A DNA stretch of 64,000 nucleotides, taken from NCBI GenBank assembly GCA_032139905.1, contig JAQJDB010000007.1, forward strand, positions 248,001 through 312,000, given 5' to 3'. The DNA is from Nitrospira sp. MA-1. Its GTDB lineage: Bacteria; Nitrospirota; Nitrospiria; Nitrospirales; UBA8639. The translations under genes were made by a program, and so were the position numbers. Below are positions 1 to 64,000 of this stretch, in pieces; position 1 is the stretch's first letter, and each line of letters opens with the position of its first letter. The notes under the pieces are model-generated. The model was not told the DNA's origin and searched no databases. It worked only from the letters and a program-made list of their open reading frames with translations.

Positions 1-406
1 CTGATTGAAAATGTCGGCCCTGACACGGGAAGAATGAGGGTAGTGGTAGTTCGTCAGTCGGTTGGCTGTGTGCATTGCACTCCGACCATATAGCTCACGC
101 CTGCTATCATCCCACGTCAAGTCTGCAGAGGTACGGTCGGGGACGGTCTGACCCGACATCCGAATTACCTTCATATCACGTCTTCGACGGACGTTCCGAA
201 CAATTTTGATCTCCTTCGTTAACAAAGGGGGGCAACACATCGTACCGCCTCACAATATGAAACATATTCAATGAAAAACATGAGCAAGTTTTTCCTGAAG
301 TGGTCGATAATGAAGCATGAAAACGAAGAGACACAAAATACGGAATAGAAAATTTTCATGGATTTACGAGCATTTGTTCATGACTATGAAACATGGATTC
401 GGTCGG
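1..406. other. Leader region upstream of the Flp pilin genes; no gene seen
   Basis: I see no credible coding region here. The stretch ends at the c-di-GMP riboswitch and presumably holds the promoter of the pilin transcript. A TGGC/TTGC pair at about 63-79 resembles a sigma-54 promoter but its spacing is one base too long. Confidence 0.5.
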
Positions 407-500
407 GTGCCCCTTCCCGATAAGGGCGAACACGTCGTAAGACGTGGGCGCAAAGCCACGGGTCAGGGTTGGTCCCTGATAGCCGGGTTGCCGAAGGCAC
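407..500 (+). promoter_or_regulatory. Cyclic di-GMP-I (GEMM) riboswitch aptamer
   Basis: The sequence carries the GEMM-I hallmarks in order. There is a closing stem (GTGCC at 407-411 with GGCAC at 496-500), and a CACGTC-GTAA-GACGTG hairpin with a GNRA tetraloop at 431-446. The conserved GCGCAAAGCCACGGGTC segment follows, then a second hairpin (CAGGG/CCCTG) and the GATAGCCGGGTTGCCGA tetraloop-receptor side. GEMM-I RNAs bind c-di-GMP and often control pilus and motility genes. It lies about 90 bases upstream of the first Flp pilin start. I cannot tell whether it acts on translation or transcription: no clear poly-T terminator follows, so a switch at the ribosome binding site (AAGGAG at about 578-583) is the simpler guess. 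Confidence 0.9.
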
Positions 501-590
501 GGAGAGCCAAGGGGCAGCGTCTGCGTCAGAATTTTCCGGGCAGTCTGGCGTAACGAAAGTATTTACCTTCGCCCGTTAAGGAGATGCGCT

Positions 591-764
591 ATGGTTAACC
601 AAGTAATGCGTTTCGTGAATGATGATGAGGGAGCCACCGCTATTGAGTATGGCTTGTTGGCCGCATTAATTGCCGCAGTGATTGTCACGGCCGTGACTGC
701 TGTAGGGACTGCCCTCAGTGGTACCTTTACTACGATTTCCACGAGTGTTGCGGCTCCAAGCTAA
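591..764 (+). CDS. flp: Flp-type pilin (class IVb prepilin), first copy
   Basis: This 57-residue protein is the major structural subunit of a Tad/Flp pilus. The short basic/acidic leader ends in DDEG, followed by ATAIEY, which matches the Flp processing site (cleavage after Gly, with Glu at +5 and Tyr at +6 of the G-x4-E-Y motif). A hydrophobic helix of about 25 residues follows (GLLAALIAAVIVTAVTAVGT), ending in a short Ser/Thr-rich tail. An AAGGAG ribosome binding site lies 7 bases upstream of the ATG. It is the first gene after the c-di-GMP riboswitch, so its expression is likely tied to c-di-GMP. The prepilin peptidase gene further down the locus would process it in the inner membrane. Confidence 0.9.
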   Translation: MVNQVMRFVNDDEGATAIEYGLLAALIAAVIVTAVTAVGTALSGTFTTISTSVAAPS

Positions 765-774
765 GGGAGAACTC

Positions 775-843
775 CTTCCCGCAGGGGTGCTTAGAAGTGC
801 CGTTCCCTGTGGCATCTCATAGGGGCGGTACTTCCGCGGGAAG
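775..843 (+). other. Long intercistronic stem-loop between the two pilin genes
   Basis: An outer perfect 8-bp inverted repeat (CTTCCCGC at 775-782, GCGGGAAG at 836-843) encloses a second stem (GAAGTGCCG at 794-802 with CGGTACTTC at 826-834, one mismatch), extended by CCCT/AGGG pairing. No T-run follows, so it is not a classical terminator. By analogy with other pilin operons it could stabilise the upstream pilin mRNA or uncouple expression of the two pilins; that role is inference. Confidence 0.6.
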
Positions 844-913
844 CCCATGCTGAAAGGTGGCGAAGTCTTGAGAAGTGGCGAGAAGGTCAGTAAAGGATAG
901 GGAGGCCAGCATC

Positions 914-1117
914 ATGCAGACAATTCTCCTGAATCATTGGCATCACTGGGTAAAGAACCTCCTTGTTGATGAAGAAGGTGCCACGGCGATTGAATACGCA
1001 CTTTTGGCTTCGCTCATCGGGGCCACGGCGTTAAGTGCTCAAGCTGCTTTGGGAACCGCCGTTGGGAACATGTATACGCAAGTCATGGGTGTCATCGCGG
1101 GTGCGTTGGGTAGTTAG
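914..1117 (+). CDS. flp: Flp-type pilin, second copy
   Basis: A 67-residue class IVb prepilin. The leader of about 22 residues ends in DEEG, followed by ATAIEY and a hydrophobic helix (ALLASLIGATALSAQAALGTAV), the same processing motif as the first pilin. The ATG at 914 is chosen because GGGAGG lies 8-9 bases upstream and the leader length then fits; the frame is open from 875. It differs from the first copy in its longer leader and C-terminus, so it may be a minor subunit or a diverged duplicate. It probably shares the riboswitch-led transcript, modulated by the hairpin between the genes. Confidence 0.87.
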   Translation: MQTILLNHWHHWVKNLLVDEEGATAIEYALLASLIGATALSAQAALGTAVGNMYTQVMGVIAGALGS

Positions 1118-1410
1118 CGGGATACTGATAAAGTCTGTTCTCAGTGGTGTTGAAGGGGTAACCACCTTAAAAAATTTCGCTCAAGTCTTTCAACCGACGC
1201 ATTTAGATGTCTTAGCGTCTTCGCATTGTTCTATACCATGGTTCGTACCTTATTCCGGACTTGTGACGTATCCGATCCATCTCTAACGGTTGTGTTAGTG
1301 GAATTTGAAGGTATGGCCTGATCGCTACCCTCCAAACCTGGTCTTCCCCCGGTTTCACGGACAGGTTAAAGAAGAGTTTTGGACTTGCTTCGTTTCCGTA
1401 GACACTCACC

Positions 1411-2268
1411 CTAGTTTGCCATCTGCTGCTCATACGCTGTTGGGCTGATATTTCCCAGGTGCTGATGACGTCTCGCCCGATGATAAAACACCTCAATATA
1501 ATCAAATATTTCTGCTCGCGCGGCTTCACGGGTTTTAAAGATGTGGCGACGTATTTTCTCCTTCTTCAGGGTCCCAAAGAAGGACTCGACCGCCGCGTTA
1601 TCATAACAGTTTCCTCTGCGACTCATGCTTGGTCGCAAGCCATGCGTCTGGCAGAACCGATTCCATTCATCGCTGCTGAACTGCGATCCCTGATCCGAGT
1701 GGATAATCACGTCATGCTCGGGCTTGCGTCGCCACACGGCCATCAGGAAGGCGTCCAGCACGATCTCCTTAGCCAAGGTGGACTTCATCGACCAGCCGAT
1801 GATCCGGCGTGAGTAGAGATCCATCACCACCGCCAGATACAGCCACCCTTCGTAGGTTCGAATAGAGGTGATGTCGGTCGCCCACGCACAATCCGGCCGG
1901 TCTATCGCAAACTGTTGCTGCAATCGAGTCGGTGCCGTAACCGCAGGCTTGGTGTAGCGGATACCTGGCTGCTTGTAGCCGCGCTGGGCGCGTATCTTGT
2001 GACGCTTCATGATCTTGGCAATCCGGTTCTTGCCCACCCGCTCACCCACTTCACGCAGATCGCAGAGAATGCGGGGCGCACCATAGGTACGGCCACTCGC
2101 CTCATGCGACTCGCGGATCAGACCCAACAGGCGGTCATCGCCTTGCGCTTGCTGGGACGGAGGGCGCTCCACCCACGCGTCATACCCACTGCGCGATATA
2201 TCTAACAGGCGACACATCGGCTGCACCGCATACCGGTCCTGATGCTGCAAGATGAAGGCGTACCTCAC
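1411..2268 (-). CDS. IS3-family transposase OrfB (DDE integrase domain)
   Basis: A 285-residue catalytic half of the transposase. An HTH_21-type N-terminal region is followed by an rve integrase core. The DDE triad is visible as D in WATDIT, D in IHSDQGSQ and E in NAAVESFFGTLK, and the C-terminal HLGNISPTAYE is typical. The GTG start at 2268 overlaps the orfA stop. The active product is probably the OrfAB fusion made by frameshifting at the A8 run. No internal stop or frameshift is seen, so the element could still be mobile. Confidence 0.93.
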   Translation of the reverse strand: MRYAFILQHQDRYAVQPMCRLLDISRSGYDAWVERPPSQQAQGDDRLLGLIRESHEASGRTYGAPRILCDLREVGERVGKNRIAKIMKRHKIRAQRGYKQPGIRYTKPAVTAPTRLQQQFAIDRPDCAWATDITSIRTYEGWLYLAVVMDLYSRRIIGWSMKSTLAKEIVLDAFLMAVWRRKPEHDVIIHSDQGSQFSSDEWNRFCQTHGLRPSMSRRGNCYDNAAVESFFGTLKKEKIRRHIFKTREAARAEIFDYIEVFYHRARRHQHLGNISPTAYEQQMAN

Positions 2269-2549
2269 GCCGGGTTTTTCGCAAAGTACGCGGCCGTTTT
2301 TTTTAGGAGGTCACGCTCTTCCTGTGCACGGCTGAGTTCCGCCTTCAGCTTCAGGTTCTCGCGCCGAACCTCTTTGAGCTCCGCCTCATATCGATCGGTG
2401 GCGTTGGGGCTATAGACTTTCACCCACTTGTACAGACTTTGTACTGAAATCCCCAATCGCTTCGCCACATCACCTACCGCGTACCCCCGCTCGATAACTT
2501 GCTTGACCGCCTCTTCTTTGAACTCATCCGCAAAACGCCCCTTCGTCAT
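2265..2549 (-). CDS. IS3-family transposase OrfA
   Basis: A protein of about 94 residues that supplies the DNA-binding half of the transposase. The N-terminal helix-turn-helix (around FADEFKEEAVKQVIERGYAV and GDVAKRLGISVQSLYKWVK) is followed by a leucine-zipper-like coiled coil (EAELKEVRRENLKLKAEL, then LLKKTAAYF). The ATG at 2549 has GGAGG about 7 bases upstream and is preferred to the earlier in-frame start at 2564. Its stop overlaps the orfB start as GTGA. A run of eight A in the coding strand near the end is the expected site of -1 frameshifting into orfB. Confidence 0.9.
   Translation of the reverse strand: MTKGRFADEFKEEAVKQVIERGYAVGDVAKRLGISVQSLYKWVKVYSPNATDRYEAELKEVRRENLKLKAELSRAQEERDLLKKTAAYFAKNPA
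2297..2304 (-). other. Programmed -1 frameshift site (A8) of the IS3 element
   Basis: Eight consecutive A in the coding strand lie just before the end of orfA. A -1 slip here gives the fused reading ...KKNGRVLCEKPGVRYAF..., which continues into orfB; this junction is typical of IS3-family OrfAB fusion transposases. Frameshifting itself is inferred from the family. Confidence 0.75.
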
Positions 2550-2684
2550 ACCGTATCCTCCCATGCTTTATTTTAAAGTAGAGGAGTGTCTACCGATTTG
2601 GAGGAAGTCCAGAGACTTTTTCGATGTGTCCGCAAAATCAGGGGAAGACCAACCATTTAGATAGCCAAATGGAAACAAGGAGAC

Positions 2685-3083
2685 ATGAGTGGGCACCGAA
2701 GCAAACAAGTACAAAAGCTGAGACGATCCTAGCGCGGCTCGACGGCGGTAGAGTTTGCCCTCATTCTGCCGATTCTTGCGTCACTTGCATTTGGAGCGAT
2801 CGATTTTGGGCGCATGTTGTGGTTTAAGGAGGTTCTGGTGAATGCGACCCGCGTGGGAGCGCACCGGGAGACAATATTTTATTCGGGCAACGGCCAGACA
2901 GAAATTGAAGCAGCCATCACGGCTTCTCTTGCTACGGGAGGAGTGGATCCATCAGGGCTCTCGGTGGTGGTCAATGGGGTCGGAAGCCCATAGGGACCGC
3001 CATTAAATGTGGTGTCTACCATCCCTTGGAATTATTTTGTCATCGATAAACTCATCCCTGCGATTTCGACTCCAAACCTATAA
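2685..3083 (+). pseudogene. tadE: tadE-like minor pilin gene with two in-frame amber codons
   Basis: Read through, the frame gives 132 codons with the TadE signature (RGSTAVEFALILPIL, then LAFGAIDFGRMLWFKE and VNATRVGAHRE). Two TAG codons interrupt it, at 2730-2732 (codon 16, just before RGSTAVEF) and near codon 103. Both could have arisen from CAG by C-to-T changes, since Gln is reasonable at each place. No good start codon lies between the first TAG and the membrane helix. The gene directly follows the insertion sequence. I call it a pseudogene; amber readthrough is possible but unsupported. Confidence 0.78.
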
Positions 3084-3162
3084 GCCTCTGTGACCACGAT
3101 GATGGAATAAGAAAAGGTGGAAAATGTCTTGTCCAAATCTTCAATGTGACGGAGAAACAAAT

Positions 3163-4252
3163 ATGTGGAAAAAACAACGATGGTCCCTTGTCTCACCGTT
3201 TTTGAACCAACGGGGCATTTATGGCGGTCGCAATGAGTATCATGGCCGGCGTGTCGATTGATGTCGGACAGGCTTTACTCACACAAAATGAATTGCACAA
3301 TGCCTTGGATGCCTCCGCGCTGGCCGCTGCGAGGCAATTGGGTGTGACATACCTTTCCTTGCCCATCGCTCCGCAGCAGGACATGGGTCGGGCACTCACT
3401 GGTAATGAACAATCACAAGTAATTGCTCAGGCGACGGCTGCGGCATTTGCCAACAGTGCTTCAGATGTTAGTCGTCTGTCTCTTTCGCAGGGAGATGTTG
3501 AATTTGGCATATGGGATTTCAATGCGCAGACGTTCAATCCAACGGTGAACCGGCCGAATGCCATTCGCGCGACTGTCCGACGTGATGGTGCGGCAAATGG
3601 AGCGATGCCGACATTTTTTGCCGGTATGTTAGGTGTGAGTACTATGAATATTTCGACCAGTTCGATTGCCGCATTAGGGACTTCAGGAGGACCTGTCCCA
3701 CCGGGAGTGGCCGATGTGCCGTTTGCAATTTTCACTAACTGGTTCAACGGAGTTGCCAACTGCGATGGGGGTATACAATTTTCTCCGACTGGGCTGAATG
3801 CCTATGCGGGATGGCATGTTTTTGATCAGAACCCGGCTAATGCGAATACGCTCCGTAATACTATTGATGGGTTGAAAGATGGAAGCTATCAAAGTCCAGG
3901 GATCATCCCAGGGCAGACTCACTTTACGTTTACTGGTGGAGAAGTTGCTTCTGCCTTTCCCAATCTGATCGATCTCTGGGATGCGAAGAAACAATGGAAT
4001 AGTGATACTGGACGGTATGAGTGGGATATCAATCTACCCGTATATCAGATGGAGGATCTTGTGGTAATCCCAGTGGTTCTATCACCATTGTGGGGTATGC
4101 TAAAGCGGTGGTGACAAACGTCAAGAAAAAGAATATTCAAGCGGAAGTGAAATGTGAGGGTTTTTTTTGATGGAACGCCAAATCCCAACCAGGCTGGTGG
4201 GGGGGCTGTGGCGCTTCAGCCCTTATCGGTTTATCCAAGATTAGTGTCCTGA
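3163..4252 (+). pseudogene. tadG: tadG-like pilus-assembly gene broken by frameshifts
   Basis: The N-terminal piece from ATG 3163 reads MWKKQRWSLVSPFLNQRGI. The expected continuation (AVAMSIMAGVSIDVGQ, then NELHNALDASALAAARQ) is in another frame, open from 3221 to 4114. Near 4060 the sense shifts again to GNPSGSITIVGYAKAVVTNV, and near the T-run at 4160 once more to DGTPNPNQAGGGAVALQ. The helix followed by a ...DVGQ.L...NELHNALDASALAAAR segment is typical of TadG/vWA-linked pilus proteins. At least three shifts make this a decayed gene. An intact tadG-like gene exists at 43.8-45.1 kb. Confidence 0.72.
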
Positions 4253-5401
4253 TGGTGGGTGGACAGACGGGAGCCTGAGAGGGGTTCTCAGCGACTGTTG
4301 TTCCCTGGACCGGAGAAGTCAAGGCTAAGCCTCTGGGACTTTTTAAATGTCCCCTTCTCAATGCTTTTCAAGAGTCAAATCGTGAGTCTCCGCATTTATG
4401 CACATGCGTATCCTTCCTGAAAAATCATCTGACGGAGAACTCATTTTCGTTTCTTTGTTGGTCCCGAGCCCATTTCAACGGCAATGTCCCTATCCTTCCA
4501 TCATTCGCGCTTATGTGAGCATCCCTACTCGAAGAACCGATAAATCCCTTTTGCCGCCTTCTTGCCCGGTAAAAAATGAAAGTGGGGAGAAAGAACTCAG
4601 AGCATGACTCTTTCAAATCCATTTCCTGACCTCTCGCTTAATTCTCATAAATCTTTTTCGTTATTTCCCGACCTTGTTAATCGGGAGTTCATCTGCTCCC
4701 ATCAGCCGCGACATTTGTAATCGAGAGTCTATCTTACCCCACTTCTGATGGATTCTCGCTAATCACCGGCGGAGGGAGTGGAGAGGGGTGGGCAGGCGGT
4801 GGGAGGAACGCGCTCGTTTGACGTAAGGGAGAGTGCTTCCTGCTGAGTGACCGTGGGGATGACGAGAAGGAAAACTCGTAGTTTATGGAGGGGAAAAAGA
4901 TGGATTCTCAAAGATCAAAGTCGAGCATGACTAGGGAAGTGCTTGGTTATTTCACGCACAATAGAGAACGTGTAAAAAATTCACGACGTGGTTGTTCAAC
5001 ATCCTTTCCCTCCGTTCAACACAAAAGAAAATGTTTGAGTTCCATGCCTCAGATACTGTCGGCTGAATGGCAGATATGCCGTGACATACACAGGTCCGAC
5101 ATGACTAAGTGTTCTGGATGGCCACATCGTGTGAGGGCCTCACTGAAACCTTACATGTTTGTCCAATGCCGGAAATGTAAAATCGGAATTTTTTAAATGT
5201 AATATTAAAGGCAGCCAAGGTGCATGAATAATTTTTGGATGCAAGCCTTAAGAAAGTCCGGCAACCCTCCGAAACATGAACCGTTCCCTGTGCTTTTGCT
5301 TCATGTTCGATGCTGGTTTATGTGTTTATTGGAAGGAGTCGTTATTGGTGTACCCTCTTGAAAGTGTAATTATGAATCTAATTAAGGAATAATCTGAAGG
5401 C
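4253..5401. other. Gene-poor stretch between the decayed and intact tad genes
   Basis: No recognisable gene. The first 150 bases may contain further tadG debris. One open frame with a fair ribosome binding site (GGAGGGG before ATG 4900, ending 5196) would encode a basic Cys-containing peptide of 98 residues unlike anything I know; I do not trust it as a gene. The promoter of the downstream tadV-tadD group is presumably in the last 200 bases. Confidence 0.4.
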
Positions 5402-5929
5402 ATGAGTTCTTCATTTCTTTTATTTGGATTAGCCTTGGGGTTGATAGTGGCCGCTGTCACTGATGTTCGGGAGGGGCGGATTCCCAATTGGCTGACAGGT
5501 TCCTTGGCAGTCTTTGGAATTGGATTGAATAGTCTGGAGTATGGTTGGGACGGATTCCTATTCAGTCTCGGAGGTCTGATTATGGGGTTGGTCTGCTTGA
5601 TATATTTTTATCTTAAAGGGGGAATGGGCGCCGGAGATGTGAAATTGCTCGGAGCAATTGGAACAATCCTGGGTCCGGGCCAGGTGGTATTTGCGTTTGC
5701 ATTTGCGGCCATGTTGGGTGGGTTGTATAGCTTGGCTCTAATGTCAAATCAAGGGGGGATGCGTCATGCCTGGGATCGGATGTTTCTCCTTCTTTCAACT
5801 CTCAAAATTACGCGGACCCTTCCGGTTTCGGGTGAAAATAAAACAGCGGAACCAAAGTTGCGGTATGCCCTCGTGTTAGGGCTGGGTACCGTGATCGCCA
5901 AAACGTTGTTTTATTATGATGTGTTGTAA
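5402..5929 (+). CDS. cpaA: Prepilin peptidase TadV/CpaA (A24 family)
   Basis: A 175-residue polytopic aspartyl peptidase of the inner membrane that cleaves Flp prepilin leaders. The first catalytic Asp lies in TDVREGRIPNW and the second in the GMGAGDVK motif (GxGD, near residues 74-81). About five to six hydrophobic segments fill the rest. The small size, without the Cys-rich methylase domain of PilD, is typical of the TadV/CpaA branch. GAAGG just upstream of the ATG supports the start. It heads the intact part of the tad operon and should process both flp products. Confidence 0.9.
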   Translation: MSSSFLLFGLALGLIVAAVTDVREGRIPNWLTGSLAVFGIGLNSLEYGWDGFLFSLGGLIMGLVCLIYFYLKGGMGAGDVKLLGAIGTILGPGQVVFAFAFAAMLGGLYSLALMSNQGGMRHAWDRMFLLLSTLKITRTLPVSGENKTAEPKLRYALVLGLGTVIAKTLFYYDVL

Positions 5930-6109
5930 CTCGCGTTCGTTTAGGTATGCGAGTTGAATATGAGCAATCGGGGAAGATTCTTCTTGTTGTCTATTAAGAA
6001 TGCCATTTGCCATCCGATATGCATGAGGTAGAGAAGTTGAAACTTCAGGATTGATAAGCATGAATGCAAATTTTGGTCTTGATTTGGTGAAGAAGGGGGA
6101 GGAAGTCTC

Positions 6110-6952
6110 ATGGGACAAAAACGTCCACTCGTATTTTTAGGAATTGCCATGATGATTGCCCTGGTGACTACGGTCATGGTTTATCGGTGGCTACAGGGGC
6201 AACGAATGATTGAAGTTGACGCCCCTGAAGTGGTGATGGAGGGTGTGAGTGTCGCGGTGGCCAGTGCCGATATCCCCTGGGGAACACCACTCGGCGAAAA
6301 AGCCGTACGAGTCATGACATACCCAGAAGAAGGCGTCCCAGTGGGTCATTTTAAGGACCTTGCTTCCTTGAACGGCCGAGTGGTGCTGACGAACCTGAAA
6401 AAAAATGAGCCTATTTTAGAGTCTAAGTTGGCTCCCATTGATGTGAAAACGGGCGGAGTGTCTGCAGTCATGGATCCCAACAAACGGGCGATGGCTGTGA
6501 AAGTGAATGAAGTAGTAGGGCTTCCGGGTTTTGTGCAGCCGGGTGATCGGGTCGATGTGATGGCAACTTTTGAAGATCCTAGGGCTAAAAAGAAGGACAA
6601 TGGCGGTGCGAAAGAAGAAGTGACCAAGGTAGTTTTGGAAAACACACTCGTGTTAGCAATCGATACGCAAATGGAGCGATCAGCCGGAGAAGAAAAACCT
6701 ACTCCGGTTAAAGTTATTACACTGGAAGTGTCGTTAGAGGAAGCCGAGAGATTAGCCATGGCCGAAAACGGTGGGAAGTTACGATTGGCCTTAAGGAGCC
6801 CACTGAACCCTGAGGTGAAGAAAACCAAAGGTGCAGACTTTAAGGATTTGATGCGATCCCACCAACTCATTCCTCCGCCCCCTAGAAGGGGGAAACCGAA
6901 GGAGCAAGTTGAGGTGATCCAAGGGACAGACCGAAAAACGATGAAATTTTAA
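6110..6952 (+). CDS. cpaB: Flp pilus assembly protein CpaB/RcpC
   Basis: A 280-residue protein with an N-terminal membrane anchor (LVFLGIAMMIALVTTVMVYRW) and a SAF-like domain (SVAVASADIPWGTPLGEKAV, then GRVVLTNLKKNEPI). The RcpC-type region follows (AVKVNEVVGLPGFVQPGDRVDVMATF). Members act in the periplasm with the secretin. The start has GGGGGAGGAAG upstream. It sits 22 bases before the secretin gene in the expected CpaB-CpaC order. Confidence 0.9.
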   Translation: MGQKRPLVFLGIAMMIALVTTVMVYRWLQGQRMIEVDAPEVVMEGVSVAVASADIPWGTPLGEKAVRVMTYPEEGVPVGHFKDLASLNGRVVLTNLKKNEPILESKLAPIDVKTGGVSAVMDPNKRAMAVKVNEVVGLPGFVQPGDRVDVMATFEDPRAKKKDNGGAKEEVTKVVLENTLVLAIDTQMERSAGEEKPTPVKVITLEVSLEEAERLAMAENGGKLRLALRSPLNPEVKKTKGADFKDLMRSHQLIPPPPRRGKPKEQVEVIQGTDRKTMKF

Positions 6953-6974
6953 GAGGGTCGTCGAGAGGGACGCG

Positions 6975-8498
6975 ATGAGCGTTAGGAAAGGTAAGGTTAT
7001 GAATCAGACTCACGGTTTTCTATTCAGGAGCATGGTGTTGGCCCTTGGCCTAATCCTTGGGGGCTACACGGGAGCCTTAGGGGAAGGCCTCACCACTCAG
7101 GCTGTCCACGTCAATGAGCCTCAAAGCCTACGACTAACGGTCGGAGAATCAAAGATTATTGAACGAGAGACGGCCTTTAAGCGTGCGTCGGTTGCAAATC
7201 CTAAAGTGGCGGATCAAATTGTGCTTTCCAGTAAGCAAATATATCTGACCGGGATTGAAGTTGGGACGACGACTTTGACCCTCTGGGGGCAAGATGGCCA
7301 GGTGGCAAATGTTTTTCAAGTCCAAGTTTCTCCCGATGTGACTCGATTGAAGGAGCAGCTTCATACGATGTTGCCTCATGAACCCGGCATTGAAGTGATG
7401 AATAGTCATGAACACATTACTCTGGCCGGCAATGTCACCAATATGGAGTCCTTGGCGAAAGCCTTAACTCTCGCTGAGCCCTATGCTCCGAAAAAAATCA
7501 TAAATATGATTCAGGTGGGTGGTGTGCAACAGGTGATGATGGAAGTGAAAGTTGCGGAAATGCAGCGCGGGCTGATGAAGCGACTCGGGGTCAATTTTAA
7601 ACGGGCTCAGAAAAATCACCGTGATTTTTCCATCGGACTCATTAATGATCTGTCCACGGTTGATGCTTTCGAGCCGTTTGCGCATGCACAATCCTCACAA
7701 ACTACGACCCTGGAATTTCCGAGTGTCCGAACGCTGGCCTCGAATCTGATTTTAGGGTTCGGGATTGGTGATGATTTATGGACCCTCTTTTTAGATCTGC
7801 TGAAGGAACATTCTCTCTCAAAAACCTTAGCCGAACCGACCTTGATTGCAGAGAGCGGGCAAGCCGCGGAATTTCTGGTTGGAGGAGAATATCCCATTCC
7901 AATTCCCCAGCAACTCGGCCAGGTGACGGTAAAGTTTAAAGAATACGGGGTCGGGTTGAAATTTACCCCCACCGTTCTTTCGGAGGGACGCATCTCCGTG
8001 ATTGTGAACCCTGAGGTGTCAGAATTAGATTTTGCCAATGGCATTGTCATACAGGGATTTCAGATTCCCGCTCTGACGACCAGACGAGTCAAGACCGTGG
8101 TGGAATTGGGGGATGGACAAAGTTTTGCCATTGCGGGTCTTCTCCAGGAAAATATCAAGGAAACGGTTTCAAAATATCCTGTCCTCGGTGATGTTCCGAT
8201 TTTGGGAGCGTTATTCCGGAGTACCTCATTTCAAAAGAATGAGACCGAACTGATCGTAATTGTGACCCCTCATTTAGTGAAACCTCTGGACATGGCGAAG
8301 CAGACCTTGCCCACGGATCATTATTTGGAACCCAATGATTTTGAGTTGATGCTGATGGGATATATGGAAGGGGCGTTTCCCGAGTCAGGTGTCGCCAGGC
8401 CGAGTGAGGCCTACACTCTTGGATCACCGAGAGTGGCAGGTAGAATGCCTTACCGTAAAGGTGGGATGGAAGGAATGTTTGGCCATCTGGCCCCATAG
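6975..8498 (+). CDS. cpaC: Outer-membrane secretin of the Tad pilus (CpaC/RcpA)
   Basis: A 507-residue secretin forming the outer-membrane pore for the Flp pilus. An N-terminal signal (LALGLILGGYTGALGEG) precedes the pilus/BON-type N-domains (LRLTVGESKIIERE, then VSPDVTRLKEQL). The secretin homology domain covers about residues 255-440 (LAEPTLIAESGQAAEFLVGGEYPIP, shown here in part; ALTTRRVKTVVELGDGQSF; YPVLGDVPILGALFRS). The start at 6975 or the second ATG at 6999 would both give a plausible signal. Gene order and length fit the family. Confidence 0.92.
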   Translation: MSVRKGKVMNQTHGFLFRSMVLALGLILGGYTGALGEGLTTQAVHVNEPQSLRLTVGESKIIERETAFKRASVANPKVADQIVLSSKQIYLTGIEVGTTTLTLWGQDGQVANVFQVQVSPDVTRLKEQLHTMLPHEPGIEVMNSHEHITLAGNVTNMESLAKALTLAEPYAPKKIINMIQVGGVQQVMMEVKVAEMQRGLMKRLGVNFKRAQKNHRDFSIGLINDLSTVDAFEPFAHAQSSQTTTLEFPSVRTLASNLILGFGIGDDLWTLFLDLLKEHSLSKTLAEPTLIAESGQAAEFLVGGEYPIPIPQQLGQVTVKFKEYGVGLKFTPTVLSEGRISVIVNPEVSELDFANGIVIQGFQIPALTTRRVKTVVELGDGQSFAIAGLLQENIKETVSKYPVLGDVPILGALFRSTSFQKNETELIVIVTPHLVKPLDMAKQTLPTDHYLEPNDFELMLMGYMEGAFPESGVARPSEAYTLGSPRVAGRMPYRKGGMEGMFGHLAP

Positions 8499-8524
8499 GA
8501 AATTTGATGAAAAAGGAGTATAGC

Positions 8525-8953
8525 ATGCAACGCCAATCAATTGTGACAATGGCCGGTTTGATCGGCCTGCTTCTGGTGGGAGTGGGTGGCTGTGGTGTGT
8601 GGCCAGTCATGACCGAGGACCATGGACGACGGCCTCACGCCATGGGGAAAAGTGATCAAGTCTTCTCGCCTTGGGCACCCCAACCTATTCACCTTCATGA
8701 AGAGTATGGGTTGCCATATCGACAGGCTCTCGAAAATCAAATCGTGAATCCTGCGTCGGCCAACAATCTTGGTCCTATTCCTGGCTCAGCCGATTCACAT
8801 GCTCTGCACCAAAGTCTGGCTCGGTATCAGTTGATGTTTGAAAGCCCGCCGTACTCCCCGTTTAAATTGAAGGGTGGTTCCGGCGGTGGCTCATCAAGCG
8901 GTGGTTCTTCAGGCGGTAATGCCTCAATTGGGGTCTCTTCGGAGGGATATTAA
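8525..8953 (+). CDS. Small lipoprotein of the tad operon (CpaD-position)
   Basis: A predicted lipoprotein of 142 residues. The signal peptide ends in a lipobox (LLLVGVGGC), followed by a mature part without obvious domain and a Gly/Ser-rich tail (GGSGGGSSSGGSSGGN). AAAAGGAG lies 6 bases before ATG 8525, better than the earlier in-frame ATG at 8504. It sits between secretin and TadZ, where other Tad loci carry CpaD or pilotin-like lipoproteins. I see no sequence similarity to CpaD that I can name, so the role (secretin pilotin or partner) is inferred from position. Only one base separates its stop from the next start. Confidence 0.75.
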   Translation: MQRQSIVTMAGLIGLLLVGVGGCGVWPVMTEDHGRRPHAMGKSDQVFSPWAPQPIHLHEEYGLPYRQALENQIVNPASANNLGPIPGSADSHALHQSLARYQLMFESPPYSPFKLKGGSGGGSSSGGSSGGNASIGVSSEGY

Positions 8954-8954
8954 C

Positions 8955-10208
8955 ATGAAGGATAAAAGCTGGAAGCCAAAACGTATAGGCGCGGATTCCT
9001 CAGGGGCCTCATCTGATGTGCCAGTCATTGAGCTTTCCATTCGCTCGCAAGAATGTAAGGCGACCCTTGAGAGCATCATTCGGGAAACTGACGGTGTGCA
9101 GCTCAAGGACGGTCCGGATCCGGGAGTTCCTGCACTCATGATTATGGAACTTGAAGACACTCCGGAGGATACTTTCTCCCTTATTCGAGAGATGATGAAA
9201 TTGAATAAAGGGATGGAGATATTCCTGACCGCTGCCAGCCTGGAGTCCAATATTTTATTGGAAGCCATGCGTGCCGGAGCAAAAGAGTTTTTAGCCCAAC
9301 CACTCCAAAAGCAAGAAGTGAGCGATGCGATAATGCGATTTTTGGATCGGAGCACCGCCCCAGTTCGTCAGGGTGACGGACAACGAGCGGCGGGAAAGGT
9401 TCTCGCATTTTTTGGCGGAAAAGGTGGGGTGGGAACGACCAGTATCGCGGTAAATTTGGCTGCTGCTATAAAAAAAGGGCCCAACAACCCGTCCGTGGCA
9501 CTGGTGGATGTCAACCAGCATGGTGGAGATCTTCCCTTGTATCTCGATTTGCAACCGAACCATAGCTTCCGGGATATCGCGACAGATTTGTCCAGGCTAG
9601 ACCAGGCATTTCTCATTCGTGTCCTTACCAAAACGGAATTGGGCATTCAGGTGCTCCCGTCGGGGTATGACGATCTCAGCACAGGTCGATTAAGTCCTGA
9701 TTGTGTGGAGGCAACGCTCCGACTTCTTCAATCCAGTTTTGACTATGTCATTCTGGATTGTGGGCACGTGTTGGATTTGACCACGAAAAAGGCACTGGAG
9801 CTTGCGACGTTAATTATGGTGACATCCACGTTGATGGTTCCCGTAGTTCATCGAACGAAGCGGATTCTAGAGTTGTTGCGTGGTTCGGGATTTCCTGCGG
9901 AAAAAATCCGGTTGGTAATGAATCGATTTTTATCGGCGGAACAGGACGTGCTGAAAGAGACGGAAGATATTTTGAAACAAAAAGCGTTCTGGCTGCTCCC
10001 CAACGATTATCCCTCAGCAAGTCAAGCCGTGAATAGCGGAAAGCCGTTGATCGATGTGGCTCCCCGGTCGGCAGTGGCTCAGTCCTATCGGGATCTGGCT
10101 GGTTCCTTTGACGGGCAGGCGAAAAAACAGGCAAGCAAGGGATCGTTAGCAGGATGGTTGAATCCCTTTAAAGGGCGGAATGTTCAATCATCCCCTTCAG
10201 GGGCATAA
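8955..10208 (+). CDS. cpaE: Pilus-localising ATPase TadZ/CpaE
   Basis: A 417-residue ParA/MinD-like protein. The N-terminal atypical receiver-like domain (about residues 20-135; GAKEFLAQPL in its last part) precedes the ATPase domain. That domain begins with a deviant Walker A, GGKGGVGTTS (near residue 155), and has Walker B-like YVILDCG further on. TadZ proteins place the Tad machine at the cell pole. GGAGGG precedes the ATG at 8955; the longer open frame from 8874 overlaps the upstream lipoprotein and is rejected. Confidence 0.92.
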   Translation: MKDKSWKPKRIGADSSGASSDVPVIELSIRSQECKATLESIIRETDGVQLKDGPDPGVPALMIMELEDTPEDTFSLIREMMKLNKGMEIFLTAASLESNILLEAMRAGAKEFLAQPLQKQEVSDAIMRFLDRSTAPVRQGDGQRAAGKVLAFFGGKGGVGTTSIAVNLAAAIKKGPNNPSVALVDVNQHGGDLPLYLDLQPNHSFRDIATDLSRLDQAFLIRVLTKTELGIQVLPSGYDDLSTGRLSPDCVEATLRLLQSSFDYVILDCGHVLDLTTKKALELATLIMVTSTLMVPVVHRTKRILELLRGSGFPAEKIRLVMNRFLSAEQDVLKETEDILKQKAFWLLPNDYPSASQAVNSGKPLIDVAPRSAVAQSYRDLAGSFDGQAKKQASKGSLAGWLNPFKGRNVQSSPSGA

Positions 10209-10242
10209 TTTATCCCTTTCATGAGATTGAGGAATCTGGTCT

Positions 10243-11568
10243 ATGTACGAAACAAAATGGGATGAAGTGGGTGCGGGAGCGGGCATTGGGGGGTTAAACC
10301 TGGGCCCATTGAAGGAACGACTTCATCGTCAGGTGATTGATACCCTTGATTTGGCGGTTGTCGCGAAGTTGGATAATAATCTTCTCAAGGTCGAGCTGAC
10401 TAAGCTGGTCCAGGAAATGTTGGAGAAGGAATCTGTCCCTCTCAGTATGAAGGAGCGGGAAAGCCTGATTTCGGACATTGAGCATGAAGTTATGGGTTTA
10501 GGCCCACTTGAACCGTTGGTGCAAGATCAATCAGTGAACGATATTCTGGTCAACCGGGCCGACCAAATTTACGTGGAACGGGCGGGAAAACTTGAATTGA
10601 CTGATGTAAAGTTTCGTGATGAAGCCCATCTCCGGAAAATTATTGAAAAAATTGTGTCGGCTGTTGGGCGACGAATTGATGAATCGTCGCCAATGGTTGA
10701 TGCTCGTTTGTTAGACGGGTCACGCGTGAACGCCATTATTCCGCCGTTGGCATTGAATGGATCTTCTATTTCGATTCGAAAGTTTTCCAAGGATAAGTTG
10801 CAGATTTCGGATTTAGTGAACAAACGTTCCCTTACTCCCGAGATCGCAGAACTCCTTCGTGGGATTGTTGAAGCTCGACTGAATATCCTGATCTCGGGAG
10901 GAACCGGCTGCGGGAAAACGACCATTCTGAATATTCTGTCTGGATTTATTCCCTCAGACGAACGCATTGTGACGATTGAGGATTCAGCGGAATTACAATT
11001 GCGGCAAGAGCATGTGGTCCGGCTCGAAACCCGCCCTCCCAACGTTGAAGGGCGAGGAGAAGTGAGTCAGCGGGAATTAGTCAAAAATTGTTTGCGTATG
11101 CGGCCGGATCGAATTGTGATGGGTGAGGTGCGAAGTGGGGAATGTCTCGACATGCTACAAGCCATGAATACAGGGCATGATGGATCTCTGACTACGATTC
11201 ATGCCAATACCCCACGAGATTGTCTGACGCGGGTGGAGACATTGGTAGCCATGGCCGGGTTGAATCTGGCTACGAAGGCCCTTCGCCATTATATCAGTTC
11301 CGCTATCGATGTCATTCTCCAAATGACTCGCTTGTCGGATGGATCCCGGAAAATGACCAGTTTGTCAGAAATTGTGGGTATGGAAGGCGAAACCATTACT
11401 CTCCAGGAAATATTCTTGTTTCAACAAACCGGACTGGATGAAGAACGCAAGGTGCATGGGCAATTCAGGGCAACTGGAGTGCGACCGAAATTTGTCGAAC
11501 GGTTTAAAGCATTAGGCATTTCTTGTGATCCAAATATCTTCGACCCTGAGAAAATTTATGAAGTGTAA
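10243..11568 (+). CDS. cpaF: Tad secretion ATPase TadA/CpaF
   Basis: A 441-residue T2SSE/VirB11-type hexameric ATPase that powers pilus extension and probably retraction. An N-terminal region ends with [19 protein letters not shown]. Walker A is GGTGCGKTT (about residues 218-226), the Asp box [12 protein letters not shown] follows, then Walker [15 protein letters not shown] and the His box [13 protein letters not shown]. All key motifs are intact and length is typical. It lies between TadZ and TadB as in other Tad loci. Confidence 0.95.
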
Positions 11569-11658
11569 TAACCACTATTTCAATTGTTCCACTTTCACAA
11601 AGGCCTTAGTTGTGATGGTTCGTCTTGTTGATTCGTCATCTTGTTGGGAGGACGTATC

Positions 11659-12636
11659 ATGACCGTGGCCATTAGTATTGGAATATTTCTGTCCATTATT
11701 CTGTTTGTGGAGGGAGCCTATTACTGTTACCACCAATATGTGAATCCCCAGAACCGGAATTTTAAGCGGCGCTTGCGTGGGGGATCGGGAAAACCGGGAG
11801 ATCTTCAGAAAGCAATAGATGCGCCTGGAATTCTTCGAAATCGCAAGATGAGCGACATTCCGTGGATTCAAAGCTTGTTGGGGTCTATGACGACGTTGGG
11901 GGGACTGGAAAAATTACTTCAACAGGCCAATAGTCAAATGCCGGTTGGGGTATTTTTCCTCTTATCCGGAGTGCTGGGAGGAGTAGGGTTACTGGTTGCC
12001 ACTTTTCAAGACTATGGGATGTTTGCTGCCATGGGGCTCAGTCTTGTGGGGATGATGCTTCCATTGCTTCAGATGAAACGGAAGCGGAAACGTCGTTTTA
12101 AGGAATTTGAACGGCAATTACCCGAAGCTTTGGATTTAATGGCTCGTGCCCTTCGGGCGGGGCATGCCTTTTCTGTGGGTATGAAGATGATCGGGGATGA
12201 ATTTCCAGATCCGATTGGTCCTGAGTTTAGTCGAACCGTGGAGGAAATTTCGTTTGGAATCGATGTCCCTCAAGCGATGAACAATTTAAATGGGCGGGTG
12301 ATCAGTACGGATTTAAAGTTCTTTGTCACGGCCTTAGTCGTTCAACGAGAGACTGGTGGAAATTTAGCGGAAATCATTGAGGCGATTTCTCGACTCATCC
12401 GGCAACGATTTGAATTACTTGGTCGAGTCAAAGCGCTTTCGGCTGAAGGCCGGATGTCGGGGATTATTTTATTCTGCATGCCGATTGTGATGAGCATTCT
12501 GTTGTGGTTCTTGAATGAAGCCTACATGCGTATTTTGATTGAGGATGAGATGGGTCAAATGATGGCTCTAGGTTCAGGTTTGTTGATGATCGTGGGAGCC
12601 TTTGTGATGAAAAATATGTGTGATATTAAAGTCTAG
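11659..12636 (+). CDS. tadB: Inner-membrane platform protein TadB
   Basis: A T2SSF-domain protein of 325 residues that, with TadC, forms the inner-membrane platform. An N-terminal membrane helix is followed by a pair of helices near residues 100-140. The cytoplasmic T2SSF domain is visible (FERQLPEALDLMARALRAGHAF, in part; VQRETGGNLAEIIE), and further helices close the C-terminus. ATG 11659 is chosen because GGGAGG lies 10-12 bases upstream; the frame opens at 11641. The 9-base gap to tadC suggests co-transcription. Confidence 0.92.
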   Translation: MTVAISIGIFLSIILFVEGAYYCYHQYVNPQNRNFKRRLRGGSGKPGDLQKAIDAPGILRNRKMSDIPWIQSLLGSMTTLGGLEKLLQQANSQMPVGVFFLLSGVLGGVGLLVATFQDYGMFAAMGLSLVGMMLPLLQMKRKRKRRFKEFERQLPEALDLMARALRAGHAFSVGMKMIGDEFPDPIGPEFSRTVEEISFGIDVPQAMNNLNGRVISTDLKFFVTALVVQRETGGNLAEIIEAISRLIRQRFELLGRVKALSAEGRMSGIILFCMPIVMSILLWFLNEAYMRILIEDEMGQMMALGSGLLMIVGAFVMKNMCDIKV

Positions 12637-12645
12637 AGGGATGGC

Positions 12646-13599
12646 ATGATGGATCCATTATTCTTGATCAGTCTTTTGGTGTTTTTTGGGGTTCTCGTTG
12701 TCGGCTGGGGTATGTGGAGTTATGTGCAGTCCCAGGAAAAGGTCAAGGACTGGAGTATACGGGCGAAAGGCCAGTCGCTCTCGCAGAGTTCCTCGCAAAA
12801 AACTGAAAAGAAAACGAGTTTTAAAGATCAAGGCATGAAGCTGCTTGAGCGATTAGGCCAGGTCAATAAGCCCAAGGATCAAGCTGTCACCACTCGTTTG
12901 CGTGCCGCATTGGCAACGGCAGGATATCGAAATCCGCGGGCGATTGTAGTGTTTTTGGGAACCCGGATTTTTCTGGCAATTCTGCTAGGTCTGACCTTTC
13001 TCGTTTTTGGTTCAGAAGTGATGCAGGGAAAGGATCCCATGTTTTTCCCCATTGTGCTGATTGGTGTCATGATGGTGGGATTTTATGGTCCCCAACTATG
13101 GTTGAGCAGTGCCATCACTAAACGTAAAGAACGTTTAGTGAACGGGTTTCCTGATGCGCTTGATTTAATGGTGGTATGCGTAGAAGCGGGGTTAGGGCTG
13201 GACCAAGCCATTTCACGGGTGGGGCAGGAAGTCAAGCAAGGTCATCCCGATCTTGGTGATGAATTTATCTTGTTAAACTTGGAGCTACGTGCCGGTTTAA
13301 GTCGGGAACAGGGACTTCGGAATTTGGTCAATCGGACAAACCTCGACGATATTCGCAGTTTGGTAGCCCTGCTGATTCAGACGGATCGATTTGGTACGAG
13401 TATTGGCCAGGCGCTTCGAGTCCACTCGGATTCCATGCGGTTAAAACGAAGACTGAAAGCTGAAGAGCGAGGGGCACAGCTTCCAGTAAAACTGATGATT
13501 CCTCTTATATTGTTTATTTTTCCAGCATTAATGGTGGTGATCATTGGTCCTGGTGCTATTAGCCTTATGCGAAATTTAATGCCGGCTATGGGAGGGTGA
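12646..13599 (+). CDS. tadC: Inner-membrane platform protein TadC
   Basis: A 317-residue paralogue of TadB with the same T2SSF fold (GFPDALDLMVVCVEAGLGLDQAI, in part; LIQTDRFGTSIGQALRVH) and hydrophobic helices at both ends (LLVFFGVLVVGWGMWSYV; LMIPLILFIFPALMVVIIGPGAI). Two ATGs occur at 12646 and 12649; either may be used. It pairs with TadB and is the last membrane component before the TPR lipoprotein. Confidence 0.92.
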   Translation: MMDPLFLISLLVFFGVLVVGWGMWSYVQSQEKVKDWSIRAKGQSLSQSSSQKTEKKTSFKDQGMKLLERLGQVNKPKDQAVTTRLRAALATAGYRNPRAIVVFLGTRIFLAILLGLTFLVFGSEVMQGKDPMFFPIVLIGVMMVGFYGPQLWLSSAITKRKERLVNGFPDALDLMVVCVEAGLGLDQAISRVGQEVKQGHPDLGDEFILLNLELRAGLSREQGLRNLVNRTNLDDIRSLVALLIQTDRFGTSIGQALRVHSDSMRLKRRLKAEERGAQLPVKLMIPLILFIFPALMVVIIGPGAISLMRNLMPAMGG

Positions 13600-13775
13600 A
13601 CTCGAAAGAGATCCACGAACAATAGAATCGTTAAACATTTCAAAAGTGTAGAGGAAGACATAACATGGGAGTTTCATTCCACAAAATAACAGAACAAGAA
13701 ATTCCAACAGCCAATTTGACTGTTTGGGCGATTGCGTTACTGGCGATAAAAGAAACCTTTCAGATGAGGTACACA

Positions 13776-14771
13776 ATGATGAAGGCGAGCCTCCTCGTAA
13801 CTTTGTTCGTATTGTTCAGCTTGGGTGTCGTTGGGTGTGCCCAAAAAGAACAGTCCATGTTCACCCTACAGGATGAACATTACCAGCAAATCATGGAACG
13901 GCAGAAGGCGGGAATCGATTCGGAATCCCAAGCGCCTGTGGATCTCACTCAAGTCATGAAGGGCGAGGAGTATGAAAAACTGGGAGATGCCCATTTGCAG
14001 CAAGGCGATTTCAGGACGGCAAAAATTCAATATGAAAAAGTGTTAGAGGCTTCCCCTGAACAGATTCCTGCGCGATACAAGCTGGCGGTGATCTATTTGG
14101 AAAAAGGATCTCCTCAGGAAGCCTATAACCAATTTCACCAAATTTTGGATTATGATTTGAATTTCGCACCAGCTTACGAGGGGATGGGGCGAGCCTTGCT
14201 GAAGATGGAGAAGGACCAGGAGGCGGAGCAGGAGTTCCAGGCGGCGCTATTGTATGACGGTGAAATGTGGACCTCTCAAAATTACCTTGGCATTGTGGCC
14301 GATCGGCGTCATGATCATAAAGAGGCGATCCACCTGTATGAAGTTACCTTGCAAAAAAGGGCAGATGATCCATCGATCTTGAACAATTTGGGTATGGCGT
14401 ATTACCTCGATAACCAATATGAAGAGGCGGTCAGGACCTTTCAACAAGCGATTCAGGTTGGTGGATCCAATGATAAAATTTCGAATAATTTAGGATTAGC
14501 TCTCACCAAACTTGGGCATTTCGATCTAGCCTACGACGCCTATGCCCGAGGAATGGATCCAGCCAAGGCCTATAATAACTTGGGTGTGGCATTTTTGGAG
14601 ATTGGGAAGTTTGCGCGAGCTTCCCGTTGTTTTGAGAAAGCCATTGAAACCCAACCGACCTTTTATGAAAAGGCCAAAGAGAATCTGTTGCTCAGCAATC
14701 GAATGCTGTCGAAATTCCCCATGGTTCAGCAGCAAACATTACTGCGACGGGACCCCGTGTGTGTGTCCTGA
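13776..14771 (+). CDS. tadD: TPR lipoprotein, TadD-like
   Basis: A predicted outer-membrane lipoprotein of 331 residues. The signal peptide ends LFSLGVVGC (lipobox), and about six tetratricopeptide repeats follow (for example GDFRTAKIQYEKVLEASPE, NNLGMAYYLDNQYEEAVRTF). TadD-type TPR lipoproteins assist secretin assembly. ATG 13776 is preferred because it places the lipobox at a normal distance; the frame opens at 13665 with a non-signal N-terminus. It closes the operon; I see no strong terminator directly behind it. Confidence 0.85.
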   Translation: MMKASLLVTLFVLFSLGVVGCAQKEQSMFTLQDEHYQQIMERQKAGIDSESQAPVDLTQVMKGEEYEKLGDAHLQQGDFRTAKIQYEKVLEASPEQIPARYKLAVIYLEKGSPQEAYNQFHQILDYDLNFAPAYEGMGRALLKMEKDQEAEQEFQAALLYDGEMWTSQNYLGIVADRRHDHKEAIHLYEVTLQKRADDPSILNNLGMAYYLDNQYEEAVRTFQQAIQVGGSNDKISNNLGLALTKLGHFDLAYDAYARGMDPAKAYNNLGVAFLEIGKFARASRCFEKAIETQPTFYEKAKENLLLSNRMLSKFPMVQQQTLLRRDPVCVS

Positions 14772-15415
14772 GCCATTTAAATCCCCTGGATGGACGCGTT
14801 GTGTCAATGCCTTCTGCCCAGATTTGATTGGTCCGCTTGAGTCATTCCCGACAGGGATGATCGGGAGTTTATTGGTTGTGGAAGAAATGGACGTCTTCTG
14901 ACAATCATTTAGAAAAATCCTTACCTGATTTTTCGTTGACTTACCTTCATGTAGAATTGCCACCGTGGGGAAGGAACCGTCCTCTCGTGGACCTTCCCTT
15001 CGTCAAGCTCACCCAATATATGAATTTCAATGATTGGCAATTCTCGCGTTGTGCGAGCTTGTGGGTGAGGCGGTCGGGTAAGCCGTATGTTTTCCTAGTC
15101 TGTTCCTTTTTTGAATTTGTCCGTTTCCTAAATTGTTTTCGATACGGACGATGGTTGTTCCCTGCTTCTCAATTATCCTATCATGCATCCAATATCATCT
15201 TTTCCTTTAAAATGACTCTCGGTGAGACTGCGGTAGAGAACAACAGGAAATCTATCGGCTAAGCCGAATACGCTGGACTTTGAAATTAAATATTCCCTGC
15301 TCTTTGTTCATTCTGTGTGACGGTTTTTTCTTAATACGAGGGTCGAGTAATCTGTCTTTCAGAGGTAATACTCGAGTCAGAGACCCCAGCTATTACGATG
15401 AGGATCTCGAGCACG
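14772..15415. other. Convergent intergenic region after the tad operon; no gene seen
   Basis: The stretch separates the plus-strand tad operon from the minus-strand kinase gene. Open frames here lack coding character or family similarity. A weak CCCGA/TCGGG stem near 14850 is the only structure noted. Confidence 0.4.
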
Positions 15416-18124
15416 TCAGTGGGTCGTCTCACCCTTGTTTTGAGAAAACATGCATTCAAGAGTTTTTGCCAGGTCGAATATTTTATAAGGCTTGACCAAA
15501 ATCCCTTGGAATCCATGTTCTTGAAAATCGCACATAATGGGATCGTCTGAATATCCGCTGGTGACAATAGCTTTAATGCGAGGGTCTAATTTTCTAAGAT
15601 GCTGAATGGCTTTCACCCCTCCCATGGCGCCTGGAATGGTGAGATCGAGGATGACCACTTCAAATTTTTTTCCATCCGCCAGTCCTTTGGAAACAAGGTT
15701 GATGGCCGTTTGCCCATCTGGCGCGCTGACCACATCATAGCCGAACTGCGTTAGCGCATCCTCAACCATACGGCGAATGCTGTGTTCGTCATCCATAACC
15801 AGGACCCGTCCTCTATAATTTCGGGGAATGGCTGGAATGTTCTCTGTCTCAACTTCTGGCGTGACATGTGCGGATGGTAGAAACAGGGTGAAAATTGTGC
15901 CGACTCCGACTTTTGATGTCACGCTGATGTGTCCATGATGTTGCTGGATAATGCTATGGGCGGTGGCTAATCCCAACCCGGAAGCGCCTGGTTTGGTGGT
16001 GTAATACGGATCAAAAATGTTTGCCAGTTGGCGTGCCTCAATCCCGTTCCCCTGGTCCTCAAAAGAAATTCGCACATAGTTTCCAGGGATGAGTGCCGGC
16101 GAAGGAAGGGCCGAGGAATCATTCAGTCTCACGTTTTCTACTTTGAGGCTCAAGTGACCAGCGTGAGGCATGGCCTGTCTTGCATTGAGAGTAATGTTTT
16201 GAAAAACCTGCCGGATTTGACCGGGATCAGCATCAAGAGGCCAAAGGTCATCGGGGATGTCGAAATGACAACTGATTGATGACCCTGATAGGGCAAAAAT
16301 CGTGCTTTTTCGAAGTAATTCTCCTAACGCGATGGATGTCTTTATCGGCGCTCCGCCCTTGGCAAAGGTCAGAAGTTGTTGGGTCAATTCTTTGGCGCGC
16401 AAGCAGGCTTGCTCGGCTTGCTCAAGATTTTGAGTCAAGGGGTCGCTCGAGACCATTCGCAATTTGGCCACAAACACGTTGCCCAATATCGTCGTGAGGA
16501 TATTATTGAAATCGTGAGCCAGCCCTCCCGCCAAGACCCCCAAGGAATTGAGTTTGCTAATTCGTTGTTGTTCTTCCAGTTGACGGGATTGGTCGGTGAT
16601 ATCCCGGAAGACAATCACGGTGCCCACGAGGTGACCACTATGATCGCGGATCGGTCCTTCTCTAACGGTAATCTTCCGTTGCCGGCCACCTTTGGTCAGT
16701 AATTGCTGAGGGGCATCCAGCTCAGAAAGGACAAGTGTTCTGGAAGAAAACTGTAAAGACGGCTCAGCATCGTTTTTTTTGCTATCACCGGTCAGACGGA
16801 ATATTTCTTGGAATGGCCGGTGCAAGGCCTCATGGGTTGTCCATTCGGTGATCTGCTCGGCCAACGGGTTTAAGAAAGAAATCCGTCCTTCTCGATCAGT
16901 CGTGATGATGCCTTCCGCAACCGATTGAAGCGTGGTGACCAGATGATCCTTTTCAGCAATGAGGGCCTGCTCGAGGCGTTTCCGGTCGGAAATATCTCGA
17001 AGGATAAAGCCGTGATGTGTGTCCATGCCGACTTTCCAACTCGTGGAAGAAATTTCCAAGGGAAAAGATTCGCCGCTTTTCCGTAGGCCGGTGAGCTCCA
17101 ATGGCTGCTGAAGGGGAAAGGTTGAAGGTCGACCATAACTGATATCTCCCAGTCCTTTCCTGTACATGTCTCGATATCCTTCTTCCAGTAAGGTCACAAT
17201 CGAATGCCCCAGGACCTCGTCAGGCTGATATCCGAACATTGACTGGGCTGCAGGATTCCAAGAGACAATGGTTCCGTGTAAATCGGCGGAGATGATTCCT
17301 TCATGGGCGGAGTCCACCAGAGAGGAAAATTGAGAATGGAGTTCGGTCATGGTCTGGCTGACCCGCACATGATGCGTAATATCCAGGCCATATCCCCGCA
17401 CGAGACCTTTTTCCTGGAGAGGGGAGAAGGTCCAATCAAAGTGGTGGCCCTCGACAATGACCGTGAGACCTCTGATGGGGGTTATCGTTTTGAGGCATTC
17501 TAGCGTGAGCTGTGTCAGGGTGCTTGGAAGCACCATTGGCACGCCGTCTTCCCGAAATCCATAGGTGTCGAGGAGGCGGATCATCGCTGGGTTGGCATAG
17601 GCCAGGTGTCCTTGAGCGTCCACTTCCACGATGGGATTTGGGCTTTCTTCTGGCATCGATGCAAGGTGGTGATGCCTTTCGTGTTGCTGGAGTTCCAGGC
17701 TGAGATCACGAAAAATAATCAGCGCACCAGAGTGGCGCGGATCTGTCAGTGGCGTGGATTGGAATTCCACCCATCGGGTTTCCCCACTTGGCCGTCGAAG
17801 CAAGAGTTGAGGCGTCCATATGGATTTTCCCGTGGTGATCGCTCTGGTGATCGGGCAATGTTCTTCTTGTGTGCCAAGATCAATATAGAGACATTCCGCA
17901 TGTGCATGGAAGGATTGTCCCAGGCATGAGGTTTCGGTTCGATGAAGAATCCTGGCGCCTTCCAGATTCAGGGAAAGAATCTGCCCTTGTGTATTTACGT
18001 GACAGATCCCAATGTGGATGGAGTCCATCAGGGTATGAACAAAGGCTTGGGATGAACGTAATGCCTTCTCTAGTCCTGAAATGTCCATTTGATTGAGTTC
18101 TTGAAAAAAATGTTGCCGATCCAC
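15416..18124 (-). CDS. Hybrid sensor histidine kinase with four PAS domains and a C-terminal receiver
   Basis: A 902-residue protein without membrane segments, so probably cytoplasmic. Four PAS-like domains occupy about residues 20-520 (for example NPIVEVDAQGHLAYANPAMIR, in part; GTIVSWNPAAQSMFGY; GRISFLNPLAEQITEW). The HisKA motif LAGGLAHDFNNILTTILGN carries the phospho-accepting His, and the HATPase has QIRQVFQNITLNARQAM and GLGLATAHSI. The receiver has VMDDE, the Asp in VILDLTIPG and the Lys in LVKPYK. The GTG start at 18124 is preceded by GGAAGG. It follows an HD-GYP gene by 52 bases on the same strand, which points to one transcript and a link to c-di-GMP control. Confidence 0.92.
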   Translation of the reverse strand: MDRQHFFQELNQMDISGLEKALRSSQAFVHTLMDSIHIGICHVNTQGQILSLNLEGARILHRTETSCLGQSFHAHAECLYIDLGTQEEHCPITRAITTGKSIWTPQLLLRRPSGETRWVEFQSTPLTDPRHSGALIIFRDLSLELQQHERHHHLASMPEESPNPIVEVDAQGHLAYANPAMIRLLDTYGFREDGVPMVLPSTLTQLTLECLKTITPIRGLTVIVEGHHFDWTFSPLQEKGLVRGYGLDITHHVRVSQTMTELHSQFSSLVDSAHEGIISADLHGTIVSWNPAAQSMFGYQPDEVLGHSIVTLLEEGYRDMYRKGLGDISYGRPSTFPLQQPLELTGLRKSGESFPLEISSTSWKVGMDTHHGFILRDISDRKRLEQALIAEKDHLVTTLQSVAEGIITTDREGRISFLNPLAEQITEWTTHEALHRPFQEIFRLTGDSKKNDAEPSLQFSSRTLVLSELDAPQQLLTKGGRQRKITVREGPIRDHSGHLVGTVIVFRDITDQSRQLEEQQRISKLNSLGVLAGGLAHDFNNILTTILGNVFVAKLRMVSSDPLTQNLEQAEQACLRAKELTQQLLTFAKGGAPIKTSIALGELLRKSTIFALSGSSISCHFDIPDDLWPLDADPGQIRQVFQNITLNARQAMPHAGHLSLKVENVRLNDSSALPSPALIPGNYVRISFEDQGNGIEARQLANIFDPYYTTKPGASGLGLATAHSIIQQHHGHISVTSKVGVGTIFTLFLPSAHVTPEVETENIPAIPRNYRGRVLVMDDEHSIRRMVEDALTQFGYDVVSAPDGQTAINLVSKGLADGKKFEVVILDLTIPGAMGGVKAIQHLRKLDPRIKAIVTSGYSDDPIMCDFQEHGFQGILVKPYKIFDLAKTLECMFSQNKGETTH

Positions 18125-18176
18125 TCAGCGATTCCTTCCTATCATAGTGACGACATCGTGAGAACGATACCTCGTC

Positions 18177-19400
18177 TTACCATAAAGCTTCAAGAATTTT
18201 TGACATATCCCATCCTTCCCGAGAAGGGTCCAGGGCTTTTTCAATTGATCGAAAAGGTGTTGTTGGGCTTTGTGCCGCCAGATCAATGATTGCCTGCTCG
18301 GGATAGGGTTGGTCCAGAGAGTCCTTAAGTAATTTAATGGTAGGGGTCATTCGGCTATGACTAGAAACCCACACGACTACGGCCTGTTCGCCGGTATTCA
18401 GGCGAACCAGGGAACCAATTGGATATACACCTAAGAGTTGGATTAATTGTTGTACAAGATACAGATGGTATTGCCCTTCGACAGCAGCCTGATAGAGTTC
18501 GGATAAGGCCCGGGCGGGCGGCACAGGTGGACAGCTGCATCGTCCACTAATTTGTGCGTCATAGGTGTCGGCAATGCTCAGTATTTGGGTGAGTTCCGAA
18601 ATCTGAAGCCCTCGTAATCCCTTGGGGTAGCCGGATCCGTCAAGCCGTTCATGGTGTTCCAAGACCATCCGTTTCGACTCGTCAGGGATATCCGGGAATT
18701 GCTTAAGAATAGCCACGCCTATTTCGCAATGCGCGTGCATCAGTTTCTGCTCTTGCGGTGTGAAGCGCTCCACCTTTCGGATCATATTCAATGGGAGGCG
18801 AAGTTGTCCGACGTCGTGGAGAAGGGCGGCTAGCCCAACGAGTTTTAATTGCGTCGGATCGCAGCCGTGTTCTTGTCCGATTGCCATGGCTAACATGCCC
18901 GTATCTACCCCATGAGAGGCCAGGTTGGGATCGAAGCGACGCATTTGAATCAGCGATACCATGGCGGCCTGATGGTCTAAAATCCCATCAAGCAGGATGC
19001 TGACCACACTTCGGACTTCTTGGACGTGCTGGGGAGTGGGTGCTTCCATCTGATGGAAAAATACCTCCATGGTGGAGATCGCTTCCGCGCGAAGGAGACG
19101 TGCGGCTTCAATATCTTCCGGATTGGGCCCTGAGCCAACCCAGGGGGATGTGAACGGGGTTGTGTGAGAAAGATCCTGGTCCTCTGATGTGTGCTGAACG
19201 TCACTTGTCTCGGCAATATCGCATCCTTTTTCGGTGTCGATCTGGACTTCCTTGATTCCGTAATTGCGCAATAAGGCAATCTCATCCTCTCGTTTGATCG
19301 TCCATTTGTGTCGGAGAAACGGGGTTTTGAACCATGATCGGTCCATGCCGGTGATATACATCCCAGGCCTCAGGTCCTGAATGGAAATACGTTTAATCAT
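18177..19400 (-). CDS. HD-GYP phosphodiesterase with N-terminal DUF3391 (probable c-di-GMP hydrolase)
   Basis: A protein of about 407 residues. DUF3391 covers the N-terminus (MIKRISIQDLRPGMYITG; DRSWFKTPFL). The HD-GYP domain has the HD pair in ALLHDVGQLRLP and an intact HHERLDGSGYPKGL motif. In the usual HDxGK motif the Lys is Gln here, which may alter metal binding. Such proteins break down c-di-GMP. ATG 19400 matches the N-terminus of the paralogue at 34495; a GTG at 19436 is also possible. Its neighbourhood with the tad locus and riboswitch suggests a role in pilus control. Confidence 0.88.
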   Translation of the reverse strand: MIKRISIQDLRPGMYITGMDRSWFKTPFLRHKWTIKREDEIALLRNYGIKEVQIDTEKGCDIAETSDVQHTSEDQDLSHTTPFTSPWVGSGPNPEDIEAARLLRAEAISTMEVFFHQMEAPTPQHVQEVRSVVSILLDGILDHQAAMVSLIQMRRFDPNLASHGVDTGMLAMAIGQEHGCDPTQLKLVGLAALLHDVGQLRLPLNMIRKVERFTPQEQKLMHAHCEIGVAILKQFPDIPDESKRMVLEHHERLDGSGYPKGLRGLQISELTQILSIADTYDAQISGRCSCPPVPPARALSELYQAAVEGQYHLYLVQQLIQLLGVYPIGSLVRLNTGEQAVVVWVSSHSRMTPTIKLLKDSLDQPYPEQAIIDLAAQSPTTPFRSIEKALDPSREGWDMSKILEALW

Positions 19401-19628
19401 GGTGCAAGGTTGGGCAAAAGGGGATAAAAAACGCACCAGATGAGATATGAGATGTACAGATGGGTACCAACCAGCCGGGGGCCGGATAGAATTGTGTCAA
19501 TGGTAACCATATTCCCGAAAAAGGGCAAGAAGATGCTAGGGCTGAACCAGCCCGCCAAAGGCTCGACTGAAGTGGTTGACGCAAGATCGAAACGATGAGC
19601 AAATTTTTGGAGAAAAACATGAGAAGGA

Positions 19629-20201
19629 TTAGGAGGAGCGTTTGAGAATTCGATCAATGCGGCCGGCAATTTCCGTCGCTTCCTTCTGGTGATCTCCCGC
19701 CAATAGGAGGGCATGGTAGTTTTGCAGGGTTGAGAGTAATTGCGGGTCCGAAAGTCCCCAGGACTTTTCTCGAAGGGCCAAGGCTCGTTTGAGAAGTGGG
19801 CGGGCCATCTCTAATTGGTTTTTCTGCTGATACAACGAGGCGAGTGCGGCTAAAGGATCGGCCATCCGAAGATGTTCAGCACCCAACGATTGAGCCAGCA
19901 AGGGCAAGGCTTCCCAATAATAGGCTTCGGCCAGACTCTCTTCTCCTTCTAGCCGGGCGACCTCTCCCAACTGAAAAATTACCAGCGCATATCGTTCATC
20001 GGTCGGCCCATGTTTGCGAACGGACGGTAACAGACTATGAAGCAGGTCTTTGGCTTCTTGAAATTGTCCACGGGTGATATTCGCATGGACTTGCTCCCAT
20101 TGCCGATCCCATTCGGAGGATGTCGGGCATCCGGTAAGCAAAGAAATGAGGCCTGCAAGCAGCCACCATAAAAATAATGTTCGGTGTGCGGGGTGTTTCA
20201 T
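19629..20201 (-). CDS. TPR-repeat lipoprotein
   Basis: A 190-residue predicted lipoprotein. The signal peptide ends in GLISLLTGC (lipobox), and about three to four TPR-like units follow (GQFQEAKDLLHSLL; ESLAEAYYWEALPLL; NQLEMARPLLKRALALREK). The precise role is unknown; such proteins scaffold envelope complexes. It precedes the HD-GYP gene on the same strand with about 230 bases between, so shared transcription is uncertain. Confidence 0.75.
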   Translation of the reverse strand: MKHPAHRTLFLWWLLAGLISLLTGCPTSSEWDRQWEQVHANITRGQFQEAKDLLHSLLPSVRKHGPTDERYALVIFQLGEVARLEGEESLAEAYYWEALPLLAQSLGAEHLRMADPLAALASLYQQKNQLEMARPLLKRALALREKSWGLSDPQLLSTLQNYHALLLAGDHQKEATEIAGRIDRILKRSS

Positions 20202-20366
20202 AAATATCGGAGGACGAGTCTTTACGCCTGACTAGGGAGCCAAGTAAGTGAAGAACCACGCGTGTTAGAAGTTGGGCCCGATCATGGGAAAATCCTGTGG
20301 CATTCTGGACATTTTCTGTCACTCTTTGTAGGGTACCCGGGTGCAAGACCTGTGACGGAGATGAAG

Positions 20367-21839
20367 ATGATTGACCAAGTATTGCGATATTGCCAGGAGG
20401 ATGTGTGGAAGGAGGATGTCAATGCGCTAACCGGTTTTCGACAGTTCGGCGTCAAAACCTTGCGTTTGGCATTGGTGGCGGTCGCCGAATTTCAGGAAAG
20501 TGTCCTGAGTATTCGAGCCACCAGTTTGGTCTACACCACTCTCCTCTCCCTGGTTCCGTTTTTAGCGGTCACCTTTTCGGTCCTCAAAGCCTTCGGCATT
20601 CATCAAAAGATCCAACCTATTCTGGCGCAAGCGTTGGATCCGCTCGGGCCCAAGGGAATTGAGATTACCACGAATATCATCCAGTTTGTCGACAACATGA
20701 AAGTTGGTGTTTTGGGGGCGGTGGGCGTTGCGGGACTGTTCTATACCACATATTCGCTCATCGAAAAAATTGAAGAGGCACTGAACTCAATTTGGCGGGT
20801 TGATGCAGGTCGCCCTTTGGCCCGAAGGGTCACCGATTATTTAAGTGTCGTCCTCGTGGGTCCTGTATTCGTCTTTACGGCCTTCGGACTCACGGCCTCG
20901 GCGCAAAGTCATTGGCTTGTCCAAAAAATTCTGGAAGTCCAGCCGCTTGGCCATCTGATGGTCGTGCTCACCAATCTGCTGCCCTTCTTTTTTATGTGCC
21001 TGGTGTTTACGTTTATTTACAAGTTTCTGCCCTATACAAACGTCAAATTTAACTCAGCGCTTGTGGGAGGGGTGACGGCAGGACTGCTCTGGCAAGTGGC
21101 CGGATTGGCGTTTGCATCCTTTGTCGTAGGGACAGGACGATATAGTGCCATTTACTCAGGCTTTGCCGTGCTTATCCTCTTTCTCATTTGGCTCTACGTC
21201 GGGTGGCTCATTGTACTGGCGGGAGCTCAAGTCGCCTATTATCATCAGCACCCATCCGCATATCTGCTTCATTTGGGTCGAAAGCGCCAGACTCCACTCT
21301 TTCGAGAATACCTCACGCTGTCATTGCTCACGCATATTACCCGCCGGTTTTTATTGGGGAAGCCGCCTCTCCAGGTAGAGCAGTTAGCTCGCGCGCAGGG
21401 TGTGCCTCTAACCTTGGTGGAGTCGCTCATCGATGATCTGGTGAAAGGGCAGATGGTTGTGAAAGGTGATGACCCCAAAGGATTGGTATTGGCCCAGGCA
21501 CCGGAAAACATTCCGGTTGTCGAGGTGTTACGAGTGGTGCAGCATCAATCCCATGGCGGACCCCAAGCCTTTACGGTAGGGACCGATATCATTAGTCGGG
21601 TGCTTATGCGTCGGGATGCGGCGGTGGAGGCTGCTTTGGAAGGTATGACATTGCGGGATTTACTACGACGTCAACCTGAAGTCGTTGAAGAAGAGGCTGG
21701 AACCGACCATCCCCAGACCCAAGATTCTGGTGGGGCTTTTCATCCTGAGTCGGAGGGTGAGGATCCCGGTCCTCCAGACCACCTCCAAGAATCCAGACAA
21801 GCCGACCCTCCTGTCGTTGGGAAAGGGCCGGGAAGGTAA
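20367..21839 (+). CDS. YihY/BrkB-family inner-membrane protein
   Basis: A protein of about 490 residues. The N-terminal two thirds carry six membrane helices with family motifs (LSIRATSLVYTTLLSLVPFLAV, in part; YTTYSLIEKIEEALNSIWRV; YSAIYSGFAVLILFLIWLYVGW, in part). A winged-helix-like C-terminal extension follows (LLGKPPLQVEQLARAQGVPL; VESLIDDLVKGQMVV), then an acidic tail. The family was once called RNase BN; its biochemical role is unclear. The frame opens at 20262; ATG 20367 is preferred because GGAG lies 6-7 bases upstream. Confidence 0.85.
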   Translation: MIDQVLRYCQEDVWKEDVNALTGFRQFGVKTLRLALVAVAEFQESVLSIRATSLVYTTLLSLVPFLAVTFSVLKAFGIHQKIQPILAQALDPLGPKGIEITTNIIQFVDNMKVGVLGAVGVAGLFYTTYSLIEKIEEALNSIWRVDAGRPLARRVTDYLSVVLVGPVFVFTAFGLTASAQSHWLVQKILEVQPLGHLMVVLTNLLPFFFMCLVFTFIYKFLPYTNVKFNSALVGGVTAGLLWQVAGLAFASFVVGTGRYSAIYSGFAVLILFLIWLYVGWLIVLAGAQVAYYHQHPSAYLLHLGRKRQTPLFREYLTLSLLTHITRRFLLGKPPLQVEQLARAQGVPLTLVESLIDDLVKGQMVVKGDDPKGLVLAQAPENIPVVEVLRVVQHQSHGGPQAFTVGTDIISRVLMRRDAAVEAALEGMTLRDLLRRQPEVVEEEAGTDHPQTQDSGGAFHPESEGEDPGPPDHLQESRQADPPVVGKGPGR

Positions 21840-21866
21840 TCAGCCTATGGTGATAAAAGGAACAAG

Positions 21867-23315
21867 ATGAATATGTGGATTGTCCCGGGTGCGCCGTTGA
21901 TGGAGGGCCAAGGCTGGCGGATTTGGTGTTCGAAAAAAGGGGAAGGCAACTTTTCTCCGCCGCAAATCGAGGTGCGGCAGAAGAATGCGACGGTCCCGTC
22001 AGAGAATACATGGACACTCCTCCCCCAACTTCCAGGATTGAAGCGGCGAATGGGCGTGATGGTCCTTACGCTCAACACTCCAGGTCCGCCAGAAGGCGCT
22101 CTCTATTCGGTCACCCTGTCAACAAATCAAGAGAGCCAGGTCTTTCAATGGTGGACGATGCCGTACCACCTCGCCGCTCAACAGGTGACCTTTCTGTTTG
22201 CCTCCTGCTTTTGGCATAACAATGATCGCGAGGGATATTACCGGTCCGGTCTTCAGGAGTTGGGCCAGTTGGCTCATCCGCACTTTAAATTATTACTGGG
22301 TGATCAGGTGTATGGAGACTGGCCGAATGCGTGGGATTTAGGCGATGAGGGCATCGAACTCTATGCGAAGCGATACGCCCAATATTGGGGAGATGAGGCC
22401 TATCGGGAAGCTTTACAAATCTGCCCGAACTTTTTTACCTGTGACGACCATGAATACTGGAACGATTATCCTGAAAAACAAATCCAATTACCTCAGACCT
22501 GGTATTCGAAGAATTGTAAAAAATACGGAGGAGGGGCTGAAGACCTCTATTACCAGTATCAACGATGTTTGAATCCTGACGAGGCTCGCTGGTACCGGTT
22601 TGAGATCAATCCGGTCTCGTTTTTTATGACCGACACCCGTTCAGAGCGCGAAAGGTGTAACGACAAAGGGACCAGTCATTTCATGTCAGAGGAACAGTGG
22701 GTGGCGCTGGAAGCCTGGCAACAGGGATTAACGGGGCCCGGAGTCTTGGGGCTGGGCCAACCACTCTTTCAAAAAGACGGGGATTTCCGTGACCATTCCT
22801 TGTCGAATTTCAAGCAGGACTACGCCCGTCTCTGGCGGGTGATCGAACGGTCCTTAGCCGGACAGAATGCCCAACAGCGGCCACATGACATCCTGATTCT
22901 GTCCGGGGATATTCATACGGGTCGATATGCGGAAGCCCATGGGCCAATTTCCGATGCCCCCTATGGGGTGCCGGAATTCATTGCCTCGCCGGCAGCCATG
23001 ATCAATCCAGGTAATACCAGACCCGAAGCCCCGCCAGAAAAAATCCGGGTCCTTCCCAATGCGGAAGGAAAGGAGTCGGTGTGGCGGATCGATCCTCATA
23101 CGAACATCGATATCATGACCATTCAAAATAATGTGGGTCTCGTGCGCATGGTGTCCGGAAGTCAGAATGGGGGATCGCCACGAGTCCGATTCGAATTGGA
23201 ATTATGGAGTCTGCCGGCCAAGGTTATTGAAATTGATTGGGATGAAACCGCTCCACCTCAAGGTCTGGGTGGTCCCCTGAGGTGCTTGTGGAAGAAGGAG
23301 TTGTTGCTCCGGTAA
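21867..23315 (+). CDS. PhoD-like metallophosphatase
   Basis: A 482-residue protein with the PhoD-type metallophosphatase core. Visible motifs are FASCF at the domain start, LLLGDQVYGDWP, FTCDDHEYWNDYP and LILSGDIHTGRYAEAHG, which supply the metal-binding Asp, Asn and His residues of the family. I see no Tat or Sec signal, so it may be cytoplasmic, unlike classical PhoD. The substrate is unknown. It starts 27 bases after the YihY gene, so the two may share a transcript, together with the following gene. Confidence 0.85.
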   Translation: MNMWIVPGAPLMEGQGWRIWCSKKGEGNFSPPQIEVRQKNATVPSENTWTLLPQLPGLKRRMGVMVLTLNTPGPPEGALYSVTLSTNQESQVFQWWTMPYHLAAQQVTFLFASCFWHNNDREGYYRSGLQELGQLAHPHFKLLLGDQVYGDWPNAWDLGDEGIELYAKRYAQYWGDEAYREALQICPNFFTCDDHEYWNDYPEKQIQLPQTWYSKNCKKYGGGAEDLYYQYQRCLNPDEARWYRFEINPVSFFMTDTRSERERCNDKGTSHFMSEEQWVALEAWQQGLTGPGVLGLGQPLFQKDGDFRDHSLSNFKQDYARLWRVIERSLAGQNAQQRPHDILILSGDIHTGRYAEAHGPISDAPYGVPEFIASPAAMINPGNTRPEAPPEKIRVLPNAEGKESVWRIDPHTNIDIMTIQNNVGLVRMVSGSQNGGSPRVRFELELWSLPAKVIEIDWDETAPPQGLGGPLRCLWKKELLLR

Positions 23316-23398
23316 TGGATTATTCGACTCGATGGGTCATGGATGCCAGCCTATGTCCTGTGTGCGTTTTCTAAGCCTCGTCTAGAAAGGAACTCATC

Positions 23399-24184
23399 AT
23401 GCGCCATTCTCAAACTTCGACCAGAAATCCGGACATTAAAGACTGGACCAGCAAATATGGAAAACGCACCAACCTGCAATTTTTTAATGATGCGTTTGCG
23501 TACTTGCAGAAACAGGATATTGGCAATCGTGGATTGATGACCGTAGTGTTGATCGGCAGCCGGGATGTTCCCGGGCATACGCTACGAACCGCCCAGTCCA
23601 TGTTGCGTTGGGATCTCCGCCCGAGTTTTTGGTCGCATGTCTTTGTGGTGGCGGAAACGGTGACCTCTCGAACCTCGCTGAGATCCCTGCCGATCCTGGA
23701 AATCCCGCTGCATCCACGGAATGGGATCTTTCCAAGGCCGGAATGTAATGGCATCAACGGAGGCACCTTAGGCCTGTATGAGAATAAGGATATTGATGCC
23801 AATGTGGGGTTGGTGGCGGTAAGCATGTCAGACGAGGATGCCAAGAAACTTAAGAAACGGGCGATGAACTGGAATCAGGATCGTGTGCGTTACAATTTTT
23901 GGGAGATGTTGGGAGTTTGGCAAAGTTATCTCTGGTCCCAAGGGGCCAAACGCAATCCGTTGCGGGAAGGCACGCCGATCGCGGCGTCCTCCTATATTGA
24001 ATTCATCTTTGAAGGACTCGGCTTGGGTGTGACACCGGGTACCTCGGAACGTAATAGCGCCCCGGAGCATCTCTGGAATGCGGCCTGCTGGTGGCACAAG
24101 GCCTTCAAGGAACAAGACCGGAAAGTGGCCGGGGTGTTTGTTGCTCGAGATCGCGGGTGTGCCATGGCCGGTTGCGACGAATAG
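23399..24184 (+). CDS. Unrecognised protein, possibly NlpC/P60-like fold without the catalytic Cys
   Basis: A 261-residue soluble protein with an intact frame and AAGGAA upstream of the ATG. I do not recognise it firmly. Two segments recall permuted papain-like (YiiX/NlpC type) proteins: WSHVFVVAE, and AASSYIEFIFEGLGLGVTPG, which resembles the CSEFV...G..LTPG part of that fold with Ser where Cys is expected. No signal peptide is apparent. It follows the PhoD-like gene by about 80 bases and may be in the same operon. Confidence 0.6.
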   Translation: MRHSQTSTRNPDIKDWTSKYGKRTNLQFFNDAFAYLQKQDIGNRGLMTVVLIGSRDVPGHTLRTAQSMLRWDLRPSFWSHVFVVAETVTSRTSLRSLPILEIPLHPRNGIFPRPECNGINGGTLGLYENKDIDANVGLVAVSMSDEDAKKLKKRAMNWNQDRVRYNFWEMLGVWQSYLWSQGAKRNPLREGTPIAASSYIEFIFEGLGLGVTPGTSERNSAPEHLWNAACWWHKAFKEQDRKVAGVFVARDRGCAMAGCDE

Positions 24185-24227
24185 GTTCTAGATGTATAAG
24201 GATGTTACGGTTAGGGCCGTGGCTGGA

Positions 24228-24640
24228 ATTCCGTCATTCCCGCAGTAGTAAGCGGGAATCCATCTGAGAAGAATCCTGATAGATTCCCGATGAATGATGT
24301 TGGGAACTACACCGTGTTTTCTCGTATCTCCGAAGGCAAGTCTTTTCCCCTTTGTGCCGCCGAGTCCCAAGTTTTTATCTACTTCTTCCTGCTCCTCCTC
24401 GGGCTTTACTTTATCTGCTGACTGGCATGTATGTGACTGGACGAGAGATGCCGGGTTTCGGCCCGGCAGCCGAGGTCCTTTTGTTTCGGCAAAAGGACCC
24501 AAAACCACTGACGCCCCGCCCTTCTCATCTGATTGATCGGACGCTAAACACGGGGGAGCGGGCCAACTCGCTACGCACACACAAGGCCCGCCAAGACAAA
24601 GAGCGTCCGATCAGGGGACGGGCGGCAGGCGTCGGAGAAG
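24228..24640. repeat. Intergenic element made of several perfect hairpins
   Basis: Four structures stand in line. ATTCCCGC/GCGGGAAT lies near 24233-24260. TGCCGGG-TTTCGG-CCCGGCA is at 24449-24468. GGTCCTTTTG-TTTCGG-CAAAAGGACC is at 24474-24499, with the same TTTCGG loop. The perfect 12-bp pair TGATCGGACGCT (24534-24545) and AGCGTCCGATCA (24602-24613) is nested inside GACGCC/GGCGTC (24510, 24628) and encloses GCGGGCC/GGCCCGC. Open frames across it are spurious. It resembles multi-copy palindromic intergenic repeats; copy number elsewhere in the genome cannot be seen here. Confidence 0.7.
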
Positions 24641-24898
24641 GGAGGGGCTAGAGACTTCAAGGGATTCGATGTTGAATGGCAGGCGCTCCTGGCATGATTC
24701 CAACACAAGAATGTTTCGGAAATTGTTTGGAAGATGGATCAGTCTCCTGTTCCATTCCTTCCGCACAGGCTTTACTTTTTTCTTGCCACTGTCCATCATA
24801 AGCGATTGCAGAATCATTGAATTCTCAGGCGCTTAAAGAGGTAATATCCCAATGTGAAAGGGACATTGGATTAGATAATCAAACGGGATTCACTCGAG

Positions 24899-27800
24899 AT
24901 GCCAAAAAAAATTAATTCCCCCCTTTCTGGAAATCAGCCACGAATCTTTCTCTCTTACGCCCGGGAAGATGGCGAAGACTTCGCGCGTGACCTTCGGAAA
25001 AAGCTCACCGAACCTGAAGATCCGGGCCAGCCAAAATTTTCCCTCTGGCAAGACCGCACGCAAATGGAAGGGGGCAAAGACTGGTGGGACCAAATTCTGG
25101 AAGCACTCAAGCAGGTGGAATACATGGTCCTGGTTATGACTCAAGCCGCATTGGTCTCGCCCATCGTCAGAAAAGAATGGCGGCAGGCACGGCAGGAAGG
25201 GGTTGGTGTCATTCCGGTCTTTGGGCAACCCGACCTGGATCTGTCCCAACTCCCTCGCTGGATGCGGGATGTGCATTGGGTTGATACCGACGTCCCTGAA
25301 CAATGGACCCGCTTTATCCGCACGCTGGAGAGTCCGTATCAGGGTACGCGGGTGTCATTCATGCCCGATGACCTCCCGGCCGGCTTCGTGCCTCGGCTCA
25401 AAGAATTCGAAGAACTGGCCGGAAGCCTGCTGGACCCAAAGCAGGAGGAGCCGGTCGCCATCACTGCTGCCCTGAAAGGCGCCGGGGGCTATGGGAAGAC
25501 GACGCTGGCCAAGGCCCTCTGTCACGATGAACGGATACAGCATGCCTTTCACGACGGCATTCTCTGGGTCACGCTGGGTGAACAACCCAATACCATGGCC
25601 GGATTGACGAAACTCTATGCCCCCCTCACCGAGGAACGTCCCAACTTTGTGGACGAAGAAGATGCCTTGGCTCGGCTGGCTGAGGTCTTGGGAGACAAAG
25701 ATTGTCTGATGGTCATTGACGATGTCTGGAATGCCGCACATTTGCGCCCGTTCCTGCGTGGAGGCAAACGGTGCGCGCGGATCATTACCACAAGAGACAG
25801 CTGCACACTTCCTGAAACCGCCAGACTTCGGGTGCCGGTGGATGCCATGCAACAACAGGAAGCGTTGGCCCTGTTAGCCTTCGATCTGCCGGCCAATGAT
25901 TTGGCAAATGCCGAAACTACAGCGCTTCAATCCTTAGCCGCACGATTAGGGGGATGGCCGTTCTTGTTGAAGTTAGTCAATGGCGCCCTCCGGGAACGGG
26001 TGAACACGATGAGGCAGCCCCTTCCAGCCGCGTTGGTTTATGTGCAAAAAGCCTTAGAAAAGCGTGGTCTCACCGCATTTGATGCCAGAAATCCAGTCGA
26101 ACGCAACCAAGCTGTGGCTGCTACCCTCACGGCTAGTTTCGAACATCTGAAAGAAGACGAACTCGTCCGCTATCAGGAACTCGCAATCTTTCCCGAGGAT
26201 GTCGAAATTCCGCTGATGGCGATCGCCAAACTCTGGAATGCAACCGGAGGTTTGGACGACTTCGACACAGAGGAACTCTGCACCCGGTTGAATCAATTAT
26301 CACTTCTTTTGTCCTACGATCCCACCACACAACGAATCCAATTGCATGATGTGGTGCGAACCTATCTGGAAGAACAAGTGGCTTCGCATTTACCGGGACT
26401 TCATGGACAATTTCTTGATACCTACGACCTGAAGCATGAACCAATCAAATCCGCACAAGACCCTTATCTCTGCCGCTACCTGGCCTATCATCTGGTCAGG
26501 GCCGAGCGGTGGGAGGAGTTAAAAAACTTTCTTCTGAATGTGGACTGGCTCTATGCCAAGTTGGAAACGTTAGATGTGCCGGCTCTGCTCTCGGATTTTG
26601 ATTGGATAAGGAGTGAGGAAATCTTCAGCGTGGTTCAGGGAGCCATCAGACTCTCAGCACATATTGTAGGAAAAGATCCGAAACAATTGGTAGGGCAATT
26701 GCTCGGTCGTTTACAAAATGAAGACTCTACTGAAATCAAGAATTTGGTTGAGAAGTCTAAACGATGGAGAAAACACCAGTGGCTCCGGCCGTTGCAAGGA
26801 AGTCTAATTGCGCCGGGGGGGCCACTCATTCGGACTCTCAGCGGACATAGTGCCTTAGTAAATGCAATTGCGGTAACGCCAGATGGGACGAGGGTGATTT
26901 CGGCCTCGTATGATCAGACGTGCATTGTGTGGGATCTAGCCACAGGGCAGGGGTTATACACTTTAAGCGGACATTATGATTCGGTGAGGGCGGTGGCTGT
27001 GACGGCGGATGGGATACGGGCGATTTCGGCCTCCCAGGATGGGACTTGCATTGTGTGGGATTTGATGACAGGGCAGAAGTTACAGACTTTTCACGGGCAT
27101 CATGGTGGGGTAAATGCGGTGGCGGTGACGCCGGATGGGAGGTGGGCGATTTCGGCCTCCCAGGATCAGACATGTATCGTGTGGGACTTGAGGACGGGGA
27201 ATGAGTTGCAGATCTTTCGCGGGCATCGTGGCTGGGTGAGCGCAGTGGTGGTGACGATTGAGGGGACACGGGCGATTTCCGCCTCGGAGGATGGAACGTG
27301 CATTGTGTGGGACCTACACACGGGGAAGGAACTGCATACCTTACGGCGCGGACATCCTGGCCAGGTGAGCGCGGTGGCGGTGATGGCGGATGTGACGCGG
27401 GCGGTTTTGGCCACGACTGATCAGACATGCATCGTGTGGGATCTGGGCACGGGGCAGGAGCTGCAGACCTTAAGGTTGAATCGTGCCTCGGGGAGGGCAA
27501 TGGCGGTGACGGCGGATGGGACGCGGGCCATTTTGGCCACGACTGATCAGACCTGCATCGTGTGCGACCTTGGCATGGGGCTAGAACTGCAGACTTTATA
27601 CGGGCATAGTGGCCCGGTGACAGCGGTTGCGGTGACCGCGGATGGAACGCGGGCGGTTTCCGCCTCAATCGATTGGACGTGCAAAGTGTGGGATCTTAGC
27701 GTGGGGCAGGAGCTGCAGACCTTACGCGGGCATCGTGACTGGGTGACTGCGGTGGTGGTGACGGGGGATGGGACGCGGGCGATTTCGGCTTCGGGAGATC

Positions 27801-28588
27801 GGACATGCAAAGTGTGGGACCTGAGCACGGGGCAGGAACTGCATTCCTTGTGCGGATATAGCGGCTGGGTAATTGCGGTGGCAGTGACGCTGGATGGGAC
27901 GCAGGCGATTACCGTTTCGGAGGATTCGCCATGTATCGTGTGGGATCTTGCCACAGGAAAGGAGCTGCAGACTATACCTGGATGTGGTCGCGGGGCGACG
28001 GCGGTCGTACTGACGGCGGATGGGCGTGCGGTTTTGGTCTCGGGTGATCAAACCTTAAAGGTGTGGGCCCTGGATACGGGGCAGGAACTGCATACTTTAC
28101 GCGGACATAGTGGCGGGGTGACCGCGGTGGCGGTGACGGGGGATGGGACGCGGGCGATTTCCGTGTCGGACGACCAGACGTGCAAAGTGTGGAACTTGGG
28201 CACGGGGCAGGAACTGCATACTTTACGCGGACATAGTGACGGGGTGACCGCGGTGGCGGTGACGGCGGATGGGACGCGGGCGATTTCCGCATCGAACGAC
28301 CAGACGTGCAAAGTGTGGGACTTGGGTACGGGGCAGGAACTGTATACTTTACCTGGACATAGTGGCAGGGTGACCGCGGTGGCATTGACAGTGGATGGGA
28401 TGCGAGCGGTCTTGGCCTCGGATAATTGGACGTGCAAAGTTTGGGATTTGACCAGCATGAAGGAGGTCGCCACTTTTATCGGAGAGAGCGTGATTAGCTC
28501 CTGCGCGGTTTCTCCTGATAGCAAAACGATTATAGTTGGAGAAAGAGCCGGGCGTATTCATATCCTCCGTCTTGAGGGAGTTGAGTGA
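24899..28588 (+). CDS. TIR - NB-ARC - WD40 STAND protein, likely defence or cell-death NTPase
   Basis: A 1229-residue protein with three parts. The TIR domain spans about residues 13-145 (RIFLSYAREDGEDFARDL; DRTQMEGGKDWWDQI; VMTQAALVSPIVRKEW). The NB-ARC NTPase follows with P-loop GAGGYGKTTLAKAL near residue 195, Walker B LMVIDDVWN near 270, the RIITTRD sensor and a winged helix ending in IQLHDVVRTYLEEQV. A helical linker leads to WD40 units from about residue 646 to the end. The layout matches bacterial NLR-like STAND proteins, in which ligand sensing by the propellers triggers oligomerisation and TIR NADase or signalling activity. The catalytic Glu of the TIR cannot be assigned with certainty by eye. 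The gene stands alone, behind a hairpin element. Confidence 0.93.
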   Translation: MPKKINSPLSGNQPRIFLSYAREDGEDFARDLRKKLTEPEDPGQPKFSLWQDRTQMEGGKDWWDQILEALKQVEYMVLVMTQAALVSPIVRKEWRQARQEGVGVIPVFGQPDLDLSQLPRWMRDVHWVDTDVPEQWTRFIRTLESPYQGTRVSFMPDDLPAGFVPRLKEFEELAGSLLDPKQEEPVAITAALKGAGGYGKTTLAKALCHDERIQHAFHDGILWVTLGEQPNTMAGLTKLYAPLTEERPNFVDEEDALARLAEVLGDKDCLMVIDDVWNAAHLRPFLRGGKRCARIITTRDSCTLPETARLRVPVDAMQQQEALALLAFDLPANDLANAETTALQSLAARLGGWPFLLKLVNGALRERVNTMRQPLPAALVYVQKALEKRGLTAFDARNPVERNQAVAATLTASFEHLKEDELVRYQELAIFPEDVEIPLMAIAKLWNATGGLDDFDTEELCTRLNQLSLLLSYDPTTQRIQLHDVVRTYLEEQVASHLPGLHGQFLDTYDLKHEPIKSAQDPYLCRYLAYHLVRAERWEELKNFLLNVDWLYAKLETLDVPALLSDFDWIRSEEIFSVVQGAIRLSAHIVGKDPKQLVGQLLGRLQNEDSTEIKNLVEKSKRWRKHQWLRPLQGSLIAPGGPLIRTLSGHSALVNAIAVTPDGTRVISASYDQTCIVWDLATGQGLYTLSGHYDSVRAVAVTADGIRAISASQDGTCIVWDLMTGQKLQTFHGHHGGVNAVAVTPDGRWAISASQDQTCIVWDLRTGNELQIFRGHRGWVSAVVVTIEGTRAISASEDGTCIVWDLHTGKELHTLRRGHPGQVSAVAVMADVTRAVLATTDQTCIVWDLGTGQELQTLRLNRASGRAMAVTADGTRAILATTDQTCIVCDLGMGLELQTLYGHSGPVTAVAVTADGTRAVSASIDWTCKVWDLSVGQELQTLRGHRDWVTAVVVTGDGTRAISASGDRTCKVWDLSTGQELHSLCGYSGWVIAVAVTLDGTQAITVSEDSPCIVWDLATGKELQTIPGCGRGATAVVLTADGRAVLVSGDQTLKVWALDTGQELHTLRGHSGGVTAVAVTGDGTRAISVSDDQTCKVWNLGTGQELHTLRGHSDGVTAVAVTADGTRAISASNDQTCKVWDLGTGQELYTLPGHSGRVTAVALTVDGMRAVLASDNWTCKVWDLTSMKEVATFIGESVISSCAVSPDSKTIIVGERAGRIHILRLEGVE
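26835..28575 (+). repeat. Array of 14 WD40 coding units of about 126 bp
   Basis: Fourteen consecutive units of about 42 residues can be laid out, each of the form LRGH...V.AVAVT.DGTRA.SAS.DQTCKVWDL.TGQELHT. Units 6, 9, 10 and 14 have lost the GH dipeptide and are degenerate. Fourteen units would make two seven-bladed propellers. At DNA level units 11 and 12 (from 28081 and 28207) differ at about 7 of 126 bases, which indicates recent duplication or gene conversion. Confidence 0.85.
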
Positions 28589-28737
28589 GGGAACAATTTT
28601 TTTGCTTGTCCTGTGCATGCAAATAAATTAGTCTTCTAGGGTTTTATTAATTTTGTATTTTTTGCTCCCTTTTAAGTGTTTTTCTTTTCAAAGAGACAGT
28701 GAAGGGAAGAGGGCAGAAAGTAGGTTTGGGAACTGAC

Positions 28738-29610
28738 ATGAAAATTGGATTGATTCAAATGGCCTGCTCGGCCAATCCTTTTGAGAATCTGGAACGAGCC
28801 GTTGGCAAGGTTGAGGATGCGGCGCGAAACGGGGCGCAGATTATCTGTCTGCCTGAGTTGTTTCGCTCTCAATACTTTTGCCAGAAGGAAGATGCGGTCT
28901 TGTTTGATCTGGCAGAAACCGTGCCTGGGCCTTCCACGGAGGCATTGAGCAAGATTGCCAATGCCCGTGGTGTGACCATTTTAGTGTCGGTGTTTGAGCG
29001 GCGGACGGCAGGGGTGTACCACAATTCCATTGTCGTGTTGGATGAACGGGGAGAGATGGCCGGTCTGTATCGGAAGATGCACATACCCGATGATCCGGCC
29101 TATTACGAAAAATTTTACTTTACCCCAGGGGATCGGGGGTTTCAGGCGATCAAGACGACGCATGCAACGGTCGGGACGTTGATCTGTTGGGATCAGTGGT
29201 ACCCCGAAGCGGCTAGGATGACCGCCCTACAGGGAGCGGAGATCTTATTTTACCCTACGGCCATTGGTTGGCATCCCAAAGAAAAATCAGAAGAGGGCCA
29301 GGCCCAGCGTGAAGCCTGGATAACCATTCAACGCAGCCATGCCATCGCCAATGGTGTGTTTGTGGTGGCGGTGAATCGGGTCGGCCATGAGGCTCCGGCC
29401 GGGGGTGATGGGTTGGAGTTTTGGGGCAGTTCGTTTGTGTGTGATCCGTTTGGTGTGGTGCTGGCTCAAGCGTCAGTTGAGAAAGAAGAAACGCTGGTGG
29501 TGGATATCGATCTGAAGCGCATTGAGGAAGTTAGACGTAACTGGCCTTTCCTTCGCGATCGACGCATTGATGCATATGGAGGAATCACAAAGAGATTTTT
29601 AGATGAATAG
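28738..29610 (+). CDS. aguB: N-carbamoylputrescine amidase
   Basis: A 290-residue nitrilase-superfamily enzyme that converts N-carbamoylputrescine to putrescine, CO2 and ammonia. The catalytic Glu is in CLPELF, the Lys in YRKMHIP and the Cys in LICWDQWYPEAAR. FYPTAIGWHP and HAIANGVFVVAVNRVG are typical of AguB. The ATG at 28738 aligns with the usual N-terminus (MKIGLIQMA); the frame opens at 28699. The agmatine deiminase gene that makes its substrate follows after a repeat element, so the two together form the agmatine route to putrescine. Confidence 0.93.
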   Translation: MKIGLIQMACSANPFENLERAVGKVEDAARNGAQIICLPELFRSQYFCQKEDAVLFDLAETVPGPSTEALSKIANARGVTILVSVFERRTAGVYHNSIVVLDERGEMAGLYRKMHIPDDPAYYEKFYFTPGDRGFQAIKTTHATVGTLICWDQWYPEAARMTALQGAEILFYPTAIGWHPKEKSEEGQAQREAWITIQRSHAIANGVFVVAVNRVGHEAPAGGDGLEFWGSSFVCDPFGVVLAQASVEKEETLVVDIDLKRIEEVRRNWPFLRDRRIDAYGGITKRFLDE

Positions 29611-29846
29611 CACAGGGCCTATTTGACTTGTCCTCGGTAAGATCTGAACTGTCATTCCTTTCCATCCCGCTTTCTGTTGAATGGAGAAGGCTTCAAGATA
29701 AGGAGAGCGAACTCATTGTTGTCTACCATTTTTTTCGATACAACCTGGGTTGTGACATAAAAATCTAGACATGGGAGTGCTGAATAATAATAATTTCCAA
29801 GGGCAAATTGACCCACAGGTACGTTGCATACCAGAGGCCTCGGGAC

Positions 29847-29957
29847 GGTTCAAAAAAGTTCGTCTAGCAAGGCCGCAGCCATTTTTGCCCGCAGAGCGTA
29901 CTTCCAGTACGTGAGCACGGAAAAATGGCGAGAACGCCGCTGGCGGCTTTTTTCAAC
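29847..29957. repeat. Imperfect palindromic intergenic repeat of about 110 bp
   Basis: The left arm runs from GGTTCAAAAAAG through GCCATTTTT to GCGTACT; the right arm from AGTACGTG through AAAAATGGC to CTTTTTTCAAC. They pair as inverted repeats around a short TCC loop, with mismatches mainly in the GC-rich middle. It lies in the gap between aguB and aguA (29611-30065), which holds no gene. The form suggests a MITE-like or REP-like unit present in many copies; that is inference. Confidence 0.65.
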
Positions 29958-30065
29958 AGCCCCATACATGTCTGTTGTGCTTCGCCTATTTATAAGGCTA
30001 GATGATTCGGTTGCCCCGCTGTGATGTGGTTCCGAGAGGAACTGAAGGAAGAGTGAGGGGGAAAG

Positions 30066-31622
30066 TTGAAGCGAATTTCACCGAGATGGCGATCCTTTGC
30101 GGCTCATTTACGTGGGAATCAAAGCGATGCTGAACAGCGGCTCTGGGAGGAAATTCGAGATGGTCAGATCAAGGGATGGAATTTCCGGCGGCAACATCCC
30201 ATCGGTAAGGGTATCGTTGATTTTTGTTGTTTGGAAAGGATGCTGATCATTGAGCTGGATGGTGGAGAACAACGAGAACAAGAAACCACTGATGAGGAGT
30301 CCACCAAGTATTTAACGGCTTTAGGGTTTCGTGTACTTCGATTTTTAAATGATGAGATTCTGGCTAAACCTGAGAATGTGGTGGAGGAGATCGTGAGAGT
30401 CATGGAACATTCTGAGAACCCACATTCTTCCTCTAGCCCTGTCACCTGTTCAGAGCCGAGCACTAGCATGGAGATGGAATCAGAGGATGCCCATACTCGC
30501 ATTTTCTCTAATCAGGCAAAAGTCCCTCATACGGCGAGAGGATCTGCGATAGGGGTTCGAATGCCCGCAGAGTGGGAGCGACACGAGGCGACTTGGCTAG
30601 GATGGCCCCATAATACGAAAGATTGGCCGGGGAAAATGGGAGCAATCTCTTGGGTGTATGGGGAAATGGTTCGAAAGCTCTCTGGTGGAGAAACTGTTCG
30701 AATTCTCGTGAATGACAAAGACCATGAATTAAAAGCCCGGCGGGTGTTAGACAAAGTTGGGGTCGATATTACCCGTATTCAATTTTTTCGTGTGCCGACC
30801 AATCGGGGGTGGGCGCGGGACTTTGGCCCTATTTTCGTGAGACGGGATCAGCCTGATCATCAAGAAGCGATTGCCCGTTTTCGCTTTACCGCCTGGGCCA
30901 AGTATCCGGATTGGCAATTGGATGATCGTATCCCGGTTCGGTTAGGCGCGAAACTGAAGATTCCCGTGGTTCCGGTTGAGCGAAATCGGAAAGGGGTTGT
31001 TCTGGAGGGTGGTGCCATCGATGTGAACGGCCAAGGGACCTTGTTGACCACGGAAGAATGTTTGTTGGATGCCCAGGTGCAGGTACGGAATCCTGGGTAT
31101 TCTCGACGGGATTATGAGGAAGTGTTTGGCAGCCATTTAGGCATTTCCCAGGTTCTCTGGTTGGGACAAGGCATTGCTGGTGACGATACGCATGGGCATG
31201 TGGATGATGTGTGCCGGTTCGTGGATCCCTATACGGTGGTGCTCTGTCAGGAATCCAATCCAGCCGATGAAAACTATCGTCCATTGGCTGAAAATGCCGA
31301 GCGATTAGAGGGGATGCGGGTGGAAGACGGGAGAAAGTTACTGGTGGTGCCCTTGCCGATGCCTGGGCCGCTGTATTTTGAAGGACGACGGCTACCCGCC
31401 AGTTATGCCAATTTTTATATCGGCAACGCTGTCGTGTTGGTGCCCACCTTTAATGATCCTCAGGATCGGGTGGCGGTAGGGATTGTGGCTGACCTGTTTC
31501 CTGATCGCACCGTGGTGGGTATTCATGCCGTGGATCTGGTCTGGGGGTTCGGGACCATACATTGTTTGACGCAACAACAACCAGCCTCTGATCATTTGTC
31601 GATCTTCAAGGAGCGTTCATGA
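30066..31622 (+). CDS. aguA: Fusion of a DUF559 endonuclease-like domain to agmatine deiminase
   Basis: A single 518-codon frame with a TTG start preceded by GAGGGGG. Residues about 1-115 are a DUF559 (Vsr-like) domain: SDAEQRLWEEIRDGQIKGW, FRRQHPIGKGIVDF, IIELDGGEQ, GFRVLRFLNDEIL. A Ser-rich linker of about 50 residues follows. From about residue 166 (ATG 30561) it is agmatine deiminase, with ERHEATWLGWPHN, RGWARDFGPIFV, LEGGAIDVNGQGTLLTTEE (in part), GHVDDVCRFV and the Cys in GTIHCLTQQ. Agmatine deiminase yields N-carbamoylputrescine, the AguB substrate. Usual AguA lacks the first domain. Internal initiation at 30561 (AGGGG upstream) could also release plain AguA. Confidence 0.88.
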   Translation: MKRISPRWRSFAAHLRGNQSDAEQRLWEEIRDGQIKGWNFRRQHPIGKGIVDFCCLERMLIIELDGGEQREQETTDEESTKYLTALGFRVLRFLNDEILAKPENVVEEIVRVMEHSENPHSSSSPVTCSEPSTSMEMESEDAHTRIFSNQAKVPHTARGSAIGVRMPAEWERHEATWLGWPHNTKDWPGKMGAISWVYGEMVRKLSGGETVRILVNDKDHELKARRVLDKVGVDITRIQFFRVPTNRGWARDFGPIFVRRDQPDHQEAIARFRFTAWAKYPDWQLDDRIPVRLGAKLKIPVVPVERNRKGVVLEGGAIDVNGQGTLLTTEECLLDAQVQVRNPGYSRRDYEEVFGSHLGISQVLWLGQGIAGDDTHGHVDDVCRFVDPYTVVLCQESNPADENYRPLAENAERLEGMRVEDGRKLLVVPLPMPGPLYFEGRRLPASYANFYIGNAVVLVPTFNDPQDRVAVGIVADLFPDRTVVGIHAVDLVWGFGTIHCLTQQQPASDHLSIFKERS

Positions 31623-32575
31623 ATACCTCTTCCCCTGCGGCCGATCCTATTATTCTTCCCTCGCCTGTTCGAATTGGATGGATTGGGACTGGAGTCATGG
31701 GCGCCCCTATGTGTGAACATCTTCTTCGTGCGGGGTATGCCTTGACGGTACATACCCGCACCCCTTCTAAAGCTCAGATGTTGTTGGACCAAGGGGCCCG
31801 GTGGACAGAGTCTCCGGCAGCCTTAGTCGCGGAGGCCGATGTGGTGTGTACGATGGTGGGATTTCCTCAGGACGTTCGTCGGATATATCTCCAACCAGAT
31901 GGCTTGTTGTCACAGGCTCGTCCGGGTCAGATCTTTGTGGATTTCACCACTTCTGAGCCGACGCTGGCCGGTGAATTAGCTAGTCAGGCCGGTTCAAAAT
32001 CTGCGTCGGCTCTTGATGCGCCGGTTTCTGGCGGTGACATTGGGGCCAGAGATGGCACATTGTCCATTATGGTGGGTGGGGATTCAAGGGTGTTTGAAGC
32101 GGTCAGACCGATCCTATCCGTGTTTGGAAGAACTCTGGTGTATCAAGGCCAGGCCGGATGCGGGCAGCATGCCAAACTCTGTAATCAAATAACGATTGCG
32201 GGCACGATGATCGGTGTGTGTGAAGCGTTATTGTATGCCCACAAAGCCGGGTTGGATGGCGAAACCTTGTTACGCTCCATATCCAGTGGGGCTGCGGGAT
32301 GCTGGACACTTGACCATTTGGCGCCACGGATATTGAAACGGGATTTTGAAGCCGGATTTTTTGTGGAGCATTTCATTAAAGATATGGGTATGGCGTTAGA
32401 TGAAGCCAAACGAATGGGCTTACTTCTGACAGGACTGTCACTTGTTCGAAAGCTCTATGTGGCGATTCAAGCCAAGGGTCACGGGCCTTCCGGTACCCAT
32501 GCTCTGTTGTTGGCACTAGAAGATTTGTCGCCGACCTTTCTCACCGAAGATTCCTCCCCCTCGCTCTTTGTCTGA
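31619..32575 (+). CDS. NAD(P)-dependent beta-hydroxyacid dehydrogenase (3-hydroxyisobutyrate dehydrogenase family)
   Basis: A 318-residue enzyme with an N-terminal Rossmann fold (IGWIGTGVMGAPMCEHLL, GxGxMG type) and the family signature (VDFTTSEPTLAGELA; DAPVSGGDIGARDGTLSIMVGG, in part). The catalytic Lys lies in GCGQHAKLCNQ. It could act on 3-hydroxyisobutyrate, tartronate semialdehyde, succinic semialdehyde or a related acid; the sequence alone does not decide. Its ATG overlaps the aguA stop by 4 bases, so the two are translationally coupled. Confidence 0.88.
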   Translation: MNTSSPAADPIILPSPVRIGWIGTGVMGAPMCEHLLRAGYALTVHTRTPSKAQMLLDQGARWTESPAALVAEADVVCTMVGFPQDVRRIYLQPDGLLSQARPGQIFVDFTTSEPTLAGELASQAGSKSASALDAPVSGGDIGARDGTLSIMVGGDSRVFEAVRPILSVFGRTLVYQGQAGCGQHAKLCNQITIAGTMIGVCEALLYAHKAGLDGETLLRSISSGAAGCWTLDHLAPRILKRDFEAGFFVEHFIKDMGMALDEAKRMGLLLTGLSLVRKLYVAIQAKGHGPSGTHALLLALEDLSPTFLTEDSSPSLFV

Positions 32576-32676
32576 GTAATTCAAATTCGGACCTGAATTT
32601 CCCCAATTTTTTGCCTCTGTGAGAATCTGCCTTGCTCCAATTTTTGGAGAGTGTTCTATCTTTAACAAAAAGGGGA

Positions 32677-33009
32677 TTAGCTCTTTTCTGTGAAGGTTCC
32701 GAGAAATAAAATCGCTAACCCGAATTTTTTCTTTTGTGGTTTTTCCTCGTTATACCTTTCCCGGGTTCCTCTATCATGGTGGGTGGTGGGTTTTGTCGAT
32801 TGGGAAGCATGATCTTTTTCTAAAGGATGGATCTTTGATGCCATGTGTGTGGGGTGAGTACTTTGCCCGTTGATGGATGGAGTGGAGGAAGGCATGGGCA
32901 ATGTCCTGGCTTGTCCTTCATTCAGGATGAATGCGACCGAGAGGGCCAGGCCTGTGAGGCAGAGAAGACGCCATGTTCTTGTGGTCGGTTGCTGTCGGAT
33001 CTTTTCCAT
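32677..33009 (-). CDS. Small exported or membrane-anchored protein of unknown function
   Basis: A 110-residue protein with a strong ribosome binding site (GGAGGG 7 bases before the ATG). An N-terminal hydrophobic segment (LLCLTGLALSVAFIL) suggests a signal or anchor. A His/Lys/Thr-rich hydrophilic middle and a short hydrophobic C-terminus (KKFGLAILFLGTF) follow. No family recognised. Confidence 0.55.
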   Translation of the reverse strand: MEKIRQQPTTRTWRLLCLTGLALSVAFILNEGQARTLPMPSSTPSINGQSTHPTHMASKIHPLEKDHASQSTKPTTHHDRGTRERYNEEKPQKKKFGLAILFLGTFTEKS

Positions 33010-33217
33010 TCTTGAGCCCTCCGTTCCGCCTCTGGTGCGGTGCGGGTTGGTCGGGAAATGCCTGGGCCTGTATCGGCATTCCGTTTTTAAACCTTGCGGG
33101 CGGACTCAGTGGTGCTTTTTTCTTGAAATTGCTGTGAATTGCGGTTCGGCGTTCGGAAACGGATCAATCCCGAGTGGAGCGAGAAAGTCATCGCGATCTG
33201 ACCGAGAGGAGAGATGG

Positions 33218-34495
33218 CTACAACGTCATCCAATTTTCCAGAGCAGAATCAAGGTCAATGCCGACTTGTTCCGGAGCGAGGACCCGCACAATTTCTGGCC
33301 GTGGTTCATGAGAGGAGAGCACCGAGACATTGAACGGGATCGGTTCAGGCAAGGGGCGATGAATTTCGTCCTGGATAAGGAGGATTGTAGGTTGAAGCAG
33401 ATTATCTCTTGAATTCGCTGTGACGATTCCCCTTTCACCGGTACTTAATTCCACCAGGGCATAGGTGGGATAAATTCCGATAAGATTAATGAAGGTCGCC
33501 ACTAGCTCGCCATCTAACAGCCCTTTCCTGCCTTGTTGATACAACGTTTGGAGTGCGATTCTGACCGGGACAGGATTGCCGGTATGGTGACCGGTCAATA
33601 ATTCATCATACTCGTCGACAATACGAAGGATTCGGGTGGGTGTGTGAATTTTCGCCGGATCACTTTTCGCAAGATATCCTGAGCCATCTAGTGCGATATG
33701 ATGCTCGCGGATTAACGTGTCGACCTCGTCAGCCAAACAAGACTGTTGAGACAGCATGTCGACTCCCCGTCGGGGATGTTTATAGTACAGGCCTAATTCT
33801 GAGTCAGATAACTGGTTGAGCGGCCGATGAAGGACTTGTGGGAGGTTCAAGAGCCCCACGTCATGGAGGAGGCCCGCGCTTGCCAAGTGTTGTAACGTGG
33901 TGTTGTCCAACCCCACAGCTCGTCCAAGTAACACGCATAATGTACTGACCGCGAGCGCGTGATCGTACAAGACAGGAGAAAAGTCTCTTGTCCGAATCAT
34001 GGCGATGCAGGCTTCTTCATGTCCGAGGGTTTCAGCCATAACGGATTCAGTGATTTGATGAACCTGTTCTATGGCGAGCCCTCCGGTTTTCTGTAGTGTG
34101 TGGAGGATATCCTGCACGCCCTCAAGCATATACTTCCGCACCAGCTTCATCGTGGTGAGTTCACCGGATAGTGATTTTCCCTGAATAGAGGGTGAGAGCA
34201 GCTGAAGACGTTCAGTTCTCGGGGGGACGGAGGAATCACGTATCGGAGGACCCTGTTTGGATGAGACCTCATCATTTTGAGTCTGTGGCAGTTCAGAATC
34301 TGATGCCACATCATGTCCACGATTAGTGTCAATCGTGATTTCTTGAATTCCGGCCTGTTGTAATTTGGCAATGTCACTTGAATCTTTAATGAGAAACCGG
34401 TGCACGAGGAAGGGAGTCTTCAACCATGAGCGATCGATTCCACAGAGGTACATTCCGACTTGAACCGATGTTGTTGGAATTCGTTTGATGGCCAT
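33218..34495 (-). CDS. DUF3391-HD-GYP protein with degenerate active-site motif
   Basis: A 425-residue paralogue of the HD-GYP protein at 18177-19400. The N-terminal DUF3391 is well matched (IKRIPTTSVQVGMYLCGIDR, in part; SWLKTPFL; AGIQEITIDTNRG). The HD pair is present (AGLLHDVGLLNLP). In the GYP region the sequence is HHIALDGSGYLAK, so the Glu after HH and the Pro of GYP are both lost, and the Lys of HDxGK is Leu. This suggests altered or no hydrolase activity, perhaps a c-di-GMP-sensing or regulatory role. It appears monocistronic. Confidence 0.82.
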   Translation of the reverse strand: MAIKRIPTTSVQVGMYLCGIDRSWLKTPFLVHRFLIKDSSDIAKLQQAGIQEITIDTNRGHDVASDSELPQTQNDEVSSKQGPPIRDSSVPPRTERLQLLSPSIQGKSLSGELTTMKLVRKYMLEGVQDILHTLQKTGGLAIEQVHQITESVMAETLGHEEACIAMIRTRDFSPVLYDHALAVSTLCVLLGRAVGLDNTTLQHLASAGLLHDVGLLNLPQVLHRPLNQLSDSELGLYYKHPRRGVDMLSQQSCLADEVDTLIREHHIALDGSGYLAKSDPAKIHTPTRILRIVDEYDELLTGHHTGNPVPVRIALQTLYQQGRKGLLDGELVATFINLIGIYPTYALVELSTGERGIVTANSRDNLLQPTILLIQDEIHRPLPEPIPFNVSVLSSHEPRPEIVRVLAPEQVGIDLDSALENWMTL

Positions 34496-34791
34496 AGGTT
34501 TACCGATGAGACGTTTTAGAATGGAAATCTCATTCCCTCAATTGAGGAAAATGCCCGATGTCTTCTTCGGTGTTCTTTCGCGCGTTCTTAATCTTCTCCG
34601 TCATTGCCGGACATGTGATGAGATTGAAGCGCTCCCCCTATCAAGAATGTCCCTGTTGTCCGGTGAAAGAAACATCTATGAATTGATAAAGCCTAGGGAC
34701 GATCAGAGAACGCAAGAGATGGTGCCTGCCCTCGTAAAGCTTAAGTGTGCTCCTTGCCAGGCCGAAAAGGTGAAGACAGCTTTCACGGGGG

Positions 34792-35592
34792 ATGGCGATG
34801 GGTGGATGTCGAACATCATTTCAGAGCAAGTGGGCAGACTCCTTGACTGTTGGCCCTGCTTCTCTACAGGATGTGTCCTCGACAGTTTGGTTATTCCTCG
34901 GAGGCGTCCTTCTCTCCATATTCCTGTCATGGGGTCTTTCTTCTTCCAGCTATGCGGCCTCAATGACCGATTTTCCGATTAAGCCTGTTCGAAGGGCGAT
35001 TCCCATCCTTGGGACCACGACGAATGCACAATCTGAACAGGTGGGTATTGTCGCGGAAGTTCAATTGGAGTTTGTTCAGCGACGAGATCACAAAGGGTTG
35101 GATCTTCAATTTCTTACCAGGCCAGGGAAGTTTTCACCCTATGCCCAACAATCGGTCAAAGACGCCCTCATTCTGGTTGTTCAGGCTGCCGGACTTAATT
35201 CTGATTCCTGGACGGTCAGGTTTATGCTCCCATATCCCGGTGTCACACTATATGGGGAAAGTTTATCGGCCATGGCGGCGTTGAATGTCGTGGCCCTTGC
35301 CAAAAATGATCCTGTAGATGAGACGACGGTTCTAACGGGGACCGTCACCATGGATGGACATGTGGGAACTGTGGGAGGAGTTCCCTTAAAGATATTAGCT
35401 GCGCATGAACAACGGTATCGGCGAGTGCTCATTCCGGAGGAACCGGACGTGGCGGATGATGATTGGGAGACTCCATTCCTGATGGAAGTGTCACCGGTGG
35501 GGTCCATCAAACATGCATATCTCGCGTTAACCCATCGCCCCCTTCGAAGCCATCTCAACGAGCAGCCTTTTGCTGCAACGCTATCTCAATAA
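34792..35592 (+). CDS. Secreted or membrane-anchored Lon-like (S16) peptidase domain protein
   Basis: A 266-residue protein. A hydrophobic segment at about residues 31-56 (VWLFLGGVLLSIFLSWGL) precedes a domain resembling the Lon proteolytic domain. TLYGESLSAMAALNVVALA aligns with the DGPSAG serine motif (Ser about residue 157). LTGTVTMDGHVGTVGGVPLKILAAHE aligns (shown in part) with the lysine motif (Lys about residue 200). The 43-residue Ser-Lys spacing equals that of E. coli Lon (S679, K722). No ATPase domain is present. The start is uncertain because no clear ribosome binding site was seen. Confidence 0.75.
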   Translation: MAMGGCRTSFQSKWADSLTVGPASLQDVSSTVWLFLGGVLLSIFLSWGLSSSSYAASMTDFPIKPVRRAIPILGTTTNAQSEQVGIVAEVQLEFVQRRDHKGLDLQFLTRPGKFSPYAQQSVKDALILVVQAAGLNSDSWTVRFMLPYPGVTLYGESLSAMAALNVVALAKNDPVDETTVLTGTVTMDGHVGTVGGVPLKILAAHEQRYRRVLIPEEPDVADDDWETPFLMEVSPVGSIKHAYLALTHRPLRSHLNEQPFAATLSQ

Positions 35593-35810
35593 CCTCTCTT
35601 TTGCTGAACATCCGGTCTCATGTATGGTAATCCCTGTGGGTGAGGGGTGTGATGTTCGAACTGTATGGTATACCAAGGGTGTTTCCGGCCAGCTTGCTTG
35701 TATAGTTCAAATGTTTCTATGGTATCCATCCGACGAGGGCGCATCTGTTGTGTTGGAGTTTTCTTTCGTAGGATGACGTGCTCAAGCAAACATTTATGGA
35801 GTAATCTTCG

Positions 35811-36479
35811 ATGATCCGACCATGTTTCGCGGTTGATATTGATAATGTCTTAGGCTGCGCGGAGCCGGAAGTGCAGCGGTTGTTTCAGGAATTGACCGGG
35901 AGGTTATGGCCTGTGGGTCTGTATGGGAGTGCTGGTGGATTAGATGCAAGTCAATTAGCGCCTGAGCTTCTTGAGGAAATTTTCTCCAGGTTTCACCAGG
36001 AGTCTATCCCACGTTTACCGCTGTTTCCTGGGGCAAAGCTGGCCTTGACACTCATCCATCGTCGTTATCGGATTATCATCGTGACGGCCCGGCGTCCGTA
36101 TTCTCGACCCCAAACTCTTCGTTGGTTAGAGGAGCATGGTCTTCCTTTTGATGCGCTGTATCACACCGAAGAGAAAACCGACATTCCCGAATCGATAACA
36201 GCCGCGATTGACGATCACCCTCATCATATTCAGGCCTATCGTGCTCTCGACAGACAAGTTTTTGTCATGGATCAACCCTGGAATCGTGGAATTCCCCATG
36301 CCGATGTTATTCGTGTGACCGGCTGGGATGCGCTCCTGCAGTGGTTGCATTTCCGACAACTCCAGCAATTGCCAAAAAAATTTCCGGAGACTCCTTCCTT
36401 TCGACAGTTGTTCTCCTCTCATCTCAATGTTCCTTCCTTGACGGCGGTGGGTGTTTCGACGGAATCCGCAAAACCATAA
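35811..36479 (+). CDS. HAD-superfamily hydrolase, 5'-nucleotidase-like
   Basis: A 222-residue HAD phosphatase. Motif I is FAVDIDNVLG, motif II VTARRPYSR and motif IV AAIDDHPHH, followed by VFVMDQPWNRG, the pattern of NT5C-type 5'(3')-deoxyribonucleotidases. The substrate is unproven. GGAG lies 9 bases upstream of the ATG. It stands between the S16-like gene and a response regulator, all on the plus strand with gaps of 130-220 bases. Confidence 0.8.
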   Translation: MIRPCFAVDIDNVLGCAEPEVQRLFQELTGRLWPVGLYGSAGGLDASQLAPELLEEIFSRFHQESIPRLPLFPGAKLALTLIHRRYRIIIVTARRPYSRPQTLRWLEEHGLPFDALYHTEEKTDIPESITAAIDDHPHHIQAYRALDRQVFVMDQPWNRGIPHADVIRVTGWDALLQWLHFRQLQQLPKKFPETPSFRQLFSSHLNVPSLTAVGVSTESAKP

Positions 36480-36607
36480 AAGTGGGATTGTAGGTTATGC
36501 AGGAAAGGTTTTTTGAAAATTGCCGATAGAGGTCAGTGGTTCTTTGTTATTGGGAATCGGTATTTTCCCTCACAAAATCTCTCGTTTAGTCAATTCAAGG
36601 AATATTC

Positions 36608-37093
36608 ATGATGACTCTGCCTATCCATACGGTTCTGCTTGTTGATGATAATCCCGATGACTGCGAAATTGTGAGAGAGGCATGGGACGAAATCACGCTT
36701 GGACAAGAATTGCGGTGTGTGAATGATGGCACCGAATTGCTGGATTACTTATACCGCCGTGGCCTCTTTTCAAGGCGAGAATGTGCGCCACGCCCCAGTG
36801 TGATTCTCCTGGATTTAAATATGCCTCACATGACCGGAGGGGAAGTTCTCACTGAAATCAAGAAGAATCCATCTCTGGCATGTATCCCCATTGTGGTGTT
36901 GACCACGTCGATTGCTCCAAAGGATATCTGTTCCACCGCCGGTATGGGGGTGAATGGATACATGCAAAAACCCAATTCCTATGCCGGGTATATCCAGATG
37001 TTTGTCAATTTGAGAAAGCACTGGGCGGAAGTCCTAAAACAGCCATTGACGGGACGTGGTGGGAATTGCTCTTCCAATGTCGCCTGGTGTTGA
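36608..37093 (+). CDS. Single-domain response regulator (Rcp1-like)
   Basis: A 161-residue stand-alone receiver. The acidic pair is in VLLVDDNPDD, the phospho-accepting Asp in ILLDLNMPHMTGGE, the Thr in VLTTS and the Lys in YMQKPNSY. Stand-alone receivers of this Rcp1/CheY-like kind usually pair with multi-PAS or phytochrome-like kinases. No output domain is present and no kinase gene is adjacent. ATG 36608 or 36611 may be used. Confidence 0.88.
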   Translation: MMTLPIHTVLLVDDNPDDCEIVREAWDEITLGQELRCVNDGTELLDYLYRRGLFSRRECAPRPSVILLDLNMPHMTGGEVLTEIKKNPSLACIPIVVLTTSIAPKDICSTAGMGVNGYMQKPNSYAGYIQMFVNLRKHWAEVLKQPLTGRGGNCSSNVAWC

Positions 37094-37532
37094 AAGTCGG
37101 TGTTGTGCCGTATTCGCCATTATCCCAGACAAACTTTGGTGTCTTTTCTTTTTTCTCTCTTCCATCCGTGTGGGCGTTCACGTTTTAGATTGGTCTTTCC
37201 GTTCCTCTAGTCATGGCCTGGTACGTGAAGAATCTTGAACGGAAAGGAACGCATTAAGGGCACTTCATAAGACCGCTTTCTCCTCTTTTGGTTGTTCGCA
37301 CTCTTCTTTTCGGTGTGCCCGGTTTTCACTACTTCTGAGCCAAAATAAAGGGCATGAATGTACGCTATGCCGGGATAAGTGTTTTCTGGTTTCTCTCCCC
37401 CTTAAGTTCCCTCCTCAATAACCGACACTATTCTATATTGACTGCCGAGTAGTGATAACGGGAGATCCACCTGTGTATTCATCTATCCAGGGATCCTCTG
37501 ATTATTCATTGCGATTGAAAACCTTGAGGACA
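37094..37532. other. Intergenic region without a recognised gene
   Basis: The short open frames seen on either strand have no coding character I trust. The promoter for the following gene is presumably here. Confidence 0.4.
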
Positions 37533-38411
37533 ATGGGAAATTCTATGAAAACACTTTTTGGCTTGACGGGCGCAGTTGTCATGTTGGGAACAACACTGTT
37601 GACGACAAGTTTGGCCTTTGAGGCATCTGAATATTTGATATTGACCCGTCACCGGGATTCCAATGGTCATTTACTGGCGGGGCCAACTCACCACCAACCG
37701 CAACCATCCGTGATTCAAAAAACGGTCGTTCCTGCTCAACCCCAGACTTTTGAACGGCGAAGTACGGAGTGGGGAATGAATGCTCAGGAGGTAAAACTCA
37801 ATGAACCGGTGCAGCCAGTTTGGGAACTCCAATCTCCGGTATTGGAGCCTTATGAGCAACGTGTAGGGTATCGTCGTCAAATCGAAGAAATTGATGCGTC
37901 GTTAACCTACACATTTTATGAAGATCAACTTGCTCAGGCGAATTATCTCTTTGAACCAAAACATGATGATGCTGTGGACTATGTGCAAGATTTTCATACG
38001 GTGAAAGATTGGATAACCCAGTCCTATGGTATGCCGACGTCGTTTCAAGAAATCTGGTTAGATTCGTTGTACCAATATGATCAAAGTCTTTGGGGACAAG
38101 CCCTGCTTCGTGGCCATTTGAAGATGGTGGCGGAATGGCGGAACGAGACTACAAATATTACTCTCATATTAGACGGTGGAGAGGATACGATAGGGTTGAT
38201 GGCTGATTTCGATAGCGTGGCAATTATCGCTCCCGCTCCTATGGAAGCCAGGATAATTGAGGGAAATCCTATTGTGGAAGACGTCTCCATTGGGGAAAGC
38301 TCTGTCAGGGATGAGCATTCATTGGAAGCTCCGCCAATGGAAGCTCTGCCAGTTGAAAAGATGCCGACCGAATCCATATCCCCAGAACAATACCCGGACA
38401 CGAAGTTATAA
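37533..38411 (+). CDS. Exported protein of unknown function with Pro/Glu-rich tail
   Basis: A protein of about 292 residues. ATG 37533 is preceded by GAGGACA; the frame opens at 37452. An N-terminal signal peptide (LFGLTGAVVMLGTTLLTTSLAF) is followed by a soluble domain with YTFYEDQLAQANYLFE and WITQSYGMP, reminiscent of small periplasmic proteins measuring file-like features, but I cannot name a family. The C-terminal 70 residues contain imperfect repeats around EAPPMEALPVEKMPTE. A strong terminator follows. Confidence 0.7.
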   Translation: MGNSMKTLFGLTGAVVMLGTTLLTTSLAFEASEYLILTRHRDSNGHLLAGPTHHQPQPSVIQKTVVPAQPQTFERRSTEWGMNAQEVKLNEPVQPVWELQSPVLEPYEQRVGYRRQIEEIDASLTYTFYEDQLAQANYLFEPKHDDAVDYVQDFHTVKDWITQSYGMPTSFQEIWLDSLYQYDQSLWGQALLRGHLKMVAEWRNETTNITLILDGGEDTIGLMADFDSVAIIAPAPMEARIIEGNPIVEDVSIGESSVRDEHSLEAPPMEALPVEKMPTESISPEQYPDTKL

Positions 38412-38458
38412 ATCTCTCGTCAATTTTTCAGTTTATTTGAAATACCCATTTTTTTTGG

Positions 38459-38486
38459 GGAGGAGGCCATGCCTCCTCCTTTTTTT
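38459..38486 (+). terminator. Rho-independent terminator
   Basis: A perfect 9-bp stem GGAGGAGGC-CAT-GCCTCCTCC is followed by seven T. It lies about 47 bases after the stop of the preceding exported-protein gene. Confidence 0.93.
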
Positions 38487-38630
38487 ATTTATAGATATTG
38501 AATCGCGTTGGTATGGCTCCCCGGATTTCTTAGGTTGTCCTAAGCTTTAGGAGTTAATGGTGTGCTTGAAGAATCCGGCCTCTCCGGGAAATTAGTAGCG
38601 AGGGTGAGTTTGTGTTTAGGAGAGAGCGCA

Positions 38631-39239
38631 TTACCAATATCCAAATGGGTAATACGGATAAAAGCGGCCATATCCACCCCAGTACGGGTATGCATAGGGG
38701 TAAAAAAATGGTGAAGGATAAGGTCCATACCGGTGGTATTCAGAAGAATACGCTGGCCAGATTTTGAAATGTTTTATGAGGAGAGTGGGATAGGTATATA
38801 TGTCTTCATCGAGACTCCGTTGGACAGAGCCGGATAATTCTCCTGCCAAGGTGATCCGGCTTCCGGGAGGGACTGTGGCAGGATCTAAAAATTTCTGCTG
38901 TTCCGCAATAAACCGTCCTTCGGATTGAGTGAGTTCAGTTGTTGGCTCCTCCTCAGTGATGAGGGGCAATTGAAGGATCGTGAGTTGAGTTCTGTCTTCT
39001 AAGCGTTTTGCCGCCAGGATTTGCCCTCCCAGTATAACCAGTTTTCCCTTGAAGCTGTCCGGGTCATTTTTAATGCGCGGAAACATTAATCCTGGCTCAA
39101 TGTGTTCTGCCAGGTCAGGAGGAAGAGAGTTTTTGTAGGAGGTAGAGCATCCGGCACAAATGGCTGCGAGCGAAAAAAGGAAAACTAGTTTATAGCGAAA
39201 AATAACACGTGAAAGTCTACTGGTCCTGTAGTAGGTCAT
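38631..39239 (-). CDS. slp: Slp-family outer-membrane lipoprotein
   Basis: A 202-residue lipoprotein with signal and lipobox (FLFSLAAICAGC). The Slp domain shows SFKGKLVILGGQILAAKRLED (in part), TQLTILQLPL, GRFIAEQQKFLDPATVPPG (in part) and RITLAGELSGS. Slp-type proteins are stress-linked lipoproteins of the outer membrane. The C-terminal 35 residues are strikingly Tyr/Pro/Gly-rich (YPYAYPYWGGYGRFYPYYPF). GGAG precedes the ATG by about 5 bases. Confidence 0.85.
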   Translation of the reverse strand: MTYYRTSRLSRVIFRYKLVFLFSLAAICAGCSTSYKNSLPPDLAEHIEPGLMFPRIKNDPDSFKGKLVILGGQILAAKRLEDRTQLTILQLPLITEEEPTTELTQSEGRFIAEQQKFLDPATVPPGSRITLAGELSGSVQRSLDEDIYTYPTLLIKHFKIWPAYSSEYHRYGPYPSPFFYPYAYPYWGGYGRFYPYYPFGYW

Positions 39240-39716
39240 TTTGCTCCTTCATCATCTTATTACAGGATATTCCTCCATGATCAAGAGATGCAAATTAAAC
39301 AGATACCTCAGATGATCCGGTCGACCCGAAAGGTTTTTTTTTGTAAACACGACTGGCTCCATTTCCCCCAGATGTGATCTCAGGCTGGTTCCTCCATGGT
39401 GACTATACCCTCCGGCTCGTTTACTCAATCTTTGTTCTGTCCTGCTTGTAAAGGAGGGGGGGCGCCAGGGAGTTCTGAGGTATCGTTAGGAATTCTGGGA
39501 TAGCCATGGGTATGATGTCATCATGGACTGTTAAAGGCAGGTCAAAACGATAAATATTCTGGAGTATCGAATAATGCAATTATCATGAGAAGATAAGGAA
39601 TATGCGGGGTGTGGCACTTTTGGTTCGGTCCTTCCAGATGGAAGACTGGATTTGGCTTAAATAAAAAACCGAATGACTGTTGTTTCTCATTCTTGGTCGT
39701 GAATCGCTCTCAGCAA
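39240..39716. other. Intergenic region without a recognised gene
   Basis: Nothing convincing on either strand. A run of nine T near 39336 and AT-rich tracts near 39550 may belong to the slp promoter region on the minus strand. Confidence 0.4.
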
Positions 39717-40040
39717 TCAAGGCTTCTTTTTGGGTGTGGAAAATGTGATCTCGGTCGCAACCCAGTCACGGTTATCAGGGACTCCCTTTTTTGAAACTTC
39801 GGCCACGAGTCGGTCCCCAACCTGCGGTCGGGCATGTTCTACATGAATGCCATTTTGTTGAAACGTAATTTTAGGGTGAAAGGCAAGGGTCAGGGTTTCT
39901 CCTTTTGGGGTTGTGACTACCACATGGTCATTTCCCGATTCCGTGACGGTTCCCATGACATGAGCGGCATCGCCGTGTGCCCAGGCGGGAGCAGTCAGAA
40001 ACATGGAGCACAGAATGGCTAGAATACTGAAATATTTCAT
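39717..40040 (-). CDS. Small periplasmic beta-strand protein, paralogue of the one at 55112-55426
   Basis: A 107-residue exported protein. ATG 40040 has AAGGAG upstream, and the signal ends in TAPAWA. The mature part (HVMGTVTESGNDHVVVTTPKG; FQQNGIHVEHARPQVGDRLV, in part) resembles small OB/DUF5666-like domains. The stretch GTVTE...VVTTPKGE...G..RLVAE recurs in the paralogue. The His-containing N-terminus (AHGDAAH) may bind metal. It lies directly downstream of the cytochrome c gene on the same strand with a 25-base gap. Confidence 0.75.
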   Translation of the reverse strand: MKYFSILAILCSMFLTAPAWAHGDAAHVMGTVTESGNDHVVVTTPKGETLTLAFHPKITFQQNGIHVEHARPQVGDRLVAEVSKKGVPDNRDWVATEITFSTPKKKP

Positions 40041-40065
40041 GATGACAACTCCTTGGATGATAAAA

Positions 40066-40671
40066 TCAATGGTGGTGCTCCTGGGGTACCACATCTTCTC
40101 CTGATAAAAATTGATCAAGGGCTTCTTGTTGCTCCCGTTCTGCGCGGGTAAGAGGGTTATATTGTTTCATCTCTGCGATTTCTTCAGGAGTGATATCGGG
40201 GAAATGTCGAATAAGGTGAACTAATTTCCAACTGTCGAGATCTTCCTCCGGCGGACCTTTCCCCCAGGCCGGCATTCCGGTAAATCGAATGCCGTAATGA
40301 ATGACATAAAACAATTCGCCATCAGCCATCGCTTGAATGGCTGTGTCTCTGAGGTCAGGAACAGGAGGATAGAAATTCGGACCCATATGTGTTTTTCCAC
40401 TTCCATCATTGGCGTGGCAGGTGGCGCAGTGATCGGCAAAATGATGCCGAGCTTCCCCTAGTGCTTCAGAAGAATGGGGGACCGGGTTCGTCATCTTAAG
40501 GAAGTGGCTGGGGGTGGCTAGATGGCGAATAAATCTGGCCGCTTTCACTTCCCACTCGGGCGGAGTGGATTTGGCGGAAAACGTCCCAGGTAACAACCAG
40601 AGCGCCGCCAATGTAGACCCGACCAAGAAGAGAAGAACAATAATGAAAAATACTTTAATTCGTTTAAACAT
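40066..40671 (-). CDS. Membrane-anchored c-type cytochrome
   Basis: A 201-residue protein with one N-terminal helix (FFIIVLLFLVGSTLAALWLL) and a single haem-binding CATCH motif (CxxCH) near residue 85. The distal Met is probably in GIRFTGMPAWG. The C-terminus ends in HHH. The domain faces the periplasm and would shuttle electrons; the partner is unknown. It precedes the small periplasmic gene on the minus strand, likely in one operon. Confidence 0.88.
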   Translation of the reverse strand: MFKRIKVFFIIVLLFLVGSTLAALWLLPGTFSAKSTPPEWEVKAARFIRHLATPSHFLKMTNPVPHSSEALGEARHHFADHCATCHANDGSGKTHMGPNFYPPVPDLRDTAIQAMADGELFYVIHYGIRFTGMPAWGKGPPEEDLDSWKLVHLIRHFPDITPEEIAEMKQYNPLTRAEREQQEALDQFLSGEDVVPQEHHH

Positions 40672-40866
40672 AATCAGTTAGATGATTTTATTGTACCTGT
40701 TCGGAGAATTTTTTCACAAGTCAAATGAACAGTTCACCATCAGAGGACGCATTTTTCTGTTTGGTGAAGGGGATGAAATTGGGTAGGATGGTCCAGTGTC
40801 TTGGGTGAAGACATTGTGGAATGAAATATTCTTATTCCTTCTCAATGGACCAATCATCTTTATTGG

Positions 40867-42450
40867 ATGGCTATGACTTCTTCTCCGTTGATCAAATCCC
40901 TGAAGAAACCGGAATGCTATTCACACCCCGTGAGTGGGGTCACATTGGTGGAAACACACATTTCATGGGTGTTCCTAACTGGTCAGTATGTCTACAAAAT
41001 TAAAAAACCCGTGTTGTTTTCCTTCGTTGATTTTTCGACACTTGAAAAACGGAGGTGGTTTTGTGAAGAAGAGGTTCGTCTCAACAGACGGTTAGCCCCA
41101 CAGCTGTATCTGGGGGTGGTCCCCATTACTGGGTCCCCATCAAATCCTCGCATTGATGGGGATGGGAACCCTTTTGAATGGGCGGTCAAAATGAAACAAT
41201 TTCCTCCCGATCAAGAATTTCACAAACTCCTTGAGACAGGCAATCTTGATGAATCTGTGATAAGTCAACTCGCCATAGATATTGGAACATTCCATGGCCG
41301 GATCGATTCCTCAGGAGATACCTTTCCCTATGGAAAGCCGGATATGGTATGGCGACCTATCGCAGAGTGCTTCGAGGACATTCCACTTGCAGCCCTCCCT
41401 GAGCGTATTCAATTCTGTATGAAGGATATCAAGGAATGGACTAACCGGGAATGGACGCGATTGAGACCATTGTTACGAGGGCGCAAATCATCCGGGCAGA
41501 TTCGAGAATGTCATGGTGATCTTCATTTAGGAAATATTTCCCTATTTGAGGGCCGGACCTGTGTGTTTGATGCCTTGGAATTTAAGCCGGGGTTGCGTTG
41601 GATTGATGTTATTAGTGAAGTCGCATTTTTGGTCATGGATTTAGAGAGCAAGGATCGAGTGGATTTGGCATATTGGTTTTTGAACTGTTATCTGGAAGTG
41701 ACTGGTGACTATGCCGGGATGAGTGTGTTCCGGTTGTATGAAGTTTATCGGGCACTTGTTCGAGCTAAAGTGGCAGGCTTGCGTCTGGCTCAGGTGGAGC
41801 CAGGAAGCCCGGTAGGGGATGATTTCCTTGAAGAAATAATCAGATACGTGGAGCTGGCTAATCGATTGGTGATGTCTGCTCCTCCAATATTGATGCTAAT
41901 GCATGGAGTATCCGGGACCGGGAAGACGACCGTCTCCACTGAAGTGATGAATGCATTGGGTGCAGTGCGCGTGCGATCCGATGTGGAACGTAAACGGATC
42001 TATGCCGAACAATGTAAAAAAGTCGTAGATCAGGGAGCTTCCATGAGCTTATACGCGCCAGCTATGACTCATGCAACCTATGATCGGTTATGGAATCTTG
42101 CGAACGGCATGTTACAGGCGGGCTATCCGGTCGTTGTGGATGCCACATTCCTTGATGGCGCACAAAGGCAGTCATTCTTCCGACTCGCTCATGAACGTCA
42201 TGTGTCTGTTGTCATCTTGGACGTCTGGGCGCCGGATGAGGTGTTGGCGGAGCGAATAGCATGTCGAGCTAAACAACGGACCGATGCCTCTGATGCAACG
42301 ATTAGAGTTATGGAACAGCAAAGGACCAAAGAGGATCCTTTAACTGAACTTGAACAAGACACTGCTATTCACCTGGATTCGACTGATTTACCAACAGTTA
42401 GATCGACGATAGAGAGTCTTATTAAACAACGAAGGAAGGCTGCAGATTAA
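40867..42450 (+). CDS. Aminoglycoside-phosphotransferase-like kinase fused to a P-loop kinase
   Basis: A 527-residue two-domain protein of the COG2187/COG0645 type. The N-terminal part has a kinase-like fold (VYKIKKPVLFSFVDFSTLEK, in part; CHGDLHLGNI as catalytic loop; FDALEFKPGLRWIDV). The C-terminal part is a gluconate-kinase-like P-loop domain (MHGVSGTGKTTVSTE; VRVRSDVERKRIY; VVDATFLDGAQRQ). The substrate is unknown. No clear ribosome binding site was seen, so the start is uncertain by a few codons. Confidence 0.85.
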   Translation: MAMTSSPLIKSLKKPECYSHPVSGVTLVETHISWVFLTGQYVYKIKKPVLFSFVDFSTLEKRRWFCEEEVRLNRRLAPQLYLGVVPITGSPSNPRIDGDGNPFEWAVKMKQFPPDQEFHKLLETGNLDESVISQLAIDIGTFHGRIDSSGDTFPYGKPDMVWRPIAECFEDIPLAALPERIQFCMKDIKEWTNREWTRLRPLLRGRKSSGQIRECHGDLHLGNISLFEGRTCVFDALEFKPGLRWIDVISEVAFLVMDLESKDRVDLAYWFLNCYLEVTGDYAGMSVFRLYEVYRALVRAKVAGLRLAQVEPGSPVGDDFLEEIIRYVELANRLVMSAPPILMLMHGVSGTGKTTVSTEVMNALGAVRVRSDVERKRIYAEQCKKVVDQGASMSLYAPAMTHATYDRLWNLANGMLQAGYPVVVDATFLDGAQRQSFFRLAHERHVSVVILDVWAPDEVLAERIACRAKQRTDASDATIRVMEQQRTKEDPLTELEQDTAIHLDSTDLPTVRSTIESLIKQRRKAAD

Positions 42451-42574
42451 AGCCAAAACCGTGAAGGGGGTGTTGACTTCGCCTGAATCCTTGCAAGTCT
42501 GTCTAACAGGTTGGCGGCTATTAAATCTAAACGTACACGCTGCGGAATTCTGAACAGAATCCTGGCACCATATA

Positions 42575-43153
42575 TTAAAAAATCGCTTGACTGAACAAGG
42601 TCACACTATTCCCCAGGTTGCCTGCCCCCCATCCAAATTGAGTAGCGAGTGCCCCTATGGGGGTTATTGGATCATGTTCATAATAGACTTTTAGGACGGT
42701 AAATTGTTGTACCGTTGCACCGGTACCGGGAACATACACCAAATAGTCAAAAAGATTTTGCGGTAAATCACAGTTTGGAAGCGCTGGAGCTGCCACGCCG
42801 GAGCCGTTAAATCCTCCCTGCTCAACGACTGTACAGGTAGGGTTATTGTTCGCCACGGTTCCGGCCGTAATTTGGGCTAGGTAAATATGATATTTGGATG
42901 GTTGATTTTTGAAATCCAGGGCATTGTCGGTCGAGCCGAGAAGATCCATCATGTTCTGGTTGGTCGTCAGGTTTCGGGAGGCTAAGCTTGCGCCCTCTCT
43001 TGCGAGCTGTGTGAGCGAGTTGCGTTCGTTGATGAGGCTTCCGTATTCGACAATACCAAAGGCGACGAAGAGGAAAATCATGAGGGAAAAGGCAAGCTCG
43101 ATAGAAGCGGTTCCCCGTTCATTTCTCACTGTTCGTAACAATGATGCCATCAT
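42575..43153 (-). CDS. tadE: TadE-like minor pilin/assembly protein (last gene of tadGEE operon)
   Basis: A 192-residue protein with a TadE-type N-terminus: RNERGTASIELAFSLMIFLF, then GIVEYGSLINERNSLTQLAREGA (in part). One membrane helix is followed by a periplasmic domain. TadE proteins carry a prepilin-like leader and assist pilus assembly. The start overlaps the previous gene by 4 bases (ATGA), so translation is coupled. Confidence 0.87.
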   Translation of the reverse strand: MMASLLRTVRNERGTASIELAFSLMIFLFVAFGIVEYGSLINERNSLTQLAREGASLASRNLTTNQNMMDLLGSTDNALDFKNQPSKYHIYLAQITAGTVANNNPTCTVVEQGGFNGSGVAAPALPNCDLPQNLFDYLVYVPGTGATVQQFTVLKVYYEHDPITPIGALATQFGWGAGNLGNSVTLFSQAIF

Positions 43154-43686
43154 GATCCGCCTCCTAAGATGAAATTTTCATTGCGGTAGGTCCCCTCGGA
43201 GGACATGACCATGGAGTCTCCTGCCCCAAAAAAACCGCCGATCAATTGGGTGAAAAATTGATGGGTGAAATTGACTCTGACCCGCATAAATGCGCCGGCA
43301 CCGCCGGCACTTGCCGTTCCCACAACGGCTGGATCATCAGGATCGGTCCAATCGGCATCGACGGGAAAAATGAAAATGTTTGACGAGTCGATATCCATGA
43401 CTGCTGCGGCACTTTGTTGAATCGCTTGTTTAATTGAGTCTTCACGGGATAAGGCATTTCCATTACCATCGACTGAAGTCGCGCCAACGGTTCCAATACG
43501 AATGCCCTCTCTAACTGCAGAAGTGAGAGTATTCTGGTGCACGAAAAACCAACCCATTTCCGCTACCGCGAAGAGTGCGGTGAGAAATACCAGCATGGTT
43601 GCTCCCACTTCCACGACCGTGATTCCCGATTCCGTCTGGCATGGAGACATCAATTTCTGAAAAGACCTGATCAAGCTCTTCATTGG
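43150..43686 (-). CDS. tadE: TadE-like minor pilin/assembly protein
   Basis: A 178-residue protein with the TadE pattern: ESGITVVEVGATMLVFLTAL, then FAVAEMGWFFVHQNTLTSAV and REGIRIGTVG. ATG 43686 has GGAGG about 9 bases upstream and is preferred over 43701. It lies between the tadG-like and second tadE-like genes and is probably co-transcribed. This copy is intact, unlike the tadE at 2685-3083. Confidence 0.87.
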   Translation of the reverse strand, partial: PMKSLIRSFQKLMSPCQTESGITVVEVGATMLVFLTALFAVAEMGWFFVHQNTLTSAVREGIRIGTVGATSVDGNGNALSREDSIKQAIQQSAAAVMDIDSSNIFIFPVDADWTDPDDPAVVGTASAGGAGAFMRVRVNFTHQFFTQLIGGFFGAGDSMVMSSEGTYRNENFILGGGS

Positions 43687-43760
43687 GGAATCCTCCTGCA
43701 TGTAGCCCTATCATCCCAGTCACGCGAGTTGTGTTCACCATCCTGTGGCATCGGGGTTGC

Positions 43761-45080
43761 TTAACTAATAAGGACAAGTTTGAGAATATTGGCAATTTGT
43801 TGGAAGATTCCTTCAAGTTCTGAAGAATCAGGGGTATAATAGACAAATTTTGGCCCACTGGAGAGAGCACTCAAGAAATTTTGGTCTATATTCCCCAAGC
43901 CGATGGTATAAATTTCAATTCCGTTATTTTTGATGGCCTGGGAATTGTCTATGGCCATTTGACGAACCAGGTAGTTCACATAGTCTCCCAAGGGAGTGGG
44001 ATTGGTTATGGTGCATTGTTCAGGGTTCAACCCGGTAGTTGGGCCGAAGCTATTCAGTCCATATGAGCTATCTTGGAAAATGTACCATTTGACCGAATAA
44101 TATAACTGGCCACTAATGTTTTTCTGGGGACAAGCCGTACCCGATTTTTTCCCATCTCCGGTATAAGTGATTTTAATTGAATTCTCATAGGATGCCTGTG
44201 GATTGGGATACCCCATAGAACCATAAACATTGACATAGCCTCCGTCCAAAGCCGCCACTCCATCATAATTTACCCCTTCATGTTTAAACTGGCCTCGGAA
44301 GGCTGATGGATTTCCATCCGAGAAAAAAATGACAACTTGTTTGGTGCGTTCATTTGCGGGAACGCCGGATTGATCGGACCAAGGCAGGGTCAGGGCTTGG
44401 GCTAACGCATCTTCGGCATTGGTCCCTCCAGCAGCAGCCAATCCGTTAATGGCTGAAGTCATGGGGGAGACGTACCCATGGTCCATAGCAAAGGGTTTTT
44501 GGACTCCTGTGGCAAAGGTCAACAAGGCGAATCGATTATCGGCTTGTTGATCAGTGAAGTTTTCGACAAAGCTCTTGGCCCCATCTTTCAGATCGCTGAT
44601 GGGGCTGCCTGCCATTGATCCCGAAATATCTAGAACTAACGCGATTTCCGCGTTACGAAGTTTGGCGGATCCGTCCGCAGCGATAGCGGTAGTGTCATGA
44701 CCTCCCCCAACCACTCTCGAGAGTGAATTGATGGAATTCGTCGAGCCTTGCACTGAAACCTTACCGTTTCCGTCGTCGGTCACTACGAATGTAGGTGTGT
44801 CAGTTCCCAATAGTCCGGGAGGAAAGTTGGCTTGAGCCACTTGTTGGACAAACCCGTGAAGGTCAGAAATATTGGGATTGTTCACATTTTTGGCTCCCGC
44901 AAAGGCGGCTCCATCGATCGCTTTACTCATTTCTCCCTGGATGGCATACCACCGTCCAACTTCAATACCCAGGGCTGCAAATCCAAATAGGGCCACAACA
45001 GCAATGCCTGTAATCAGGATGTATGCACCTTGTTGGTTTCGTAACGGATTCTGTAACCCTTTGATTGAATTGCGTCCCAT
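43761..45080 (-). CDS. tadG: TadG-like protein with von Willebrand A domain
   Basis: A 439-residue protein. The N-terminal TadE/G-type membrane segment is NQQGAYILITGIAVVALFGFAALGIEVG (in part), followed by AIQGEMSKAIDGAAFAGAKN. A vWA domain starts near residue 145 with the MIDAS motif LVLDISGSMAG (DxSxS). ATG 45080 has AGGAG upstream. TadG proteins link the pilus to the envelope. This is the intact counterpart of the broken gene at 3163-4252 and heads the tadG-tadE-tadE operon. Confidence 0.9.
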   Translation of the reverse strand: MGRNSIKGLQNPLRNQQGAYILITGIAVVALFGFAALGIEVGRWYAIQGEMSKAIDGAAFAGAKNVNNPNISDLHGFVQQVAQANFPPGLLGTDTPTFVVTDDGNGKVSVQGSTNSINSLSRVVGGGHDTTAIAADGSAKLRNAEIALVLDISGSMAGSPISDLKDGAKSFVENFTDQQADNRFALLTFATGVQKPFAMDHGYVSPMTSAINGLAAAGGTNAEDALAQALTLPWSDQSGVPANERTKQVVIFFSDGNPSAFRGQFKHEGVNYDGVAALDGGYVNVYGSMGYPNPQASYENSIKITYTGDGKKSGTACPQKNISGQLYYSVKWYIFQDSSYGLNSFGPTTGLNPEQCTITNPTPLGDYVNYLVRQMAIDNSQAIKNNGIEIYTIGLGNIDQNFLSALSSGPKFVYYTPDSSELEGIFQQIANILKLVLIS

Positions 45081-45273
45081 TTTCCGTATCTCCTGGATAA
45101 AAGGATCAATAACCTCACAAACCTCACACCAACTCATTCATTTCTCGCTGATTCAGCGCGGAGGTTCTTTGGTAGGAGAATATCGACTGATTATTGAAAA
45201 ACTTGCCGATTGGAAATGTTCTACAAATGGCTAGTTTTCCTCATTTTTTGTGTAGTTGTTATCGAAAGAATGT

Positions 45274-45303
45274 CCTTCCCGAACATTACGGGAAGGTTTT
45301 TTT
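45274..45303 (+). terminator. Terminator-like hairpin on the plus strand without an obvious gene
   Basis: A perfect 8-bp stem CCTTCCCG-AACATTA-CGGGAAGG is followed by seven T. On the plus strand nothing recognised ends here: the neighbours on both sides are minus-strand genes. It could end an antisense or small RNA starting within the tadG leader, or act as a barrier. Confidence 0.65.
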
Positions 45304-45563
45304 GGACAAAAACGTTGGCATTCCGCCCTTAAGCAAAGCCTAAATGTGATCAGCGGGTTCCAGGCGTGAATTAAAAGGCATGGAGGGAGAAGATGAAACA
45401 GCATCGAATAAGGTTTCAGGGGCTGAAAGTATCAAGGAGCGAAGCCTCTGAGCTAGTGAGGAAGAATATGGAAGCACTAATAAAATGGAGTGGATATCAA
45501 ATTGATCGGTTGGGGAGGTCTTGAAGAAGAAATCGAGGATTTCTTTGAACCGATGGGGATGAT

Positions 45564-46592
45564 CTATTGCCCAAGTTGTGTAAGCAATTGTTGGATTCTG
45601 GCGTCTTTTCCGCCAAGGTCAAGGTATTTCTGGTAGTGGATTCGTGCTTGAGGAAGATCCTTCTTGTGGAATTCGTAAAAGGCACCAAGATTGAAATGGC
45701 CTTCCAGTGAATCTGGTTGCAAAGCGATTCCTGTTTGATATGCTTGTTCTGCCTCCACGAGCTGATGGTTTCCTGCGAAGAGGACTCCGAGATTGAGAAA
45801 GGCCTCGGCATCCTGAGGCTTGAGTTCGCTGACGCGTTGGAAATGTTCAATGGCCTCTGGTAGGTTCCCTTGTTGTTGGTAAAGAAATCCAAGATTGGCG
45901 TGGGCTTCCGAATTGTCAGGATTGGCCTGAATGACTTCTTGGTAAGCATGTAAGGCCTGTGAGGGTTGATTCTGCCGTTCCGCAATCCGGCCCAGCAACA
46001 ACCATGCGTCTGTCTGGTGAGGGTGGTGTTCTGTCAATTGGGTAAGGAGGAGCTGTGCTTGGTCAAAATCTTGAGCTTGCATAAACCGGGTAGCTAGATG
46101 ATAGAGCGCTTCTTCCTGGAAGGGTTGTTGAGTGAGAATTGTCTGGTATTCCTGAATAGCCTGATTCGTGAGTTCTCGCTTATCCAATAATTTCGCGAGT
46201 ATGAGGCGGGCCTCCCAAAAACGTGGATAGATAGCGAGCGCTTGCTGAGCGGCTTTTTGAGCTTCTTCTATTTGATCTTGCTTGATAAAGAGTAACGCCA
46301 AATCATACTGCCCTTGAGCTAAATTCGGGTTGAGGCGGATGGCCTGTTGAAGGGCAGAAATTGCGCGTTCAGGTTGTTGGGTCAGTTGAAACTCCACCAA
46401 GCCATACAGGTGATGGGCTTCGGAAAAACCAGGAAATTCCTGGATGGCCTGTTCGAGTAAGGATTGGGCGGTCTTGAAGTCCTGATTTTCCACGGCTGAA
46501 AGAGCATCACGATAAAGGTTTCCCGCCTGGTGCCCCAACGCTGGCAAGGGCCAAAGGAAGATAAGGCATAGGAATATTCTTTGCCACTTCAT
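45564..46592 (-). CDS. Exported TPR-repeat protein
   Basis: A 342-residue protein with a signal peptide ending PLPALG and about nine TPR units (for example NQDFKTAQSLLEQAIQEFPG, EAHANLGFLYQQQGNLPEAI, ADAYEFHKK-like spacing in the last unit). Pro-type TPR residues (A..NLG..Y...G....A...) are regular throughout. It probably scaffolds an envelope complex. ATG 46592 is preferred since it begins the signal; no strong ribosome binding site is visible. Confidence 0.8.
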   Translation of the reverse strand: MKWQRIFLCLIFLWPLPALGHQAGNLYRDALSAVENQDFKTAQSLLEQAIQEFPGFSEAHHLYGLVEFQLTQQPERAISALQQAIRLNPNLAQGQYDLALLFIKQDQIEEAQKAAQQALAIYPRFWEARLILAKLLDKRELTNQAIQEYQTILTQQPFQEEALYHLATRFMQAQDFDQAQLLLTQLTEHHPHQTDAWLLLGRIAERQNQPSQALHAYQEVIQANPDNSEAHANLGFLYQQQGNLPEAIEHFQRVSELKPQDAEAFLNLGVLFAGNHQLVEAEQAYQTGIALQPDSLEGHFNLGAFYEFHKKDLPQARIHYQKYLDLGGKDARIQQLLTQLGQ

Positions 46593-46640
46593 GCGTGGCG
46601 AGAAAGTATGCGAGAAATTGCCGTGATTCGGATTGAGCAT

Positions 46641-47512
46641 GAGGATTTTCTTTCAGTCGAAGTGTTGATCCATTGGTCGGATTCAGAAAAGCAAATCTTG
46701 AAAATTGTATCGTATTGTCTACTGATTTGCCAAAATTCGAATCAGAAAAATGGAAGAGGGAAGGGGCTCGGAGCCAGGGGATATTGTCCACCTGACAGGG
46801 AGCCCCGATCAGGGGGAAATTCATTTTTCTCAAGAGTGGGAATATTCTGCCAGTCAGGCAGAAAAGCCCTGTTTTCATGATGAAAGGCAGGGCGTGAATC
46901 ACATCTTCTGGTGTGCAGATTTCAGGTTCCGTGAAGATCGGGATGAAGAGCGGAGGTAGTCGATACCAGGCTCCATCCCGATCGTTCTCCACAGAAGGAA
47001 GAAGGTTTTTCCAGGGGGTCAGGGTTCCCTATCGCACCTTCTATCCAAAAAAACAACAAGTGGTAATATTGGTCAGGATTCCTATGGGTCAGATCATAGC
47101 TGAATCACATAAAAAGGCTACCTGACGTGGAGAGAGTATAGGAATAGCCACAGAAATCGTCTACAGATCGTTGCTCATGTATGCAACACATTTCCCAATG
47201 GGTTTAGAAAATTTGTCCGTGGTCATGTGAAAATAAAAAATCTCGAAAAATCGAATAGTCAGAAAATTCGTATGTGGTCAATGGTCAATTCGTCAAAGTG
47301 TCGCGGTCGTAAATAAGGGGCCTTTGCCGCAAGGACCTTATATGAGCTTGCCGTTGGCTTTGTTCATCGGGTAAAGAATTATGCATTCACGTTTCTTCCT
47401 GTGAATGGCATAATGGATTATGACAAACAGTGTATTAGAAGACGGAGCCGGGAGGACCGTGAGGAAAAGGCTGCAGTATGGTTGGTACGTTATTAATCAA
47501 AGGAGGAAAGGC
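46641..47512. other. Intergenic region with inverted repeats, no gene seen
   Basis: Two structures stand out. GCCCTG...TTTCAT/ATGAAA...CAGGGC lies at about 46865-46893. A perfect 10-bp pair GATCGGGATG (46936-46945) and CATCCCGATC (46974-46983) follows. Open frames across the region look accidental. The smbP promoter should be in the last 150 bases. Confidence 0.45.
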
Positions 47513-47866
47513 ATGAGCAGTACATTCTCTACATTCATTCGAATTGTCGGTTGTGTTGGAGTATTGGGCTTTTGGGCAGTTCCGGCTGTCACATTGGCGG
47601 AAGGCGATAAACATTTGTATGAAGCGATCGGACATGCCGGTGAGGCAAAAGCTCATGGAGAAATGGGGCATGCCGGTGAAGCCACCAAGCATGCGCAGGA
47701 GGCCCTTTCGCATGCCGATGCTGCCAAGCAAGAAGGTGGCAATGCCCATGTCGGTGAGGGCATCAGTCATCTCGGCGAAGCGGTGGACCATGGCAAACAG
47801 GGACATGGCGAGGTTGCGGCCGAACATAGTGAGGAAGCCTTGAAGCACCTCCAACAGGGCCATTAG
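47513..47866 (+). CDS. smbP: SmbP-like small metal-binding protein
   Basis: A 117-residue exported protein. AGGAGG precedes ATG 47513; the frame opens at 47420. The signal peptide ends near PAVTLAEG. The mature part is built of imperfect seven-residue repeats rich in His and Ala (HAGEAKAHGEMGHAGEATKH; HAQEALSHADAAK; HVGEGISHLGEAVDHG). This matches SmbP of Nitrosomonas europaea, a periplasmic four-helix protein that binds copper and other divalent metals. It lies beside a presumed metal-acquisition cluster. Confidence 0.85.
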   Translation: MSSTFSTFIRIVGCVGVLGFWAVPAVTLAEGDKHLYEAIGHAGEAKAHGEMGHAGEATKHAQEALSHADAAKQEGGNAHVGEGISHLGEAVDHGKQGHGEVAAEHSEEALKHLQQGH

Positions 47867-48053
47867 ATCGTTCTCCTCTTTACCTTTTGAGAGGAAATCA
47901 AAAGGAAGGCTTGGTCAGTGGTATCTGACTCCATCCCAATCATGCTTCCGTACATATTGGATGTAGGCCAATCAGGTTGCCTTCTGCTCTGGTGAGGGGG
48001 GCACTCGGGCCTCCCTCACCCATGACCCACCTTACGAAAACCCCATTGATTAA

Positions 48054-50369
48054 CTAGAACACCCCGATTGTCACGCCTCCATAGAACGATCGCCCATACC
48101 CGGCAAAGAACAATTGCTTATTGGCATCGGGTGTTGAGTCTGACACGACCTGGCCGGATGCCGCGTAGGTTTTATCGGCGATGTTGTTCACTTCGAAAAA
48201 GAATTTAGCAAAGCGAACCCAATCATTGTTGAAGGTAAAGGTCTTGTGAAGATTGACGTTCATAATCCAGTAGGAAGGAATTCCCACGGTATTGCCATTA
48301 TTTAGAAAATAGCTATTGTAATAATTGGACTCGATCCAGGCACCCCAATCGTTTTTCGCATCATCATACATGACCTTCATGTTCAGGACATCCGAAGGGA
48401 CGTTGGGGACGTCATTGCCGTCCTGTTTGACATCGGTGGCCACGCCATTCACTAGATACCGATCTGTGAAATTGATGTACTTGGCATCAATGTGGGTGTA
48501 CGCACCGTGAAATTGCCAACCGGGTATTGGTCGCCAATCCGCGGACACCTCGACACCCCGATATTCCGAAGAGTCGGCATTGGTGGAGGCTGTATTCGTA
48601 CCTGAAATGTTTTGCGAAATAATTTCATCGCGAAAGAAGATCCAGAATCCCACAAGTTGCATGTTGAAGGTTTCATGAAGCCTGGCTTCGTGCCCGAATT
48701 CCACGTTCACATTTTTTTGGGGCTTCAAGTCAAAATTGGAACCTGGAAGACCCGTGATGGGATTGCGAGTCAAATTGCTGAATTGCGGGATGCCATATCC
48801 GGTGGAACCTCTGATCCAATGCCGAAAGCCTTCTCGGGGCCTCCACGTCAGTGACATTTCGGGCGCCCAATTATAGTAGGTCTTTGTGGTGTTTGGACGG
48901 CTGGAGACCACCCCATTGGTATAATTAATCGTCTGGATGCTTACGATGGACTGTTCGAATCCCAGGCCGGCGGCCACGGTCCAATTCGGTAGGAAGGTCA
49001 GTTCTTCTCGGAATCGTCCCCCGACATTTCGAATGGTCCCCCGGTTATTCTGGATCAAGTTGCCTCGCGTGCCTTGACCGTCATCCAAATTCTGGAAGGT
49101 CTGACCTTCCTGTTCCATGTTGTTGATGAAGAACCCGAGATAGCTGTTTAACGGCATGCCGGCGATCTGACCGGTGTGTCGCAAATCAGTATAATGTTTC
49201 CAGTTGGTATTCACATTATCGAAAACTTGATTAAAGTACTGGTTAATATCCTTGACGTCATAATCTCCTTCTGTCGTCAAGATGAGGTTGGGTGTCAACT
49301 GCCGTTCATACATTAATCCGATAATAGTGCGGCGGTCGAGGCGAGATTGATCCCTGGCTTTCGCTCCATCTCCCGCCTGACGATCGTTTGCATTAAATTG
49401 GCTTTTGGTGAGCCGGGTCGGCACCTTCGTATCAAGCCAGTTGGTGATGGCTTTGACGTAAAGACTCTGTTTTTCGTCAATGGTGAAACGGAAATTTAAA
49501 TTCAACGTCTGGGTGTTATAGCCACTGTGATCGATATACCCGTTTTCCGCGGCGTTACTGGCAAATAATGATACATCAAGATTCTTCCAGTGTTGACCGA
49601 AAGCGCCAGCCTGTTTGTTATATCCGTATGATCCTCCGGCAAAGAACCCTTCGACTCCATTGATGTCACTTCCCCGTCGGGTTTTAAAATGCACCATTCC
49701 GCCCAAGGCATAATTATCATACAGTGAGGACGCCGCCCCACGGATCACTTCAGTCGATCTCATGAACCACGGGTCTTGTATATCGAGTCGTGACAATCCG
49801 TCCGACTGCGTTTGTTGAAAACCATCTTCATAGACTTTGATATCCCGGATGGCGAATGCTGTTTTGACTCCGGAGCCTCGAATGGAAATACTGAAGTCCC
49901 TGGGGCCATTAGCCTGGCGGAGCACCACACCGGGAAGAGATTCCATGGATTCTTTCATGGTTCGGGTCGGTTGGGAATCGGTTTCCGATTGAGGGGTAGA
50001 GGACATCGTCAGGCCTTCCGGCCGTTTTAATATCCGGGTACTGACGATACTCATCTCTTCCAATGTCACCACTTCCTCCTCCTGGAGGGCCTCCTCTGTC
50101 TGGCGTTGTTCATCGGTTTGTTGGGAAACAGGTATTTGTTGTAATTCGCTCAGTTGTTTCCTGATTTCATTAAGTCGGGCATTGACGCGATCGAGTTCTC
50201 CCTCCAGGTCCTGTTGTTGCTGCAGGAGAATTTCTTCTGACGGGATAGGGCTGTCACTTGATTCAGCGAAAGTCGGAGCGGAGACACTAAGCGTTAGCGG
50301 AACGCTCAAGATTAATACGAAAAAACCCCATGGCCAATTCCATGAACGGACAGAAAGCAATCGTTTCAC
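48054..50369 (-). CDS. TonB-dependent outer-membrane receptor with N-terminal coiled coil
   Basis: A 771-residue receptor. After the signal peptide, residues about 40-75 form a Gln/Glu-rich coiled coil (EEILLQQQQDLEGELDRVNA, in part). The plug domain follows (ESLPGVVLRQANGPRDFSIS, in part; IRGSGVKTAFAIRDIKVYEDG), then a 22-strand-type barrel ending in GYGRSFYGGVTIGVF with the terminal Phe. The GTG start has AGGAG 9 bases upstream. The plug resembles metal/siderophore receptors; a TonB box may be VVTLEEMSIVSTR. The ligand is unknown. It is last of a minus-strand group with TlpA- and BNR-type genes. Confidence 0.9.
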   Translation of the reverse strand: MKRLLSVRSWNWPWGFFVLILSVPLTLSVSAPTFAESSDSPIPSEEILLQQQQDLEGELDRVNARLNEIRKQLSELQQIPVSQQTDEQRQTEEALQEEEVVTLEEMSIVSTRILKRPEGLTMSSTPQSETDSQPTRTMKESMESLPGVVLRQANGPRDFSISIRGSGVKTAFAIRDIKVYEDGFQQTQSDGLSRLDIQDPWFMRSTEVIRGAASSLYDNYALGGMVHFKTRRGSDINGVEGFFAGGSYGYNKQAGAFGQHWKNLDVSLFASNAAENGYIDHSGYNTQTLNLNFRFTIDEKQSLYVKAITNWLDTKVPTRLTKSQFNANDRQAGDGAKARDQSRLDRRTIIGLMYERQLTPNLILTTEGDYDVKDINQYFNQVFDNVNTNWKHYTDLRHTGQIAGMPLNSYLGFFINNMEQEGQTFQNLDDGQGTRGNLIQNNRGTIRNVGGRFREELTFLPNWTVAAGLGFEQSIVSIQTINYTNGVVSSRPNTTKTYYNWAPEMSLTWRPREGFRHWIRGSTGYGIPQFSNLTRNPITGLPGSNFDLKPQKNVNVEFGHEARLHETFNMQLVGFWIFFRDEIISQNISGTNTASTNADSSEYRGVEVSADWRPIPGWQFHGAYTHIDAKYINFTDRYLVNGVATDVKQDGNDVPNVPSDVLNMKVMYDDAKNDWGAWIESNYYNSYFLNNGNTVGIPSYWIMNVNLHKTFTFNNDWVRFAKFFFEVNNIADKTYAASGQVVSDSTPDANKQLFFAGYGRSFYGGVTIGVF

Positions 50370-50554
50370 GAGATCATCTCCTTACAAAAAAGATAAATAA
50401 ACCATGCTTAAGCCAACTTGCCTATGCATATGGCCAGCAACTAAGAATGAGGCTTATTGAAGGAATTTTCGGGTGAGATCCAGGTTCGCCCGTATAGATT
50501 ATGTGGAACGAGGCGTGAATCTCCCGCAATTCACAACGGAGCCTTGAGAATCAT

Positions 50555-50893
50555 TTAAGAGAAAAACGAAAAGAGGTTGTGTGGGGGAGCTCTAGCAGAT
50601 TCGTTCGAAAGAGAAGGAAGCGAAGCCGGCAGGGAATAAAGAGAAAGCACGGCGCCAAATTCCTGGAATGGCGAATGCCAGAATGGAGAGGTGGTCAGGG
50701 AGGTTGACGAAAGCTTTCCGATGTGACAAGCCCAGTTGCAGAGAACCCCATGCAGTAGTTTCGTCTTGCTGTGATGGGATTCCGGAGAGTTGTGAGAGAG
50801 GTCCTGCACGGCCATGCAGGCCGTGGATGCCAGGAGCATGGCGAGAAACAGACTCGATGTCAGGAGGGCAATCGGTTGAAACCGCTGGTGCAT
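50555..50893 (-). CDS. Small exported protein with a CNWACH motif
   Basis: A 112-residue protein whose ATG directly follows the stop of the thioredoxin gene, so translation is coupled. A hydrophobic signal (IALLTSSLFLAMLLASTAC) is followed by HHSKTKLLHG and VLCNWACHIGK, a Cys/His cluster that may bind metal. The remainder is Ser/Pro-rich. The shape recalls small DUF2946-like proteins beside TonB receptors, but I cannot assign a family. Confidence 0.6.
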   Translation of the reverse strand: MHQRFQPIALLTSSLFLAMLLASTACMAVQDLSHNSPESHHSKTKLLHGVLCNWACHIGKLSSTSLTTSPFWHSPFQEFGAVLSLYSLPASLPSLSNESARAPPHNLFSFFS

Positions 50894-51415
50894 CTACTTC
50901 GGGTTAAGGAGGTTGTGGATATGGGCGACCGATTCAGGGCTATCCCACTCTCTTGGCCCCATGATTCGTTGGCTCAGGTGTCCATGCGTATCCACAATCA
51001 CCGTTGTGGGAAGATTTCGAACCATGAGCGCTTGAGAGAGTTCTTCCTGTTCATCCAGGAGGACATCGAAATGCAACTCGAGTTGCTGCCAAAATACTTT
51101 GATTTCTTGTGGACGAATATCGGTGGTAACCGCCAATATGGCCAACTGGTCTGGAGGAAACTTTTGACGAAGACGTTCTAACGAAGGCATTTCTTCCTTA
51201 CAAGGGCCACACCAGGTTGCCCAAAAATTCAAGATGAGAACCCGACCGGCTAATTCATTGGAATGCACGGGAGTGCCCTGCAATGTACGGAGCTGGAAGG
51301 CGGGGAGCTTCTGGCTGAGATCGACTCGGCTGAGAGTGAAGGGGACCGAGGAAGGGTTCCCCATGGCAAGGGTTATTCCCAGGATTCCTGAAGCGAGCAC
51401 AGAAAGCGGCGTCAT
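50894..51415 (-). CDS. TlpA/ResA-type thioredoxin-like protein
   Basis: A 173-residue exported thiol-disulfide protein. The start ATG overlaps the previous stop as ATGA. A signal (LSVLASGILGITLAMG) precedes the redoxin fold: LPAFQLRTLQGTPVHSNELAG (in part), LILNFWATWCGPCKEEMPSL with the WCGPC active site, and the cis-Pro in NLPTTVIVDTHG. It probably keeps Cys of the neighbouring periplasmic proteins reduced or aids metal handling. Confidence 0.9.
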   Translation of the reverse strand: MTPLSVLASGILGITLAMGNPSSVPFTLSRVDLSQKLPAFQLRTLQGTPVHSNELAGRVLILNFWATWCGPCKEEMPSLERLRQKFPPDQLAILAVTTDIRPQEIKVFWQQLELHFDVLLDEQEELSQALMVRNLPTTVIVDTHGHLSQRIMGPREWDSPESVAHIHNLLNPK

Positions 51416-52701
51416 GGTATTGGGTGTAATTGAGCCGTCTGCGGGGTGGGAAAAGAAAGAGGCTGGACCACCGTACTCCATGCCGGAAAAACCACTTGCT
51501 CTGACCAGGCAATGACGGCCTGTCCCGCGTCATTCAATGCCACAGCCGGACTTTTGGCTTTCTTCTCATTCACCTTATTCGGGGAACTAAATGTTTGCCC
51601 TCGGTCGAGGGAATAGGTGAACACCACTTCACGTCGCACCGGAGATTGCTCTTCCCATGAGACGAGTAGATGCCCTGCCTGATTCACGGCCAGTTGAGGA
51701 TGATCCGGAAACGTGCCTTTCGACATGTTTAACAAGCGGCGGGGGGTAAAGGTTTTTCCCTGATCATCGGAATATGCCAGATATACACCGGGAGTATCAT
51801 CCGGGCCTTCCGTGTACCAGGTGACATAGAGGCGTCCTTGCTGATCGACTCCCATGGTGGCGGGACGATGTGGGCAACCCTCGAAGACCCATTGATCATG
51901 GCCCACGATGACCGGGGGGGAAAACGATTTCCCGTTATCGGTCGAACGGGATACGACCGTTTCCCTGACCGCTCCGGACAAGACCTTGCGCCAGGCGAGA
52001 TAGACGGTGCCATCAGAGGCAGTGGTCATATGGGTCCGGCAGCAGACACAACTGGATTCGTCAATTTTTAAATTGGGGGAAAGAGTGTGGCCCTGATCTT
52101 GGGAAACGACGGTATAGGTGGCCGGATCTTTTTTCCCTTCTCGGGCATCAAGCCAGGAAATATGAACAGAACCATTCGGGCTCACGGTCAGATTGTCAAA
52201 AGAATGGCCGGTGACGGCCTCGTCGTCGTTGATTTGAACCGGGGGAAGAAAGGTCTTGCCTCCATCAACGGATCGGCTTAGGAGAAGAAGGTTGGCAAAC
52301 GGTTTTCCGCCAGCATTCGGATGAGGGGTGGTCCAGGTTAGGTAGACATCGTTGTTATGGCCTAACGCCAGCGCCGGTGGTTCATGGAGGGAAGCGGCGG
52401 GAGGATTGGAGGGATTGACTTTGGTTGGTTCGGGATACTCTTCCTGTTGAGGTGGAACCTTGAGATAGAAGACTCCCCGCTCTTCCTGCTTTTCCCCACC
52501 CCAGGCGAGGTGCAGTGTCCCGTCTGTATCCAGTTGGGCCATGGGGCCGGTGGTTTGCATGCCCTTATGGTCGATGATGTGTTTAGGTCCGGCCTGAATC
52601 ATCGAGACAGATGGTTCCGCCCCGAGGGCTAAGGATACGACACCTCCCAAGCCAATCGAGAGGACCACGGAAGTGGCTCCAAAAAATACCGGTCTTAACA
52701 T
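51412..52701 (-). CDS. BNR/sialidase-fold repeat protein with Cys-rich motifs
   Basis: A 429-residue exported beta-propeller protein. ATG 52701 has GGAGG 6 bases upstream. After the signal (LGGVVSLALGA), BNR-type repeats recur: RSVDGGKTFLPPV, RSTDNGKSFSPPV, YSDDQGKTFTPRR, YSLDRGQTFSSPN. A conspicuous ESSCVCCRTHM segment and FEGCPHRPA place four Cys and His residues where a metal or haem could bind. True sialidase activity is doubtful. The gene heads a coupled trio with TlpA and the small Cys protein, upstream of a TonB receptor. Confidence 0.85.
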   Translation of the reverse strand: MLRPVFFGATSVVLSIGLGGVVSLALGAEPSVSMIQAGPKHIIDHKGMQTTGPMAQLDTDGTLHLAWGGEKQEERGVFYLKVPPQQEEYPEPTKVNPSNPPAASLHEPPALALGHNNDVYLTWTTPHPNAGGKPFANLLLLSRSVDGGKTFLPPVQINDDEAVTGHSFDNLTVSPNGSVHISWLDAREGKKDPATYTVVSQDQGHTLSPNLKIDESSCVCCRTHMTTASDGTVYLAWRKVLSGAVRETVVSRSTDNGKSFSPPVIVGHDQWVFEGCPHRPATMGVDQQGRLYVTWYTEGPDDTPGVYLAYSDDQGKTFTPRRLLNMSKGTFPDHPQLAVNQAGHLLVSWEEQSPVRREVVFTYSLDRGQTFSSPNKVNEKKAKSPAVALNDAGQAVIAWSEQVVFPAWSTVVQPLSFPTPQTAQLHPIP

Positions 52702-52922
52702 GGGTGCCTCCACAGATATTTGAATGTAGGATGAAAAATGACGTTCATGCTTCCTAAGCGTGAGAGAGGTTATTTCTACCAGAAGGGTGAAAGTCTACGC
52801 TACCTTAAGATGTGGAGTGCTGGCCGCAACCGCACCAGATGCCAATGCATACTACAGTTTTTCTGGAAAAGGACAAATCCGAACATTTTAAAATTGCTGG
52901 AAACGTGACAGCGAGATTGTCT

Positions 52923-54302
52923 TCAGACGCGTTTCTCAAGCCCAAGCCATAGGACAAGTGGAGGAATCCGGCGAATGAGTAGTTTCTCAATAAGCAGTAT
53001 CGATGTCAGGGAAGCGGCAAACAAGGGAAGATAAAGACAGAAGAACAGGAGAAAGATCATGAATCCACATGAAAAGGGTTGGGCTTGAGGCAAGGGAGGA
53101 GCACCCAGTAGTCCCGAAGGACGCCGATGCCACCACATGAGAATCCCGCTTGTAACCACCATGAGGAGACCCCCGGTAGTGAATACCCCCAATACCACAT
53201 TCGGCCAACCAAACAATTGCCCTTCATGAGCCGCTACACCGAAGCCAATTATCCGGTCCAAAACATGACGGTCTTCAAAGTTTTCCCGTTGTAGAACGGC
53301 CCCGGTCGTGGCATCCAACATGACTTTGACTCGTTGTGGACGGTTCTGAGTGTCCGACTTGGCAGTCCAATACCCTTCAATGTGAGAAGGGGGGATTATG
53401 AAGACGGGAGGGGGGAGATCTAGCGCATGAACAGCGGGCAGGAGAATATCGATCGGAGAATAGTCCAAGGGAGGGTCCACAGTGTTAGCGGGAGGAATTG
53501 TCTGACCAATATGGGCGAGATGTTCCCCTGAAAGATCCTTTGGCGTGTTCCGGGAAGTTGCCCCGACCGTCCAATCCTGTTCCACTACAGCCGTTCCGGT
53601 CACACGACGAATCTCTTTTAAATACTCACCCCAGACTTTCGCCCAGGGCAGTCCGGTGACAAGCAAAAACAAAACAAAGAGAGAGATCCAGAAACCTGTG
53701 ACGGCATGAAGATCCCGCCAGAATCCCCGTGAGCCACGGTTCAATCGGGGATACACGATTCCACCAATTCCTTCATGACCACGTGGCCACCACAGGTACA
53801 GGCCGGTGACGATCATGATGATCGTCCAGGAGGCAGCTAATTCCACAAAGACAGAGCCGATATTGCCCATCAGCAATTCTCCATGAAAATGAAACACCAT
53901 CCTGGTAAACCGGTCTTCTTCAGGAATGGTCTTCAGAATTTCCAGGGTTTCGGGATGTACATACACACGAAAGCGTTCCCCCCGATTGTTCACAATGATC
54001 CGGGTCGCGTCATCTTCATTCCTTGGCAGTTCATATGCGGAAAACGTAGAACCCGGGACGGCGTGAAGGGCAGCTTCCACTTGGGCCTGTGCCGTGGCGT
54101 TGGGTCCAGTAAGGAAAAGGCGATCATAGGGCCGGTCGAGCCAGGCATTAATCTGGGGAGTGAATAAATACATTCCTCCGCTAATCGCCAACAACACGAT
54201 AAAGGGAACACAAAATAAGCCGGCATAAAAATGCCAGCGCCAGACCGTCTGATAATCGGGCCAGATCCGAGAGTAAATGGCTGGAGTGAGCTTAGACTTC
54301 AT
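52923..54302 (-). CDS. PepSY-associated transmembrane protein (PiuB type)
   Basis: A 459-residue inner-membrane protein with the PepSY_TM layout. The first helix (FVLLAISGGMYLFTPQINAW, in part) is followed by a periplasmic PepSY-like domain. Helices then occur near GELLMGNIGSVFVELAASWT (in part), WISLFVLFLLVTGLPW and VVTSGILMWWHRRPSG, with C-terminal helices at the end. Conserved His residues in HFHGELL and AAHEGQLFG may ligate haem or metal. Such proteins accompany TonB receptors and are thought to reduce or release imported metal complexes. Confidence 0.85.
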   Translation of the reverse strand: MKSKLTPAIYSRIWPDYQTVWRWHFYAGLFCVPFIVLLAISGGMYLFTPQINAWLDRPYDRLFLTGPNATAQAQVEAALHAVPGSTFSAYELPRNEDDATRIIVNNRGERFRVYVHPETLEILKTIPEEDRFTRMVFHFHGELLMGNIGSVFVELAASWTIIMIVTGLYLWWPRGHEGIGGIVYPRLNRGSRGFWRDLHAVTGFWISLFVLFLLVTGLPWAKVWGEYLKEIRRVTGTAVVEQDWTVGATSRNTPKDLSGEHLAHIGQTIPPANTVDPPLDYSPIDILLPAVHALDLPPPVFIIPPSHIEGYWTAKSDTQNRPQRVKVMLDATTGAVLQRENFEDRHVLDRIIGFGVAAHEGQLFGWPNVVLGVFTTGGLLMVVTSGILMWWHRRPSGLLGAPPLPQAQPFSCGFMIFLLFFCLYLPLFAASLTSILLIEKLLIRRIPPLVLWLGLEKRV

Positions 54303-54477
54303 AGCCGGTCTGAGTGACAGGGGGAAGTAAGGAAAATATCTTCAAAAAAAAGAACAGAGTTGGATTCTTTTTCTCGACCCAACTCTTGATGGTTGTATGC
54401 CGAGTGAAAGGGTTCCTGGTGAACAAGCCGGTGAAAATTCTGAATAATCCTTATTGGCAGGGAAGAAGTTTAAGGCC

Positions 54478-54939
54478 CTAGTGAGATAGGCGATAAACGA
54501 CCGGAAGAGTGATGGCGACTTCTGGTCGGTGGATCTTGTGTTGTAAGGGGAGCGGGCAGGCCAGCCGCACCGCTTCCTGCGCGGCCTGGTCCAAGGGTTC
54601 GTAGCCTGAGCTATCCTGGACGATGACGTCTCTGAGCTGGCCCTCCGCTCCAATCGTCACTCGCAGCAGGACTTTTCCTTCCCATCCGTTGCGCCGGGCG
54701 TCGTTTGGATAGCGATTGAATTCGGTCACCCGATGGCCAAGAGAATCGGCCAGCCAGCTATAGTCGGTATGAATGCGTGAGTCTGTGACGGTTAATTCCG
54801 GGAATGTTTCGACCTCAGGCTGAGCGGAAGATTCCGTTGCCTGGAGATGCGAAGGTAGACACAGAAGACATGCCAAAACGAAGAGGTATGGGATGCGAAA
54901 GGTTCTTGGTACTGGTGGAGAGAGAAGCGTGAAGACCAT
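54478..54939 (-). CDS. Energy transducer TonB-like protein
   Basis: A 153-residue protein with a C-terminal TonB domain (YPNDARRNGWEGKVLLRVTI, GAEGQLRDVIVQDSSGYEPLDQ in part, AAQEAVRLACPLP). The N-terminus (FVLACLLCLPSHLQA) looks more like a cleavable signal than a TonB anchor, and the usual Pro-rich spacer is short. It could be a periplasmic TonB-like partner or a short TonB for the neighbouring receptors. Confidence 0.8.
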   Translation of the reverse strand: MVFTLLSPPVPRTFRIPYLFVLACLLCLPSHLQATESSAQPEVETFPELTVTDSRIHTDYSWLADSLGHRVTEFNRYPNDARRNGWEGKVLLRVTIGAEGQLRDVIVQDSSGYEPLDQAAQEAVRLACPLPLQHKIHRPEVAITLPVVYRLSH

Positions 54940-55111
54940 CGGGTTAAACCTTTCTCGAATAACAAGAGCACCAAAAGAAATCAGGAAAGGAACGAGAGCT
55001 TACTCAAAAGCCAATCACCAATCAATCTATCGGAACCATATGAAGCAGGATTCGTGATGTGAAGGGTTGGACAGTTTGGGTATGGACCGGGGACGAAAGG
55101 CCGCTTTCAAG

Positions 55112-55426
55112 CTATTTGGGCTTGGGTGTTGCAAAACGAATTTCATGAGCGACAAGATCGTCCGCTTCTTTCTCTGCCTCAGCCACAACCCGGTCTCCCA
55201 CTGCCGGACGAGCGGTGTTTGTCGTAATGCCATCGAGTTGGAAAATAGTCTTTTCCTGGATCATCAGAGTGACGGATTCACCTTTTGGAGTTGTCACAAC
55301 AATTTGTTCCTGTGCGGCTTCTGTGACCGTTCCGAAGATATGAATCGCTTTGCCGTGGGCAAACACAAAACTTGGGACCATCAAAAGCATGACCATCAGA
55401 ATAAACGCCATCATGTGTTTCATCAT
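55112..55426 (-). CDS. Small periplasmic protein, paralogue of the one at 39717-40040
   Basis: A 104-residue exported protein. ATG 55426 has AGGAG 5 bases upstream. A Met-rich signal ends VPSFVFA. The mature part AHGKAIHIFGTVTEAAQEQI, VVTTPKGESVTLMI and ARPAVGDRVVAEAE is closely parallel to the paralogue. The His-containing start of the mature chain is shared. It stands alone between the TonB-like and PepSY genes, with gaps on both sides. Confidence 0.75.
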   Translation of the reverse strand: MMKHMMAFILMVMLLMVPSFVFAHGKAIHIFGTVTEAAQEQIVVTTPKGESVTLMIQEKTIFQLDGITTNTARPAVGDRVVAEAEKEADDLVAHEIRFATPKPK

Positions 55427-56014
55427 CAATTCTCCTCAGTCCAATGTGTGTATGGTGCCGCGTACCTGTTGGGGTGAATGCAAGCTTGGCTCGTAACAGA
55501 AACGCTTCAGGTCAGGGTTCTTTTGCAATCTACGGAGAAAGCCTAAATTTGAGGTCGATCACCCAGGATTTTCCTCTAGGAAACAAAAGGCGCCCTCATG
55601 TGATGGAGGGATTGTTCCTGCTTTTTCAGTCTGATTGAGCGTAAGTTGAAAATGAACGATATAGAAGGAATGTCTGGTGGTCTACCAATGTCTGCTTACG
55701 GATGCAACAGTTTACTGAAACACATGGAAGACCGGATGACTCATGAGATCCCAAAAATATAGATCCCCCTAGATCCTGGTCCGAAAAGGCGGTGGTGAAT
55801 TCCGCACCTCAAACAACATCATCCTTCTAAGTTTAGAAAGGTCTGCAAAACCCATCGTGAGAGCCTCAGAACATACATTACTCCTTGTTAAATTGGTTCA
55901 TCCTTCCACCTCGTAGCTGGGCCAAACGGAGGCGAGGCGCACCAGAGAGGGAAAGTCGTGGGCTGGGAAATTCCTCACGCACAACGAATGGTGAGTGGAG
56001 GATGAGAAGGGCCT
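55427..56014. other. Intergenic region without a recognised gene
   Basis: About 590 bases between two minus-strand genes. No convincing frame; a weak CCCTC/GAGGG stem near 55590-55605 is the only structure noted. Confidence 0.4.
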
Positions 56015-57289
56015 TTAGATCCTTGTTTGGCTATAGAAGTTTTGCTTTGTGGAGGAAGTGCGAAGCCTGTTAGGAGCGCCACGCTTTTTCCGTTTGTGCT
56101 TCCAGCGCATCAGGCCGGTAACAAAGAGGACCGTGGGTACCAACCCCAGGATCATAATGCCGATCCGGCCAGGAAGACCGAAGGCTTCTCCACTGTGAAG
56201 AGGAAAGAGCCATCGCTCGAATGTATCACCTGCGGTGAATTGTTCGGGGTCATAGGTGTGGAGAATCTGCCCCCTGTATTGGTCAATCCAGAGTGCCCGA
56301 GCCGGGAGGATATCGGTGCGCTCATGGGGCCCCTTTTTCACGATTCGATAGAATCCTTCCTGTCCCTGGGGAAAGAAGATCCACTGAAACCGTCCATCGG
56401 CGTAATATCCATTGGCGATGGCCGCTGCCCGATCAAAGCCGATGGGTTGTTCACCAGGCAAAGGTCTGGACGCCAGGTCTTCTGGGACAAGCGTGATGGC
56501 AGAGGACATGCCGATCAGGTTCCTTCCAAAGTCGGGAAACACGAGATAGAGGCCGGAAGAGAGGGCTACTACCAACAGCACCGACGTATAAAGGCCGAGT
56601 GTTTTATGCAGATCGTAGACACGTCGGATACGCCCGGCTCCGCGTTTTATGGTAAAGGCTCCGCTCAATTGACCGAAAGACGGCCACCATAGGATCAGCC
56701 CGGACAAGAGAGAAACCAACAAGAGGAGAGCCAGCACTCCCACGACCGTTGAACCCCTCGCCCCCAGGGCGAGGGTACTATGTACACGGAGGACGAAATC
56801 AAAAAACGTTCCGCGCCATGGCCGCTCCAAATCAAGCCGTAAATGTTGTCCTTTGATTTGTGCCGTCTGTGGGTCAATGAAGACTTGATGCCACTCCAAT
56901 TGTTCAGGATTAGGTGCCGGGCGGCTGTAGCTCACCATGAATGCCGTATCAGGCATTCGTGGAAACACCAGCGCATAGGGGGTGCCATCAGATGGAATCG
57001 CCGTGTTGGCTGCCGCTACGATCTCGTCCAAGGGACGGAATTCGATCTGTTCCTCTTGCGGGTTGACTTTCCAAAGATCAGGATGCAGCCACACCTCAAG
57101 TTCTGGCCAAAACGCCAGTATACTTCCGGTTAAGCCGATGATCGCGAAGACCGCTCCTGGAATCAACCCGAGATATCTATGGATCTTGAGCCAGAAGGTG
57201 CGGCGCCTGTTTCGAGCGTCTCGATCCCGGCCTTCTCCTTTAGTACGCAATTCTGATTGACCCGATGAATGTGCGTGGGGCTCCGACAT
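56015..57289 (-). CDS. PepSY-associated transmembrane protein
   Basis: A 424-residue inner-membrane protein of the same PepSY_TM type as the one at 52923-54302, but diverged. The first helix is in GAVFAIIGLTGSILAFWPEL, then WLHPDLW. Later helices appear in VVGVLALLLLVSLLSGLILWW (in part), TSVLLVVALSSGLYLVF and IGIMILGLVPTVLFVTGLMRW (in part). HSGEAFGLPGR and YDLHKTLGLYTS carry conserved His. Its start overlaps the end of the receptor gene by 50 bases, so the pair is probably one operon for uptake of a metal complex. Confidence 0.85.
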   Translation of the reverse strand: MSEPHAHSSGQSELRTKGEGRDRDARNRRRTFWLKIHRYLGLIPGAVFAIIGLTGSILAFWPELEVWLHPDLWKVNPQEEQIEFRPLDEIVAAANTAIPSDGTPYALVFPRMPDTAFMVSYSRPAPNPEQLEWHQVFIDPQTAQIKGQHLRLDLERPWRGTFFDFVLRVHSTLALGARGSTVVGVLALLLLVSLLSGLILWWPSFGQLSGAFTIKRGAGRIRRVYDLHKTLGLYTSVLLVVALSSGLYLVFPDFGRNLIGMSSAITLVPEDLASRPLPGEQPIGFDRAAAIANGYYADGRFQWIFFPQGQEGFYRIVKKGPHERTDILPARALWIDQYRGQILHTYDPEQFTAGDTFERWLFPLHSGEAFGLPGRIGIMILGLVPTVLFVTGLMRWKHKRKKRGAPNRLRTSSTKQNFYSQTRI

Positions 57290-59573
57290 TAATGGAAAAA
57301 CGATCCCCCAAGGTTCCCCCGTAATACTTTTGATCTAGGAGATTATTGACATTCAACTGAAGGGTCATCCGGGCCATCGTAATCGGGATCTGGTATTTCA
57401 TTAACGCGTCGACTCGGGCAAAGCTGGGTAGTTGATAACTATTCTGATTGTCTCCTTGTCGCTTACCCTGGGCAAAAAGGCCGCCACCCACTGTTAATCC
57501 ACGCAGAGGCTCCTGCTGCATATTGTATGTAAGCCAGACACTCCCGGCATGCTTGGGCACATTCCAGAGCCGGTTCCCCTTGTTGTCCCCTTTCATGATC
57601 TCGGCATCGGTGTATGCATAGGTGGTGATGATACTCAACCCCTCGGTAATTCTTCCGGCGATGTCCACTTCAACCCCTTGACTGCGCGCTTCTCCCACAG
57701 CCTCGGAAAACGGTTGGCCGGGTACCTGGACCGGCAGATTCTCCTTGGTCAGATGGTAAAACGCCACAGTGCTGGTCAACCGATCGTTGAAAAATGCTGT
57801 TTTGAATCCCGCCTCATACTGTTCGGCATATTGCGGGTCGAGTATGTTGCCCGACGCATCGAACGCCAGATTCGCACTACCCAGGGCCTGGACATAATTG
57901 CCATACAGCGACAACCACTGCCAAGGTTGATAAACGATTCCCGCGCGAGGGTTAAACCGATTGTTTGTGGCTTTGTTAATGTTATATGTCGCATCAGCAA
58001 CGGATTGATCGGCACCGAAGGCCAATCCCAATTCTTGCGTGGCCCAATCATAGCGCCCGCCACCCAGAATATGGAGTTTATCGAACAGCGTGATCTGGTC
58101 CTGAAAATACAGACCGTTCCATTGTGTCCGTTGGTCGATAAAAAAATTGTTTTTGACTCCGGCTAAATCTGTCGGATCGTATTGTGGATTGTAAATATTG
58201 ATGGGGTTGGCAGCCAGGGATGTGGACTTCACTTCCGTAAACCCCCCGTAATAATCCCATCCCACCAATACATTATGCTCGATGCCGGCTGTATCAAATC
58301 GTCCGGTGAGATCGACGGTACCCATATAGGTATTTCCAGTCGCATTGCCTTTATAAAAGAATCGTTGTAATTCACCCGTCTGCTCATCCAGGCTTCCTCC
58401 CGATGTCTGCGGGTCTACGACGTCTCTGCGAGCGTAGTTAAACCGGGCACGGACTTTCCAATTCTCGTGAATGGCATGAGTCAACGTGGCGGTCGAGTTG
58501 TAGAACCCGGTGTTGCTCTTATCGGTCGTCGGTTCGCCAAGATACCGTGATCTGGGAATGGAGGCGGGGCGGTTACCCACGGCCACGATTCCGTGATCTT
58601 CACGGGTATCTTGGTTGAGATAATTAAAATCTAGATCCAATTGGGTGCGTGGAGTCATTTTCCAGGTCAGCGAAGGCGCGACAAAGATCCGCTTGGTAAA
58701 GCCGTAATCGCGAAAGGAATCTTTATTCAGGTACTCCAGGTTGAATCGATAGAGCAATGTCCCATCGGTCGTCAGTCGGCCGGTGGCGTCGGCGGTGGTT
58801 CGATATTCGTTGTACGAGCCGAATTGCTGATTCAACGAATACATGGATTCGGCTTGAGGCCGTTTGGTGACCAGATTAATCATGCCGCCGGGTTCTATCC
58901 GGCCATAAAGATTTGCTGCGGCGCCTTTGACAACTTCGATGCGTTCGATATTGGCCAGCGGGAGTCGATCAGCCGATAATCGAAACCCGTCTCGATAGTT
59001 GTTGAAATTTGTATTGAATCCGCGAATGATAAATTCTTCGCCAAAACCACCGAACGTAAATCCGGGAAATACCCCACTGACATTTTTGACGGCATCCTCG
59101 ATCTGAATGGCCTGTTGATCCTGAAGCACGGCCTGCGGGATCACTTGGATAGAAATGGGCGTCTCCATGATCGAGGTATCGGTTTTGGTCGCGCTCGTCG
59201 CACGCTCCACGTTATAGGACTCGCGTTGCGCCGTGACATGAACCGGTTTGGCTTCCACCACCGGCACCTCTACCTTGTCCTGGTCTCCCATCGCTTGGCC
59301 CGAGCCGATCGGGGGGAATGGTAGAAGAGGGATGCGTGGTTCGGGGACGGGAGCCGGAGCCGGATCAAGTGGCTTGGGTCCCTCGGCCGTTTTGGTTGAT
59401 GGAAGTGACTGTTCCGCTTGATTCTGTGTGGGTGGCACCGGCTTGGCCGGTCCCATGCAGGCAGTCAACTCGGTGAGGCAGAAGAGCGTCGCGACAATAT
59501 ATACGACCCTCGTGAGGGAACGGGAACATGTGGGCATTCGAGTGGTGACCCGAGAGGATCCGGCTGAACTCAT
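57240..59573 (-). CDS. TonB-dependent siderophore-type receptor with lipobox-like signal
   Basis: A 777-residue receptor. The N-terminus has a hydrophobic stretch ending LTELTAC (Cys at residue 39, or 27 from the second ATG), which fits a lipobox, followed by a Pro-rich spacer (PVPPTQNQAEQ; PAPAPVPEPRIPLLPFPP). A plug of the siderophore-receptor type follows (TSIMETPISIQVIPQAVLQD, in part; ERIEVVKGAAANLYGRIEPGG, in part). The barrel ends GAPRTFIGSIRIAY. GGAG lies 10 bases before the ATG. The ligand is probably a ferric or other metal complex. Confidence 0.9.
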   Translation of the reverse strand: MSSAGSSRVTTRMPTCSRSLTRVVYIVATLFCLTELTACMGPAKPVPPTQNQAEQSLPSTKTAEGPKPLDPAPAPVPEPRIPLLPFPPIGSGQAMGDQDKVEVPVVEAKPVHVTAQRESYNVERATSATKTDTSIMETPISIQVIPQAVLQDQQAIQIEDAVKNVSGVFPGFTFGGFGEEFIIRGFNTNFNNYRDGFRLSADRLPLANIERIEVVKGAAANLYGRIEPGGMINLVTKRPQAESMYSLNQQFGSYNEYRTTADATGRLTTDGTLLYRFNLEYLNKDSFRDYGFTKRIFVAPSLTWKMTPRTQLDLDFNYLNQDTREDHGIVAVGNRPASIPRSRYLGEPTTDKSNTGFYNSTATLTHAIHENWKVRARFNYARRDVVDPQTSGGSLDEQTGELQRFFYKGNATGNTYMGTVDLTGRFDTAGIEHNVLVGWDYYGGFTEVKSTSLAANPINIYNPQYDPTDLAGVKNNFFIDQRTQWNGLYFQDQITLFDKLHILGGGRYDWATQELGLAFGADQSVADATYNINKATNNRFNPRAGIVYQPWQWLSLYGNYVQALGSANLAFDASGNILDPQYAEQYEAGFKTAFFNDRLTSTVAFYHLTKENLPVQVPGQPFSEAVGEARSQGVEVDIAGRITEGLSIITTYAYTDAEIMKGDNKGNRLWNVPKHAGSVWLTYNMQQEPLRGLTVGGGLFAQGKRQGDNQNSYQLPSFARVDALMKYQIPITMARMTLQLNVNNLLDQKYYGGTLGDRFSINVGAPRTFIGSIRIAY

Positions 59574-59802
59574 AGTAATACGCTCCTACCTGAGCACCCT
59601 GGATGGAGGGACGTCAGTACTGTGTGATGCAGACGGTTCGGTTCCGGGAGCGAGACTCGGCATGCCCGTGGTGGGAGGAAACAGTGTGAGGAGAGACCCC
59701 TTCCTGCTCACATCGCGAGATGTCAGTCCCAGGGCACACGCGTCGACACGGACCAGGCCGACTGCAGCTCATGATTAATCAAACGTTGTGTGGTGCTTGT
59801 AA

Positions 59803-60219
59803 TTAGGAGATGCGTGCGCTGAAGGGAGGACTGCGGCCATGCGCGGCAATCAACGGACTGTCGGGCAGCGAAATAACTTGAGTGACCAGTGGCGCGAGAA
59901 CGGACCCCTGCACCGGCATGTATGGCTTGTCCGGCAGGAGAAGCATCTGATCGTCCTGATACACCGTACAGGCCCATCCGACGAATGGGTTGAAAGTGGA
60001 TTGACCATGCTGACAATGGCTATGGGAGCCTGCCGCATGGATATGCACGGTGCGGATTGTCCTGATCTCCCAATCCGCGACGCAGATATAGGCCCCGAAG
60101 GCGGCCACAAACCGGATGCCGATCAGCAGACAGATCAGCCATAGACTGAACTGTCCAGGCTGTCGAGTCACAGGCCTATAGGGAAGAGCGGGGGTTCTTA
60201 GTTGGGTGTTGGTCATCAT
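59803..60219 (-). CDS. Small membrane protein with a His/Cys cluster
   Basis: A 138-residue frame upstream of the receptor on the same strand. One membrane helix (LWLICLLIGIRFVAAFGAYI) is followed by HIHAAGSHSHCQHGQ, then WACTVYQDD. The His/Cys cluster suggests metal binding, and the position suits a DUF2946-like accessory. The ribosome binding site is weak, so I am only moderately sure it is translated. Confidence 0.5.
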   Translation of the reverse strand: MMTNTQLRTPALPYRPVTRQPGQFSLWLICLLIGIRFVAAFGAYICVADWEIRTIRTVHIHAAGSHSHCQHGQSTFNPFVGWACTVYQDDQMLLLPDKPYMPVQGSVLAPLVTQVISLPDSPLIAAHGRSPPFSARIS

Positions 60220-60237
60220 GCGGGGTGAGAGGACATA

Positions 60238-60255
60238 TTCTCAGTACATTGAGAA
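60238..60255. promoter_or_regulatory. Perfect inverted repeat, candidate operator of the metal-uptake group
   Basis: TTCTCA-GTACAT-TGAGAA lies 19 bases upstream of the small membrane protein start, inside an AT-rich region. Position and symmetry suit a repressor site; the half-sites only loosely recall a Fur box. The assignment is speculative. Confidence 0.35.
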
Positions 60256-60667
60256 CAGCAGAGGGAAGTCGTGCAATTTCATCCATTTCATCATGATAAA
60301 TAATGAATTCAATATTTCGATATAGAGTACAGGAGCATGGTTGTATCAGAGCCATACTGGTCCGGCTACCGACGTGTACTGACCGATACTACAGTTATCG
60401 TGGTGAAACAAGATTGTTTTATCTACACATCAGACCCAGGCTGACCCGTAGGAAGCTGATTCGTCGCGCTGGCATGATACAGAATCTACATGGCCGCTCT
60501 TTGGTGAAGAGATTGTGTTGTGTGGTAACTCCTCCGTCAGTGTTACGAGCGAATTGTATCCAGAATGTAGCGGGAAATGGGAATGGCTCAGGCCTATGTC
60601 AATCCTTGGTTCCCCCGATCCGCCAATGAATTGTTCTGGAAAAGCGGGACAAGTGAGAATAAAAAAA

Positions 60668-60713
60668 CAGGGTGAAGGCCAAGGAGGTTGCAAGTCCCAA
60701 TGCCTTCACCCTG
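60668..60713. repeat. Hairpin element, copy 1
   Basis: A perfect 12-bp stem CAGGGTGAAGGC (60668-60679) and GCCTTCACCCTG (60702-60713) encloses a 22-base loop containing AAGGAGGTTGCA. Seven A precede it, so on the minus strand it reads as a stem followed by seven T, like a terminator. A related copy is at 63435-63481. The rest of 60256-61150 holds no gene that I trust. Confidence 0.7.
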
Positions 60714-61150
60714 ACAGGGAGCGGGGTGGGTCAGGGATGAGTCACGCCGCTCCGATTGATGCTTGAAGAGTGCAGTGATCTCTCAGCGTCAAGGGAAAAT
60801 GTATCCTATCCGGTGAGATTGTTCTACCGATCTCTACTGATCGGTGCTACATCCGTGAATAATTCTGGAAAATATGTTCATGTAACTATTGTTATTTTGA
60901 TAGTTCTCCCTTACGAACCCGTTAGGAAAAACCGCGGTTCCATATCATGCTCCTTCTCAAGCTTTCTTGAGACCATGTCGGTATCTTTTCCTGGCATTCG
61001 AAAAATTATGAAGTGAAAAAATATGTTGCAACGATTGGTTAATGAAGGCGTGGTTTGGTAGCGAGATCTTCCATCACAGGATATATTTCTTCCGGTTGTT
61101 CGAAAATTTTCGCATCCATGTTCACATTCACCAAAGAGGAGGATTCTGGT

Positions 61151-61807
61151 ATGCCGTGCATGCAAGTTGGTCAATGGTATCGGGTGGGCTCAGGAATGTG
61201 TGTCGTGTTGGCAGTGGGGTTCTTGATGCAATCGGTCGCCATGGCCAATCCCCATGAGCCAAGGGAAGTCGGGCCCTATACCTTAGCCGTCGGGTTTAGG
61301 ATCGAACCGGCATTTGAGGATGCCGTTAATGCCCTTGATTTTTTTGTGACCCGAACATCAGACGGGAAGCCTATCAGCGTGAGTAACGGAGATGTGGTGG
61401 ATATTGAAGCGCAGGTTCAGTTCCGAAAGGAAGAAAGTATGGGTTCTGCGATCATTCAGGAGGATCGACTTGCCAAACCCGAGCAGGCCTTCGGAGCCGA
61501 CAATCGGTACAATGCCTGGTTCAAACCCACGATTGACGGGGCCTATGGGTTCAGAGTCAGGGGGGAGATCAATGATCTCAGCGACCCGCAAGCCGGGCCG
61601 CTATTTTTTGATGAAGTGTGGGTCTGCGGGGCCGGAACCCAAAATCCCCAAGGCAGCCGGTTTGGCTGTGTGGAAGATCCGCAAACATTCCCCAAAGGTG
61701 TTCTTGATCACCGAGGCATAGACCACCATGGGTATCAGGACGATGATAGAAGAAAATTTTTCAAGGAAGGGGGATCGCGTAAGCACGGATCCCGCGATCG
61801 AGACTGA
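61151..61807 (+). CDS. Exported protein of unknown function
   Basis: A 218-residue protein. GAGGAGG precedes ATG 61151; the frame opens at 61055. The signal peptide (MCVVLAVGFLMQSVAMA) is cleaved near ANPHE. The mature domain starts GPYTLAVGFRIEPAFEDAVN and continues with strand-like segments (GDVVDIEAQVQF; YNAWFKPTIDGAYGFRVRGE), suggesting an Ig-like beta fold of the YtkA/copper-protein kind, but no family is certain. Two Cys (VCGAG, FGCVED) may pair. The His-rich C-terminus (DHRGIDHHGYQDDD) could bind metal. Confidence 0.7.
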   Translation: MPCMQVGQWYRVGSGMCVVLAVGFLMQSVAMANPHEPREVGPYTLAVGFRIEPAFEDAVNALDFFVTRTSDGKPISVSNGDVVDIEAQVQFRKEESMGSAIIQEDRLAKPEQAFGADNRYNAWFKPTIDGAYGFRVRGEINDLSDPQAGPLFFDEVWVCGAGTQNPQGSRFGCVEDPQTFPKGVLDHRGIDHHGYQDDDRRKFFKEGGSRKHGSRDRD

Positions 61808-61813
61808 GAAACA

Positions 61814-62086
61814 TCATTGGCATTTCATCGGTGACTTCAGCGAGGGGGGAATTCGCGCATGCGTGTTCTCCCTCATCGTGGATTTGAGCGGTGGTGTGGC
61901 CGGGAGAAGCGATGATGGCCCTCTCCATTGTATTTTTTCTTGAATTTCCGTGACGATTCCATTCTGATCGAAGATAATCCCGATTTCCGTGTTTCGGCGG
62001 TGAGCACGGGTAATCGCAACCTGGGCCACCCCGATGGGTGGGACACGGGTTTGAAGATGAAGATAATGATCCTGTGTCGTGAGTAA
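61814..62086 (-). pseudogene. Possible remnant of a small gene
   Basis: On the minus strand one frame reads NYLLTTQDHYLHLQTRVPPI, GVAQVAITRAHRRNTEIGII and FDQNGIVTEIQEKIQW without a proper start: a TAG lies 6 bases before the N. The composition looks protein-like, with a BamE-like strand pattern. It could be the 3' part of a decayed gene or chance. It sits between the exported protein and VKOR genes. Confidence 0.3.
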
Positions 62087-62179
62087 ATAGTTCCACTATC
62101 CGGGGTCGAGAATGTGGGGTACAGGGAAGGTCGGCAACGGAGGTCTAATGAGATGGAGGGGAAGACAATGCCGGATCGT

Positions 62180-63067
62180 TTACTCCTGCCAATCGAATCC
62201 GGAGGCTCGTGCCAATTCCTGTGGGGTCTTGAGTCCGGTTAACCGTCGTTCTCCAATAATCCAGGTTGGGTATGTTTTGATGTCGGCCTTGAAGCAGGGG
62301 GCGGTGAGACCGCTTCCTCTTCCGCCCGAACTGCATTCCACATATGGGAGCCGTTTAGCTGATGAGAGAAATGTGGCTTTCTGTTCCTGGCAACGAGGGC
62401 ACCAATAGGCGCCATAAAACTTGGCGCCGGTGTCATTGAGATGGATGGCGAGTGCCTGCAGTTGCGGATCTTCAGGGCCTGCCGCCGGGTCAAACCAACC
62501 TCCATAGTGCAGGTGGAGCCCGCCAACGATGAGTAGTCCAACCACGACTGCCTCTTTCAACGACTTCGTCCAATTGGGAGGACGTTGAATGAGAGCGAGA
62601 CCCAGTATGGTCGTGATGATGGCAAATGAAGTCAGGCAATAGGGACAGGTGGCTTCGATCTCCATGACCGAGACGATGGTCAGGTAGGCGCTAACCGCGA
62701 ATCCACTCATGGCCACGTAAATCAACGCCGATCCGCTACCGGACTGGCCGCGGCCGGACCACACCAACCCCGCGATTACCATATAGGTCACGAAACCCCA
62801 CAAGGCCATGGGAATTCCCAGAAATGTAGCCCATCGGCTGCTCTGCACAATGTCACAGCCCGAACCCTCGCTGCAAAATGCCGGGTGAACCTCGAATGAT
62901 GCCGTATAGGTCAGGTAGGCGGTTAACATCAGTCCGGCACCGGCCAGGATGATGAGGAGAAGATCGATTAGGGTTTTCGAACCTGAGTGCAGGGAAGCCG
63001 GAGTGTTCGATGTCTTTCTTGGAGCTTCGGTGTCGACTGAGTGTTTTTGTCTTTTTGATTTTGCCAT
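62180..63067 (-). CDS. Vitamin K epoxide reductase (VKOR) family protein fused to a thioredoxin-like domain
   Basis: A 295-residue inner-membrane protein involved in disulfide bond formation. The VKOR part has four to five helices with the conserved Cys pair in FCSEGSGCDIVQSSRW, the Ser/Trp that follow, and the active site ATCPYCLTSFA. The C-terminal thioredoxin-like domain faces the periplasm with YWCPRCQEQKATF and the cis-Pro region TYPTWIIGERRLTG. The two domains act in series: the thioredoxin domain oxidises substrates and VKOR passes electrons to quinone. ATG 63067 or 63094 may be used. Single-gene fusions of this kind replace DsbA/DsbB in several phyla. Confidence 0.92.
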   Translation of the reverse strand: MAKSKRQKHSVDTEAPRKTSNTPASLHSGSKTLIDLLLIILAGAGLMLTAYLTYTASFEVHPAFCSEGSGCDIVQSSRWATFLGIPMALWGFVTYMVIAGLVWSGRGQSGSGSALIYVAMSGFAVSAYLTIVSVMEIEATCPYCLTSFAIITTILGLALIQRPPNWTKSLKEAVVVGLLIVGGLHLHYGGWFDPAAGPEDPQLQALAIHLNDTGAKFYGAYWCPRCQEQKATFLSSAKRLPYVECSSGGRGSGLTAPCFKADIKTYPTWIIGERRLTGLKTPQELARASGFDWQE

Positions 63068-63434
63068 AGCGCGACTCGTGAAAGAGTGTATCATGGGATT
63101 CCTGCCAATGAAATCCCGACAATCAATGTATCAGAAACTCCCGACCGTGGGTGAGACTTTTGATGAGGCCATGTCAGGCGGGTAGCCTCCAAAGATGAAT
63201 TGCTGAGCACGGGATCGAAATTTCAAACGGCTTTTGGTCCTTCAAGGTCTTGCTTGAAAAAGGGATAGGGTCGGGCCCTTGTCTGCCGTTATGTTTCAGG
63301 ATTGGATAGGGTGATAGTCTTTCGGTCATTGGTTCTGAGTGATTGGATGCCGGAGTAGGGACCTCTTAGGCTGAATATTTTTGACCCCTGATGAGCGGTG
63401 TTGAGGAGGGAAGAGGCGGGGTGCGCATAGGAGC

Positions 63435-63481
63435 AGGGTGAAGGTCTAGGAGGCTGCAGGAGTGCAATCCACCTTCACCCT
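63435..63481. repeat. Hairpin element, copy 2
   Basis: AGGGTGAAGG (63435-63444) and CCTTCACCCT (63472-63481) form a perfect 10-bp stem. The loop contains TAGGAGGCTGCA, close to AAGGAGGTTGCA in the copy at 60668-60713. It lies 88 bases beyond the 3' end of the cytochrome P460 gene. The remainder of 63095-63569 shows no gene. Confidence 0.7.
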
Positions 63482-63569
63482 ACTCGTCCAAGGTTGGAGG
63501 CCGGTCCGTCCCTGGATGTTCTACGCTGTTCTGTTTTTCCTGGAGCCAGGAAAGGATGCATTGTTTTGG

Positions 63570-64000
63570 TTAATGAGTCGCATGCATTCGTTTCTCAAAA
63601 TATTCATCATACCGGTGCACAAAATCTTTGGATTCACCAAGGGGTAAATGGCACCCCCGGCAGGTCGTATAATCGACCTCCAAGCGATCGCCATTGGCAT
63701 TAAACGCTGAGTAAATCCAGTCGCCGTTTTTGAGATTCTCCGGAGCGCCTTTTCCCCATCCTGCTCCTTTTTGCATGACAAAAACCTTGGCCAATTCGGC
63801 TTTCACCAAATTTCCGTCTGCTCCTTTTTCCAAAGTTCCTTTGACATTTTTCTTGGCGTTGTAGATTGCCATCACCAATATGGATCCGTTGGTGAAGGCT
63901 TGACCTGGTTGGTTTCTGGCACTAATCGGGTTGACGTACAGGTCACGGACCGCATCGGGCTTTTGGACCCCTGATAAAAAGACGGGGAAGGATGTATAGT
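63570..64000 (-). CDS. Cytochrome P460 family protein, partial (5' end outside the window)
   Basis: The frame is open from the stop at 63570 to the window edge, about 143 codons. The visible part includes FLSGVQKPDAVRDLYVNPIS, GQAFTNGSILVMAIYNAKKN and VMQKGAGWGKG. It continues with GDWIYSAFNANGDRL and the haem motif CRGCHLP (CxxCH), ending KDFVHRYDEYFEKR. Cytochromes P460 are periplasmic haem proteins that oxidise hydroxylamine or detoxify NO-related compounds. The P460-type Lys cross-link cannot be assigned by eye; candidates are in NAKKN. It supports a nitrogen-cycling lifestyle. Confidence 0.88.
   Translation of the reverse strand, partial: YTSFPVFLSGVQKPDAVRDLYVNPISARNQPGQAFTNGSILVMAIYNAKKNVKGTLEKGADGNLVKAELAKVFVMQKGAGWGKGAPENLKNGDWIYSAFNANGDRLEVDYTTCRGCHLPLGESKDFVHRYDEYFEKRMHATH

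What the first reader, a model, noticed from the sequence alone, without database searches (positions are those of the whole stretch)
24899..28588. TIR-NB-ARC-WD40 NLR-like protein with two seven-bladed propellers
A single-gene APAF1/NLR-like layout with TIR effector, NB-ARC switch and 14 WD40 units (7+7). It is a good candidate for a phage-sensing STAND defence system; no defence partner is adjacent, so it may act alone. The TIR catalytic Glu is not evident at the position I would expect.
Basis: partly seen in the sequence, partly recalled or inferred. Interest (0 to 1): 0.72.

Follow-up and report, generated by a model that had tools for sequence, protein, structure and literature searches.

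The report
Bacterial APAF1-like TIR–NB-ARC–WD40 immune receptor
A Nitrospira-type bacterium carries a single gene built like the animal cell-death sensor APAF1 but with a TIR domain (a likely NAD-cutting enzyme) in place of the CARD; it is dispensable, and its sensor repeats differ between species at one fixed chromosomal site, as expected of a stand-alone immune or self-recognition receptor whose target is unknown.

Summary
ORF 24899-28588 encodes 1229 aa: TIR_2, NB-ARC, an APAF1-type helical domain and 14 WD40 units (13 canonical plus a conserved C-terminal cap). The best solved relative is APAF1, by sequence (E 6e-26, residues 160-607) and by model (Z 19.5, 450 residues). 7+7 blades is plausible (three diverged homologues also have about 14 units), but the AlphaFold model does not confirm the split.

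It is not housekeeping: in the genus the same site is empty in 10 genomes and occupied in 5, plus one cut by a contig edge. There the first WD40 unit and the cap are orthologous, whereas internal units differ in number and group by genome. Variation peaks at the four propeller-face positions diversified in Podospora HET-D/E; relaxed constraint suffices, positive selection is not shown. No defence partner is adjacent and no phage homologue was found. Most likely mechanism: ligand-triggered oligomerisation and NAD depletion. Antiphage function is inferred, not shown. New member of a known kind (bacterial TIR-STAND/NLR).

The parts
24899..28588 (+). TIR-NB-ARC-APAF1_C-WD40 receptor gene, 1229 aa
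24938..25291 (+). TIR domain (residues 14-131)
   Evidence: Pfam TIR_2 E 1.8e-17; model matches SARM1 and SPARTA TIR domains
25175..25177 (+). Predicted catalytic glutamate E93 (SPIVRKEW)
   Evidence: invariant in all 11 aligned homologues; aligned with SARM1 VHKE
25376..26389 (+). NB-ARC plus helical/winged-helix region (residues 160-497): Walker A 25478-25504, Walker B 25706-25729, RIITTRD 25775-25798, LHD motif within 26336-26365
   Evidence: Pfam NB-ARC; APAF1 alignment; motif positions
26390..26803 (+). APAF1-type helical domain 2 (residues 498-635)
   Evidence: Pfam APAF1_C 498-571; model aligns to Apaf-1 up to residue 633
26813..26938 (+). First WD40 unit (PGGPLIRTLSGH...), orthologous between species
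26939..28450 (+). 12 internal WD40 units, of lineage-specific number and sequence between species
28451..28585 (+). Conserved C-terminal cap unit (EVATFIGES...CAVSPD...LRLEGVE)
   Evidence: same kind of cap in all genus orthologues and in L007, L009, L079

Best explanation
A stand-alone intracellular STAND receptor. At rest the C-terminal WD40 propellers fold back on the ADP-bound NB-ARC/winged-helix/helical core and keep it monomeric, as in Apaf-1 (inferred). A protein ligand, most likely from a phage or another invader, binds the top faces of the propellers (inferred). Nucleotide exchange opens the core, which oligomerises into a ring that brings the TIR domains together (inferred). The TIR domains, which keep the catalytic glutamate (shown as sequence), hydrolyse NAD+ and halt or kill the cell, so that infection aborts (inferred). 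The sensor changes by gain, loss and homogenisation of WD40 units between a fixed first unit and a fixed cap (seen between species, subject to assembly caveats).
For: Complete TIR, NB-ARC, APAF1_C and 14 WD40 units in one ORF. Closest solved relative APAF1 over NB-ARC, winged helix and HD2, top of the structural list with Z 19.5, 450 residues, 5.0 A, followed by plant resistosome NLRs at 16-19. TIR part matches SPARTA TIR (Z 15.4) and SARM1 (13.8); catalytic Glu conserved. Purifying selection on the effector and switch. Presence/absence at one fixed site. Internal WD40 units are nearest to units of the same genome in 81% of cases against 24% expected (0 of 2000 permutations as high), while first units are closest to first units. 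Variation concentrates at four a priori propeller-face positions (mean entropy 2.36 bits versus 0.95; 0.06% of 4-position subsets as high).
Against: No defence gene among the ten neighbours scanned and no defence island. No strong PADLOC match to a named system apart from a repeat-driven one. Site and flanks look old and shared rather than mobile, unlike most phage-defence genes. Positive selection not shown: in unit pairs under 0.25 divergence the hotspot replacement rate (26/123 = 0.21) is below the synonymous rate of the other positions (119/368 = 0.32). NADase activity, oligomerisation and phage protection are untested.
Confidence: 0.55

Rival explanations
1. It works by the same switch and TIR effector but senses an endogenous or conspecific signal (stress-released protein, or self/non-self after contact), i.e. 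programmed cell death or allorecognition as with APAF1 and Podospora HET-D/E, rather than phages.
For: Architecture closest to APAF1. Repeat turnover and the variable positions parallel HET-D/E (PMC1805685). No defence island. One distant homologue sits beside a type VI secretion cluster.
Against: Absence in close relatives makes a core endogenous role less likely; the fungal precedent needs cell fusion; only one T6SS association seen.
Confidence: 0.25
2. The TIR is a scaffold or signalling domain, and the protein is an AfsR-like STAND regulator with no killing activity.
For: AfsR is among the NB-ARC matches.
Against: No DNA-binding domain found; catalytic Glu and TIR core conserved with dN/dS 0.05-0.10.
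Confidence: 0.12
3. On the sensor only: the differences in WD40 number between genus members are mostly assembly artefacts or decay, and the receptor simply has 14 blades.
For: Diverged homologues all have about 14 units. Relatives are fragmented MAGs; one copy is frameshifted in a contig of stated coverage 0.78 (record title). Short-read assemblies of such repeats are unreliable (PMC12222747).
Against: In the window, G002 and G006 nearly all units differ from each other by more than 10% of bases, and unit sequence, not only number, differs by genome.
Confidence: 0.4

Closest known systems
APAF1 / Dark apoptosome proteins
   Same: NB-ARC, winged helix, APAF1_C helical domain and double WD40 array in the same order; best sequence and structural match
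   Different: N-terminal TIR instead of CARD; 14 WD40 units rather than 15 (7+8, own knowledge); bacterial; no caspase partner nearby
Bacterial TIR-AP-ATPase/STAND proteins (PADLOC TIR-NLR; TIR-AP-ATPase fusions noted in PMC7159879, citing Leipe 2004)
   Same: TIR effector fused to an AP-ATPase/NB-ARC switch with C-terminal repeats
   Different: WD40 sensor instead of TPR; the PADLOC TIR-NLR model matches only weakly (13 bits)
Podospora HNWD receptors HET-D/HET-E/HET-R
   Same: STAND switch with WD40 array of 42-aa units; variable number; variation at the positions flanking the conserved V and D (codons 7, 9, 25, 27 in PMC1805685; here 15, 17, 33, 35)
   Different: NACHT and HET domains rather than NB-ARC and TIR; gene family with inter-gene exchange there, single gene here; HET units nearly identical, here mean 59% aa identity; positive selection shown there, not here
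Avs / bNACHT antiphage STANDs
   Same: Tripartite effector-STAND-sensor logic
   Different: No such family among the PADLOC matches at E<=1; different NTPase clade and sensor
TEP1 / Swarozyc (DUF4062) TIR-like NADases (PMC13174449)
   Same: TIR-like NADase next to a STAND NTPase and WD40 array, APAF1-like layout, in TEP1
   Different: Canonical TIR_2 and NB-ARC here, not DUF4062 and NACHT

Membership tests
STAND NTPase, AP-ATPase/NB-ARC clade | NB-ARC domain with Walker A, Walker B, sensor-1 Arg motif and winged-helix LHD/MHD-type motif | tested here: met
   Pfam NB-ARC 68.9 bits versus cut-off 23.5; motifs; Walker A/B and TTR invariant in the alignment
NADase-type TIR domain | TIR fold with the catalytic Glu | tested here: met
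   TIR_2 64.4 bits; E93 invariant and aligned with SARM1 Glu
NADase-type TIR domain | NAD+ hydrolysis | not testable with these tools
   needs biochemistry
APAF1 family proper | CARD at the N terminus | tested here: not met
   TIR occupies this position
APAF1 family proper | APAF1_C helical domain followed by WD40 array | tested here: met
   PF17908 38.8 bits, cut-off 22.8; 14 WD40 units
Double seven-bladed propeller (7+7) | Two closed seven-bladed WD40 propellers | tested here: inconclusive
   14 units, 56 strands, but the break between propellers in the model is uncertain
PADLOC TIR-NLR | Match to the TIR-NLR model over its length | tested here: not met
   13.3 bits, only TIR residues 16-99 against positions 4-79 of an 824-position model
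Avs (antiviral STAND) | Match to an Avs family model | tested here: not met
   no Avs model among PADLOC matches at E<=1
HNWD-type repeat-diversified receptor | Variable WD40 number and concerted evolution between alleles | tested here: inconclusive
   unit number differs between species and units group by genome, but relatives are draft MAGs and no conspecific strains could be compared
HNWD-type repeat-diversified receptor | Positive selection at propeller-face codons | tested here: inconclusive
   highest variability there, but replacement rate not above the synonymous rate elsewhere

The most novel reading that the evidence does not exclude
A single-copy bacterial NLR at a fixed chromosomal site diversifies its sensor by shuffling and homogenising WD40 units between an invariant first unit and an invariant cap, with specificity carried by four propeller-face residues per blade: a bacterial parallel to the fungal HET-D/E allorecognition receptors.
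Probability: 0.3. Interest if true: 0.65.

Novelty: new member of a known kind. Interest (0 to 1): 0.42.

Why it matters
It is a compact bacterial counterpart of APAF1 that keeps even the APAF1 helical domain, with an enzymatic TIR in the CARD position, so one polypeptide could show how a WD40-gated apoptosome-like switch works without caspases. If the sensor really turns over by unit shuffling, specificity could be read and swapped blade by blade. It also lies outside any defence island, where neighbourhood-based defence searches would miss it.

Tried and rejected
Missing TIR glutamate: rejected; a first phmmer alignment with AbTIR was in a different register, settled by the family profile. 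Phage or provirus origin: no match in 50,697 phage records and no relative in viral contigs. Plasmid origin: only matches under 60% identity. Housekeeping gene: rejected by the genomes without it. Recent horizontal insertion: not favoured, since flanks and gene diverge similarly, all occupied sites are the same, and a conserved upstream segment is shared; in one clade this requires several losses, so transfer is not excluded. Exchange with other WD40 genes of the genome: only one distant pair of matches (33-40%). Positive selection on hotspots: not shown. Upstream structured RNA: no Rfam match; the structured stretch is a dispersed repeat with 47 matches in the genome.

Full report
What is there. 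The ORF at 24899-28588 (+) encodes 1229 aa. Pfam finds TIR_2 (16-131), NB-ARC (170-372) and APAF1_C (498-571), each over its gathering score, and WD40 repeats with E 1.4e-93. Splitting by hand gives 13 GH...WD units plus a degenerate last unit, 14 in all.

The catalytic glutamate. In 11 aligned TIR domains E93 in the sequence SPIVRKEW is invariant. A profile of these sequences aligns this KE with the VHKE of SARM1, the glutamate known to be catalytic there (own knowledge, E642), and with the corresponding KE of a TIR-TPR protein (9m0n). NADase chemistry is thus possible; activity was not tested.

The switch. Walker A, Walker B, the TTR sensor and an LHD motif (counterpart of the NLR MHD motif) are present. 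phmmer finds APAF1 over residues 160-607 at 6e-26, above AfsR and plant NLRs. The AlphaFold model of residues 1-639 (mean pLDDT 76, pTM 0.58) matches Apaf-1 best (Z 19.5, 450 residues, 5.0 A), then plant NLRs, CED-4 and Dark; its TIR part matches SPARTA TIR-APAZ and SARM1. dN/dS between species is 0.05-0.10 in the TIR, 0.08-0.11 in NB-ARC and 0.15-0.18 in the helical domain, so the coding capacity is maintained.

The propellers. The model of the WD40 part has 56 strands (mean pLDDT 84) but pTM 0.54 and low confidence between fragment residues 181 and 260; structural matches break near fragment residue 226, i.e. after unit 5. This is not a clean 7+7, and I treat the split as open. In favour of 7+7, the WD regions of three diverged homologues (L007 and L009 from Anaerolineae, L079 from another Nitrospirota family) are 581-597 aa long, about 14 units, and end in the same kind of cap.

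Distribution. Only one copy lies in the genome. Among the 21 genomes of the genus searched, orthologues occur in G000, G002, G006, G013 and G016; G018 has a WD40 fragment with the cap immediately upstream of the same flanking gene, at a contig edge. All are at the same place, between the 261-aa gene at 23399 and the carbon-nitrogen hydrolase at 28699. Ten genomes have no trace of it at this site (G004, G005, G007, G008, G010, G011, G012, G015, G017, G019): eight have a short spacer between the same two neighbours, and two (G010, G015) lack the upstream gene too. On a tree of flanking proteins presence is scattered: one loss explains the near clade, while the far clade needs several losses or a transfer into G006. 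In the order, 16 of 236 genomes have any match at 1e-20. Homologues at 43-53% identity occur in Chloroflexota.

Sensor turnover. WD40 unit counts at this one site, cap included, are 14 (window), 8 (G002), 2 (G016), 16 (G006), 3 (G013, frameshifted, low-coverage contig) and at least 10 (G018, truncated). First units are closest to first units of other species, but internal units are closest to units of the same genome in 81% of cases against 24% in permutations. This is the pattern of lineage-specific duplication and homogenisation. Caveat: the relatives are draft MAGs, and short-read assemblies of WD40 arrays of this kind lose or create units (PMC12222747). The 2- and 3-unit forms in particular may be artefacts or decayed alleles.

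Variable positions. Paoletti et al. 2007 (PMC1805685) found positive selection in Podospora WD40 units at four codons flanking a conserved V and D. The equivalent columns here (15, 17, 33, 35) were taken from that paper, not chosen by their variability. In the window's 13 units their mean entropy is 2.36 bits against 0.95 elsewhere; 0.06% of all 4-column sets score as high (0.02% in 48 pooled rows, one of which is a cap row). 47 units carry 43 different four-residue combinations. However, the replacement rate at these columns is not above the synonymous rate of the other positions, so lack of constraint on an exposed face is sufficient. High diversity at hotspot sites in repetitive prokaryotic WD40 proteins is already reported (PMC5587647).

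Context. Ten neighbours scanned against PADLOC give only marginal HD-domain matches. The genome has five further TIR_2 loci over the Pfam cut-off, including a TIR-NB-ARC-TPR protein on another contig, so the host has several TIR proteins. In G080 the homologue lies beside type VI secretion genes, a single case. No phage record carries a relative.

Verdict. TIR fusions to AP-ATPases in bacteria are known (PMC7159879), so this is a new member of a known kind, with an APAF1-like sensor half and a possible repeat-shuffling sensor as its interesting side.

Noticed in passing
window 24449-24637: A dispersed repeat of about 190 bp with strong hairpins (RNA fold z -6.5) upstream of the receptor gene; 47 matches in the genome, both orientations, often clustered; no Rfam match. 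Possibly a REP-type element.
   Followed up: partly
L003:3-443: ORF whose sequence (..VMLPDHLCLRTLPPGDADFGTRWRLVK..) resembles REP-associated tyrosine transposases, a candidate mobiliser of the dispersed repeat (recognised from memory, not tested).
   Followed up: no
window 30066-31622: Agmatine deiminase-type protein (PAD_porph) with an N-terminal DUF559 nuclease-like domain in one ORF; an ORF of similar length and start occurs in L003 and L004.
   Followed up: no
L079:2-14596: A homologous TIR-NB-ARC-WD40 gene (8625-12257) lies between type VI secretion genes (IcmF, DotU, VasE, FHA) and a PP2C phosphatase plus nucleotide cyclase.
   Followed up: partly
L081:5511-7586: Second NLR-like gene of the same genome: TIR-NB-ARC-TPR, 692 aa.
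   Followed up: partly
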